From a virus, in the IMG/VR virus record IMGVR_UViG_3300038409_000294, positions 1-39,664 of that record: 39,664 bases of DNA. One strand, given 5' to 3'. Every line of letters begins with the position of its first letter. The stretch's first letter is position 1. This document shows positions 1 to 39,664 of the stretch, one piece after another. The position numbers and the translations under genes were made by a program. The notes beneath the pieces were generated by a model that made no database searches, was not told the origin of the DNA, and saw only the letters and a program-made list of their open reading frames with translations.

Positions 1-225
1 TGCGGCGAGCAGCGGCCGGATGATCGCGGTGTACCAACGGCCCTGCTCCGCAATAATGATCGCGGAGGCCTGTTTGCGCGCTTCGATCTCGGCCTCGATC
101 TCCTTGGCGGCGAGATCAGCAGCGATGCGATCCTGCGTGTTTGCGGCATCGAGTTTAGCTTTGTAGGCATTGATCAACCCGGAAACCACAGGCCCGCCGA
201 TGAGGCTCGCAAGCCAGGTCCACAT
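1..225 (-). CDS. Holin-like phage protein, partial (C-terminus outside window)
   Basis: The visible part is the first 75 residues, from an ATG at 225 with a good ribosome site (CAGGAG, 9 nt upstream). It begins with a short hydrophobic stretch (MWTWLASLIGGPVVSGLI) and continues as a charged, alanine-rich helix (AYKAKLDAANTQDRIAADLAAKEIEAEIEARK). It then returns toward a hydrophobic segment (WYTAIIRPLLAA) where the window ends. This layout resembles the small 3-TM holin-type proteins next to endolysins in alphaproteobacterial phages and GTAs. That assignment is by recollection of the family pattern, not by a search. It is the most downstream gene of the late operon seen here, beside a second membrane protein and the endolysin, which supports a role in lysis. 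Confidence 0.6.
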   Translation of the reverse strand, partial: MWTWLASLIGGPVVSGLINAYKAKLDAANTQDRIAADLAAKEIEAEIEARKQASAIIIAEQGRWYTAIIRPLLAA

Positions 226-228
226 GGC

Positions 229-618
229 TCACTGCTCCTGCGGCGCGGGCGACCCGTTACCGAGTTCGCGTTCGTGCCGCCTGTCGGCGAGTTCGCGGAA
301 ATACTTCATGACGGCGGTCACGGCGATCAGGATCAGCGGCCAAGCCCAGGACGGCACCTGCGCGGCGATCGAGCTCACATCGACGCCGCCCACGATCGGT
401 GCGAAGAAGTCGTAGCCGCTCACGATGGCGCTTGCGGCGATGACGATCGCGGACGAGAGCTTCTGCTTGATGCCGGCAAACTTCTCGCGCAGGGCCGCGA
501 AGAAATTCTCCTCGTCCTGATAGAGCTCGCGGAAGGCCGGGCGCAATTTCAGGATCGGGCGAATCCAGAACCAGTAGACCGCAACGAGCGTTGCGGCGAT
601 CGAGATGAACAGCAGCAT
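229..618 (-). CDS. Small membrane protein of the lysis cassette, putative holin or lysis accessory
   Basis: A 129-residue protein with an N-terminal membrane segment (residues about 2-20, MLLFISIAATLVAVYWFWI). A charged helix about 25-50 follows, then a hydrophobic stretch about 55-72 and a C-terminal membrane segment (WAWPLILIAVTAVMKYF). The tail is charged. A TTG codon at 624 would add two residues, but the ribosome site GGAGAG lies directly against it and at a normal distance from the ATG at 618, so 618 is preferred. It sits between the endolysin and another holin-like gene. The exact role (holin, antiholin or spacer protein) cannot be told from the sequence. I do not recognise a named family. 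Confidence 0.6.
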   Translation of the reverse strand: MLLFISIAATLVAVYWFWIRPILKLRPAFRELYQDEENFFAALREKFAGIKQKLSSAIVIAASAIVSGYDFFAPIVGGVDVSSIAAQVPSWAWPLILIAVTAVMKYFRELADRRHERELGNGSPAPQEQ

Positions 619-636
619 GGGCAACTCTCCTGTGGT

Positions 637-1452
637 TCAGGCGGTGGCGAGTGCAGGAACGACGGACGTTTCGGGGATCGCGGCTTCCTGCCGGCGCTGG
701 TGCCAGCGGTTGAGCGCGTAGACCGAGCCGCCGACGATCAGGACGACGCCGCAGCCGAGCGCTGCGGTCTCTACGGGATGGGCGGCAATCCAGTCCCAGA
801 AGCCGCCACCGGCAGCGACCGGCGCGGCCGTGCCGCCACCGACGATCACTTTCCTTGCGGCTGCCGGTGCCGGCACGACGCCCTTGCCGGGGACCGGCGA
901 CGCGTCAGGCACGATCGAGGGCGCCAGCGCCTGTTGGGTCGCCATGCGCAGGCTGACGGATTTGACGGCAGCAACGCGCGTGCCCCAGCCCTTGCCGAAC
1001 ACCGGCCAGGTCTTCAGGCGCTTGAGGAAGGCAAGACGCTCGTCGTTGATCGCGACGACAAGCGCTTTCGGGTCGCGTTTGGCGACGGCACGCAGCACCT
1101 CGTCGGTGACGACATAGGTGGTGTCGGGCAGACCGACGACCCGGCGCAGAACCTTGCCGCTGCGACCAGTCCCGGAATTCACGCCGTAATCAAACACCGA
1201 GTAATCGACGCCGGCCGGCAGCTCGTCACAGCGCTGCGCATCCCAATAGCGCTTGCGGTAGATCACCTTGGCCTCGCCGACCGTCATGGCGCGCACGTCG
1301 GCCGCCGTGGCATTCGGCTTCACGTATTTGCGATAGTCGTAGATCGTGATGCCGAAATTCGTCGGTCCGCCCGGGTCGGACGGATGGTTGGTGTAGCCGC
1401 CCTCATGCGCGAGCAGGCGCCGCAGCGCCTCGTCATAAGTCGAAGCCGCCAT
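637..1452 (-). CDS. Endolysin: GH108 lysozyme with C-terminal membrane segment
   Basis: A 271-residue muramidase-type lysin that cuts peptidoglycan at the end of infection. The N-terminus holds the glycoside hydrolase 108 signature: catalytic Glu17 in HEGGYTN, followed by PGGPTNFGIT. A GH108-associated peptidoglycan-binding half follows, with the typical YWDAQRCDELP and VFDYGVNSG segments. After about residue 175 comes a low-complexity Ala/Pro/Val linker and a hydrophobic helix (AALGCGVVLIVGGSVYALNRW), then a short basic tail. The C-terminal anchor is an addition to the plain GH108 enzyme and suggests that the lysin is held at the inner membrane until it collapses. The start at 1452 has GGAG upstream. 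A hairpin terminator lies between this gene and the upstream gene, so lysis genes may have separate expression. Confidence 0.88.
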   Translation of the reverse strand: MAASTYDEALRRLLAHEGGYTNHPSDPGGPTNFGITIYDYRKYVKPNATAADVRAMTVGEAKVIYRKRYWDAQRCDELPAGVDYSVFDYGVNSGTGRSGKVLRRVVGLPDTTYVVTDEVLRAVAKRDPKALVVAINDERLAFLKRLKTWPVFGKGWGTRVAAVKSVSLRMATQQALAPSIVPDASPVPGKGVVPAPAAARKVIVGGGTAAPVAAGGGFWDWIAAHPVETAALGCGVVLIVGGSVYALNRWHQRRQEAAIPETSVVPALATA

Positions 1453-1470
1453 GTCGGTTCTCCAAATGAG

Positions 1471-1490
1471 AAAAGCCGCCCGGAGGCGGC
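1471..1490 (-). terminator. Rho-independent terminator-like hairpin upstream of the endolysin
   Basis: On the minus strand the sequence reads GCCGCC-TCCG-GGCGGC followed by TTTT. This is a perfect 6-bp GC stem with a 4-nt loop and a short U run, 42 bases after the stop of the coiled-coil gene (1533). It would end or weaken late transcription before the lysis genes. No clear promoter for the endolysin is visible in the 80-bp gap, so partial read-through is likely. Confidence 0.6.
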
Positions 1491-1532
1491 CTGGGTTAGG
1501 ATCGGTTTACTTTGTCAGATGGGCGGCACGTC

Positions 1533-1736
1533 CTACGGCGGCTCGTGCGGCTCCTTGGCCTTCGCGAGCTCGTCCTGGAGCGCATCGATGCGAGCGAGGT
1601 GCAGCTCGTTCTGCTCGTTCGCCGCCGCCAGGTTGGCGGCAAGGTTGGCGGCGCGCTCCGACAGCACCTCGATCTGGGATTGAAGTTCGCGCACGTAGCC
1701 GCGGACGCCGGTCGGCAGCACGATCTGCTCGGTCAT
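1533..1736 (-). CDS. Small coiled-coil protein, unknown function
   Basis: A 67-residue protein starting at the ATG at 1736, which has GAGGAAAG just upstream. A longer in-frame reading to 1886 lacks support because it overlaps the tail fibre gene. Residues about 12-60 form a heptad-like coiled coil (REL-SQIEVLSERAANLAANLAAANEQNELHLARIDALQ), rich in Ala, Leu and Glu. There is no membrane segment or signal peptide. It lies between the tail fibre gene and the lysis genes. It could be a fibre chaperone or a small structural protein; the family is not recognised. Confidence 0.6.
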   Translation of the reverse strand: MTEQIVLPTGVRGYVRELQSQIEVLSERAANLAANLAAANEQNELHLARIDALQDELAKAKEPHEPP

Positions 1737-1749
1737 GGCCTTTCCTCGT

Positions 1750-3105
1750 TCAGGCGATGCGGGCGCCGCAGAAGTTGTTGGTGTTGGCGGCGACATAGCC
1801 GTCATTGGTGATGAACTGGATGCGCGCGTCGACCGTGTCGCCGGCGTTGAGCTTGAGCACCGCGGTCGTATGCAGGAACGTGCCAAGATCGACGACGGTC
1901 TTGGTCAGTACCTCGGACTGCGTGACGATCGAACCGTTGAGATAAAGGGCAAGGTCGACCTCGGTCGGCAGCGCGGCGTTCTTTTTGAAGACGAAGTGGG
2001 CGCCGAAGAGGTAATAGCCCGCAACCGGCGCCACGAAATTGCTGTTCGCCGCGCTGAATGCGTTCTGGTCGTTGTGGTTGGCGTTGTTGAAGCCGATCTT
2101 CGCCCAGGCGCCGGCGGCGTGATAATCGTCGAAGTTCACATAAGCCGAGAACTTGGCCCCCTGCGTGTGGTCGATCTTGCCGCTGCTCTTGTCGATCGTC
2201 AGCGCGGTGTAGAAGGTCGACGCGTCAGGCGTGACCTTGACGGTGAAATTGTCATCACCAAGGAGCCCGAACAGTGCCCGGGTGCTGAAGTTGTCCTGCA
2301 GCGTGAAGCCTGCATCCTTCCCCGCCGCGCTCTTGTTGATGGTGACGCGCATGTCGCCGGAGGCGTCCTTGTTGAACAGGATGCCGTCGGCATTGACTGC
2401 GAGCCAGTTGTTGGAGTCGGGCGAGCCGTTGATGCCGATGTGACCATTGCTCTTGTCGATGACGATTGCGGTCTTGAAGGCGGAGCCGTCCGGCGAGACC
2501 TTGACGGTGAAGTTGTTGTCGCCGAGAAGGCCGAACAGCGCCCGTGTGCTGTATGCGTCCTGGAAATTGAACGCGGCATCTTTCCCGGCCGCGCTCTTGT
2601 TCAGCACGATCCGCATGTCGCCCGTTCCGGGCGTCACGTCGTCGTGGCTGAAGAGCGCCGCGTTGGACTTGACAGCAAGCCGGTTGGTCGTGTCGGCTGC
2701 AGTCAGGATGCCGAGCTTGGTGAGCGTGCCGTTGCCGGCAGCGGTAACAGTCAGGTAGCCGCCCGCGGCGGCCAAGTCCGTCCATCCTGACCCGGTCCAG
2801 ACTGTCAGCGCCCCGGTCGCCTCGTCGAAGCAGGTCCAGCCCTTCTTGGGCGCAAGTTTCACCCACTGGCCATTGGTATAGAGCGCGATGTTGAGGTCCC
2901 ACGTCGCCCAGGCGCCGGTCGCGCCGGAGGCGACCTTGTAGCGGTCACCTTCGGCCGGCGAGCCGGGCGGCGCCGTGTGCGTCGAGTCGATCACCGACAG
3001 CATGACGATGGCGTCGAGGATGACGATCGCCTGGTTGTGGGTGACGTGCTTCTGCGACTGGCTTGCCGCGATCAGCGGCATGCCGAGATGAGGCGTATCG
3101 GTCAT
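1750..3105 (-). CDS. Tail fibre: DUF2793 head domain, tandem repeats, C1q-like tip
   Basis: A 451-residue receptor-binding-type protein. Residues about 1-105 match the DUF2793 pattern of GTA and alphaproteobacterial phages (TPHLGMPLIAASQSQKHVTHN, GDRYKVASGATGAW, GWTCFDEATGALTVWTGSGW). Two tandem repeats of about 87 residues follow, each with KSAAGKDA, STRALFGLLGD and NFTVKV and each closing with IDKS. The last about 150 residues are beta-rich and look like a C1q/TNF-type trimeric tip (NFVAPVAGYYLFGAHFVF, LNAGDTVDARIQF). Its start codon follows the stop of the tail tip gene directly (TAAATG), so translation is coupled. Adhesion to the host surface is inferred from domain order and position. 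Confidence 0.82.
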   Translation of the reverse strand: MTDTPHLGMPLIAASQSQKHVTHNQAIVILDAIVMLSVIDSTHTAPPGSPAEGDRYKVASGATGAWATWDLNIALYTNGQWVKLAPKKGWTCFDEATGALTVWTGSGWTDLAAAGGYLTVTAAGNGTLTKLGILTAADTTNRLAVKSNAALFSHDDVTPGTGDMRIVLNKSAAGKDAAFNFQDAYSTRALFGLLGDNNFTVKVSPDGSAFKTAIVIDKSNGHIGINGSPDSNNWLAVNADGILFNKDASGDMRVTINKSAAGKDAGFTLQDNFSTRALFGLLGDDNFTVKVTPDASTFYTALTIDKSSGKIDHTQGAKFSAYVNFDDYHAAGAWAKIGFNNANHNDQNAFSAANSNFVAPVAGYYLFGAHFVFKKNAALPTEVDLALYLNGSIVTQSEVLTKTVVDLGTFLHTTAVLKLNAGDTVDARIQFITNDGYVAANTNNFCGARIA

Positions 3106-6100
3106 TTATGGAACCGTTTTGGTCGCGCCGCTGCCGCGCCCATAGGCGAGGCTCGCCTGGTAGACGGCGAACTTCACTTGCGTCTGGTTGCTGCCGAAGT
3201 CGGCGACCTGCATGGCCGAGGTGTAGACGAAGCTCGGTTGGTTCACGCGAGTGGTACGGACCACTGCGCCGGTGCCGATATTGATGATGTCGATGTCATA
3301 GAGCTCGACCTCTTCGCCGAGGGGTACGTCCGGCGCTTCCCAGTTGTCGCCATCGATGCGGGTGCGGCGAATCCAGCTGAGCGTCCAATCGAAGGTGCTC
3401 AGGTTGCGTATGCCGGCAAGTTGGACCGGGCTGTAGGGTCGAAGGCCTACGCCATCGAAGCTGAATGACGTGACCTGGTAGGTCGGGTCATCGATGGTCT
3501 TGGTCGATGGGCCCCACTTCCAGTTCCAGGGGTTATGCCGCTCGGTGACCGCGATCGACGACTGCATCACAGTGGTGTCGAGCACCACGAATGGCGCACC
3601 GGCAGGGACCGGATCGCGCATGGCATATTCGCTGCCGAGCTGGCCGCGTAGGAGCCGCGTGAGCTTGTACTGGTCGGCCGCGATCAGTTCGGCGGTGGCG
3701 AACTGCAGGATTTCCCATTGGCCGTCGGCGTTGCGAATCGCGCAGGTGTTGCCGCCGGCGAGCACGAACAGGTCATCGAGCGACGAGAGCCCCTGGGTCG
3801 ACGGAATCTGGACAGTGAGGCTGTTCGCCATGTCCCAGTTCCAGAGCGGCCCGGAATAGAAGTCGAACAGCGTCCTGCCGATGGTCGAGCGGTTGATCAT
3901 GAGCTGATCGAGCAGGTAGCCGCTGGTCGCGGGCGACCGGAACACGTTCACCCGCGCCCATGGTTCGGCATAGACGGCCAGACGCGGGACGCCCGGCACT
4001 TCGTTCGGCGTCAGGATCGGCAGATCCATGATCTCAAGCAGCGCCGGCCCAGGCTCCGTCACGGGCTTGGGCTGCCTTGTCGGCGGCGGGCCGTCCGAGG
4101 TGCCGTAGGTCGCCTCATCGGTGCGGACGAGTTTCGCGGGCCGGCTATATTCGAAGCCGACCGAGTCGGCCCGCATCTCGAAAATCCGGCCATTGAGCTC
4201 GAGATAGACCACATCGGTCGGTTCAATCGCGAACGCCGACGGCGGCAACGTCAGCTCGGCGCGCTCGCGCATCACCCAGGCGTCGACCAGCAGCGCGTCG
4301 ACGATACCCTGCGCCTCGGCAAAATCGAACACGATCGCGGGCTGGAGCTCGATGGTCTTTTCGCTCGATCCGCGCAGGCGCCGCGCATAGACGTCGGCCG
4401 CCTGAAAGTCGTTGTCGGGATCGAGGAACTGCAGGTGCACGGTGCGCGGCAGCTCGGTCTCCTGCGCGCGGGTCAGGCTATAGAGGCCCTTACTGTCGGC
4501 ACCGGTGTCGACCAGCTGGTCGAGCACAAACGTCTCGACCGCCGAGCCGCCGCGCTGCACGAACTTAACCAGGCCGCTCGATTCGCAGGCATCGAAGAAA
4601 TAGAGCTGCATCAGCGGCCCCAGCGCCGAGCGCGGGCTCATGACCTTGTCGATCAGGTAGCCGCGGACGATGCCGTTGATGCCGGATACGTCGATCGAGA
4701 CGCCGAGGCCGGCGCAGATTTCGGCCACCACGTCGGCAAGCGTCACCAGGCCTAGCCGTCCGGTGAGCCAATGACCGCGGCGCCAGTTCGGCCCGTCGCG
4801 CCAGACGAGCGAACTATTCGGGTATTGCGGATAGGGCCGCGCGTCCCAGGTCCAGGCCCACATCGAGGCGCGATCGATCATCGGGCCGCCGTAGACCGCG
4901 GACGTGGGATTGTGGCCGCTTGCCGGCTCCCAATAGGTCAGGTGCGCTTCGAGGAATGCGCGCTGGATCAGGTCGTCGCGACGCCCGGTCGAAAAGTAGG
5001 GATAGAAGCTCTCCGACGATTTTGGATCGTAGAAGACGTTCGGCTGATTGCTGCCCTTGTCGATTGCCGGGCAGCCGAACTCGGTGAACCAGATCGGCTT
5101 ACTCTGCGGCACCCAGGCGGTCGGCGTGCCGCTCTCGACCCCGCCCGGCCGGTCGTAGTGCTGGTTCGCCCACCAGCTCTGAAAATCCTTGTAGCGGAAG
5201 ACCCACGGCTTGCCGTAGGCGCCGTCGGTGACCGGCGTGCGGGTTTGCGTCTTGCGGTCATTGCTTGATGCGTAGAACCAGTCGAAGAGCTCGCCGCCCT
5301 CGATGTTACTCTGCAGGTAACCCTGGTCGTAGATCGACGGCGCGCCGGCCGCGGCATCGAGGTGCAGCCGCCCCGAGCGCCAGTCGGAGAGCGGCATGTA
5401 ATTGTCGATCCCGACGAAGTCGATATTCGCGCTCGCCCACAGCGGGTCGAGATGGAAGTAAACGTCGTTCGAGCCATCGCTCGGGCGAAAATTCGCGTAC
5501 TCGCTCCAATCCGCCGCATAGCCGACCTTGCAGCCTGCTCCGACGATCGCTTTCACGTCGGCCGCGAGCGTCACCATCCTGGAGACGGCCGGAAAACTTG
5601 AGGCACTCGACCGCACCGCATTGAGCGCGACCATTTCCGAGCCGATCAGGAAGGCATCGGCCCCGCCGGCCGCGACCGCGAGCTTGGCGTAGTGCAGGAT
5701 GAAGCGCCGGTACGACCATTCGGCTGGGCCACTGTACGGAATGGTGTCGCCGTTCCAGGCGCCGAAATCCGACGGCGCCGCAGTGCCGAAGAACGCTTCG
5801 ACCTGCGTCGCGGCCGTCGCGGTCTTGTCGACCGTGCCGGCGTAACCCGGCGCCGGCGAGCAGGTGATCCGGCCGCGCCAAGGGAACGTCGGCTGGCCGT
5901 TGGTCGCGGCGTTGTCGCTGTAGGGGTTCGGCAGGCTGTTGCCAGCCGACACGTCCATCATCACGAACGGGTAAAGCACGACACGGAAGCCGCGCGCCTT
6001 CAGCTCCGCAATGGCTTGCACGATCGAGCGGTCGGCCGGTGCGCCACCAAGCAACGGCCCGAAGCTGTCGGACGAGACGACATCGGCGCCGCCGCGCCCG

Positions 6101-7044
6101 ATCCCGGCCACCTGCCAGCTCCACGGCGTGTTGGCCTTGGCGGCGAACTCGATCTTCGGCTTGATCTCGCAGTTGCCGCAGCGCAGATCGGTGCCGTGCC
6201 AGGCGACGACGAGCGAGACCGTGTCGATATTCGGGGCGCTCGCCTGCAGCTGATCGAGCGAGACCAGGAAGTCGGCCTTGCCGATGCTGCCGTGCCGGTT
6301 CTCCGCAATGGTGTGGCCAAATCCATCGTCGCGGTAGACCGTGTCGGTCGCATAGGCGAACTCACCAAGACTTGGAATGAGCGTGACGCCGGTCAGGATA
6401 TCCTCGAGGCGGATGCCGTTTGCGGCAGGCCGGCGAATCACCTCCACCGTGATCTGCGGGATGCGGTTGCCGAATTTCTCGACCGGCATCTCCTCGAACA
6501 CGAGGTATGCAAGCCCGCGGAAGCCCGGCACGTTGCCTGAGCCTTCGACCGCCTCGATCTTGGGATCGGCGCCCTGGGCTTCGTCGCCCTTGTAGAGCCG
6601 CCAGGTGAACTGCGACATATCGAGCGGCTTGCCGTCCGCCCAGACGCCGCCGATGTCGACGATCGGACCCTCGCACAGGCCGAGCGCGAACGAGACGTAA
6701 TAAGTGTAGGTCGTGGTGGTCGTGGTGACGGTCTGCCCGCCGCCGCCGCCGCCCTTGCCGCCGCCGCCTTGCGTCTGGGTGGTCGTGGTCACGACCTCCC
6801 GAAAATTGGTCGCCCAGATCATCTGCGGGCTCACCCGCATGCGGCCGTAGACGCGAAGGACCGCCGCCCCCTCGCTTGAGGAGGTGACAAAGAGGCTTGT
6901 GAGCCGCGGGCCTTCCTCCTGATTCTGGATCGGCCCCGGCGCAAAGAGCTTCTGGTCGATGAAACCCCCGGCAAAGGCGCCGACCAGCGCGCCGATCGGG
7001 CCGCCGACCGCATAGCCGGCGATCGACAGCACAAGCTGAGCCAT
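3106..7044 (-). CDS. GTA-type tail tip / host-specificity protein with TIM-barrel domain
   Basis: A 1312-residue protein of the family called glycoside hydrolase/phage tail protein in Rhodobacter GTA. The N-terminus is hydrophobic and glycine-rich (SIAGYAVGGPIGALVGAFAGG). It is followed by the family's usual Gly/Thr tract (GGGGKGGGGGGQTVTTTTTT, about residues 94-113). The central half is the GTA TIM barrel (VVLYPFVMMD, DFVGIDNYMPLSDWR, and KPIWFTEFGCPA with a candidate catalytic Glu). The C-terminal half matches the phage-tail_3 region (DQLMINRSTIGRTLFDF, RLLRGQLGSEYAM). It forms the baseplate hub and is thought to act on cell-wall or capsule sugars during DNA entry. It is the largest gene in the window and lies directly behind the NlpC/P60 gene. 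Confidence 0.9.
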   Translation of the reverse strand: MAQLVLSIAGYAVGGPIGALVGAFAGGFIDQKLFAPGPIQNQEEGPRLTSLFVTSSSEGAAVLRVYGRMRVSPQMIWATNFREVVTTTTQTQGGGGKGGGGGGQTVTTTTTTYTYYVSFALGLCEGPIVDIGGVWADGKPLDMSQFTWRLYKGDEAQGADPKIEAVEGSGNVPGFRGLAYLVFEEMPVEKFGNRIPQITVEVIRRPAANGIRLEDILTGVTLIPSLGEFAYATDTVYRDDGFGHTIAENRHGSIGKADFLVSLDQLQASAPNIDTVSLVVAWHGTDLRCGNCEIKPKIEFAAKANTPWSWQVAGIGRGGADVVSSDSFGPLLGGAPADRSIVQAIAELKARGFRVVLYPFVMMDVSAGNSLPNPYSDNAATNGQPTFPWRGRITCSPAPGYAGTVDKTATAATQVEAFFGTAAPSDFGAWNGDTIPYSGPAEWSYRRFILHYAKLAVAAGGADAFLIGSEMVALNAVRSSASSFPAVSRMVTLAADVKAIVGAGCKVGYAADWSEYANFRPSDGSNDVYFHLDPLWASANIDFVGIDNYMPLSDWRSGRLHLDAAAGAPSIYDQGYLQSNIEGGELFDWFYASSNDRKTQTRTPVTDGAYGKPWVFRYKDFQSWWANQHYDRPGGVESGTPTAWVPQSKPIWFTEFGCPAIDKGSNQPNVFYDPKSSESFYPYFSTGRRDDLIQRAFLEAHLTYWEPASGHNPTSAVYGGPMIDRASMWAWTWDARPYPQYPNSSLVWRDGPNWRRGHWLTGRLGLVTLADVVAEICAGLGVSIDVSGINGIVRGYLIDKVMSPRSALGPLMQLYFFDACESSGLVKFVQRGGSAVETFVLDQLVDTGADSKGLYSLTRAQETELPRTVHLQFLDPDNDFQAADVYARRLRGSSEKTIELQPAIVFDFAEAQGIVDALLVDAWVMRERAELTLPPSAFAIEPTDVVYLELNGRIFEMRADSVGFEYSRPAKLVRTDEATYGTSDGPPPTRQPKPVTEPGPALLEIMDLPILTPNEVPGVPRLAVYAEPWARVNVFRSPATSGYLLDQLMINRSTIGRTLFDFYSGPLWNWDMANSLTVQIPSTQGLSSLDDLFVLAGGNTCAIRNADGQWEILQFATAELIAADQYKLTRLLRGQLGSEYAMRDPVPAGAPFVVLDTTVMQSSIAVTERHNPWNWKWGPSTKTIDDPTYQVTSFSFDGVGLRPYSPVQLAGIRNLSTFDWTLSWIRRTRIDGDNWEAPDVPLGEEVELYDIDIINIGTGAVVRTTRVNQPSFVYTSAMQVADFGSNQTQVKFAVYQASLAYGRGSGATKTVP

Positions 7045-7047
7045 CGG

Positions 7048-7524
7048 TCAGTCCGTCACGTCCGGAAACGCAAACGCATAGGCGATGCGGCGTCGCCAGG
7101 CGGCCGGCAGCGCATTCTCAGCCACCGCATGGCGGTCGTAGGCATGGATGATCGTGTCGGGGCCCGAGGCGATGGCGGCATGCTTGGCCGGACCGCGGTC
7201 CCGGACGCGGATCAGGATCACATCGCCTTCATTAAGCGGCTCACCATCGCGGAACGGCACCGCGTCAATCTCCACAAGATGACGGCGCGCGGCATCGCGC
7301 AGCGTTTCCTGCCCGGTCTCCTCGGCCCAGTTGGGCGAATAGGGCGCGATCGGCTCCTTTTCGGGCCCGCAGAACACGCGATAGACGCCGCGAATAAGCC
7401 CGAGGCAATCGGCGCCGGCGCCCTTGAGCGACGCCTGGTGCCGATAAGGCGTGCCGATCCAGGAGCGCGCCTCGGCGACGATCTCGGCGCGGCTAACCCT
7501 GGCCGCCGACTTTTGATCCGCCAT
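7048..7524 (-). CDS. NlpC/P60-family tail-tip peptidase
   Basis: A 158-residue protein of the NlpC/P60 fold, normally a cysteine peptidase that cuts cell-wall peptides as the tail tip crosses the envelope. The nucleophile is Cys40 in GADCLGLIRG and the active-site His is His115 in PAKHAAI. A further His follows in IIHAYDRH. The N-terminus EIVAEARSWIGTPYRHQ is typical of the family. The gene overlaps the preceding DUF2163 gene by 32 bases and ends 3 bases before the tail-tip gene. This is the same order as in Rhodobacter GTA (DUF2460, DUF2163, NlpC/P60, TIM-barrel). Confidence 0.9.
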   Translation of the reverse strand: MADQKSAARVSRAEIVAEARSWIGTPYRHQASLKGAGADCLGLIRGVYRVFCGPEKEPIAPYSPNWAEETGQETLRDAARRHLVEIDAVPFRDGEPLNEGDVILIRVRDRGPAKHAAIASGPDTIIHAYDRHAVAENALPAAWRRRIAYAFAFPDVTD

Positions 7525-8392
7525 CGTTGGCGTCTCCGGTGTTGGCGTAGCTCGTCACGGCGTCGTTGCCGGGGATGTAGGGGAAGCCGCGGAAGTTCGG
7601 CACGTTGTTGAAGCGGTCCCGGCACGTGGCGAGACTCTTGTCGCAACCGGCGGTCACGCTGAACGTATCGCCGACCGCGATGTCGAACGGCATGGTCTCC
7701 CACAGCTCGAAGGAGACTTCGGCGCCGTTGTTGACATGGAATTTGATTTCCATGATCGCGCCGGCGTTGGCGCCGGTCAGCCACGTCACCTTGCCGCCGG
7801 TGAACCAGCCATCCTGGTAGCCGTCGAGCCCGCTGGCCGAGAACGTGTGATTGGTGGCGACGCCATCGACCGTGCCGCTGCCCTTGTAGGTCGGCGAGTT
7901 CAGATCGACCGTGCAGCGGCTGTCGCCGAGGTCGGCGTCGCACGAGCGCTGGTAGACGCGCCCACGCTCCTGATTGAGCGCATGCGAGAGGCCGCGCATC
8001 TCGGTCGTGAACGCATTGAGCCCCCGCGAAATCTCCCCGACCGAGCCGCAAAACACGATGTCGCGGTCAGTCACATCGGTCCAATCGACCAGGAACAGAG
8101 TCAGCGATGCATTGTCGTAAAGCCCAGCGGCCAAATCTGCTTCGTTGAGTTGGTCGCTCTGCAGTGCGCCGGCGATGTCCATGGTGTCGACGTTGAGCGC
8201 GAGCGTCTGCGTGACGGCCGACGCCGTCATGCCGGCAAGCCGCTCGTAAGTCACACCGTCGAACGTCAGGTCCTCATCGTGGTCGGTAAACCCGATCTTG
8301 ACGCCATCGGTCCGCTGCAGCAGCCAGCAATGACAGAACGTGGTGAGCCCGCTTGCGAGCTTGTCTCGCATCGAGGCTGACAGGTCGCGCAT
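7493..8392 (-). CDS. DUF2163 tail-tip hub protein
   Basis: A 299-residue protein of the DUF2163 / BR0599 family, a distal tail hub component in GTA-like tails. Family traits are visible: the N-terminus with CHCWLLQRTDGVKIGFTDHDEDL, then MTASAVTQTLALNVDTMDIAGAL, and a cysteine-bearing region RSCDADLGDSRCTVDL. The C-terminal part includes CRDRFNNVPNFRGFPYIPGND, where family members carry paired cysteines that may bind an iron-sulfur cluster. The gene overlaps the NlpC/P60 gene by 32 bases, so its last residues and the start of the peptidase share DNA. Function by family and gene order; no enzyme motif seen. Confidence 0.88.
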   Translation of the reverse strand: MRDLSASMRDKLASGLTTFCHCWLLQRTDGVKIGFTDHDEDLTFDGVTYERLAGMTASAVTQTLALNVDTMDIAGALQSDQLNEADLAAGLYDNASLTLFLVDWTDVTDRDIVFCGSVGEISRGLNAFTTEMRGLSHALNQERGRVYQRSCDADLGDSRCTVDLNSPTYKGSGTVDGVATNHTFSASGLDGYQDGWFTGGKVTWLTGANAGAIMEIKFHVNNGAEVSFELWETMPFDIAVGDTFSVTAGCDKSLATCRDRFNNVPNFRGFPYIPGNDAVTSYANTGDANDGGSKVGGQG

Positions 8393-8407
8393 GCTTGAGG
8401 TTGGCCC

Positions 8408-8998
8408 CTATTCGCGGACCTCGACGAGGTCGATCTGCGAGACGACCTGCTGGTCCCAGGCATTCGCCTGCACCGGCAGATGATCGGTATCGAACCGCGC
8501 GGGGACGTCGAACTCAAAAGTCGCGGTTGGATTCGAACCGGGGTCGTACGCAAACGTGACCTGACCGGTCAGGTAGTCGATGCCGGCCGGCGCAACCGGT
8601 GACCCGCCAACCTTGACGACGACCGTGCCGACCACCGGCTTGGTGATGGTGCGGACATGCTGGAACCCGCCGATGTCGTAGCGCTTGACCAATTGCCAGA
8701 CGGTCGGCGTGAGCTCGACCATCAGCTGGTCGGCGGCGTCGTAATCGTTCCAGTCCTTGAGCCGGAACGAATAGGCCCGACCCTTCACCACATGAAAGAA
8801 CGCAATCACGTCGAGCATCTGCTCGCGCGTGCGGATACCGGTCGAGATGTTCCATTTGCCGCGCGCGTTGGCCCACAGGACGTTGCGCTCTTCGGCGCCG
8901 GAGGCGAGCGTCACCACGTTGGTCGAGAATGATGGCCCGCCGGTCGCCCCGCGCGCCACATAGGGCGGGAACGAGATATCGCGGAATGACAGGGGCAT
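8408..8998 (-). CDS. DUF2460 distal tail protein
   Basis: A 196-residue protein of the DUF2460 / TIGR02217 family, the distal tail protein of Rhodobacter GTA and related phages. It joins the tail tube to the hub. The start FRDISFPPYVARGATGGPSFSTNV and the segment GIRTREQMLDVIAFFHVVKGRAYSFRLKDWNDY are characteristic. The C-terminal part is beta-rich and ends in VVSQIDLVEVRE. It begins 4 bases after the tape-measure stop and is followed after 15 bases by DUF2163. Confidence 0.9.
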   Translation of the reverse strand: MPLSFRDISFPPYVARGATGGPSFSTNVVTLASGAEERNVLWANARGKWNISTGIRTREQMLDVIAFFHVVKGRAYSFRLKDWNDYDAADQLMVELTPTVWQLVKRYDIGGFQHVRTITKPVVGTVVVKVGGSPVAPAGIDYLTGQVTFAYDPGSNPTATFEFDVPARFDTDHLPVQANAWDQQVVSQIDLVEVRE

Positions 8999-9002
8999 CC
9001 TT

Positions 9003-12000
9003 TCAGCTCCCGCGCATGCCCATCCGCACCGCGCGCGCGAGGTCGGCGGCCACCTGGGTGCGGCTTGCCTGGAACGCGGCCGGGCTCGGCGTCTGGATCG
9101 TGACGTTGACCACCGGGGCGACCGGCATTCCGCCCCCCGCGCCGTAGTTTCGCGCCTCGTCGCGGCTCAGCACCCGCTCGCCGCGCTGCAGGATTGCCGG
9201 CACTTCATCCGGCGACAGGAAGGCGCCGTCGTGGAAGCGCGGCGCGCCCCTGAACACGGCGGCCGGCAGAGCGGCCGGCCTGCCGTCCAGCCCCACCAGG
9301 CCGCCTTCGTGGAATTTGAAGCCCTTCAACAGACCGCCCAGCAGCCCGCCGACATCGCCAAGCGTGGTGAGATTGGTGCCGAACAAGAAGTTCTTGAGCG
9401 GATTGAGCACCGCGAGCTTGAGGATTTCCTTTTCGATGTCGGCAAGAGCCGCGCGTCCGGCGTCGGCCCAGGATTTCCAGTCGAGCTTGCCCTGCGCGAT
9501 CAGGTCCGCAAAATGGTTGAAGGTCGTGTCCGTCATGCTCTGCAGGGACTGCATGGCGCCCTGCGAGCGGGCGAGCGACTGGTTCAGCCGCTCGATGTAG
9601 GCCGCATTGGCGAGGATCGCCTGGCCTTCGGCGCTGGCGAGGTCGATGCCCTTCTGGCGCAACTGCTGCTCGGCCTGCAGCTGGGCGATGATGACGGCGC
9701 GCTGCGATTCGCCAATGCCCGCGAGGTCGATCTGCTTCTGCAGCAGCTCGACCTGGTTTCGCTGGTTCTCCAGCGTCTGTAACGCCGCGGCGCGCGCCTG
9801 CTCGCCATGAAGCCGCGCATAGGCGCCGCGCAGCGCATCGATGACACGGCCGAGAGTGGCTTTCGCATCGCCCTCGGCGAGCGATTGCGCAATGATCAGC
9901 GGCCGCAGCGCCTGCTCGACCTGCATTTGCCGCTGCGCCTGTTCGGTCGAAAGCCGGCCGGCTAAGACCGCGTCGTTGAGCCGCCGCTGCGCGGCGGCTT
10001 CCGCAGTCAGATCGTTGACGGACTTGGCCGACTGCGCCGCCTGCTCGGCGATCTGCTCGCGAAGGAGATCGCGCGCCCGGCTTTCCACGTCCACGCCGTT
10101 CTGCACGGCCTCAGTCAGCGCCTTGCGGCGGACCTCGGCTTGCTGCGCGGCGGCGGCGCCCTTGAGCCAGGCATCGGCCAGACCAAGCGTCGCCTTGGTG
10201 TTGACGTCGAGGACGCGCGCCTGGTCGATCAGCGCCTGCGTGGCCTCGGCGCGCGCCTTGGCGCCGGTGCGCGTGATGTCGGCCTCGGCAATGGCGACCG
10301 GAATCGCCTGGCCGGCGAGTTCCAGCCGTCGCCGCTCTTCCGCGATGGCTGCCTTCTGGGCCGGGGTCTTGGCGGCCAGCGCCTGGATCTCGAGTTCGTC
10401 GAGGCGACGGGCTTTCTCGGCTGGATCGAGCCAGGTCTGGATCGCACGGGTGACTGCGTCATAGGCGGTTTCGACCTGCTTGAGATCGGCGACCTTCTGC
10501 TTGGCGAGTGGGTCGTCAAGCGCAGTGCGAATCTGCGCTTCACGTGCCCGCAGCGTCTGCAGCTCTTCAAATCCGGGCGTCAGCTCGCGAGCGACGGTGC
10601 CGGCGCGCACCGAGAGTTCGTTTGCCTTGGCTTCCTTTGCGCGCTGCTCGATCGTGTTGAGCTTGGCCTCGATCTTGGCGATTTCGGCGTCGACCTGCGC
10701 CAGCATCCGCGTGTTGAAGTTGCGGGCCTGGGCGGCGAAGCGCGTCGGCGGATTTTCGATCAGCGCCTGTAGGCGCGCGCGTTCCTGCTGCAGCTCCTTG
10801 AGGCGTTCCTCGATCGGGGCCCCGTCCAGCACCCGCGAGATCGCCCGGCCGATCGCGTCATAGGCGTTCGATGCCATTCGCCCGACGAAGTCCCAGGCGC
10901 GCCCAAGCGCCGTGGTGGCGTCGGCCGCGTTGATCAGGCTTCCCTTGAGCGCTTCGAGCAGGACCCGCTGCGCGGCGGTGCGGTCGTTGTGGTCGGCAAG
11001 CGTGCGAACGTATTGCCGCGTCCGGTCGTCGAGGAAGTTGAGCTTCGCATTCAGTGCATCGGCGCCCTTGATCGGGTCGGCGAAGGCGCTGGCCAGTTCC
11101 TTAGCGGCGGTCGCAACGTCGGTGCCGGTGGTTGCGGCATAATTCCTTGCGACCTTGATCAGGCCATCAAAATTCGAGACCGCAATCCTGCCGGTCTGCA
11201 GGAATGCGGCCTCCATTTCGCGGGCTGCGGCCACCGAAACGCCGGCAGTGGAAGCTGACCGTTCGGCGATCCGCTCGATCTGGCCGACGGTTACGCCCGC
11301 AGCTCGGCCGGTGCCGCCGAGCGCGACCTCGAGCTCCTTCTGCGACTCGATATAGCGGTAGTAGGAGTATCCTACGGCCGCGCCGATCGCCGCGATACCG
11401 GCGACCACCGCCACGGTGGGCGAGATCAGGCCCGTGAGACCCTTCCAGACACCCTGGAGCAGTCCGCCGAGGCCGCCTTCGCCCAACGCCGCCGAGGCCT
11501 TGATGCCCTCGGTGGTGAGCACCCGCATCGGGCTTTGGCCCGAAATCAGCGCGTCGACCGTATGGCGCGCGGCCGAGCCCAGGATCAGAACCTGGTTGGT
11601 GCTGAGCGCCGCGCTGCCGCCGTACTTCTCAATGACCGCCGCGGCTTCCTTGTAGCGGCTGTTGGCAAGCGCGACGGCGGCCGCATGCTCGGCCTGCGTG
11701 ATCGCGCCAGCCTTGAACAGCGAGCCTGCTTCCGCGACATCGCTGTTGAGCTTCTTTTGCGCGGTGCCCAGCGGATCGATCTGCGCCCGCAGCGCCGAGG
11801 TTCGGGCTTCCAGATCTTCGGCGGCCCGGGCGGTTTCCTCGAAGACCGCAGCCGACTCGCGCGCCGACTTCGGCTGCGTATCGACGCCGAGGACCTGGTT
11901 GAAGCCACGCTGTGCCTGGTCGGTGGCGCCGGCCTGTCGTGCGGCCTCCGCCAACCGCTGGAGACGCTGAGCCTGCCGATCGGTGGCGGCGCCCGTTGCA

Positions 12001-12122
12001 TCCATATCGGCTGCAACGCCACGGAACGCATCCTGCCCGGCCTTGCCGACTTCGTCGAACGCGCGCTTGACGTCGGCCTTGCCCTCGACGCCGAGGCGGA
12101 TCGAGACCTGTGTGGTGCTCAT
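9003..12122 (-). CDS. Tail tape measure protein
   Basis: A 1039-residue protein that sets tail length and is ejected ahead of the DNA. It is mostly Ala/Arg/Gln/Glu-rich coiled coil. It has a hydrophobic membrane-like segment (TVAVVAGIAAIGAAVGYSYY, about residues 235-255) and a C-terminal part with FHEGGLVGLDGRPA and VLSRDEARNYG, typical of lambda-family tape measures. At about 0.15 nm per residue, the usual rule, the tail would be near 155 nm; this is an inference. Its ATG overlaps the stop of the frameshifted chaperone (ATGA), as in other siphoviruses. Confidence 0.92.
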   Translation of the reverse strand: MSTTQVSIRLGVEGKADVKRAFDEVGKAGQDAFRGVAADMDATGAATDRQAQRLQRLAEAARQAGATDQAQRGFNQVLGVDTQPKSARESAAVFEETARAAEDLEARTSALRAQIDPLGTAQKKLNSDVAEAGSLFKAGAITQAEHAAAVALANSRYKEAAAVIEKYGGSAALSTNQVLILGSAARHTVDALISGQSPMRVLTTEGIKASAALGEGGLGGLLQGVWKGLTGLISPTVAVVAGIAAIGAAVGYSYYRYIESQKELEVALGGTGRAAGVTVGQIERIAERSASTAGVSVAAAREMEAAFLQTGRIAVSNFDGLIKVARNYAATTGTDVATAAKELASAFADPIKGADALNAKLNFLDDRTRQYVRTLADHNDRTAAQRVLLEALKGSLINAADATTALGRAWDFVGRMASNAYDAIGRAISRVLDGAPIEERLKELQQERARLQALIENPPTRFAAQARNFNTRMLAQVDAEIAKIEAKLNTIEQRAKEAKANELSVRAGTVARELTPGFEELQTLRAREAQIRTALDDPLAKQKVADLKQVETAYDAVTRAIQTWLDPAEKARRLDELEIQALAAKTPAQKAAIAEERRRLELAGQAIPVAIAEADITRTGAKARAEATQALIDQARVLDVNTKATLGLADAWLKGAAAAQQAEVRRKALTEAVQNGVDVESRARDLLREQIAEQAAQSAKSVNDLTAEAAAQRRLNDAVLAGRLSTEQAQRQMQVEQALRPLIIAQSLAEGDAKATLGRVIDALRGAYARLHGEQARAAALQTLENQRNQVELLQKQIDLAGIGESQRAVIIAQLQAEQQLRQKGIDLASAEGQAILANAAYIERLNQSLARSQGAMQSLQSMTDTTFNHFADLIAQGKLDWKSWADAGRAALADIEKEILKLAVLNPLKNFLFGTNLTTLGDVGGLLGGLLKGFKFHEGGLVGLDGRPAALPAAVFRGAPRFHDGAFLSPDEVPAILQRGERVLSRDEARNYGAGGGMPVAPVVNVTIQTPSPAAFQASRTQVAADLARAVRMGMRGS

Positions 12123-12831
12123 TCGTTATTCCGGCCGTAGGCTCGAACGATGATCGGCTCGACCTCGGGAAGGAGTTCAACGAGCAGCGGACTGAGCGCG
12201 CCCATGGCCTCGGCGAGCAGCAGGACCGCGCCGAAATCGACTGCGTAGACGCCGCCCATGACGGCCCGGACCTGCCCGGCCGCGCGCTTGAGCACCGCCC
12301 AGGCCGCAATGCCGTCCGGCGTTTGTGGCGCGTGTTCGAGATACGGACAGGCCGCGCAAGTTTCCGGGCAGGCCGCGCAATAGCCCTCGCCCCCGCCGAA
12401 GTGCCACTCGGCGAGAGCGGTCAGACGTTTTTTTCCGCGTCCTGGATCAGGGCCGGCCCGACATACAAACGATCGATCGCGTCGAACACCGGCCATAGTT
12501 CGAGGGCGGCGTCGATCGTCTCCTTGCTTGGCTCGACCGGATTGCCGTCGGCGTCGCCAATGCCCTCCCAGGCAGCAATCCCCGAATGCGCGAGCGAGCT
12601 CGTGAACGCAACGCCGGCCTTGACCATTGCGTCCTCGCCGCCGGCGCGCAGCACATCAGCTGCTGCGGTGCGCGCGAGCAGGATCGCGGCCACCGTAATC
12701 GGCCGGAACTGCACGCGCACGCCGGGAACGAGACCAAGCCAGAACGGCGTACGGTCCGTGTTGAGCTTGAGCATCGGCGCATTCGAGCGGGGCGCGGTAT
12801 CGGCCGACGCCTTGGATTTGACCTTAGTCAT
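12119..12831 (-). CDS. Tail assembly chaperone fusion made by -1 frameshift (G-T type)
   Basis: Reading from the ATG at 12831, slipping back one base at A AAA AAC (12433-12427) and continuing to the TGA at 12119 gives a 237-residue protein: 135 from the first frame and 102 from the second. The second part (RLTALAEWHFGGGEG to RAYGRNNE) has no start codon of its own near its beginning. It contains CAACPETCAACP, two CxxC pairs from a 7-codon tandem duplication. Its stop overlaps the tape-measure ATG. In lambda and many siphoviruses the short and the frameshifted chaperone coat the tape measure during tail assembly; the layout here is the same. The frameshift itself is inferred. Confidence 0.82.
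12394..12433 (-). promoter_or_regulatory. Programmed -1 ribosomal frameshift signal
   Basis: The minus strand shows the slippery heptamer A AAA AAC (12433-12427) set correctly on the reading frame (GAA AAA AAC GTC TGA). The normal stop is two codons later. After a 13-nt spacer a perfect 6-bp hairpin follows (CGCCGA, 8-nt loop, TCGGCG; 12413-12394). Heptamer, spacer and stem match the known design of -1 frameshift sites between tail chaperone genes. Confidence 0.85.
12421..12831 (-). CDS. Tail assembly chaperone, short form (G type)
   Basis: A 136-residue protein read in the normal frame, ending VGPALIQDAEKNV. The ATG at 12831 has GGGA upstream. Upstream in-frame codons only extend into the tail tube gene and look non-coding. 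The protein is mainly helical in its second half (AAILLARTAAADVL, KETIDAALELWPVFDAIDRLYVG), as expected for tail assembly chaperones of this position. It lies between tail tube and tape measure. Most ribosomes should make this form; a minority should slip to the long form. Confidence 0.85.
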   Translation of the reverse strand: MTKVKSKASADTAPRSNAPMLKLNTDRTPFWLGLVPGVRVQFRPITVAAILLARTAAADVLRAGGEDAMVKAGVAFTSSLAHSGIAAWEGIGDADGNPVEPSKETIDAALELWPVFDAIDRLYVGPALIQDAEKNV

Positions 12832-12848
12832 GTTGGGAATCCCGTTTG

Positions 12849-13790
12849 TCAGTAAGCGGCGACATCGTTCACCAGCACCGCGGTGCAGGTCTTGTGCAGC
12901 GTCGGGTCCTTGGCGGCTTGCCAGGCGAAGGCCGCCTGGATGCCGCCCGGGCCCTGGATCGGTGTCTTGGGTTTGGGCAGGAAGGCGCTGTGAACCGTGA
13001 ACAGCAGCGACTTGTCGGCATCGATTGCCCACCCGAAAGAGAGCTCACACGGGTCGCCCGAGGTCGCCTGGTCGAGCAGCACGGTGTCGGCAAAGCGCAC
13101 ATTGACGCTGCCGGTCACGGCGACCATCGCAGGATCGGCATCCTCGATGCGGCCGTCGGGACGAATGACCTCGACCTTGTCGAGATTGTTCATGTAGGTG
13201 AGTTCGGCCGACACGATGTGGCCGAGCGCGGTGCCGTTGCGCTTGATCTCGCCCATGAACTGGGAGAAGCGTTCGATCGCGGCTTCGCTGGGCGAGCCGG
13301 CAGCCGACGAGGTTGCCTTCGTCTCGCCCTGCGCGATGAGGCTCATGGTGGCGTTGAGGAGTCCCGACCGCTGCAACTGAATCTTCATGGTGTTGGCGCG
13401 CACGCCGACGTTCATGCCGTAACTCGGCACCTCCGGCATGCCGATCTCGATCGCCATCGAGGGCAGCGTCAGCGCGCCCGACACGAAGGTGTGGGTGATG
13501 ACGCCCGAATTGTCGACCGAGGTCGGCGCCCCCATCAGGAGCTTCAGCCAATAGCCGAAGTTGCGCAGGTCGACCGGAACGACAGCGTCACCATCGTTGT
13601 TGACCACATCCCGGCTCGGCGGCAGTGGCTCGCGGCCATAGCCCAAGAGGTCGCTCGCGATCAGGTTTTGCTCGTCGCCGAGTGCCGACGACACGAATGG
13701 CAGCTTCTTGTAACCGGCGACCGGCGCGGTGCCATATACGGTCTCGAACACCGCTGCCATGACTGCATTCGCACCTCTGGCGCGAGCCAT
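12849..13790 (-). CDS. Major tail tube protein
   Basis: A 313-residue protein of the phage tail tube family used by lambda-like alphaproteobacterial phages. It starts MARARGANAVMAAVFETVYGTAP and contains KKLPFVSSALGDEQNLIASDLLG and NFGYWLKLLMGAP, then alternating beta-type segments. It would polymerise into the tube below the head. It precedes the tail chaperone genes and follows an inserted homing endonuclease. Position (after the tail terminator, before chaperones and tape measure) fits lambda V. Confidence 0.87.
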   Translation of the reverse strand: MARARGANAVMAAVFETVYGTAPVAGYKKLPFVSSALGDEQNLIASDLLGYGREPLPPSRDVVNNDGDAVVPVDLRNFGYWLKLLMGAPTSVDNSGVITHTFVSGALTLPSMAIEIGMPEVPSYGMNVGVRANTMKIQLQRSGLLNATMSLIAQGETKATSSAAGSPSEAAIERFSQFMGEIKRNGTALGHIVSAELTYMNNLDKVEVIRPDGRIEDADPAMVAVTGSVNVRFADTVLLDQATSGDPCELSFGWAIDADKSLLFTVHSAFLPKPKTPIQGPGGIQAAFAWQAAKDPTLHKTCTAVLVNDVAAY

Positions 13791-13828
13791 GATATTCTCC
13801 TTCTTTGGTTGTTGGGACGGGCGCGCCG

Positions 13829-14335
13829 CTAAGCCGCTCGCGCAAATTCACCGAAATACTTGATCGCGGCAGCGACGTAAGCTGCATGTGCGCGTTCGGC
13901 CGTTGAAAACCGACCCAAGTGGGTCGAGCGACCATCCACGACGATTTTTGCGCGCCACTTATTCGTTTGGCGACAGAACGACACGCCCTTCAGCCCAGAT
14001 GAGTTGGTCGAAAAACGTCGAGAGTTCTGCATGTTCTGCGCGGTCGTTGTGCGTCTCAGATTGGCGATCCGATTGTCGTCAGGATTGCCATTTGCGTGGT
14101 CGAGCTTGAAGCCCGGCCATGCCCCATGAACGAGAAACCAAGCCAGCTGATGTGCTTGGTATCGCTGACCGTCGATCGTGATCCGTCGATGACCACTCCG
14201 GGATATTGACCCTGCAGTCGCGCCAGCGTTCGTCCTCTTGTTGGGCTTAGCGCGCCAGCGGAATACGCCGGCCCGTGGATCGTAATCCAAGAGTTCACGC
14301 ACGCTCTCGATCCGCGGCGCCTTTGCACGCAGCAT
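13829..14335 (-). mobile_element. HNH homing endonuclease with AP2 domain
   Basis: A 168-residue free-standing homing endonuclease gene. Residues about 50-105 form an HNH_3-type nuclease (HQLAWFLVHGAWPGFKLDHANGNPDDNRIANLR, with the central His in KLDHANG). Residues about 110-165 form an AP2-type DNA-binding domain (GLKGVSFCRQTNKWRAKI, GRFSTAERAHAAYVAAAIKYFGEFA). Such genes copy themselves into matching sites of co-infecting phages and have no role in virion assembly. It sits between tail terminator and tail tube, genes that are adjacent in lambda. The insertion lies in an intergenic gap, so neither neighbour is broken. Its codon use is somewhat less GC-rich than the flanks. Confidence 0.88.
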
Positions 14336-14359
14336 GGATGCTTCTCGGATTTGTCTGGA

Positions 14360-14794
14360 TCAGTTCAGCGGATCGGTGGTGCCGTAGACCGCGACGATCG
14401 CGACGTCGGCCCAGCGGCCGGCGCGAGCTCCGGTCGTCTCGACATCTTCCGTTGCCGGCGCTTCGGCTTCGATGAAATCACAGAGCCCGCCGAGCGTTCG
14501 GTCCGCGAACACGGCCGCGCCGATCGCACCGAGCATTCCGTCGAGCACCTTCTCGCGGGTCTGGCTCGAAGTCTCGTACGCCGCGATCTCGATCGGGATG
14601 CGGTGGGTGTAGACATAAGTAAGCGGCGAGAGGATGACTTCCGGCTCGCCCGGATCGCCGTCGCGGACGATCGCAAGTCCGCCCGGCGGGATGCGCTCCG
14701 GTTTGGCCAGGTTGCGCTTGACCTCCGCGTTCGGCAGCGCGGAAATGACCAGCGCCTTGATCGCGTCGAGCACTTGTTCTCGTCGGCTGGTCAT
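14360..14794 (-). CDS. Tail terminator-like minor tail protein
   Basis: A 144-residue protein starting at the ATG at 14794, which overlaps the stop of the 29-codon ORF (ATGA). A longer reading to 14992 runs through other genes and is not supported. The pattern RREQVLDAIKALV, GGLAIVRDGDPGEPEVILSPLTYVYTHRIPIEIA and RTLGGLCDFIEAEAPAT is that of proteins often labelled acyl-CoA transferase in rhizobial phages. Their place just before the tail tube suggests a lambda U-like tail terminator instead. The assignment rests on position and family recollection. Confidence 0.72.
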   Translation of the reverse strand: MTSRREQVLDAIKALVISALPNAEVKRNLAKPERIPPGGLAIVRDGDPGEPEVILSPLTYVYTHRIPIEIAAYETSSQTREKVLDGMLGAIGAAVFADRTLGGLCDFIEAEAPATEDVETTGARAGRWADVAIVAVYGTTDPLN

Positions 14795-14880
14795 CGTGCG
14801 GTCGCCACGAGAACCGAAGCAATTAAGACGAAAGACAGAAGCGTCATAAGTATCGCAACTCTCTTGTGATCCACCATCAT
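14791..14880 (-). CDS. 29-residue single-span membrane micro-ORF
   Basis: The ORF starts MMVDHKRVAILM and continues as a strongly hydrophobic segment (TLLSFVLIASVLVATA) ending in Arg. Both ends are coupled: its first ATG overlaps the stop of the DUF6441 gene (ATGA), and its stop overlaps the ATG of the tail terminator gene (ATGA). GGAG lies directly upstream of the paired ATGs. It may be a real small membrane protein or only a bridge that keeps ribosomes moving between two genes. No family is known to me. Confidence 0.5.
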   Translation of the reverse strand: MMVDHKRVAILMTLLSFVLIASVLVATAR

Positions 14881-15533
14881 CTCCAATGACTCGCGAGCAG
14901 GCTGGGGATTCGGTCGGCCCAACGCTGAGCCGCGCTCGCGACGTCGAGCCGTTTTTGCAATGTGACCTGGGGCACCAGGATGAACACCACAACGGTCGCC
15001 CGGCCTTTCAGCCGCGTGAACTGTGCGCCGGCGCGGGTGCGCCCGATGTTCGGCCTCGCAAGTCCCTTCTTGCTGAGCCGGGCATTGTCGGCGACGAGCA
15101 GCGACGGCCGCCCGCGGCGATAGACGAACCGCAACCGCATGCCGGTGCGCCGCTCCCAGCCGCCCGGCGTGATCCGCTTCATGCCGCCGGTCGCGCTCAA
15201 TCCCTTCACGCCCGCGGCCGGAGTCGGGATTGCAAGCCAGAAGCCGCGGCTCGACTTGATGGTCACGCCGCGGTCGAACGCATCGGCGATATTGGGCGCC
15301 TTCGACCAGACGAAGGATGCGGCTTCCAGGCTCGCGCCGCCTTCCGGGTAGGTCTTGCCACGCCAGGTGTTCGCCAGGCGCTGCCCGAGGCCCGCATCGA
15401 CCACATCGGCCCGAAGATCGCCCTTCAGGCCTTCTGTCGCTTCTCGCATGGCGCCGGTGACGGAACGCGCCGCATCGCCCTCTGCATCCCTCAAGCCCTT
15501 GGCGAGGTCGTCGGTCTTCAGCGTGAAGCGCAT
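14877..15533 (-). CDS. DUF6441 neck / minor tail protein
   Basis: A 218-residue protein matching the DUF6441 pattern seen in alphaproteobacterial lambda-like phages: an N-terminal amphipathic helix (LAKGLRDAEGDAARSVTGAMREATEGLK), TWRGKTYPEGGASLEAASFVWSKAP, and a basic C-terminal half. By position between the head-tail joining protein and the tail terminator it should act in the neck (compare lambda Z). Function is inferred. It ends in a 4-base overlap with the following micro-ORF. Confidence 0.78.
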   Translation of the reverse strand: MRFTLKTDDLAKGLRDAEGDAARSVTGAMREATEGLKGDLRADVVDAGLGQRLANTWRGKTYPEGGASLEAASFVWSKAPNIADAFDRGVTIKSSRGFWLAIPTPAAGVKGLSATGGMKRITPGGWERRTGMRLRFVYRRGRPSLLVADNARLSKKGLARPNIGRTRAGAQFTRLKGRATVVVFILVPQVTLQKRLDVASAAQRWADRIPSLLASHWR

Positions 15534-15536
15534 GGA

Positions 15537-15854
15537 TCATGCGGGCGGTGCCGCTTCGCAGGTCCAGACCAGCCCAAGACTGTCCGCGACCGGAGTGGCA
15601 ATAATTTCGAAGGTGGCGGCTTCGATCTCGACGGTGTCGCCGCTCGCAGGGTCAGGGATCTCCGACCTGCGCACGTCGACCAGCATGGTCGGCAGAAGCG
15701 CCCGGCTGTCGCCGAACGAGCCGACCTGGTCCGGGCGCCTGGTGATGACACGGACGGCTAATCCGGCACCCGCACCGCCCGCACGCCAAGTGGCGTCGCG
15801 GGCGATGTTCGAGTCGGCGAACAGCGCGTCGGTTACCGCCGCGAACGCGTCCAT
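15537..15854 (-). CDS. Head-tail joining protein, lambda FII-like
   Basis: A 105-residue, beta-rich protein located directly after the capsid gene. It shows the arrangement of lambda FII-type attachment proteins: a short N-terminal helix (FAAVTDALFAD), then ARDATWRAGGAGAGLAVRVITRRPDQ, and a compact beta domain (TMLVDVRRSEIPDPASGDTVEIEAATFEI). FII-like proteins seal the head and offer the tail docking surface. The assignment rests on length, position and fold impression. It is 2-3 bases away from both neighbours. Confidence 0.75.
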   Translation of the reverse strand: MDAFAAVTDALFADSNIARDATWRAGGAGAGLAVRVITRRPDQVGSFGDSRALLPTMLVDVRRSEIPDPASGDTVEIEAATFEIIATPVADSLGLVWTCEAAPPA

Positions 15855-15857
15855 CGT

Positions 15858-16880
15858 TCAGTTGCTGGTGAGAATCTTGACCGCAAGACGAGGCCGCTTG
15901 TTCACTGGCAGCGGCGAGGCTTCGGTCTTCACGTCGATGGCGCTGCCGTCTTGCCGGGCAATCTGGCGGGCATAGATCGGCAGGCCCACGGTGTTGACGG
16001 TCTCGATCAGGTTCGCAGGCGCCCCGTAGGTCACGAAGGTGTCCATGGTGCCGAGCGGAAACGCGATGCCTTCGCCAGCCGGGATCAGCGTCTCGGTCGC
16101 GCCGGTCGAGAGCGTGACGGTGGCGTTGTACTCCTCGAACACGATACCGGCGAACGGAAACCGCCTCCGGGTGTCTTCCCGCAGCGGCTGGGCACCGGTT
16201 GAGGAGAAGTACTTGTAGGCCTCCTCGACCTTGGAATGGCCGATCAGCTTGTCGAAGAATCCGGGGCTGACCAACGCCAGCACCCCGTTCATGGTCTCGC
16301 CCTTAAGCTCGGTCTCGATGTCGCGCAGCACCTCACGGCACTTCGCCTGCACGTTGGTCGTGGCGGTGCCGAGCACTAGATCGACCGACTGCTGGGCGAG
16401 GCCGAACTCGTCGAAGTAATCGTAGAGTTCGGTGCCGGCGCCGTCCTTCACCACACCCCGCAGGGCGTTGATCTCCATGTATTCGCGGGTCTGCGCATGC
16501 TTCCCTCGCATGCGGGTGAGCTTGCGCTCCATCACGGTGGCGAGTGGGTCGGCGGCATCCGCGACGCCGAAGCCGCGCACGCCTTGGATATCCTGCGGCG
16601 TGATCACGTCGTCGTGCGGAATCCACGGTACCGTGAAGGAGCGCATAGAGCGCGTATCGCGATTGGCGACGGTCGCGGGGCCGCCGAGCGGCACGGTGGG
16701 CAGCAGGTTGAGCACCCCCTCGGCCTGCTCGATGATGACGCTGCGCTGGGTGATGCCTTCGAACCGGAACAGGCCGAGTTCGCCAAGACGCGTATAGACG
16801 TTGGGCAGGATGTTGATGGCGGTGGTCATCTCGGCGAGCGTGTAGCCGCCCGCGTCGAAGGGATTGATCATCGGGGCCAT
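15858..16880 (-). CDS. Major capsid protein, lambda gpE family
   Basis: A 340-residue capsid protein of the Phage_cap_E family, which has the HK97 fold. Typical segments are NPFDAGGYTLAEMTTAINILPNVYTRLGELGLF at the N-terminus, VNTV-type and PWIPHDDVITPQDIQGVRGFG in the middle, and a C-terminal ETVNTVGLPIYARQI. Length is usual for the family (about 340). It is preceded by the decoration protein, as in lambda (D then E), and followed by an FII-like gene. Its ATG at 16880 has AAGGAG upstream. Confidence 0.93.
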   Translation of the reverse strand: MAPMINPFDAGGYTLAEMTTAINILPNVYTRLGELGLFRFEGITQRSVIIEQAEGVLNLLPTVPLGGPATVANRDTRSMRSFTVPWIPHDDVITPQDIQGVRGFGVADAADPLATVMERKLTRMRGKHAQTREYMEINALRGVVKDGAGTELYDYFDEFGLAQQSVDLVLGTATTNVQAKCREVLRDIETELKGETMNGVLALVSPGFFDKLIGHSKVEEAYKYFSSTGAQPLREDTRRRFPFAGIVFEEYNATVTLSTGATETLIPAGEGIAFPLGTMDTFVTYGAPANLIETVNTVGLPIYARQIARQDGSAIDVKTEASPLPVNKRPRLAVKILTSN

Positions 16881-16901
16881 GGGGTCTCCTTGAAATGGTT
16901 T

Positions 16902-16929
16902 GGGCCCCGACGAAGGTTCGTCGAGGCCC
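16902..16929 (-). promoter_or_regulatory. Strong hairpin between decoration and capsid genes
   Basis: In minus-strand RNA a 13-bp stem (GGGCCTCGACGAA with TTCGTCGGGGCCC, one U-G pair) closes a 2-nt loop. It lies in the 76-bp gap between the decoration gene and the capsid start. No U run follows, so it is not a classic terminator. It may protect or set the 5' end of the capsid message, or act as a partial attenuator. This role is inferred. Confidence 0.5.
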
Positions 16930-16956
16930 GGTGACGGTGAGCAAGGCGGTGTGGAA

Positions 16957-17346
16957 TCAGGCAGTGTCGCGCGGGACTATTCCGGCACTGGCGAGCTGGG
17001 CATGTTTGGCGGTCTTTTCAGCCGGCTGATCGACGGACGCGTCGAAGACCAGCGCTGCCTTGGACAGGATCGCGGGGCCGCGCGCGACCACAAGACCGGT
17101 CATGTCTGCGGCCGTGGCGTCGATCGCCTCCAGAAGAACGGCTATTGCGGTCTCGGCGCCTTCATCGCCAACGACCTGCGCGGCCGGCGAGAGACGGTAC
17201 TTGCCGGAGGCGGTGATCTTGCCGAGCACGGAACCGAGTGCGTAGTTCGTGCCGGACTTCAATGTCACCGTCTCGCGGCTGTAGTTGCCGTTGAGCTCAT
17301 ACTTGAGCAGGTCGCCGAGCGTCGGCGCCATCGTGAGAGTCGTCAT
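16957..17346 (-). CDS. Head decoration protein, lambda gpD-like
   Basis: A 129-residue protein of the HDPD family, which trimerises on the expanded capsid and stabilises it. The central part fits the family: NYSRETVTLKSGTNYALGSVLGKIT, KYRLSPAA, and AIAVLLEAIDATAADMTGLVVARGPAIL. The ATG at 17346 has AAGGAG. Gene order protease - decoration - capsid is the same as lambda C-D-E. Confidence 0.9.
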   Translation of the reverse strand: MTTLTMAPTLGDLLKYELNGNYSRETVTLKSGTNYALGSVLGKITASGKYRLSPAAQVVGDEGAETAIAVLLEAIDATAADMTGLVVARGPAILSKAALVFDASVDQPAEKTAKHAQLASAGIVPRDTA

Positions 17347-17365
17347 GTCTGGTGCTCCTTAAGTG

Positions 17366-17761
17366 TCAGGCGCGCGCCGCCGCGGCGCGTTCCTTGGCGC
17401 GTCGCACGATCGGGCTGTCGCCGGCGGTGGGCGTAGACGGGGCTGCGGCGATCACGCTCGTCGCCTCGGTTCGCGCCGCGAGCGTATCGAGGACAGAACG
17501 GCGCAGCGCGTCGGACGAGACTCCCTTGCGCATGGCATCCGCGGCGTCGACCGTGACGCCAAGCCGCGCGGCTTGCGCGGCGATGGCGGCGATTTCGCCG
17601 AACTCCGCCCGCAGCTTGTCTGCCAGTCCGGCGTCGGACGCCGGTTGCGGAGGGGTTGGCTTGGAATCGGGTGCCGCATCGGCCGGCGCCGGCTGGGAAT
17701 CGACCGGCTGCTGCGGGTCGCTCGGTTGATCGCGAATTTGTTCGGTTTCGTTGGTTGCCAT
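17366..17761 (-). CDS. Nested in-frame scaffold protein (lambda Nu3-like)
   Basis: An internal ATG at 17761 (MATNETEQIRDQPSD) lies in the same frame as the protease gene. It is preceded by a near-perfect ribosome site, AGAGGAG with a 7-nt spacer. From it a 131-residue protein would be made that equals the C-terminal tail: a Pro/Gln/Ala-rich linker, then helices (LADKLRAEFGEIAAIAAQAARLG, SDALRRSVLDTLAARTEA). Lambda makes its scaffold Nu3 from the end of gene C in just this way. Sequence supports the start; production is inferred. Confidence 0.75.
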   Translation of the reverse strand: MATNETEQIRDQPSDPQQPVDSQPAPADAAPDSKPTPPQPASDAGLADKLRAEFGEIAAIAAQAARLGVTVDAADAMRKGVSSDALRRSVLDTLAARTEATSVIAAAPSTPTAGDSPIVRRAKERAAAARA

Positions 17762-18649
17762 GGACGGGCTCCTCTTGGGGGTCGGATTGATGGGCGTGCG
17801 CGATGTCGATGCTGCCCGGTCGAGTTCGGCAGCCATCTCGGCAATGGCGAGATCGAGGGTGCCGAGGCGGTCGGCGAGGCCGGCGCGGATTGCGAGTTCG
17901 CCGCGATAGATCGCGGCATTCGTGCCGCGGACGGCTTCGCCTGTCAGTCCGCGATTGGCGGCAACCAGCGCGCAGAATTCGCCATAGAGTCGGTCGACGT
18001 CGGCCTGAATCGCGGCGCGAGCGCGTTCGGAGAGCGGCTCATGCGCATTGGCGTCGACCTTGCGGTCGCCCGCGAACACGAAGGTCCAAGCGAGACCGGC
18101 TTTAGTGTCTGCCCCGCTCTCGTCGACATGGACCGCAACCACGCCGATCGATCCGACCTCGCCGGTGCGCGTCACATAGAGCCGATCGGCAGTGCTGGCG
18201 ATGGCGTAAGCCGCCGACAACGCACTCTCGTTTGCCACCGCCCAGAATGGCTTTGTGCTCGCGCTCCTGGCTGCCTGGATCTGTTCGACCAGATCGAAGA
18301 GGCCGCCGACCTCGCCACCGGGCGAGTCGACATCGAGAATGACGCCGCACACGGTCGGATCATCCATCGCGGAAGCCAGTGCGTCGCTGATCTCTCCATA
18401 CGACTGAAGCCCGCTTGCGGCGTCGAGATAGCCGGAGCGGCTCACCAGGGTGCCGATCACCGACACGACCGCGATCCGTTCGACCGTGATCGAAATCGGC
18501 GGCGCTGGGTCGGCTTCCGGATTGACCGGTTCGGATACGCTTCCATTCAAGCGTGGAGCCAGCACGCCGAGGATCACCTCGAGCTTGGCGCGCGCGATCA
18601 TTAGCGGCGTCCCGAACACGCGGGAGGCCACATGCGGCAGGTTGAGCAT
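17366..18649 (-). CDS. Capsid maturation protease, S49 (SppA/gpC type), with C-terminal scaffold
   Basis: A 427-residue protein. Residues about 55-285 form the S49 protease: DVDSPGGEVGGLFDL, the nucleophile Ser about 145 in NESALSAAYAIAS, GEVGSIGVV, and the likely general base Lys about 197 in GDRKVDANAHEPLS. After TPKRSP comes a Pro/Gln-rich linker and a helical tail, the scaffold part. I chose the ATG at 18649 (MLNLPHVASR; AAGG 9 nt upstream). A start at 18694 would overlap the portal end and has no ribosome site. The protease trims scaffold and portal during head assembly. Confidence 0.9.
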   Translation of the reverse strand: MLNLPHVASRVFGTPLMIARAKLEVILGVLAPRLNGSVSEPVNPEADPAPPISITVERIAVVSVIGTLVSRSGYLDAASGLQSYGEISDALASAMDDPTVCGVILDVDSPGGEVGGLFDLVEQIQAARSASTKPFWAVANESALSAAYAIASTADRLYVTRTGEVGSIGVVAVHVDESGADTKAGLAWTFVFAGDRKVDANAHEPLSERARAAIQADVDRLYGEFCALVAANRGLTGEAVRGTNAAIYRGELAIRAGLADRLGTLDLAIAEMAAELDRAASTSRTPINPTPKRSPSMATNETEQIRDQPSDPQQPVDSQPAPADAAPDSKPTPPQPASDAGLADKLRAEFGEIAAIAAQAARLGVTVDAADAMRKGVSSDALRRSVLDTLAARTEATSVIAAAPSTPTAGDSPIVRRAKERAAAARA

Positions 18650-18668
18650 TGTCGGGCCTTGCTGTGGT

Positions 18669-20141
18669 TCAGTTTGCGGCGTGCGACGGATCAACGGGCT
18701 CGCTCGGCAGCGGCGCCTGAGGCGCCATCGATCCGAAGGTCAGGCCGAGCGATTTCTCGCGCGCTTTGTCGGCCGCGATCTCGGTGTCGACCTGTTCGGC
18801 GTCGTAGCCACGTTCGGCGAGCGCTTGGGTCCGGCTCTTCAAGCCCGCATCGATTTGCTCGATCTCGGCACGGGCATCTTTGAGCGGATCGACCCAATCC
18901 CACTTCGGCGGCAGCCAACCGCAGGCCAGGTACTCGCGCCGGCGCTGGTCGTAGCCCGGCAGGTCGAGCGCGCCCGCGAGCACGGCTGTATCCATCCAAC
19001 GCGCCCACACTTGGCGGCAGAGCTGCCAGACGACCACGGCATGCTGGTAGGCCTCGATCCGGCGGCGGAATTCGAGCAACGCCAGGCGAGAGTTGGAATA
19101 GTTCGCCTTGAGCATGTCATTCGACAGGTATGCATAAGGCACGCCGAGCGCGGCCGAGACCTGAAGCAAAGTGCGATATTGGAAAGGTTCGTAGGTCTGG
19201 CCTGAATCGGCAGGGGCCGAAGTCTGCACCTCCTCACCCGGCTCCAGCATGGTGATCTGCCCAGGCTGCAGATCGATCGTCCGCTCGTCGTTTTCGTCGC
19301 GACCCTCTACGGCGTCGAGCGGCTCGGCCGGCGCCGGCGTCGTGATGAAGAGCGCATGCATCGCTGCGACCTTCTTGCGGTCCAGCTCCGCGTCGTCGTA
19401 CTGGTCGAGCAGGAACAGCTTCACGATCCCGGCAGCGAAGCGCGAAATCCCGCGAAGCTGACCGGCGTCGACCGGATCGATCACGTGCGCGACCTCGAAG
19501 GCCGGCACGCGGACGATATCGCCGGCAAGCCCTGGATCAGTGAAGTCGCCCGGGTGCCGCCTCAGGAAATGGTAGGCCACGCGGCGTCCGATCGAATCGA
19601 ATTCGATCCCTTGGCGAATGACATTGCCGCTAGGAACAGACTCGTTGCGATTGAGCGGCAGCATCTCCGAAGGGATCATCTGCAGCTGCAACGGGACCGA
19701 GAGGCCGTCCTGCGGCCGGCGTGGCCGAAACCGAAAGAACACCTCGCCCGCGATGAAGACCTCACGCGCCGCACGCCGCTGCAGACCGTAGAGATCGGTG
19801 AAGCCTTCGGCGTCGGCCTCGTCGGTCCAGTCGAGCCAGAGCTTTTGCACCCGCGCCTTGAGCTCGGGGCCCGTGATCAGCGAGGACGGCTTGATGCCAG
19901 CCCCGACCACGTTTCCGGCCCAGCTCTCGATGGCGTTGGCGGCATAGCCGTTGTTGCGCACGAGCCAGCGGGCGCGCGCGGTGATATCAGGTCCGGCTGC
20001 CGCGATCAGCGTGTTGAGATGGGCGCGGCTCGGCTGAAATCCCTTGAGACGCCGATTGGAGAGCCCCGCCTCGAAACCGCCGATGAAGGCGCCCACCCGC
20101 CGGCGCAGGTGGTTCAAATGAGCCAGCACGGTGCTGTTCAC
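18669..20141 (-). CDS. Portal protein, lambda gpB family
   Basis: A 490-residue portal of the phage_portal_2 family, forming the dodecameric DNA channel at one capsid vertex. Family traits are NNGYAANAIESWAGNVVGAGIKP near residue 65-90, the EVFFRFRPR region, and FEVAHVIDPVDAGQLRGISRFAAGI. Others are LQPGQITMLEPGEEVQ and LGVPYAYLSNDMLKANYSNSRLALLEFRR. The start is a GTG at 20141; no ATG is available in frame nearby. It overlaps only a rejected longer start of the protease gene. Confidence 0.93.
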   Translation of the reverse strand: MNSTVLAHLNHLRRRVGAFIGGFEAGLSNRRLKGFQPSRAHLNTLIAAAGPDITARARWLVRNNGYAANAIESWAGNVVGAGIKPSSLITGPELKARVQKLWLDWTDEADAEGFTDLYGLQRRAAREVFIAGEVFFRFRPRRPQDGLSVPLQLQMIPSEMLPLNRNESVPSGNVIRQGIEFDSIGRRVAYHFLRRHPGDFTDPGLAGDIVRVPAFEVAHVIDPVDAGQLRGISRFAAGIVKLFLLDQYDDAELDRKKVAAMHALFITTPAPAEPLDAVEGRDENDERTIDLQPGQITMLEPGEEVQTSAPADSGQTYEPFQYRTLLQVSAALGVPYAYLSNDMLKANYSNSRLALLEFRRRIEAYQHAVVVWQLCRQVWARWMDTAVLAGALDLPGYDQRRREYLACGWLPPKWDWVDPLKDARAEIEQIDAGLKSRTQALAERGYDAEQVDTEIAADKAREKSLGLTFGSMAPQAPLPSEPVDPSHAAN

Positions 20142-20156
20142 CCAAACGACAGGCGT

Positions 20157-20369
20157 TCATTCCACAGGCGTGCCAAGCGCGGCCCAGACGTCGAGCACGG
20201 TCTTACCCTTCACGGTGTCGTGGTCGGGCACATAGACCGCATAGCCCTCCGGGTAAGCGGAACTCGCGACGCTCACTACGATCCGCACGTTGCCATTCTC
20301 GTCTTGCAGCGGCTCGCCAGCGGAACCGGCTTCCTCTTTCCAGGCGATCGTCATGCTTTTGTCGGCCAT
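20157..20369 (-). CDS. Small conserved-looking protein between structural gene and portal, unknown
   Basis: A 70-residue protein with an ATG at 20369 and GGAG 9 nt upstream. It is acidic and beta-rich: TIAWKEEAGSAGEPLQDENGNVRIVVSVASSAYPEG, then YAVYVPDHDTVKGKTVLDVWAALG. There is no membrane segment. It lies in a tightly packed head-gene block, so a minor head or assembly role is possible. I do not recognise the family. Confidence 0.65.
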   Translation of the reverse strand: MADKSMTIAWKEEAGSAGEPLQDENGNVRIVVSVASSAYPEGYAVYVPDHDTVKGKTVLDVWAALGTPVE

Positions 20370-20387
20370 GTTCGTTGCTCCGATCTG

Positions 20388-22049
20388 TTATGCCGTCGTC
20401 CGATAGGACGACGAGGAAATTTCGACGGCGGTCGTCGCGCTTTCGCGCAGCTGGACGGTCCACGCGGTGTTGACGGCGGCGGCCGGCAGACCGGCAGGCC
20501 AGGCAAACTGGCGCGTCTCGATTGGCGGAACGATGAAGGACTGCCGGATCGTGCCGGCCGACGCGTCCCGTAGATCAATCGTATGCGCGGCGTTGTCGCG
20601 GTTGGCGATAATCAGCGATTGCAGCTCGTGGCGGTTCGACGCCACCGCCGCGATCAAGGTCGTCTCGGTCGTGGCGGTGATGGTCTGCCGATTGAAATCA
20701 TGCGCCTGCGGCTGGCCGCCAGGCTTGATGATTGGCCGGCCGGCAAGATCGCCTTGAAGGTTCATGAGCCGACCGGCGGTGGCCGCGGTCGGCTGCGCCG
20801 ATTGGGCGTTCACCGCCATCGGAACGGGGTTCACCGCACCGTTGGCGTTGGACGCCAGCGGACCCTGGACGCTCGTCGACGACGTGCCAGTACTGAAGAC
20901 GTTGACCGGGATCGATTTGCCGCCGATCGCATCTCCGCGCCCGGAGTAGACTTCGACCTGGACCTCCGTCACATCCACCATCAGCACCCGAGCGACGGTG
21001 ACATCGGTTGCGGTCGGGCCGGTCCCATTCTTGAACCGCATCCGCAGCTTGTAGACCTTGTTCGGATCCGGCACCTGGCGCGACAGCCGTAAGCCCACCG
21101 TGCTCTTGGAGCCCGCGCCGTCAGTGGCGATGTTGTTTGCCAGGATATCTTCGGAGCGGAACTCGACGATCTGGTCACACATTGCGGTCAGCGACGTGCC
21201 CGTGCCGCTGACGCTGTTGACGTTGGTGCTGTCGTCGCAGGTCGACTCGATCTGGAAGTTGCCGGCGGTCGTGGAGTTACCGATAAACAGCCCGCCGCGG
21301 TTGCGGATTTCGCCTGCGACGCTCGCATGCGGCACGAGAGTCCCGTTGGCGTCGACCTCGACGAGTTCGAACCAGACGTTGTTGGCAACAATGCGCTGCG
21401 AAAACTGCAGCACAAGGAAGAGATCAACCGGAACGGTGAACGTCTGTTTCGAGATGAACCAGAGTTCGGCGTTGTTGGTCGTCCCCATGTGGACGACCAG
21501 ACAGGACGGGGTGACGCCTACATCGTAGGTGATGCCGGTAACGCCGCTGCCACCGTTTGCGACGATGCCACCGTTATAGACGTCCCAAAGCGCAGGATCG
21601 AGCGCATTGCCGCCAAAATCATCGACCCATTTGCGGCGCGCAGTCGTGACCGGGGCGATATGCGAACCATCGGCATCGACGACCGCGCCGTCGAGGCCGA
21701 CCGACAATGAGGACGTGGCCGCCGTGGCGATGAACGAAAGCTTATCGCCAGAGGTCAGCGGAATAAGCGCGGGCTCGCCAGGCTCGATCAGGAGCCCCGA
21801 ATCCTCTGCAGCAGTCGGATCAGAACCCCAAGCGACGATGACCGAGCCGTCCAGCGCATGAACCTTGGCATGCGTTGGCAGCGCACTGACTGTTCCCGGC
21901 GCAGCCGGGCGGTTGGCGGGAACGGTAGGGGCAGGGCCGACCGAAAAACTTGGAATGACCGCGAGCACTGCGTTCGGCAGGTTGGAGCCCGCTCGATCGA
22001 TCAGCTGGCCAATACCGAGATGTAGCCATTCAATTCGCACCGTGCTCAT
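20388..22049 (-). CDS. Large beta-rich structural protein in the head block (putative head fibre or decoration)
   Basis: A 553-residue protein that is unusual between gpW and portal, where lambda has nothing. The N-terminal about 110 residues hold a small beta domain (VHALDGSVIVAWGSDPT, LTSGDKLSFIATAATSSLSVGLDG). Residues about 140-380 look like a concanavalin/LamG-type jelly roll (WVDDFGGNALDPALWDVYNGG, VHMGTTNNAELWFISKQTFTVPVDLFLVLQFSQRI, RNRGGLFIGNS, YKLRMRFKNG). A short linker and a C-terminal beta domain (HELQSLIIANRDNAAHTIDLRDASAGTI) follow. It may bind carbohydrates from the capsid surface. No enzyme motif is seen. Confidence 0.7.
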   Translation of the reverse strand: MSTVRIEWLHLGIGQLIDRAGSNLPNAVLAVIPSFSVGPAPTVPANRPAAPGTVSALPTHAKVHALDGSVIVAWGSDPTAAEDSGLLIEPGEPALIPLTSGDKLSFIATAATSSLSVGLDGAVVDADGSHIAPVTTARRKWVDDFGGNALDPALWDVYNGGIVANGGSGVTGITYDVGVTPSCLVVHMGTTNNAELWFISKQTFTVPVDLFLVLQFSQRIVANNVWFELVEVDANGTLVPHASVAGEIRNRGGLFIGNSTTAGNFQIESTCDDSTNVNSVSGTGTSLTAMCDQIVEFRSEDILANNIATDGAGSKSTVGLRLSRQVPDPNKVYKLRMRFKNGTGPTATDVTVARVLMVDVTEVQVEVYSGRGDAIGGKSIPVNVFSTGTSSTSVQGPLASNANGAVNPVPMAVNAQSAQPTAATAGRLMNLQGDLAGRPIIKPGGQPQAHDFNRQTITATTETTLIAAVASNRHELQSLIIANRDNAAHTIDLRDASAGTIRQSFIVPPIETRQFAWPAGLPAAAVNTAWTVQLRESATTAVEISSSSYRTTA

Positions 22050-22084
22050 TCAAGTGATCCGTCGCGTGTCCAGGAATAGTGCGC

Positions 22085-22297
22085 TCAAAGACCCTTGGAA
22101 GCAGACGTAAGAATTCGACGCTTGCGGGCGCCCTCCTGAGCCGCAGCGATCCGGCGTTCGAGATCCGTGATCGCGGCCGCCATTTCGGCGTCGCTCGCAT
22201 AGGTCACGCGCCGGCCCTCCATCTCAACCGTGCGCACGCCGCGGAAGCGTGCAGCGAGCAGCACATCGCGTTGCGCCGTCATGTCTTCGAGCGTCAT
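22085..22297 (-). CDS. gpW-like head completion protein
   Basis: A 70-residue protein directly after the large terminase, as lambda W follows A. The pattern MTLEDMTAQRDVLLAARFRGVRTVEMEGRRVTYASDAEMAAAITDLERRIA (helix, beta hairpin with YASDAEM, helix) is that of gpW homologues. gpW closes the portal after packaging and prepares it for the tail. It starts 3 bases after the terminase stop with no clear ribosome site, so coupled translation is likely. Confidence 0.85.
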   Translation of the reverse strand: MTLEDMTAQRDVLLAARFRGVRTVEMEGRRVTYASDAEMAAAITDLERRIAAAQEGARKRRILTSASKGL

Positions 22298-22300
22298 CGG

Positions 22301-24307
22301 TCAGGTCAGGTAGCTCGATCGAAACACGCGCCGGGCACGGCGCTCCGGCCGGCGCCGGATGAGCCCCGCGACAGCCTCAGAGAGAGCTTCAGACGGCTGA
22401 TCGCTTTCCACTTCTTCCGCAGCTCCGACCTGCTGTTCCAAGTCGCGCCACATGGCTTCAGTCCAGCGATCGGCACCGGAAATCCAGGCTGCCGCGCGCG
22501 CATACACCCGGCAGTCAAGTGCCTCATTGCGTTCGCGCAGCTTCTGCCATTCGAGCCGGCTGAAGCCGCGCTTCGTCTTCACCGTGACCAACTGCTCGGC
22601 GACGAGCTGTTTGATCCACTCGGCCTCAGTGCCGCGCGGCAAGTGAACGTAGCCCGCGGGGAACTTCGCGCCCGCCGTGATCTCCTCATCGGTCGGCGTC
22701 GACAAACGCAGGTAGCGATACGTCTCACTCTTGAACGTGGCGACTGCGATCGTCCAGAGCCGCGCGCCGCGGCGCAGCTTCTTGCCGCCTTCCGTGACGT
22801 CGACGTGGGTTGGACCCGCGACCGGCGCTGCACGATTGAACCCTTCGACGCCCTTGATCGGCGCAACCTGTGCGTGGCCGGCTCGGCGGGACCAGGCGTA
22901 AACCGCCGGTGACTCATAGCCGGTATCGATTGCGAGCTTAGCAAGACCAAGCTGGGTACCATGAGCATGCGGCCAAACCTGGCCCAACAATTTCTGGAGC
23001 GCATCCCAGGTCTCGGCTTGCTCAGGTCCGCCTTCGACCACGATGTGGTCGACGAGCCAGCTTTCGAGACCTCTCCCCCAGGCCCAGACATCGACTTCGA
23101 TGCGGTCCTTCTGGACGTCGGCGCCGGCGGTCAGGAACAGGCCGCCTCGCGGCACTGTGCCGATCTGCCAGGACTCACGGCGCTCATAGAGCCGTTGCCA
23201 GTCCGGTGCCTCACCGGTCTCGATCCAGGTCTCGCCCAGCACGCTGTTCTTGAAGCTGCGCTTGGCCTCATCGGTGGTCGCTGCTTCCCACAGGCGCGCG
23301 ATGTTCTCCCAGGAGAACCAACCGACCGGCGAATAGAGCGCCGAGATGTGGAATCCGATCGTGCCCGGGTCCTGCGCCTCAGCAGTCGGGCGCCACTCGC
23401 CGGACTGGAGCATGGCCGTCTTATGGTGTTCCTCGATCCGACCGTCACACGAGGCGCATTCGTAGTGCGCCGTCTCAGGCTGGCCTTTTTCCCACCGCAG
23501 CCGCTCGAACTTGAGCCACTGCATGTCCCCGCAATGCGGACACGGCACGAAATACCGGCGCTGGTCCGAGGCTTCGTATTCGCGCTCGATGCGCGAGACG
23601 CCGGCTATCGTCGGCGTCGAGGCTAGGAATGCCTTTGCGCGCCAGGAGAACGTGCGGGTGCGCGCTTCCGCGAGCGCGACCGGATCGCCTTCCTCGTCGG
23701 CCGAGGGCGGATAGGCGTCGACCTCATCGAGGAACAGGTAACGTGCCGGCATGGAGCGCAGGCCGACCGCGCTGTTCGCTCCAGTGATGACCAGGAGTCC
23801 TGCCGGGAACTCCTTCGACAGCATCGTGTTGCCGGCATCGCGCGAGCGCGCAGGCTTCACCCGCTGGCGGAGCGAGGGACTTTCCTCGATCAGCGGATCG
23901 AGGCGCTGGCGCGAGAAGCGCTTGGCAAGCTCGACGGTGGGCTGCACCGCGAGCATCGGCCCCGGCGCATGATGAATGACATAGCCGATCCAGTTATTGC
24001 CGGCCTCGGTCGCTCCGACCTGAGCTGCCTTCATGAACACAACGCGCCGTACCGGATGGGACGGCGACATCGCATCCATGATCGCGCGCATATAGGGCGT
24101 GCGGTCGGTGCGATAACGCCCGGGCTCAGCCGATGCGCGTGGGCTCAATACCCGATGGCGGTCTGCCCATTCCGAGACCGTGAGCGACGGATCGGGCAAC
24201 AGCCCGTCGCGCCAGGCCTGGCCCAGGTCCTCCGCGCCATCGAAGGTGAACAGATCACCGGAACTCGGGCCGGATATCGGCGAGCTCGGCGAGGTGAGCG
24301 CGGACAT
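22301..24307 (-). CDS. Terminase large subunit, GpA family
   Basis: A 668-residue packaging motor and nuclease. The ATPase has a deviant Walker A (VVFMKAAQVGATEAG, about residues 90-103), as usual for GpA proteins, and a Walker B at RYLFLDEVDAYP. Zinc-type cysteine pairs follow (CPHCGDMQW and ECASCDG). The nuclease half contains LTAGADVQKDRIEVDVWAWG, with the first catalytic Asp, and AIDTGYES. I chose the ATG at 24307 (MSALTSPSS) because GGAGG precedes it. The gene begins inside the small-subunit gene (53-base overlap). Confidence 0.94.
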   Translation of the reverse strand: MSALTSPSSPISGPSSGDLFTFDGAEDLGQAWRDGLLPDPSLTVSEWADRHRVLSPRASAEPGRYRTDRTPYMRAIMDAMSPSHPVRRVVFMKAAQVGATEAGNNWIGYVIHHAPGPMLAVQPTVELAKRFSRQRLDPLIEESPSLRQRVKPARSRDAGNTMLSKEFPAGLLVITGANSAVGLRSMPARYLFLDEVDAYPPSADEEGDPVALAEARTRTFSWRAKAFLASTPTIAGVSRIEREYEASDQRRYFVPCPHCGDMQWLKFERLRWEKGQPETAHYECASCDGRIEEHHKTAMLQSGEWRPTAEAQDPGTIGFHISALYSPVGWFSWENIARLWEAATTDEAKRSFKNSVLGETWIETGEAPDWQRLYERRESWQIGTVPRGGLFLTAGADVQKDRIEVDVWAWGRGLESWLVDHIVVEGGPEQAETWDALQKLLGQVWPHAHGTQLGLAKLAIDTGYESPAVYAWSRRAGHAQVAPIKGVEGFNRAAPVAGPTHVDVTEGGKKLRRGARLWTIAVATFKSETYRYLRLSTPTDEEITAGAKFPAGYVHLPRGTEAEWIKQLVAEQLVTVKTKRGFSRLEWQKLRERNEALDCRVYARAAAWISGADRWTEAMWRDLEQQVGAAEEVESDQPSEALSEAVAGLIRRRPERRARRVFRSSYLT

Positions 24308-24806
24308 GCCCCTCCACGACCTTCTGCACGGCATGGGCCTCCACGCCGAGGTCGGCCGCGATCAGAGCCGCGACCCGCGCCGGCCAGTTGAGCCACGAAT
24401 CCCTCTCCTCGCGCGCGAGCCGGAACACCAGTGCTGTCGAGCGGGCGCGGTCGACGAGCTCGCCCTTCATGCGCTGCAGGCGTAGCCGCGCGAGATGAGC
24501 TTTCGCGATCTCGTGTGCGGTGCGCGCCTGCACGAAGGTGACGTTGCCGCCTGCCGGAAGCCCCTGCTCCTTCAGCGTTTCGCGCACGGAGCCGAGCGCG
24601 GCCTCGCCGACGGGACGAAGTTTTTCGGCGGAAGGTTTCGGTTTCGTGCGGCCCGGGTCAGTGGAACGTGCCCACGACGCGTCGGCCTTCGCCGGATCGA
24701 TGGTGCCGTCCGGCTCCAAAGGCACGCGGCCCTGCTTGATCGCGCGCAGCACCGCAACATGACTCACGCCCCGCCGGCGGGCATAAGCGCGGATCGATAA
24801 TCCCAT
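24255..24806 (-). CDS. Terminase small subunit-like DNA-binding protein (Nu1 type)
   Basis: A 183-residue protein from the ATG at 24806 (MGLSIRAYARRRGVSHVAVLRAIKQGRVPLEPDGTID). The first 50 residues form a winged HTH of the Nu1/phage packaging type. A basic linker (GRTKPKPSAEKLRP) and a long helical part (ARTAHEIAKAHLARLRLQRMKGELVDRARSTALVFRLAREERDSWLNWPARVAALIAADLGV) follow, which should assemble with the large subunit. Rhizobial homologues are often labelled elements of external origin. Position immediately before GpA supports the role of recognising the packaging site. The upstream frame to 25139 is not coding. Confidence 0.87.
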   Translation of the reverse strand: MGLSIRAYARRRGVSHVAVLRAIKQGRVPLEPDGTIDPAKADASWARSTDPGRTKPKPSAEKLRPVGEAALGSVRETLKEQGLPAGGNVTFVQARTAHEIAKAHLARLRLQRMKGELVDRARSTALVFRLAREERDSWLNWPARVAALIAADLGVEAHAVQKVVEGHVRAHLAELADIRPEFR

Positions 24807-24852
24807 GCAGAGACCAGGCCAAAGAAAGCAATCAGATGATCCGATTATCCGC

Positions 24853-24882
24853 TTGGCTCCGGGCCAAAGCAGCGCGTTTATG
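24853..24882 (+). promoter_or_regulatory. Possible divergent promoter/operator between packaging genes and plus-strand insert
   Basis: The 101-bp gap between two diverging genes holds TTGGCT (24853-24858), an 18-bp spacer and TTTATG (24877-24882), a weak sigma70-like pair pointing at the plus-strand gene. TTGGC-TCCGG-GCCAA overlaps it as an inverted repeat. On the minus strand GATAAT (near 24848-24843) could be a -10 box for the packaging genes. This is suggestive only. Confidence 0.25.
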
Positions 24883-24907
24883 GCGTCATCACGGAACGGA
24901 GACCGCC

Positions 24908-25276
24908 ATGACCAAGCCCACCACATTGCCCAGCAACAACGAAGCCTGGGGCTTCTTTGGCACCATCCGCCATCATGCCGACCCCATCGGCGCCTGGCCG
25001 ATCGCCATGCAGGCAGTTGGCGAAGCGACCGGATGCTCAGACGTCGGTGTTCGCGATTTCCTCGACAGCCGCCATGGCCGGCACTTCGCCGACGATGTGG
25101 CGAACGGTTTGTATGACGGCCGTCCGCTGCAACAAGCAATCGAAGCGGCCATTGACCGCTGGATGAACTGGACGATCGACCGCCGCACGTCGCGCGAGAC
25201 CGGCATTCCGCGCGGACTGCCCTACCTGATCGGCTTCGTCACCGACTGTGAGATCACGGCCGAAGCCGTCGCCTGA
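24908..25276 (+). CDS. Unknown protein, plus-strand moron-like gene
   Basis: A 122-residue protein that reads against the surrounding operons. The ATG at 24908 is preceded by CGGAG at a normal distance; an ATG at 24836 would add 24 poorly coded residues. Visible parts are EAWGFFGTIRHHADPIGAWPIAMQAVGEATGCSDVGVRDFLDSRHGRHFADDVANGLYDG and a helix ending in a Trp-rich WMNWTIDRRTSRETGIPRGLPYLIGFV. It looks like a compact helical protein of the type found on rhizobial plasmids and prophages, with no known function. It is followed by a structured leader and DUF3489. Confidence 0.72.
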   Translation: MTKPTTLPSNNEAWGFFGTIRHHADPIGAWPIAMQAVGEATGCSDVGVRDFLDSRHGRHFADDVANGLYDGRPLQQAIEAAIDRWMNWTIDRRTSRETGIPRGLPYLIGFVTDCEITAEAVA

Positions 25277-25298
25277 GCCCTGCGGTTGGCTTCCTCTG

Positions 25299-25361
25299 GC
25301 CCCGCTCCGACGCGGGGCTCGGGGTCGTAGAAGGGTCGCGATGGTCGCGGCCCGACTACGA
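25299..25361 (+). promoter_or_regulatory. Structured leader of the DUF3489 gene (two hairpins)
   Basis: Two strong stem-loops fill the 96-bp gap. One is GCCCCGC-TCCGAC-GCGGGGC (25299-25318). The other is a two-part stem, TCGTAG...CTACGA outside and GGGTCGCG-ATGGT-CGCGGCCC inside (25325-25361). The second ends on the first base of the ribosome site AAGGAG (25361-25366). The first may be a weak terminator of the upstream gene and the second may control access to the ribosome site. Function is inferred. Confidence 0.45.
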
Positions 25362-25372
25362 AGGAGCCCGAG

Positions 25373-25654
25373 ATGGCCAAGACGAGCAAGGCGAAGATCA
25401 AAACCCCTCAGAAACGGAAAGTCCAAACAAAGGCTAAGACACCCGGCCCACGCGCCAACAGCAAGCAGGCCCAGCTCATCGAAATGCTCAAGAGCCCGCA
25501 TGGCGCGACGATCGAGGAGATCGTCAAGAAGTTCGACTGGCAGGCGCACACGGTCCGTGGCGCGCTTGCCGGCGCGCTCAAGAAGAAGCTCGGCTTGAAC
25601 GTGCAGTCCGAGAAGGTCGAAGGGCGCGGCCGCGTCTACCGCATCGCTGGCTGA
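25373..25654 (+). CDS. DUF3489 protein, small winged-helix type
   Basis: A 93-residue protein with a very basic N-terminal tail (MAKTSKAKIKTPQKRKVQTKAKTP). A DUF3489 domain follows: SKQAQLIEMLKSPHGATIEEIVKKFDWQAHTVRGALAGALKKKLGL, then a beta wing (VQSEKVEGRGRVYRI). This fold suggests DNA binding. AAGGAG lies 6 nt before the ATG. The gene ends in a strong terminator. Together with the upstream gene it forms a self-contained plus-strand unit in a minus-strand genome. Confidence 0.88.
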   Translation: MAKTSKAKIKTPQKRKVQTKAKTPGPRANSKQAQLIEMLKSPHGATIEEIVKKFDWQAHTVRGALAGALKKKLGLNVQSEKVEGRGRVYRIAG

Positions 25655-25672
25655 ACTGAGCCGAACGCTCAC

Positions 25673-25703
25673 GCGCCGCCGGGTTTACCCCGGCGGCGCT
25701 TTT
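25673..25703 (+). terminator. Rho-independent terminator of the plus-strand unit
   Basis: A perfect 11-bp GC stem (GCGCCGCCGGG with CCCGGCGGCGC, 5-nt loop) is followed by TTTT, 18 bases after the DUF3489 stop. It also separates this unit from the convergent methyltransferase gene that ends at 25709. Confidence 0.88.
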
Positions 25704-25708
25704 GCCGT

Positions 25709-27013
25709 TCATGCCGATACTCTCTCGTTCTTCAGCGCATCGAAGCCGCGGCCATCACCTGCGAGCGTCGCCAAGTTTCCGGTGTGGCGCTGCCAGCGCT
25801 CGATGATGACGTCGCAATAGCGTGGGTCGATTTCCATGGCGAGGCAGACGCGACCAACGGACGCGGCGGCGATCAGCGTCGAACCCGATCCCGCGAACGG
25901 CTCATACACGAGATCGCCCTTGGCGCTGTTGTTCACGATCGGCCGGCGCATGCACTCGACAGGTTTCTGCGTCCCGTGTTCGGTCGCCTCGTCGTTCTCG
26001 CCGGTGGCGATGGTCCAGAGTGTCGATTGGTCGCGGGCGCCCTGCCAGTGGCCGGTCGCGCCCTTTCGCACCGCGTAGAAGCACGGTTCATGCTGCCAGT
26101 GATAATCCCCGCGGGAGAGTACCAGGCGCGGCTTGGCCCATATGATCTGCGCCCTGATCAGGAAGCCGCAAGCTTCGAGACTCTCCGCGACCGTCCGTGC
26201 GTGGATTCCGGAGTGCCAGACATAAGCAACCTCGCCCGGAAACAGGCTCCAAGCTTCTCGCCAATCAGCGCGGTCGTCATTGTTGACCTTGCCAGGCCGC
26301 GCGGTCGAGGAAACACCGGACTCCACTCGCCAGTTGGGATCGTATTCGACACCGTAAGGCGGGTCAGTCACCATCAGGTGCGGATGCGCGCCGTCGAGGA
26401 GACGCCCGACGTCGGTAACAACCGTGGCGTCGCCGCATAGCAGACGGTGCGATCCAAGCAGCCAGAGATCGCCCGGGCGGGTGACCGCCTGGGCGGGCGG
26501 TTCGGGGGCGTCGTCCTCTCCCTCGGCCGTGTCCTCCGTGCCGAGTCCATCGAGCAAGCGATCGATCTCATCCTCGGCAAACCCGAGCAAGGCGAGGTCG
26601 ACGCCATCCTCCTTAAGCCGTTCCAGTTCCGCAGAGAGTACTTCGTCATCCCAGCCGGCGTTGAGCGCAATCCGATTGTCGGCGAGCCGGAACGCGCGCG
26701 CCTGCGCATCGGTCAGGTGCCCGAGCCGAATGACCGGGACCTGCTGCAGACCAAGCCGCTTCGCCGCGACGATCCGGCCGTGGCCGGCGATGAGCACGCC
26801 GCGGTCGTCGACGAGGCACGGGACGTTGAAGCCGAACTCCGCGATCGAGCCGGCAATCTGGGCGACCTGTTCGTCCGGATGGGTCCGCGCATTTGCTGCG
26901 TAGGGCAGGAGCCGGTCGATCGGCCAGAGCTCGACCTGCAGTGCGTCACTCGTCGTCGGGGATTGCGACCCCGCGCGCTCGCGCGACCGCTTCGAAGGTT
27001 TGGCCTTCGCCAT
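25709..27013 (-). CDS. ParB-domain / DNA methyltransferase fusion, DPPY type
   Basis: A 434-residue protein. Residues about 28-115 are a ParB/Srx-like domain (LLPYAANARTHPDEQVAQIAGSI, IAGHGR). An acidic linker joins a beta-class methyltransferase with DPPY (217-220) before FAGSGST (about 374-380). It should methylate adenine N6 or cytosine N4; the DPPY form favours adenine. No restriction enzyme gene is nearby, so it is a solitary phage methylase that may hide DNA from host restriction or mark it. It overlaps the end of a second, similar gene by 68 bases. Its own ATG has no strong ribosome site, so coupling is likely. Confidence 0.9.
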   Translation of the reverse strand: MAKAKPSKRSRERAGSQSPTTSDALQVELWPIDRLLPYAANARTHPDEQVAQIAGSIAEFGFNVPCLVDDRGVLIAGHGRIVAAKRLGLQQVPVIRLGHLTDAQARAFRLADNRIALNAGWDDEVLSAELERLKEDGVDLALLGFAEDEIDRLLDGLGTEDTAEGEDDAPEPPAQAVTRPGDLWLLGSHRLLCGDATVVTDVGRLLDGAHPHLMVTDPPYGVEYDPNWRVESGVSSTARPGKVNNDDRADWREAWSLFPGEVAYVWHSGIHARTVAESLEACGFLIRAQIIWAKPRLVLSRGDYHWQHEPCFYAVRKGATGHWQGARDQSTLWTIATGENDEATEHGTQKPVECMRRPIVNNSAKGDLVYEPFAGSGSTLIAAASVGRVCLAMEIDPRYCDVIIERWQRHTGNLATLAGDGRGFDALKNERVSA

Positions 27014-28337
27014 CGAGTTTCACTGGCTGATCGGGAAAGAGCTTGCGCCACCGACGAAGAGCGACATCGACATATTCGGGAGCGAGCTCGATCGCCCTCG
27101 CTCGCCGGCCGGCTCGTTCCGCAGCGATGATGCTGGTGCCGGACCCGGCAAAAGGCTCGTAGACGACGTCGCGCTCGTTACTGTATGCCCGCATCACGAA
27201 TTCTGGCAGCGCGACCGGAAAGACGGCGGGATGCTCCGTCTCGATTCCGCGCGCCTTGTGCCGCGTGATGCGGATGACGTTGTCGGGGATCCGCGTCTCC
27301 TGGACGCCCTGTCCGGCATGCGTCCATTCCCCGACATGACCATCCTTGTGGCGAATGCCGCCGTGCGTATCGTTGACGTGGCCGGCCCACTTGCAGGGCA
27401 CGATCTTGTTCGGCTTGCGAGCCTTGCGATTGAAGTGGAAGACAATCTCGAAGGCCGGCGCGAGCCGGCCATTCCAATCTCCCGGCAATCCCGGCCCTTG
27501 GTCCCAGACGTAGAATCCAAACCGGCGCCAGCCTTGCTGGCGCATCCAATCGAGCCAGGCTTGCCAATAGGGTTGCCACTCGTTGTCGCGGTGCACGAGG
27601 CCGAGGTTGACCAGAACCTGCGCCGATTCCATGACCGGCAATGCTGCGAACACGCCGCGCATGAGCGCGTCCCAGTCGCCGACGCCACCGGTGGTGTAAT
27701 CGCGCTGGTTGCCGTAGGGCGGCGACGTGAAGACGAGCGCGGCACGCTCGCCACCCATGATGCGCGCTACCGCCGACGAATCGGTGCTGTCGCCGCACAG
27801 CAGCCGATGGTTCCCGATCAGCCAGAGATCACCCGCGCGAGAGATCGGCTCGCGGGGCGGTGCCGGCATCTCGTCGGCGGCGTCCTCGCCGTCACCGTCG
27901 GTGGCCTCGGGCTCATCACCGAGCGGCGCCATAAGCGCGTCCAGCTCGGACAGGGAGAAGCCGGTGAGTTCAAGATCAAAGCCCTCGCCATTCAGCGCAT
28001 GCAGTTCGGATGCCAGCAGCTCCTCGTTCCAGCCGGCGTTGAGTGCGAGCTTGTTGTCGGCGATGACGTAGGCGCGTCGCTGCGCCGGCGTCAGGTGACC
28101 GAGGATGACCACCGGCACCGTGTCGAGGCCGAGCTTGCGTGCGGCAAGGAGCCGCCCGTGCCCGGCAACGATGCCACCCTCGGCATCGACCAGGATTGGA
28201 TTGGTCCAGCCGAATTCGACGATCGAGGCGGCGATCTGCGCCACCTGGTCGTCATCGTGAGTCCGGGCGTTGCGTGCGTACGGGCTCAGCCGGTCGAGCG
28301 GCCAGTGCTCGACCGCATCGGGCAGGCGCGGCGTCAT
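26946..28337 (-). CDS. ParB-domain / DNA methyltransferase fusion, SPPY type
   Basis: A 463-residue paralogue of the following gene. The ParB-like part (residues about 12-110, SPYARNARTHDDDQVAQIAASI, VAGHGR) is close to that of its neighbour. The catalytic half differs: it has TSPPYGNQRDY (205-208 SPPY) and FAGSGTSII near the end. SPPY-type enzymes are often N4-cytosine methylases, although some methylate adenine. Between the motifs is a long target-recognition region (WDQGPGLPGDWNGRLAPAFEIVFHF). The two proteins should therefore modify different sites. It begins below a 340-bp non-coding region with repeated boxes. The ATG at 28337 lacks a clear ribosome site. Confidence 0.88.
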   Translation of the reverse strand: MTPRLPDAVEHWPLDRLSPYARNARTHDDDQVAQIAASIVEFGWTNPILVDAEGGIVAGHGRLLAARKLGLDTVPVVILGHLTPAQRRAYVIADNKLALNAGWNEELLASELHALNGEGFDLELTGFSLSELDALMAPLGDEPEATDGDGEDAADEMPAPPREPISRAGDLWLIGNHRLLCGDSTDSSAVARIMGGERAALVFTSPPYGNQRDYTTGGVGDWDALMRGVFAALPVMESAQVLVNLGLVHRDNEWQPYWQAWLDWMRQQGWRRFGFYVWDQGPGLPGDWNGRLAPAFEIVFHFNRKARKPNKIVPCKWAGHVNDTHGGIRHKDGHVGEWTHAGQGVQETRIPDNVIRITRHKARGIETEHPAVFPVALPEFVMRAYSNERDVVYEPFAGSGTSIIAAERAGRRARAIELAPEYVDVALRRWRKLFPDQPVKLDGEGQTFEAVARARGVAIPDDE

Positions 28338-28678
28338 GTGGTTCGATTCGGCTTGGGTACCGCGGCGGGTGGTAACCGGCTTCGAGTTACCACCCGGGGT
28401 TACCAGGCGCGCCGAGCAGGAAACCCGCGCCGTTGCGCCCCTTTAGGGCACACACGGGCCAACGTCGGGTGGTAACTGGTAACTCAGATTTCTGGGCTGG
28501 CTGTAGCGAAATTCCGGGCCATTGTCCCCCGCATACCATTTGCGCCAGGGAGGACCCGCGACTCGGCCCTGCTGATCGTCGTGCGCGCCTCTCGCGAGCT
28601 TGCCGCGAAACTACACCGCGTCGGCCGATTCCGTCTCGCATAAAAGTGGCTCACACAAAATTGGCTCACACGGCGATT
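28338..28678. other. 340-bp region without a convincing gene
   Basis: The region holds the GGGTGGTAAC boxes (28367-28483) and a doubled TGGCTCACAC at 28647-28656 and 28662-28671. An 84-codon minus-strand reading (28387-28641) has no ribosome site and no family look, so I leave it out. A 23-codon reading (28611-28682) overlaps the stop of the DUF6362 gene; see the findings. Confidence 0.55.
28367..28483. promoter_or_regulatory. Repeated GGGTGGTAAC boxes upstream of the methyltransferase genes
   Basis: A perfect 10-bp inverted repeat, GGGTGGTAAC-(9 nt)-GTTACCACCC, lies at 28367-28395. GGTTACCAGG follows at 28398-28407. GGGTGGTAAC recurs at 28467-28476, directly followed by TGGTAAC at 28477-28483. 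The first copies sit 30 bp upstream of a methyltransferase start. They look like operator sites for a dimeric repressor or for self-control by the ParB-methylases. No good sigma70 promoter could be fixed. Confidence 0.5.
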
Positions 28679-29116
28679 TCATCTTGACAAGATGCGAGCG
28701 CGCTCCATGAACGCGCGCCGCGATGTTTTTGTGCCGACAAAGCGGCCATTGAGCTTCCAGGCGATGAGGCTCAATGCGTATTGCCAGCGGCGCTTTGCCG
28801 TTGCCGGCGCAATGCCGAAGCGCCAACAGATCGGCTTCCACGGCGTGCGCTCGGCGCGTGCCCAGGCGAGCTTCGTGTCATCGGCTTCCAGCCAGCGCAG
28901 CCAGCCGAGCGTCTCCTCCATGCGCGTGATGGCGTCGGGCGATGGCGGTGGGCGTTTCAAGCGCGGCGGTTCTTGCCCGACCAGGTCGCTGAACTCGGTG
29001 AGAACCTTCGGCCACAGCGAATAGTAGCCCTGTATGCGCACGTCGGGCAGACGCTTCATCACGTCGGCCGCTTCGTGCAGTCGCGCTTCCACGCAAGCCG
29101 GCGTCCAATCAGCCAT
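28679..29116 (-). CDS. DUF6362 protein, probable HTH
   Basis: A 145-residue protein with the DUF6362 pattern of rhizobial prophages: an N-terminal helical part (CVEARLHEAADVMKRLPDVRIQGYYSLWPKVLTEFSD), a Pro-rich link (RLKRPPPSPDAITRMEETLGWLRWLEADD), and a C-terminal HTH-like segment (WARAERTPWKPICWRFGIAPATAKRRWQYALSLIAWKLNG). The HTH resembles sigma-factor region 4, so control of late genes is possible but not shown. Its start overlaps the end of the 66-residue gene by 8 bases. Confidence 0.82.
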   Translation of the reverse strand: MADWTPACVEARLHEAADVMKRLPDVRIQGYYSLWPKVLTEFSDLVGQEPPRLKRPPPSPDAITRMEETLGWLRWLEADDTKLAWARAERTPWKPICWRFGIAPATAKRRWQYALSLIAWKLNGRFVGTKTSRRAFMERARILSR

Positions 29117-29309
29117 GGCACGCCTCCTTGTTCGTCGAGCGTTTGCCGTAAAGTTTTCCCCCGAGCTGCCGGATCAGTTCACGCTCCGGCCAGGTGAGAC
29201 GATGATCATCCTCGCTCACCACCAGGATGCCGTGCTCGTGCCAACCCTCACGCTTGACGTCGTCGGGAGGGCGCCGCTCTCCGCCGTATCCTTTGGGCAT
29301 CCACCTCAT
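29109..29309 (-). CDS. Small protein of unknown function
   Basis: A 66-residue, basic and aromatic protein (MRWMPKGYGGERRPPDDVKREGWHEHGILVVSEDDHRLTWPERELIRQLGGKLYG). The ATG at 29309 overlaps the stop of the TSCPD gene (ATGA) and has GAGGCG upstream; its end overlaps the next gene by 8 bases. This packing and the ribosome site support a real gene. Small proteins with a WxERELIRQLG segment occur next to DUF6362 in related prophages as I recall; the function is unknown. Confidence 0.7.
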   Translation of the reverse strand: MRWMPKGYGGERRPPDDVKREGWHEHGILVVSEDDHRLTWPERELIRQLGGKLYGKRSTNKEACHG

Positions 29310-29623
29310 GGCTGCGCCTCGCGGGCGATGAGGTCGGCGAGCGCACCGATGATCGAGGCGGGTGTCTTGCCGTCGCCAAGCCGTCCCATGCTCGCAGCGA
29401 GCGCGGTGGGCTCGACGCCGTGCTGAAGCAGGAGCGACAGCGCGATGCAGGCATCGTCGAGGATGCCGTCCATGGCGGAGCCGACCTTGGCGCCATGCGT
29501 GAACACTTCGCCGATGCGGTCGGTGTTCGGATCGAAGCCGACCGTCACCGAATACGACCGGCAGTCGTGCACGAGCCGGGTCGTGAGGCTGGGCCGGCGA
29601 TTGGGAAGACGCTGCCGGCTCAT
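29306..29623 (-). CDS. TSCPD-domain protein (ribonucleotide-reductase-associated domain)
   Basis: A 105-residue protein with the TSCPD signature found at the end of class II ribonucleotide reductases and as stand-alone phage proteins: YSVTVGFDPNTDRIGEVFTHGAKVGSAMDGILDDACIALSLLLQHGVEP, then LAASMGRLGDGKTPASIIGALADLI. Stand-alone copies have no proven role; a link to nucleotide reduction is only inferred. It sits downstream of the primase, from which a 15-codon ORF separates it, and overlaps the next gene by 4 bases. Confidence 0.82.
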   Translation of the reverse strand: MSRQRLPNRRPSLTTRLVHDCRSYSVTVGFDPNTDRIGEVFTHGAKVGSAMDGILDDACIALSLLLQHGVEPTALAASMGRLGDGKTPASIIGALADLIAREAQP

Positions 29624-29667
29624 GGCGCGCCTCCGTGAATCAATCCAGTGTCGAGGGTGCGCGCCAT
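29620..29667 (-). CDS. 15-residue bridging micro-ORF after the primase gene
   Basis: The reading MARTLDTGLIHGGAP exactly fills the gap between primase and TSCPD genes. Its ATG shares a base with the primase stop (TGATG) and its stop overlaps the next ATG (ATGA). AAGGGGG lies 7 nt upstream. It is probably a translational bridge; whether the peptide itself matters is unknown. Confidence 0.35.
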   Translation of the reverse strand: MARTLDTGLIHGGAP

Positions 29668-32645
29668 CACGGCACCCCCTTCAGCCAATCGGGGGAATCG
29701 GCGAGCGGGGAACGTGGGGAATGTGCTTGACGACCTTCCCCGCCATGTTCCCCGGCACAAGCCTCTGAATTGTCGGCGTTTTGGGAATGTGGGGAATGTG
29801 GGGAATGTGTTTGCTCTTCTTTATTATTGTGTACGCGCGCGCACGCGCGGAGGTCGGAAAAACATTCCCCACGTTCCCCACGTTCCCCGAGCCCTTCTTG
29901 ATCAATGGGATAGGCCGGGGAACGTTGGGGGGAATGTTGGTCGACAGACGCCTGACATTCCCCTTTTTCTGCTTCGGAGAAGTCCGGCAAACGTTCCCCA
30001 CATTCCCCTGTTTGTTCGCGGCTGCGGTCGGAAAAATGTTCCCCACGTTCCCCTTCGAGAGCGAGCTGCCAGCGGCGGGCCTGATGGGAGACCCCGATGG
30101 CTCTGATGCGTGCTTTGAGTCCGCCGATGTCGAATACCCGGTCGCGCATCCGCGCGAGCGCCTTGCCGAGCCGGATTCGCTGCGAACGGTCGCCGCCGGT
30201 GCCGAGCGGAAGCGGCGGCTCGCAATTGACGGCGAGTTCGTAGAGGCCGCTGGTGCCGACCTCGGCGGTGCCGAAGCGGTCCCACCATTGTCCGACGAAC
30301 ACGCGCCAGACCGCGCCTTCGCCGTCGGAGGCTTCGAGCATCTCGTCGATGTTGCCAAGGAATCCGGACACGCCGATCGCGTCGAGCATGCCGCCCATCA
30401 CGGCGGCCCAGGCTTCGAAGCTGCCGATATGCTTGCCCCCGCGCGGCCTGCCGGCCGCGATCCAGGCGCGGCATAGCGTCAGGCAAGCGGCGACGAGGCC
30501 TGCCCGGTTGGCATGCACCCAGCCCATGAGATCGGGATGGCGGAAGCCGCTACGGCGCCAGGGCTGGTCGACGCGAGCATCGAGCCGGATGCGCACAAGC
30601 CGGCGCGCCATCTCGCCTGAGAACTCGGCATTGTTGCCGGTCGCGATCCAGATGCAGCGGATCGGCAGCCGTGTCGTTTCCGATACACCGAGGATGCGGT
30701 CTTCCCAGAACGGCGCGGTGAGCGCGGCCGCGAGCGCCGAGGAGTCGAGCGGCCGGCGCAGATTGTCGATCAGGACGACGGACGGGATCTGGCGCAATTT
30801 GGCGGTCAAGCGCTTGCGCCATTCCTCGTCGTCGCTGCCTTCGACCATGACGCTTGCCCGGCAGCCGATCGCGACGACCGACATCACGTCCACCATCAGG
30901 GTCGCGCCGGTGCCTTGGGTCGGCTTCTCGACCAGATGCAGTGGGGTCGGCCCATCGATCATGGCGCGTACGAAGCCGACGAGAAGGAGCGCCAGCGCAT
31001 GCGCACGCTCGGCTTCGCCGATGAATGGGAAATCTCCCAATAGATCGTCGAGCAGCAGAGCCCGCGCAACCGCGATGTCGGATTGCGTAGGCTTCGTCGG
31101 CACCGGCGGCAGGACGAAGCCCTTGGGCGGGTCGTAGAGCAGGCGCGCAGCCGGATGGTAGCCGGGCTCGGTGATGAGTTCGCCCTCGCGGCCGAACACT
31201 GGCGTGGTGACGATGCCTGTCAGCACGGGAAGCGCCGGATCGGGCGTGGCGAGGATCGACTTGATCACCGCCAAGGGTGGATGGGCCGGGACGAGTTCGC
31301 CGTTGCGATTAATCTTTCGCCAATCGACGAGTTGGGCGAGCACCGGACGCAGGCGATCCTCGGTGAGCGGCTTTGCCATGGGCAAGCCGTCGTCGTCGCG
31401 CACCACCCAGGTCGGGCATCCGGCGGCACGGAACATCCAGGGCGGATCGTTGGCGGCGAGCAGAATCTGCCACGCCTGCGACACCGCGCGCGCCAGATCG
31501 CCGTTATCGGCGCGCAACTGCGGTCGGGGGCGATCCGACTGCCCGAAGCCAATCGGCTTATGCGTGCCGCTGTCGATGGCGAGAATCACGCGGTCGTCGT
31601 TGCTGTGGATGCCCCATTCGACCGCCGCCTCAACGATTCTGCGCACGGCATCAACGCCGTCGCGCAGCAGCAGGTCATTAAAGTCGTCGCCCTCCTTTGG
31701 CGGCATGGCGATGAAGACCCGCCGGCCCTCGGCGTGCAGACGGGCGGCAGCAGTTTCGGCCGCGCGCACGCCGGCGCCGGAGGGATCGTGGTCGGCAAGC
31801 AGCACGACCTTCCGCATTTCGGTGGGCAGAGCCACCTGTTCCAAGTTAGAAGCCGAGAGTGTCGCCCAGACCGGCAGGCGCGCGCAGGCAGTCATCACCG
31901 AAAGCGCCGTCTCGATGCCCTCGGCGAGACCGATGACGCTATCTTTAGTCAGGTCGGCAAGCCGCACGGCGCCGCCTGCGATCGAGGCCAGCATTTTGCG
32001 CGGGTTATCGACCGGCGCCTTGGCGGTGCCGTCGTCGGCGAGATAGGTGCGGTGGAGCGCGATGCGGTTGCCGGAAACGTCCCGTACCACGGCTGCCAGG
32101 CCCGGAAAGCCACGCCGGCTTTCCCAATGGGTCAGGTCGGGATGGAACAGAAGGTCGGAGCAGTCCGGAGCCGGTATCCCGCGCGATGCGAGATATCGCT
32201 CGCCCAACGTGCCCGCGAGCGGCACTGCCTTTGAAAGGATGTGTTCGATCTCGCGGGCCTGATCGGCCTGCTTGGACGACGGCTTGGCGGCGGACCGTTT
32301 CTGCAGCGCGCCCGTTTTCGTCAGATCGGCCGCGTAGGCGAACAGCTCGCGTCCGCTGAGTCCCGTTGCATTCTCCAATGTGCTGAGCGGTCCACCGCCA
32401 TGGCCGCCGTCGAAGTCAATCCAGTCGCCCGTATGCTCGCCCCTGAGCGCGATCACGCAGGAGCCGTTCTTGCGCGGAGCATCGCCCCGGATATTGGCGA
32501 GCCGCCATTCATCGCCAAGCCGCCGACCATTCGGGAACAGCCGCGGAACCCATTGCTCGGCGCTATCGCGCAGACGCGAGACGATGGCATCGAGGTCAAA
32601 CCGCTCGATCGGCCATACAGGTTGCGCGTCGTTGAGGTCGAGCAT
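29667..32645 (-). CDS. Toprim primase / AAA+ replication protein with repeat-encoded tail
   Basis: A 992-residue replication protein. Residues about 25-110 and 130-235 resemble the DUF7146-type front part of phage primases. A Toprim domain follows (about 235-330) with Glu242 in AEGIETAL and the DxD pair Asp285/Asp287 in LLADHDPSG. The later half is an AAA+-like module: a Walker A place with GTGAT (578-582) that lacks the lysine, a Walker B at VVLIDNL, and a sensor/arginine finger at IATGNNAEFSGEMARRLVRIRLD. From about residue 864 the chain becomes low-complexity (GERGERGEC, HSPHSPHS) because the DNA there is an iteron-like array. It should prime and possibly unwind at the phage origin. Confidence 0.88.
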   Translation of the reverse strand: MLDLNDAQPVWPIERFDLDAIVSRLRDSAEQWVPRLFPNGRRLGDEWRLANIRGDAPRKNGSCVIALRGEHTGDWIDFDGGHGGGPLSTLENATGLSGRELFAYAADLTKTGALQKRSAAKPSSKQADQAREIEHILSKAVPLAGTLGERYLASRGIPAPDCSDLLFHPDLTHWESRRGFPGLAAVVRDVSGNRIALHRTYLADDGTAKAPVDNPRKMLASIAGGAVRLADLTKDSVIGLAEGIETALSVMTACARLPVWATLSASNLEQVALPTEMRKVVLLADHDPSGAGVRAAETAAARLHAEGRRVFIAMPPKEGDDFNDLLLRDGVDAVRRIVEAAVEWGIHSNDDRVILAIDSGTHKPIGFGQSDRPRPQLRADNGDLARAVSQAWQILLAANDPPWMFRAAGCPTWVVRDDDGLPMAKPLTEDRLRPVLAQLVDWRKINRNGELVPAHPPLAVIKSILATPDPALPVLTGIVTTPVFGREGELITEPGYHPAARLLYDPPKGFVLPPVPTKPTQSDIAVARALLLDDLLGDFPFIGEAERAHALALLLVGFVRAMIDGPTPLHLVEKPTQGTGATLMVDVMSVVAIGCRASVMVEGSDDEEWRKRLTAKLRQIPSVVLIDNLRRPLDSSALAAALTAPFWEDRILGVSETTRLPIRCIWIATGNNAEFSGEMARRLVRIRLDARVDQPWRRSGFRHPDLMGWVHANRAGLVAACLTLCRAWIAAGRPRGGKHIGSFEAWAAVMGGMLDAIGVSGFLGNIDEMLEASDGEGAVWRVFVGQWWDRFGTAEVGTSGLYELAVNCEPPLPLGTGGDRSQRIRLGKALARMRDRVFDIGGLKARIRAIGVSHQARRWQLALEGERGEHFSDRSREQTGECGERLPDFSEAEKGECQASVDQHSPQRSPAYPIDQEGLGERGERGECFSDLRACARVHNNKEEQTHSPHSPHSQNADNSEACAGEHGGEGRQAHSPRSPLADSPDWLKGVP
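29707..30053. repeat. Array of 9-bp GGGGAAYGT / ACRTTCCCC repeats: candidate replication origin
   Basis: About sixteen copies of a 9-bp unit lie inside the 3' end of the primase gene. Forward copies: 29707, 29716, 29783 (8 bp), 29791, 29800, 29917, 29929. Reverse copies: 29745, 29862, 29871, 29880, 29955, 29991, 30000, 30036, 30045. Three forward copies (29783-29808) face three reverse copies (29862-29888) across a 53-nt centre. This centre holds an AT-rich stretch (CTTCTTTATTATTG) and a 21-bp alternating purine-pyrimidine run (29829-29849, GTGTACGCGCGC...). Iterons, an easily melted tract and a position inside a replication gene resemble the lambda origin in gene O. Confidence 0.7.
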
Positions 32646-32652
32646 TGGCGCC

Positions 32653-33957
32653 TCAATCGAGCAGCACCAGCCCGCGCTCGGCGCGGGTGATGGCGGTGTA
32701 GAGCCAGCGCGCCCGGTCCTGCGGCGTGCGCCCGAGTCCGTCGTCGAACACCACGACGTTCTCGAACTGGGAGCCCTGCGACTTGTGACACGTGATGGCC
32801 CAGCCCCAGACGCACTCGATCAGGGTGCGCTTCTTATGATGGTCGCGCCGGTCCCGATCGGGATCGGGCGACAGATGATCGTCGAAGTGGCCGCGATAGA
32901 TGCGGAAGCGCTCGCGCTTGCCGTTGGTCTCGCCCCCAACCTTATGCCCGTCCTCGGTGGTGATCGCGGCCTTGAAAGCGATCTCGTCGCCATCCTCCTC
33001 GATGTCGCCGAGGGTCACGAACATGCCGTTGACCAGGCCGATGTCGTTGCGATTGCGCAGGCAGATCAGCTTCTCGCCGGCCCCGGTCGGATAGGAAGCA
33101 GCGAAGCCCGCGGCCTGCTTCATGGCGAGGTTGAGCTGCATGCGCGTTGCATTGCGCCCACAGATCACCTGGCCGGCCCGCAGCAGGCCCGATGCGTCCA
33201 CGTCAGACCGGCGCATCTTCCACACGAATTCATCATGCTCGCCGTAGGGGATCGGTCTCCCCTCGCGGGCCCAGGTCGCGAGGCGGATGACGGCGCTGTC
33301 GCCGGCCTGCCGGTGCACTTCGGTCAAGAGCACGTCGGGCTTGTCGGTGTCGAAGGCGCCCTCGCCCTTGACCGGTGGCAACTGCCCGGGATCGCCCAGC
33401 ACGAGGGTCGGCTTGCCAAAGGCGAGGAGATCGCGCGCCATCTCCGAGCCGACCATGGACACCTCGTCGAGCACCAGCAGCTTGGCATCGCGCAGGACGG
33501 ACTCGGAATTGAGCACGAAGCGCGGTTTGTGCACGTCCTTCAGTCGCAGCTCGAGCGACCGGAGGCGGGATTCCTCGAACAATCGCTCGGCTACTCCGAG
33601 CGACGGCAGCTTGGCCTGGATCTCGGCAACCTCGGCCTTGAGCTTCTCGATTTCCTGTGGGCTGGCCTCCGAGACGCGGTAGATGAGGGAATGGATGGTG
33701 GAGGCGGGCGTACCCTTGCGCGTCATCACCAGCGCGGCCTTGCCGGTGAAGGCCGCATAGAGCACGTCGCCGATCTTCGACTCGGCTCCCGACGTCGAGA
33801 GTCCCAGTTCCTCGATCGCATACTTGACGATCGTGCTCTTGCCGGCGCCGGCATAGCCGAACACGCGGCAGACCTGCTGCTCCTTCGTGCGGTTCTCGTA
33901 CCAGTCCTTGACCGTGGTGATCGCCGCGCGCTGGCTCTCGGAAAGCGTGATAGTCAT
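32653..33957 (-). CDS. RecD/Dda-like SF1 DNA helicase
   Basis: A 434-residue helicase. Motif I is GYAGAGKST (34-42), motif Ia AAFTGKAAL and motif II LLVLDEVSMVG. Motif III is LGDPGQLPPV; the last motifs are GWAITCHKSQGSQFENVVVFDD and LYTAITRAERGLVLLD. Between Ia and II lies a predicted coiled-coil insert (PQEIEKLKAEVAEIQAKL). It probably unwinds DNA for replication or recombination. I chose the ATG at 33957, which overlaps the nuclease stop (ATGA) and has GGGAGG 7 nt upstream; a longer frame to 34452 is a shadow of the nuclease gene. Confidence 0.92.
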   Translation of the reverse strand: MTITLSESQRAAITTVKDWYENRTKEQQVCRVFGYAGAGKSTIVKYAIEELGLSTSGAESKIGDVLYAAFTGKAALVMTRKGTPASTIHSLIYRVSEASPQEIEKLKAEVAEIQAKLPSLGVAERLFEESRLRSLELRLKDVHKPRFVLNSESVLRDAKLLVLDEVSMVGSEMARDLLAFGKPTLVLGDPGQLPPVKGEGAFDTDKPDVLLTEVHRQAGDSAVIRLATWAREGRPIPYGEHDEFVWKMRRSDVDASGLLRAGQVICGRNATRMQLNLAMKQAAGFAASYPTGAGEKLICLRNRNDIGLVNGMFVTLGDIEEDGDEIAFKAAITTEDGHKVGGETNGKRERFRIYRGHFDDHLSPDPDRDRRDHHKKRTLIECVWGWAITCHKSQGSQFENVVVFDDGLGRTPQDRARWLYTAITRAERGLVLLD

Positions 33958-34739
33958 GCATTGCCTCCCGGTGCGAGCGCGTGGCAGCGGATGCGGTACG
34001 GACAGAACGTGCAGATGAAGAAGCCGGCGTCGTCGGAGATGCGCGGCAGCAGCTCGCCAGCCTCGACTGAGCGGATCACGGCGACGGCCTTGTCCGAGAG
34101 CGCCTGGGCTGCCGGCGGATCGAAGGAGACGACCTCGTAGCGCAGCGCCTGCGTGTCCTTGTCGAGCGCGACGAACAGCGTGCGCTCTACGGCGAGGTAC
34201 GCCATGTAGACCTGGACCTGCGCCCAGTAGATCGGCTTCGACGCTTTCACACCGTGCTTGACGGTGTCCTGCCAGGACGAGGCCTTGAGCGCCTTGTGCT
34301 CGAACAGGACCGGGTACTCGATGCCGGCGTCGGGCCCGCCGACGATCACGCCATCGATGTGGCCGCGGAAGCGGCCGCCCGCGACCGAGAAGCCGAACTG
34401 TTCGCCATTGCGCTTGTGCGTTCTCAGATCGAACCCGGCGAGCCGCAGCCACCGGATGGTCATTTCCTCGAAGCGGTGCCCGGCCTCGAAAATGCGCAGC
34501 ATGCGACCGGAAAAATCAGCGCCGCCATCGACCGGCACCTGCATCAGCTCGTAGCAGAGCCGGCGCGCGCACGGTTCGCCGATGCGGGACGCGCCGAGAT
34601 AATCGCGCGCAGGCATGACGGCACGCTCCGCCGTGAGCGCGCCGTCAACGAGGGCGTCAATGCGCTCGCCGATCGGCGGCGGCGCGGGGGCGCGGCCGTA
34701 TATGAATTCCGAGCCGTGGTTGAGGTCGACGACATCCAT
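33954..34739 (-). CDS. PD-(D/E)XK exonuclease, Cas4/RecB-like, with probable Fe-S cluster
   Basis: A 261-residue nuclease. The active-site pattern is visible as HIDGVIVGG (Asp), then LFEHKALKA (Glu-x-Lys), then a helix with YWAQVQVYM, the Q-motif. A cysteine early in the chain (GEPCARRLCYEL) and three near the end (CTFCPYRIRC) have the 1+3 arrangement of iron-sulfur nucleases such as AddB and Cas4. The ATG at 34739 (MDVVDLN) has GAGG 6 nt upstream; a TTG at 34751 is less likely. Beside a Sak4-like ATPase, a ssDNA-binding protein and a helicase it should provide end resection for recombination. Confidence 0.9.
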   Translation of the reverse strand: MDVVDLNHGSEFIYGRAPAPPPIGERIDALVDGALTAERAVMPARDYLGASRIGEPCARRLCYELMQVPVDGGADFSGRMLRIFEAGHRFEEMTIRWLRLAGFDLRTHKRNGEQFGFSVAGGRFRGHIDGVIVGGPDAGIEYPVLFEHKALKASSWQDTVKHGVKASKPIYWAQVQVYMAYLAVERTLFVALDKDTQALRYEVVSFDPPAAQALSDKAVAVIRSVEAGELLPRISDDAGFFICTFCPYRIRCHALAPGGNA

Positions 34740-34747
34740 GGCAGGCC

Positions 34748-35092
34748 TCAAAATGGAATGTCGTCGTTGAGCGTTTCGCGGTGCATGGCGGCCTGGAAGC
34801 CGTCGACACAGGCCTCGATGATGCGATCGATCTCGTCCGCCGATCGGTCATGGAACGGCGCCATCAATCCGAGCTCGGTCAGCACCTCCGCAAGATTGCG
34901 CCGTGCCGCCTTGATGGCCTGCGTCTCCAGCTCGGTCTTGTCGATCATGCCGTGGTTCCTCTTGGCGATTGTCGCGCCGGCGTTGAGGCAGCGCAGCGAG
35001 CAGAACGCGAAGGTCGGATATCGGTCGGGGCGCAGTTGGCGCGTGTAGTAGAACCCGCGCGCCTCTCGACTGCAGAGCGCACAGGCTCTCAG
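34748..35092 (-). CDS. DUF6511 zinc-binding-type protein
   Basis: The supported part is about 114 residues with two cysteine pairs (CALCSREARGFYY and FCSLRCLNAG) of a treble-clef look, and a helical end (TELETQAIKAARRNLAEVLTELGLMAPFHDRSADEIDRIIEACVDGFQAAM). The DUF6511 assignment is from recollection. The start is unclear: no ATG, GTG or TTG lies near the domain. A CTG at 35092 overlaps the stop of the upstream gene (CTGA), and the only ATG (35263) would run 170 bases across that gene through sequence that looks non-coding. I give the CTG with caution. Confidence 0.65.
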   Translation of the reverse strand: MRACALCSREARGFYYTRQLRPDRYPTFAFCSLRCLNAGATIAKRNHGMIDKTELETQAIKAARRNLAEVLTELGLMAPFHDRSADEIDRIIEACVDGFQAAMHRETLNDDIPF

Positions 35093-35322
35093 CCCATGAG
35101 CAGCGTCGAGAGCCTCTGCGACCCGGGCTCGTCGGGTGCCTCCGCGATCCGCTGTGACGCCAGCACGATGAAGCGGCTGATGGCGTTCTGCGCCATGGCT
35201 TCGAGCTCGGGCATGGTCAAAGAGCGGATTGGCTGATGAAGTCGTCCTCTTCCTTCGAGCCATTCGCCGATCGCCTTGGCCGCTTCACGCGCGACGTGCG
35301 CCTGCCATTCGTCGTCGGTCAT
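35089..35322 (-). CDS. Small helical protein, unknown
   Basis: A 77-residue protein (MTDDEWQAHVAREAAKAIGEWLEGRGR, then LTMPELEAMAQNAISRFIVLASQRIAEAP). It is helical and acidic at the N-terminus, with no membrane segment or motif. It starts 3 bases after the ssDNA-binding protein gene stops and ends over the start of the DUF6511 gene. Its place in a compact operon supports a real gene. I do not recognise a family. Confidence 0.68.
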   Translation of the reverse strand: MTDDEWQAHVAREAAKAIGEWLEGRGRLHQPIRSLTMPELEAMAQNAISRFIVLASQRIAEAPDEPGSQRLSTLLMG

Positions 35323-35325
35323 GGT

Positions 35326-36060
35326 TCAGCCGTTGAGCCATGCCGGCCCCGGCTGCTTTGCCGCCGGCGCGCCGGCGCCGGATGACGGTTGCGACCAGGC
35401 GGGCGCGCCGGGCGCCTGCGGCGACCGCTGCGCAGCAGTGGGCTGGCCGCCCGGGGCTGCGCCCTGCGTCCAGGCGGGTTGCGCGGCCGCGGCCTTGTTG
35501 CCGGCGCCGCGCGAGCGGCTCGGGCTCGCCGGCACGTCCTTGCCGTCCATGACGAGCTTCCATTCCTTCTCATTCGGCAGCACCACCCGGTCGAGGCGGT
35601 TCTGATCGCTGTAGCGGGCGTCCTCGCTCGCCTCGACCTTGATCTTGGCGACGAAGGTGATGCCGTTGAGGTCGGCAAGACCGCGCAGGATGCGCTTCTG
35701 CTTTGCCGCCTCGCTCATGTCCTGCGGGTCGAGCCCGAGCGCGCTGTCGATCATGGCGCGGAAGGTGCTCTTCGATATTTTCCAGGCGATAGAGACGCCG
35801 TTCTCGTCGACCTTGCCGCCCTGCACCGTGAACATCTGCCAGAACTTGCGCTTGGCGTGCGGGCCCTCCGCGACGGTGAATTCGCAGTCGAGCATGCGCA
35901 CGTCGCTCGACGGGTCCTTCGGCGCCTTGAGCAGCGCCTGGTCGATCTCGCTTTGGCCATCGATCCCGCCGGGGCGGATGCTCATCGTGACCTTGGCGAA
36001 CGTGCCATCGGGAATGAGTTCACCGCTCTTCTGCGGCTCGGCGTCGTTCATATCGAACAT
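35326..36060 (-). CDS. Phage ssDNA-binding protein, DUF669 type
   Basis: A 244-residue protein. Residues about 1-170 match DUF669-like phage proteins (ELIPDGTFAKVTMSIRP, DVRMLDCEFTVAEGPHAKRKFWQMFTVQG, LADLNGITFVAKIKVEAS, DRVVLPNEKEWKLVMDG). The rest is a flexible Ala/Pro/Gln/Gly tail, as in single-strand binding proteins, but it ends GPAWLNG without an acidic tip. An ATG at 36069 lies in the stop of the ATPase gene, but the AAAGG site touches it; the ATG at 36060 has the right spacing. The pairing with a Sak4-like ATPase is common in phage recombination modules. Confidence 0.8.
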   Translation of the reverse strand: MFDMNDAEPQKSGELIPDGTFAKVTMSIRPGGIDGQSEIDQALLKAPKDPSSDVRMLDCEFTVAEGPHAKRKFWQMFTVQGGKVDENGVSIAWKISKSTFRAMIDSALGLDPQDMSEAAKQKRILRGLADLNGITFVAKIKVEASEDARYSDQNRLDRVVLPNEKEWKLVMDGKDVPASPSRSRGAGNKAAAAQPAWTQGAAPGGQPTAAQRSPQAPGAPAWSQPSSGAGAPAAKQPGPAWLNG

Positions 36061-36065
36061 GGTGG

Positions 36066-36899
36066 TCATCCTTTGCTGGGCTGGTTGATCTTGCGAATGA
36101 GCGCGCTCAGATCGGGCGGCTCGGTCAGGTCGAGGCGGCCGGAGCGATCCTTGCCGGGCAGACCGAACGGATTGGCCGCCTGGCAGACGAAGCGGCGCAC
36201 GTCGCCGCGATCGGGCTCGTGGCGCCAAGCGTCGCCGTCGGCGGTGAACCGGCTCATGGAGATCACCTGGTCGACGATGCCGGGGAGCTCGCGGGCGGCC
36301 TTGCCGCCTTCCATTTGCGGCTGCCAGGTGATGCGGTTGAACTCGTCGGTGATGCGCTCCAGGATGCCGACGAAGATGACGGTGCGGCCGGGCGCGTGCT
36401 GCAGGTGCTTCATGAGCCCGATGGTTTCCCGTGCCAGGAGACCGTAGGCGCCGCGGGTATCGGGTTTCCCGGTCCGCTCCGACTGCGCCTCGGGCCGGGT
36501 CTTCGCCCACACCATGGCGAGCCGCGTCAGGTCGGTAATCGAGTCAACGAAGATGATGCGCTTGCCGGCGATCATGCGGACAAGGTCGGGATAGCTGTCG
36601 ACCAGGTGCCGGTAGTGGCTCTCGCAGAAGAAGGTCTTCTCGTCGGCGGCCGGATTGATGCCACCGATCAGGCAGCCGATGTCGAGCGCATCGGCGAAGC
36701 TGCGCACCGGGATGCTGTCGCCCGGCCAGTCCTGGACCGACTTCATGCCAGCCTCAAGATCGATGCAGAGCGTCTCCGCCGGCGGCAAGGTCTTGAGCAG
36801 CGAGGTCTTGCCGACACCCGAGGGCCCGAAGATCGCCATCGTGGTCTTGGCATGCGCCTCCGCGAGCCGCTGATCGGCGGTGATGATGCGCAGCGCCAT
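36066..36899 (-). CDS. Sak4-like RecA-fold ATPase (AAA_24)
   Basis: A 277-residue ATPase with Walker A GPSGVGKTS (25-33), an acidic strand LCIDLEAG, Walker B RIIFVDSITD (Asp119), and a long helix-rich region ending in GRTVIFVGIL. This pattern fits the AAA_24/Sak4 group, single-strand annealing or RecA-like recombinases of phages. The ATG shares a base with the stop of the upstream gene (TGATG) and has GGGAGG at 7 nt. It forms a unit with the ssDNA-binding protein, nuclease and helicase. Confidence 0.88.
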   Translation of the reverse strand: MALRIITADQRLAEAHAKTTMAIFGPSGVGKTSLLKTLPPAETLCIDLEAGMKSVQDWPGDSIPVRSFADALDIGCLIGGINPAADEKTFFCESHYRHLVDSYPDLVRMIAGKRIIFVDSITDLTRLAMVWAKTRPEAQSERTGKPDTRGAYGLLARETIGLMKHLQHAPGRTVIFVGILERITDEFNRITWQPQMEGGKAARELPGIVDQVISMSRFTADGDAWRHEPDRGDVRRFVCQAANPFGLPGKDRSGRLDLTEPPDLSALIRKINQPSKG

Positions 36900-37192
36900 C
36901 AGCGACCTCCCTCGGAGATCGCATCGACCGCGCGGTCGGAACCGAGCGCACCGGCTTGGCGAGCGAGGTTGTAGAGCTTGCGAAGCGCATGCAGCCGGTC
37001 GCCGACGGCATTGAATTCCACCTCCATCCCGAGCATCGCGAACGCGATGTCGTCGAGCGTGGCGTCCTCGATCGGCTTGACGGTGACCGGACGCTGTCGT
37101 GCTTCGAGCGCCGGGATGGAAACGGAATCGGGCAGCGCTTCGAGCCAGATATGGCGCTTGCGCAGCGCGGTCACTGCAATTGACGTGGTCAT
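36899..37192 (-). CDS. Small early protein, unknown
   Basis: A 97-residue protein (MTTSIAVTALRKRHIWLEALPDSVSIPALEARQRP, then IEDATLDDIAFAMLGMEVEFNAVGDRLHALRKLYNLARQAG). The second half is a probable long helix. Its start overlaps the 19-codon ORF (ATGA) and its stop overlaps the ATPase start. No family is recognised. Co-transcription with the recombination genes is likely. Confidence 0.7.
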   Translation of the reverse strand: MTTSIAVTALRKRHIWLEALPDSVSIPALEARQRPVTVKPIEDATLDDIAFAMLGMEVEFNAVGDRLHALRKLYNLARQAGALGSDRAVDAISEGGR

Positions 37193-37248
37193 CGGGAGAC
37201 CTCTACGTTGGCGCTGATGTGAAATCTCAGTTCGCGGCTGGTGGTCAT
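37189..37248 (-). CDS. 19-residue micro-ORF in the early operon
   Basis: The reading MTTSRELRFHISANVEVSR starts at 37248 with GGAGG 7 nt upstream. Its ATG shares a base with the previous stop (TGATG) and its stop overlaps the next ATG (ATGA). The strong ribosome site makes translation plausible; the peptide would be a short amphipathic strand. It may mainly couple its neighbours. Confidence 0.5.
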   Translation of the reverse strand: MTTSRELRFHISANVEVSR

Positions 37249-37601
37249 CACGCGACCTCCGCCAAGAGCAGCGACGAGAGCGAGGCCGAGGCCGGCTTCG
37301 GGCGGGCGATTGCGAGATAGCTGTAGTCGTCGGCGCCGTGGCGGCGCTGAACGAGATGGATCAGTTTCTGCTCGCTCGCCCACCAAGCGCGGCACGCCAA
37401 GCGCACGAGTTCGGCGCGTTCGCGCTCGGTCAGGCGCTTGGCTTGCGAAAACGTGTCCATGGCGAGGAAGCCGCGGTAGTACTCCAGCGCATCACCGGGC
37501 GCGGCTTGGCCGATCCAGCCGCACAACTCCGTCTCGGTGAGGCGGAGCTTGTGCGGAGGGAATTGGACAACGGTGATCATGTCGGTCTGTTGGTCGCTCA
37601 T
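37248..37601 (-). CDS. Small phage protein, unknown (early operon)
   Basis: A 117-residue protein when started at the ATG at 37601 (MSDQQTDMITVVQFPPHKLRLTETELCGWIGQAAPGDALEYYRGFLAMD). It has a compact alpha/beta look and ends in SLSSLLLAEVA. Further upstream in-frame ATGs (37646, 37669, 37817) add basic, low-complexity sequence and are not supported. No good ribosome site is seen for any choice, so the start is uncertain. Rhizobial prophages often carry similar proteins near recombination genes; the function is unknown. Confidence 0.65.
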   Translation of the reverse strand: MSDQQTDMITVVQFPPHKLRLTETELCGWIGQAAPGDALEYYRGFLAMDTFSQAKRLTERERAELVRLACRAWWASEQKLIHLVQRRHGADDYSYLAIARPKPASASLSSLLLAEVA

Positions 37602-37737
37602 CCGCTGAGCTGCTCTCTTGATTCGAGCCGCTTGCTGCTGTCGCATTCCGGATAACTCGATCGGCATCGGACTCAAATTCGAACGTTTTCGCGGTGCTTC
37701 GCTCAGCGAAGCCATGCGCGTTGGAGCGAGAAAGAAA

Positions 37738-37980
37738 TTACTGCTGCGTGGAAGCGCGAAGCTGCGCGTGCTTGTTCGCGCTCGTGCCGGCAACCATTGC
37801 CTTGCCTTCGCGAGCACGTTCCGTCTCGAACGCTTCGATGTCCTCGAGGCGATAGACGACGCGGCCGACGATCTTCAGGTAGCGCGGACCGAGGCCCTGG
37901 TAGCGCCAGCGCTCCAACGTACGGGGGCTGAGGCTCCAGCGCCGCGCGAGTTGAACTTGATTGAGATGTTTGATGTCCAT
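37738..37980 (-). CDS. Small HTH DNA-binding protein (MerR/excisionase-like)
   Basis: An 80-residue protein from the ATG at 37980 (MDIKHLNQVQLARRWSLSPRTLERWRYQGLGPRYLKIVGRVVYRLEDIEAFETERAREG). This is a clear HTH_17/excisionase-like winged helix: LARRWSLSPRTLERW is the HTH and GPRYLKIVGRVVYRLEDIEAF the wing. It could be an excisionase, a regulator of the early operon or a small replication helper. A TTG at 37992 would add four residues. It is the first gene of the early block after a 130-bp gap (37981-38110) in which I could not fix a promoter. Confidence 0.82.
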   Translation of the reverse strand: MDIKHLNQVQLARRWSLSPRTLERWRYQGLGPRYLKIVGRVVYRLEDIEAFETERAREGKAMVAGTSANKHAQLRASTQQ

Positions 37981-38110
37981 GGTGCCAACCAATGCGTGTC
38001 GAGTTCACGCGAAGGATGGCGCATGCCCTGTGGGATTCTTGATTGGTTCAGTGTGCGAAAAGGCGTGTGAATTCGCTAGGCTCGAAAGAAGTCTGGCGCG
38101 TTGTCTGCGG

Positions 38111-39031
38111 CTACAGGTCGAGCCAGTAGTACCCGGCACCATCGTATTTAATCAGCGATCCGTAGGCCGGGTGACCCGCAAACAATTGCCCGACACGTTG
38201 GTTTGTACTGGCCGCACCTTGGATTTCAGTTTGATGAAGACGAGGGGCACCGCTTTTCCGCGCCTGATAGAGAGCCTCCACCACAAGTGCTTGTTTATCA
38301 GTGAATGAATATTCCTGATCTCCAACCACAGCCGAACGAAACCCCGGGCTGAACACGAAGCCAATAGCTTCACCGCGGAAGCGATGGTCCGTTCCACGAA
38401 GGGCAGCATGGATAGGCCCTTCTTCAATCATGATCTTGCTGGCGGAGACTTGCAGCACATCTTCGAGGGGAATGAGGGCGCAGCGTGGCGGTGCTTCACC
38501 GGGAATCAAATCGAGCGGGGTCAACGTCATGATGATTGCCGGCGCCTTCCCGGTTTGCCCTGCCACGATCCGCTTGGCCTCTTCGAATCGGGTTTTTTCG
38601 GAGAGACGGCGGCCAACGAATAACTCGCACGCATATGGGCCAAAGCGCGCCCGTCCGACACGGGTGATAGTTGATGGGATCGACGCCTTGACGAAATTTA
38701 GTCCCAGTGCTGTTGCGATGCTGCTGGCAATCCAATTCTCGTCGACCACAAATCGCCGCAACGTGTCCGGTTGAACCTGCTGATATCCGCTGTCAGGGCA
38801 GAAAGCGCGATAGAGTCCGTCGCCAGCGTACTCAACGCCGATCGAGTGCGGGGCGTCGCAGCCAAGGCACAAGATTGTCTCTGCGTTGCCAATGTGAGTC
38901 AGCGCACCGAGATCGATCAGCGAAGTTAATGCAGCTTGATCGTTGCTCTCTTCGATTCCCTGGCCTGTAATCTCCGGCACCTCGCCCTCGCAAAGAGCTC
39001 GAATCGCCAAGACGAGATTGGTGGTGGTCAT
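38111..39031 (-). CDS. Unknown protein of low-GC cargo pair, with possible zinc ribbon
   Basis: A 306-residue protein I do not recognise. Near residues 54-77 it has LCLGCDAPHS...RAFCPD (CxxC, His, Cys), which may bind zinc. Later parts are a mixed alpha/beta domain (FGPYACELFVGRRLSEKTRFEEAKRIVAGQTGKAPAIIMTLTPLDLIPGEAPPRCALIPLEDVL). A C-terminal winged-helix-like segment follows (YSFTDKQALVVEALYQARKSGAPRLHQTEIQ, then a short wing and YDGAGYYWLDL). Base composition is clearly less GC-rich than the phage genes. It starts 3 bases after its partner gene. A defence or regulatory role is possible but unproven. Confidence 0.78.
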   Translation of the reverse strand: MTTTNLVLAIRALCEGEVPEITGQGIEESNDQAALTSLIDLGALTHIGNAETILCLGCDAPHSIGVEYAGDGLYRAFCPDSGYQQVQPDTLRRFVVDENWIASSIATALGLNFVKASIPSTITRVGRARFGPYACELFVGRRLSEKTRFEEAKRIVAGQTGKAPAIIMTLTPLDLIPGEAPPRCALIPLEDVLQVSASKIMIEEGPIHAALRGTDHRFRGEAIGFVFSPGFRSAVVGDQEYSFTDKQALVVEALYQARKSGAPRLHQTEIQGAASTNQRVGQLFAGHPAYGSLIKYDGAGYYWLDL

Positions 39032-39034
39032 GAC

Positions 39035-39664
39035 TTACGCCGCAGGTTCGATGAGCTTCCATCTCTCAATATGCATTTCGGCAATCTTGCGGTCTGCCTC
39101 GGGCAGGTCCTTCAGGTTCGACGAGTTCGGCCTGGTCAGTTCGATGTTGAGCGTTTTTGCCCTCTTTGCACCCGGCGGCGCGTTGAAGTGCATTGAGATG
39201 GTTGCATGGACTACTGTGAACTTGCTGTAGACGCGCGATTTCTCAGAAAACCAGCTGTTGCCTAGATCATAGACGGATGTCCCTGGAACCCCTCCCGGCG
39301 CCTCAATTGTCATCAAGCCCGATCCCGCGGCAGGAGCAGCTAGTTTGAGCCTGCGCACCCGAACCGCCTTCACACCCACTGCGGGATCTGGCGCAAGCGT
39401 CTGCGGTGTCTTCAAGGCATCGAGGAGAAATGACCTCTTCCTGACCAAATCGAATTTGGGCTCGATCTTGAGAAGCTTTCGCGCAAACGACTCGCGGAGC
39501 GCCTCATGCACCTCTTTGCCGCCTCTTGTGACGGTCGAGGTATGACCATTGTTTGCGTCGTACACAATCGCCGCTTCGAGCGCTGGGTTCGAGATGCGAC
39601 GGGTGAATTTGCCATTCACAAATTCCGTGCCGTTGTTGGGCAGCCCTTGGATATAAACCGCCAC
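39035..39664 (-). CDS. Unknown protein of low-GC cargo pair, partial (N-terminus may lie outside)
   Basis: At least 209 residues, open to the window edge; the first codon seen is a GTG that may be internal. The chain reads YIQGLPNNGTEFVNGKFTRRISNPALEAAIVYDANNGHTSTVTRGGKEVHEALRESFARKLLKIEPKFD, then a basic region. A stretch that may sense or bind something (GVPGTSVYDLGNSWFSEKSRVYSKFTVVHATISMHFN) follows, and the end is helical (EADRKIAEMHIERWKLIEPAA). No motif is recognised. It is transcribed with the zinc-ribbon-like gene (3-base gap) and shares its lower GC. Confidence 0.7.
   Translation of the reverse strand: MAVYIQGLPNNGTEFVNGKFTRRISNPALEAAIVYDANNGHTSTVTRGGKEVHEALRESFARKLLKIEPKFDLVRKRSFLLDALKTPQTLAPDPAVGVKAVRVRRLKLAAPAAGSGLMTIEAPGGVPGTSVYDLGNSWFSEKSRVYSKFTVVHATISMHFNAPPGAKRAKTLNIELTRPNSSNLKDLPEADRKIAEMHIERWKLIEPAA

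Follow-up and report, generated by a model that had tools for sequence, protein, structure and literature searches.

The sequence analysed, referred to here as the window, was the entire IMG/VR record IMGVR_UViG_3300038409_000294 (39,664 bases). Two genes on the minus strand lie at its right end. Gene B (38111..39031) was called as an open reading frame of 306 aa with an ATG start, and the C-terminal 209 codons of gene A occupy 39035..39664, with an open 5' end and the remainder beyond the edge of the record. The stop codon of A and the ATG of B are separated by 3 bases. The partial A aligns to approximately residues 185-393 of the A protein of a full-length relative (L016), and it matched phrog_37634, a family of unknown function, with an E-value of 2.5e-39 at profile positions 195-407 of 416. 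Since this match is confined to the second half of the profile, the window holds the C-terminal half of A alone. Downstream of A-B, after a gap of 118 bp (37993..38110, minus strand) that is clearly similar to the same gap in the relative L003 and possibly represents a control region, lies a gene for an AlpA/Xis-type HTH protein (37738..37992, minus strand). It was recognised by synteny and by its matches to phrog_66 (excisionase and transcriptional regulator, E 2.5e-8) and Pfam HTH_17 (E 1.7e-6), and it is the next gene downstream of B, as expected from a first-pass annotation of this DNA that had located the pair beyond an early HTH gene. Early genes follow as far as a Sak4-like recombination gene (36066..36899, minus strand; phrog_124, E 2e-34), which was used as the anchor of the survey described below.

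The G+C content of A-B was 56.3%, compared with 65.4% in the rest of the window, and the lowest value among all of the 1-kb steps was found at 38001-39000, which confirms that the pair is less GC-rich than the phage core. In the relatives the dip is mild, usually 1-5 points under the flanks. When the window was compared with L003, the closest relative (84-91% identical), dN/dS was approximately 0.14 for B and 0.04 for two parts of A. These low values indicate that both are real, selected protein genes, and spurious open reading frames were thereby excluded.

Neither of the two window proteins gave any match in Pfam or NCBIfam, or among the anti-phage defence models of PADLOC, which contain no family for A or B. 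The only profile matched by A was phrog_37634, so the first-pass view that both proteins lie outside recognised families was borne out. The sequence and structure searches which that annotation had proposed were carried out with both proteins; no named sequence family was obtained, and the structural matches were to CENP-N/L and RdgC for A and to OmpR/PhoB for B. No relatives of either protein were found in the named-phage collection, and a BFVD search with B gave no match. Among plasmids, relatives were returned only for Candidatus Tenderia electrophaga (one plasmid) and for Roseicitreum antarcticum, where the copy is partial and unannotated. A Chryseobacterium locus (L007) was discarded as a chance match, consisting of 23 aa that contain a stop in a genome without a family match. 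A nuclease or toxin was also rejected, with neither a catalytic motif nor a family match detected.

The surroundings of the pair were analyzed in two sets of loci. The first comprised 80 viral loci seeded by the neighbouring Sak4 gene, not by A or B, which were located in these loci by iterated HMM searches. Most of the loci with enough upstream sequence contained A or B. When the whole segment between the serine recombinase and Sak4 was available, A-B was present in 27 of 33 contigs, in five of them as a single fused gene; these are counts of contigs, some of them near-duplicates, and not of independent lineages. Of the six segments lacking the pair, three contained Xre and ImmA and one a LexA/CI-like repressor; in the remaining two, which are near-identical contigs, nothing was recognised. 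Approximately 20 relatives carried A-B without any recognised Xre. The second set consisted of 80 loci, 79 of them new, collected from an alignment of full-length A relatives. B directly followed A in 78 of these 79, and the AlpA/Xis-type HTH gene was found downstream in every one. Xre was located upstream of A in 65, divergently in 47 and co-directionally in 18. Where the sequence sufficed, the gene order in this set was recombinase, DUF2924, ImmA and Xre, A, B, HTH and Sak4.

The pair is, therefore, a near-constant part of the backbone of the recombinase-to-Sak4 segment, and the initial description of it as cargo does not agree with its presence in most whole segments and in nearly all of the A loci. 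The interval between B and the HTH gene is the true slot for accessory defence or toxin-antitoxin cargo: the inspection of the neighbourhood for defence genes, also proposed at the outset, detected AbiEii/AbiEi (Pfam) and RES-domain genes inserted at this point in relatives (L121:5259-6383, minus strand; L160:6635-7405, minus strand; L127:5359-6051, plus strand).

Median pairwise identity was 50% for A and 46% for B, compared with 81% for Sak4 and 76% for the recombinase. The divergence of A was correlated with that of B (r 0.92) and with that of Sak4 (r 0.69). Between the window and L024, L026 and L027, Sak4 was 97% identical and A-B merely 23-30%. Such fast divergence, the co-variation of A and B, and a nearly constant Sak4 beside a strongly altered pair point to an exchangeable control module and not to a one-off cargo. 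Moreover, fusions of A and B in a single open reading frame were observed in three distinct kinds (L032/L033:3456-5801, L094/L096:3118-5367 and L090:3443-5647), and together with the co-varying divergence they indicate that A and B form a two-protein unit. The tight coupling of the two genes, previously noted in the window, was thus confirmed by their spacing, their fusions and their shared pattern of divergence.

Upstream of A in the divergent loci, the palindrome GTTCG-N6-CGAAC was found in the gap between Xre and A, on the Xre side and at a near-fixed distance, and a second copy or half-copy was often located about 64 bp away. Allowing up to two mismatches, the palindrome was present in 20 of 26 non-redundant Xre-A gaps (4.3 expected from shuffles), and at least two copies were present in 9 of the 26 (0.28 expected). 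Perfect copies were found 22 times in 285,570 bp, in 19 of the 26 loci, with none of the 22 further than approximately 100 bases from the Xre helix-turn-helix domain, upstream of it and towards A. Most of these loci have TTGACA and a TAT(C/A)T(T)-like box (e.g., TATCTT) between the upstream operator copy or half-copy and the perfect copy; 3' of these promoter boxes are AGGAGG-type sites and then the rightward genes, of which the first is either A itself or a small DUF2188 gene that precedes it. Where Xre runs in the same direction as A-B, the palindrome was not detected. The position of these sites suggests that Xre may bind to them. The relatives, therefore, have a divergent Xre repressor with putative shared operators and a promoter, and this layout puts A-B at the head of the early operon, in the place of lambda cro. 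The A gene of the window is cut before its start, so any Xre, ImmA or operator of its own phage would lie beyond the end of the record.

The structure of A was predicted by AlphaFold2 on a full-length relative using 28 sequences (pLDDT 82, pTM 0.70), and in the model a helical N-terminal part (residues 1-122) is followed by two alpha/beta domains. When it was compared with the PDB by Foldseek, the nine best matches were all CENP-N/Chl4 or CENP-L/Iml3 chains (E 2.4e-4 to 1.2e-2). The VIA-align comparison gave Z 7.0-8.7 for CENP-N/L, with CENP-N at the top (8.7), 7.4 for RdgC and 6.4 for the best unrelated match. The alignment with Iml3 (Z 7.9) covered 180 of its 219 residues and that with CENP-L (Z 7.5) 224 of 312, and some of the CENP alignments reached the N-terminal helical part of A (model 58-362). 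Residues 119-393 of A aligned to RdgC 2owy with Z 7.4 and an rmsd of 9.7 over 221 residues, and 2owl gave Z 6.2. The TM-scores of these fold matches were low (at most 0.39), and the RexA structure 8twq was absent among the matches listed. At the sequence level, a profile search of PDB sequences revealed no similarity between A and CENP-N/L, and hhalign comparisons of the A alignment with single sequences of lambda RexA (probability 0.1, E 0.65) and E. coli RdgC (probability 0.2, E 0.25) were not significant. RexA, RdgC, IML3 and CHL4 have been described as sharing one fold (PMC11077077; also PMC4080450). That three separate families belonging to one published fold class came up together carries more weight than a single match would, and A is predicted from its model to belong to this CENP-N/Chl4, CENP-L/Iml3 and RdgC class, which is the published class of lambda RexA.

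Lambda RexA, together with Sbash gp30, CarolAnn gp44 and P. putida PP_5643, resembles A as a temperate-phage protein encoded near the repressor, in its predicted fold class and as part of a two-gene unit. The position in the immunity region next to the repressor that is characteristic of RexAB was likewise found for A-B in the relatives, given the frequency of Xre upstream of A. By contrast, A has an extra N-terminal helical part of approximately 120 residues and no detectable profile similarity to RexA, and A-B is mostly divergent from the repressor, with which the lambda rex genes share a transcript. RdgC is a recombination-associated DNA ring of bacteria, while A is encoded in a phage operon with a wHTH partner. 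CENP-N/Chl4 and CENP-L/Iml3 gave the best structural matches to A, but they are eukaryotic centromere proteins.

B was modelled with AF2 on the window protein (pLDDT 85). The predicted layout consists of an N-terminal winged-helix-like part, a beta-rich part bearing cysteines, an alpha/beta middle and a C-terminal winged helix of the OmpR/PhoB type. This last domain (residues 221-306; 38114..38371, minus strand) was matched to PDB structures with Z 8.0 and an rmsd of 2.7 over about 80 residues. Pfam Trans_reg_C (PF00486) was detected in 12 of 31 members of the B family (best E 6.8e-7), the window B itself being without a Pfam match. The C-terminal winged helix that the first-pass annotation had read from the letters was thereby confirmed. 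The order of elements suggests that the N-terminal 60 residues may form a further winged helix. A zinc ribbon, also proposed for this protein, was supported only in part: a CxxC is present in 21 of the 28 relatives with letters at that point, and the third and fourth cysteines stand at conserved columns in 19, but the cysteine counts in the alignment leave the window with just C55, C58 and an out-of-register C78 (residues 55-78; 38798..38869, minus strand). For the middle domain no match to a known fold was found, which does not by itself mean a new fold. No Pfam receiver domain was detected in the 31 family members, and full-length response regulators aligned to the middle part with an rmsd of 6.8-12.6. 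Thus, B shares its C-terminal domain with the OmpR/PhoB regulators, but it has no recognised receiver and its N-terminal two thirds are unlike known regulators. The suggestion of a new two-component system holds in the sense of a two-protein unit; nothing indicates one of the phosphorelay type.

Additionally, two relatives and the plasmid copies present different surroundings. In L003 the gene immediately upstream of A, in the same orientation, encodes an SspA/DndA-like cysteine desulfurase (10038-11189, minus strand) and not an Xre, and a cysteine desulfurase is likewise found upstream of A in L002. The genes after A-B in the plasmid of Candidatus Tenderia electrophaga (L006:7443-12124) encode a multiubiquitin protein (PF14452), a JAB-like protein and an E1 of the ThiF type; PglZ-like and DUF499 genes are close by, and every gene here is annotated as hypothetical. 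The ubiquitin-type neighbours had suggested that an E2-like enzyme might be encoded here, but no E2 match was obtained by sequence or by fold.

Taken together, the location and control seen in the relatives are the basis of a proposed role in which A and B, as DNA-binding partners encoded in the early operon at the position of cro, would bias the choice between lysis and lysogeny, a function to which we give about even chances. Their genes would open the rightward early (lytic) operon, or lie close to its start, before the excisionase-type HTH and recombination genes, like lambda cro. On the model of the relatives, palindromic operators would stand on both sides of the early promoter, next to a divergent Xre that has an ImmA/IrrE-type protease as its partner, and A and B would be made once the repressor is lost. 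A, with its predicted RexA/RdgC/Iml3-Chl4-type fold, might then attach to DNA or clamp it with no strong preference for sequence, in the manner of RexA and RdgC, and the OmpR-type winged helix of B might supply specificity for a promoter or a partner. Acting together, the two proteins would promote the lytic state and hold it in place, an effect that has been reported for lambda RexA; they might do so by interfering with the binding of the repressor and by aiding early transcription or excision. DNA binding by lambda RexA is non-specific, and its stabilising effect on the lytic state does not depend on RexB (PMC11077077).

The apparent exchange of the pair with repressor modules, as judged from the genes that occupy the six segments without A-B (Xre with ImmA in half of them, a LexA/CI-like repressor in another), would count for this switch role. 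Against it stand the window without a visible Xre, the desulfurase upstream of A in L003, the relatives that lack Xre, the different orientation of the lambda rex genes, the match of A by structure only and the plasmid copy; the multiubiquitin/JAB/E1 cluster in which that copy lies is unexplained by a pure phage-switch role. The arrangement resembles the ImmR-ImmA switch of ICEBs1 and phages, where an Xre and an M78 (ImmA/IrrE) protease are encoded beside an integrase, with operators in the divergent gap. It differs from ICEBs1 in that the early operon opens with A-B, or with the small DUF2188 gene and then A-B, in place of the known ICEBs1 early genes.

A second explanation is Rex-like exclusion, in which A would detect, on DNA, the intermediates of foreign replication or recombination and B would relay the signal, so that the infection by other phages is aborted. 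The fold class of A, the fast divergence of the pair beside a constant Sak4, which is typical of a phage arms race, and the neighbours of the Tenderia plasmid copy are all consistent with it. However, exclusion by RexAB involves RexB, a four-helix membrane protein, whereas B is predicted to be a soluble multi-domain protein (hydropathy maximum 1.25) with a transcription-factor-type wing, and a RexB-type partner with about four transmembrane helices was rejected for it. Furthermore, no toxic effector domain and no PADLOC match were found. Defence genes are normally expressed from the prophage, and the near-universal presence of the pair and its control by operators together with the early operon also speak against exclusion, which we regard as doubtful. 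A third explanation is that A is an RdgC-like DNA ring which acts jointly with B on the shape of DNA, in preparation for Sak4-type annealing, for excision by the serine recombinase or for the start of replication. It would fit the two RdgC matches and the gene order, in which A-B comes after the integration genes and before Sak4, with the Xis-type HTH gene as its immediate downstream neighbour. Nevertheless, A-B is far more variable than Sak4 and the recombinase, and the segments without A-B hold repressor modules and not recombination genes, which leaves this helper role unlikely, if only slightly more so than exclusion, although both are real alternatives to the switch role.

By analogy with CENP-L/N, the pair could also clamp phage or plasmid DNA in a centromere-like complex for segregation or maintenance. 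The best fold matches are indeed inner-kinetochore proteins, with some alignments extending into the N-terminal helical part, and one A-B copy is plasmid-borne. But no ParA-type partner or repeated binding site was recognised beside A-B, these phages integrate via a serine recombinase, and in the relatives A-B are early-operon genes under a repressor; a segregation complex is, therefore, very improbable. Somewhat less remote, yet still improbable, is a broader proposal: phages and plasmids might carry a distant prokaryotic relative of CENP-L/CENP-N, with an N-terminal helical domain as in CENP-N/Chl4, which would form with its winged-helix partner a DNA-entrapping complex used both at the phage switch and alongside the ubiquitin-like conjugation cluster of the plasmid, and a mobile element might then be the source of part of the kinetochore. 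Interest in the CENP-L/N link would rise if it reflected common descent.

The best reading of these results is that the switch regions of temperate phages widely contain this pair as a component that had not been named before. A-B recurs in more than 100 uncultured phage contigs, yet neither Pfam nor NCBIfam has an entry for it; the pair can now be given a location, a logic of regulation and a mechanism open to testing. The RexA side of the lambda switch, a non-specific binder that favours lysis, is poorly understood. If A were RexA-like in its action, such a lytic-favouring DNA binder would be a widespread early-operon strategy, used here with a different DNA-binding partner, and the structural link between RexA, RdgC and CENP-L/N would gain a large new family.

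Some individual loci showed further particularities. In one branch (L031:4406-4975 and many of the L024-L103 loci) a sigma-70-region-2-like gene replaces the AlpA/Xis HTH gene. L119 contains broken or duplicated A and B frames at approximately 7000-9500, probably a decaying copy. In the R. antarcticum plasmid pRA01 (L014:9899-11152), the A-like open frame (E 5e-56) lies in an unannotated stretch with phage-like genes adjoining. A segment from within the HTH gene to within A is inverted in L003 (7699-9531), and also in L002, relative to the window (37833; 39332-39333). The same base in A is involved at both junctions, so that A is rearranged and split in two in both contigs, and the inversion is either real or an assembly effect. 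Finally, one open reading frame of L003 (3021-4988, minus strand) appears to join a terminase-like C-terminal part to a ParB/methylase-type N-terminal part.
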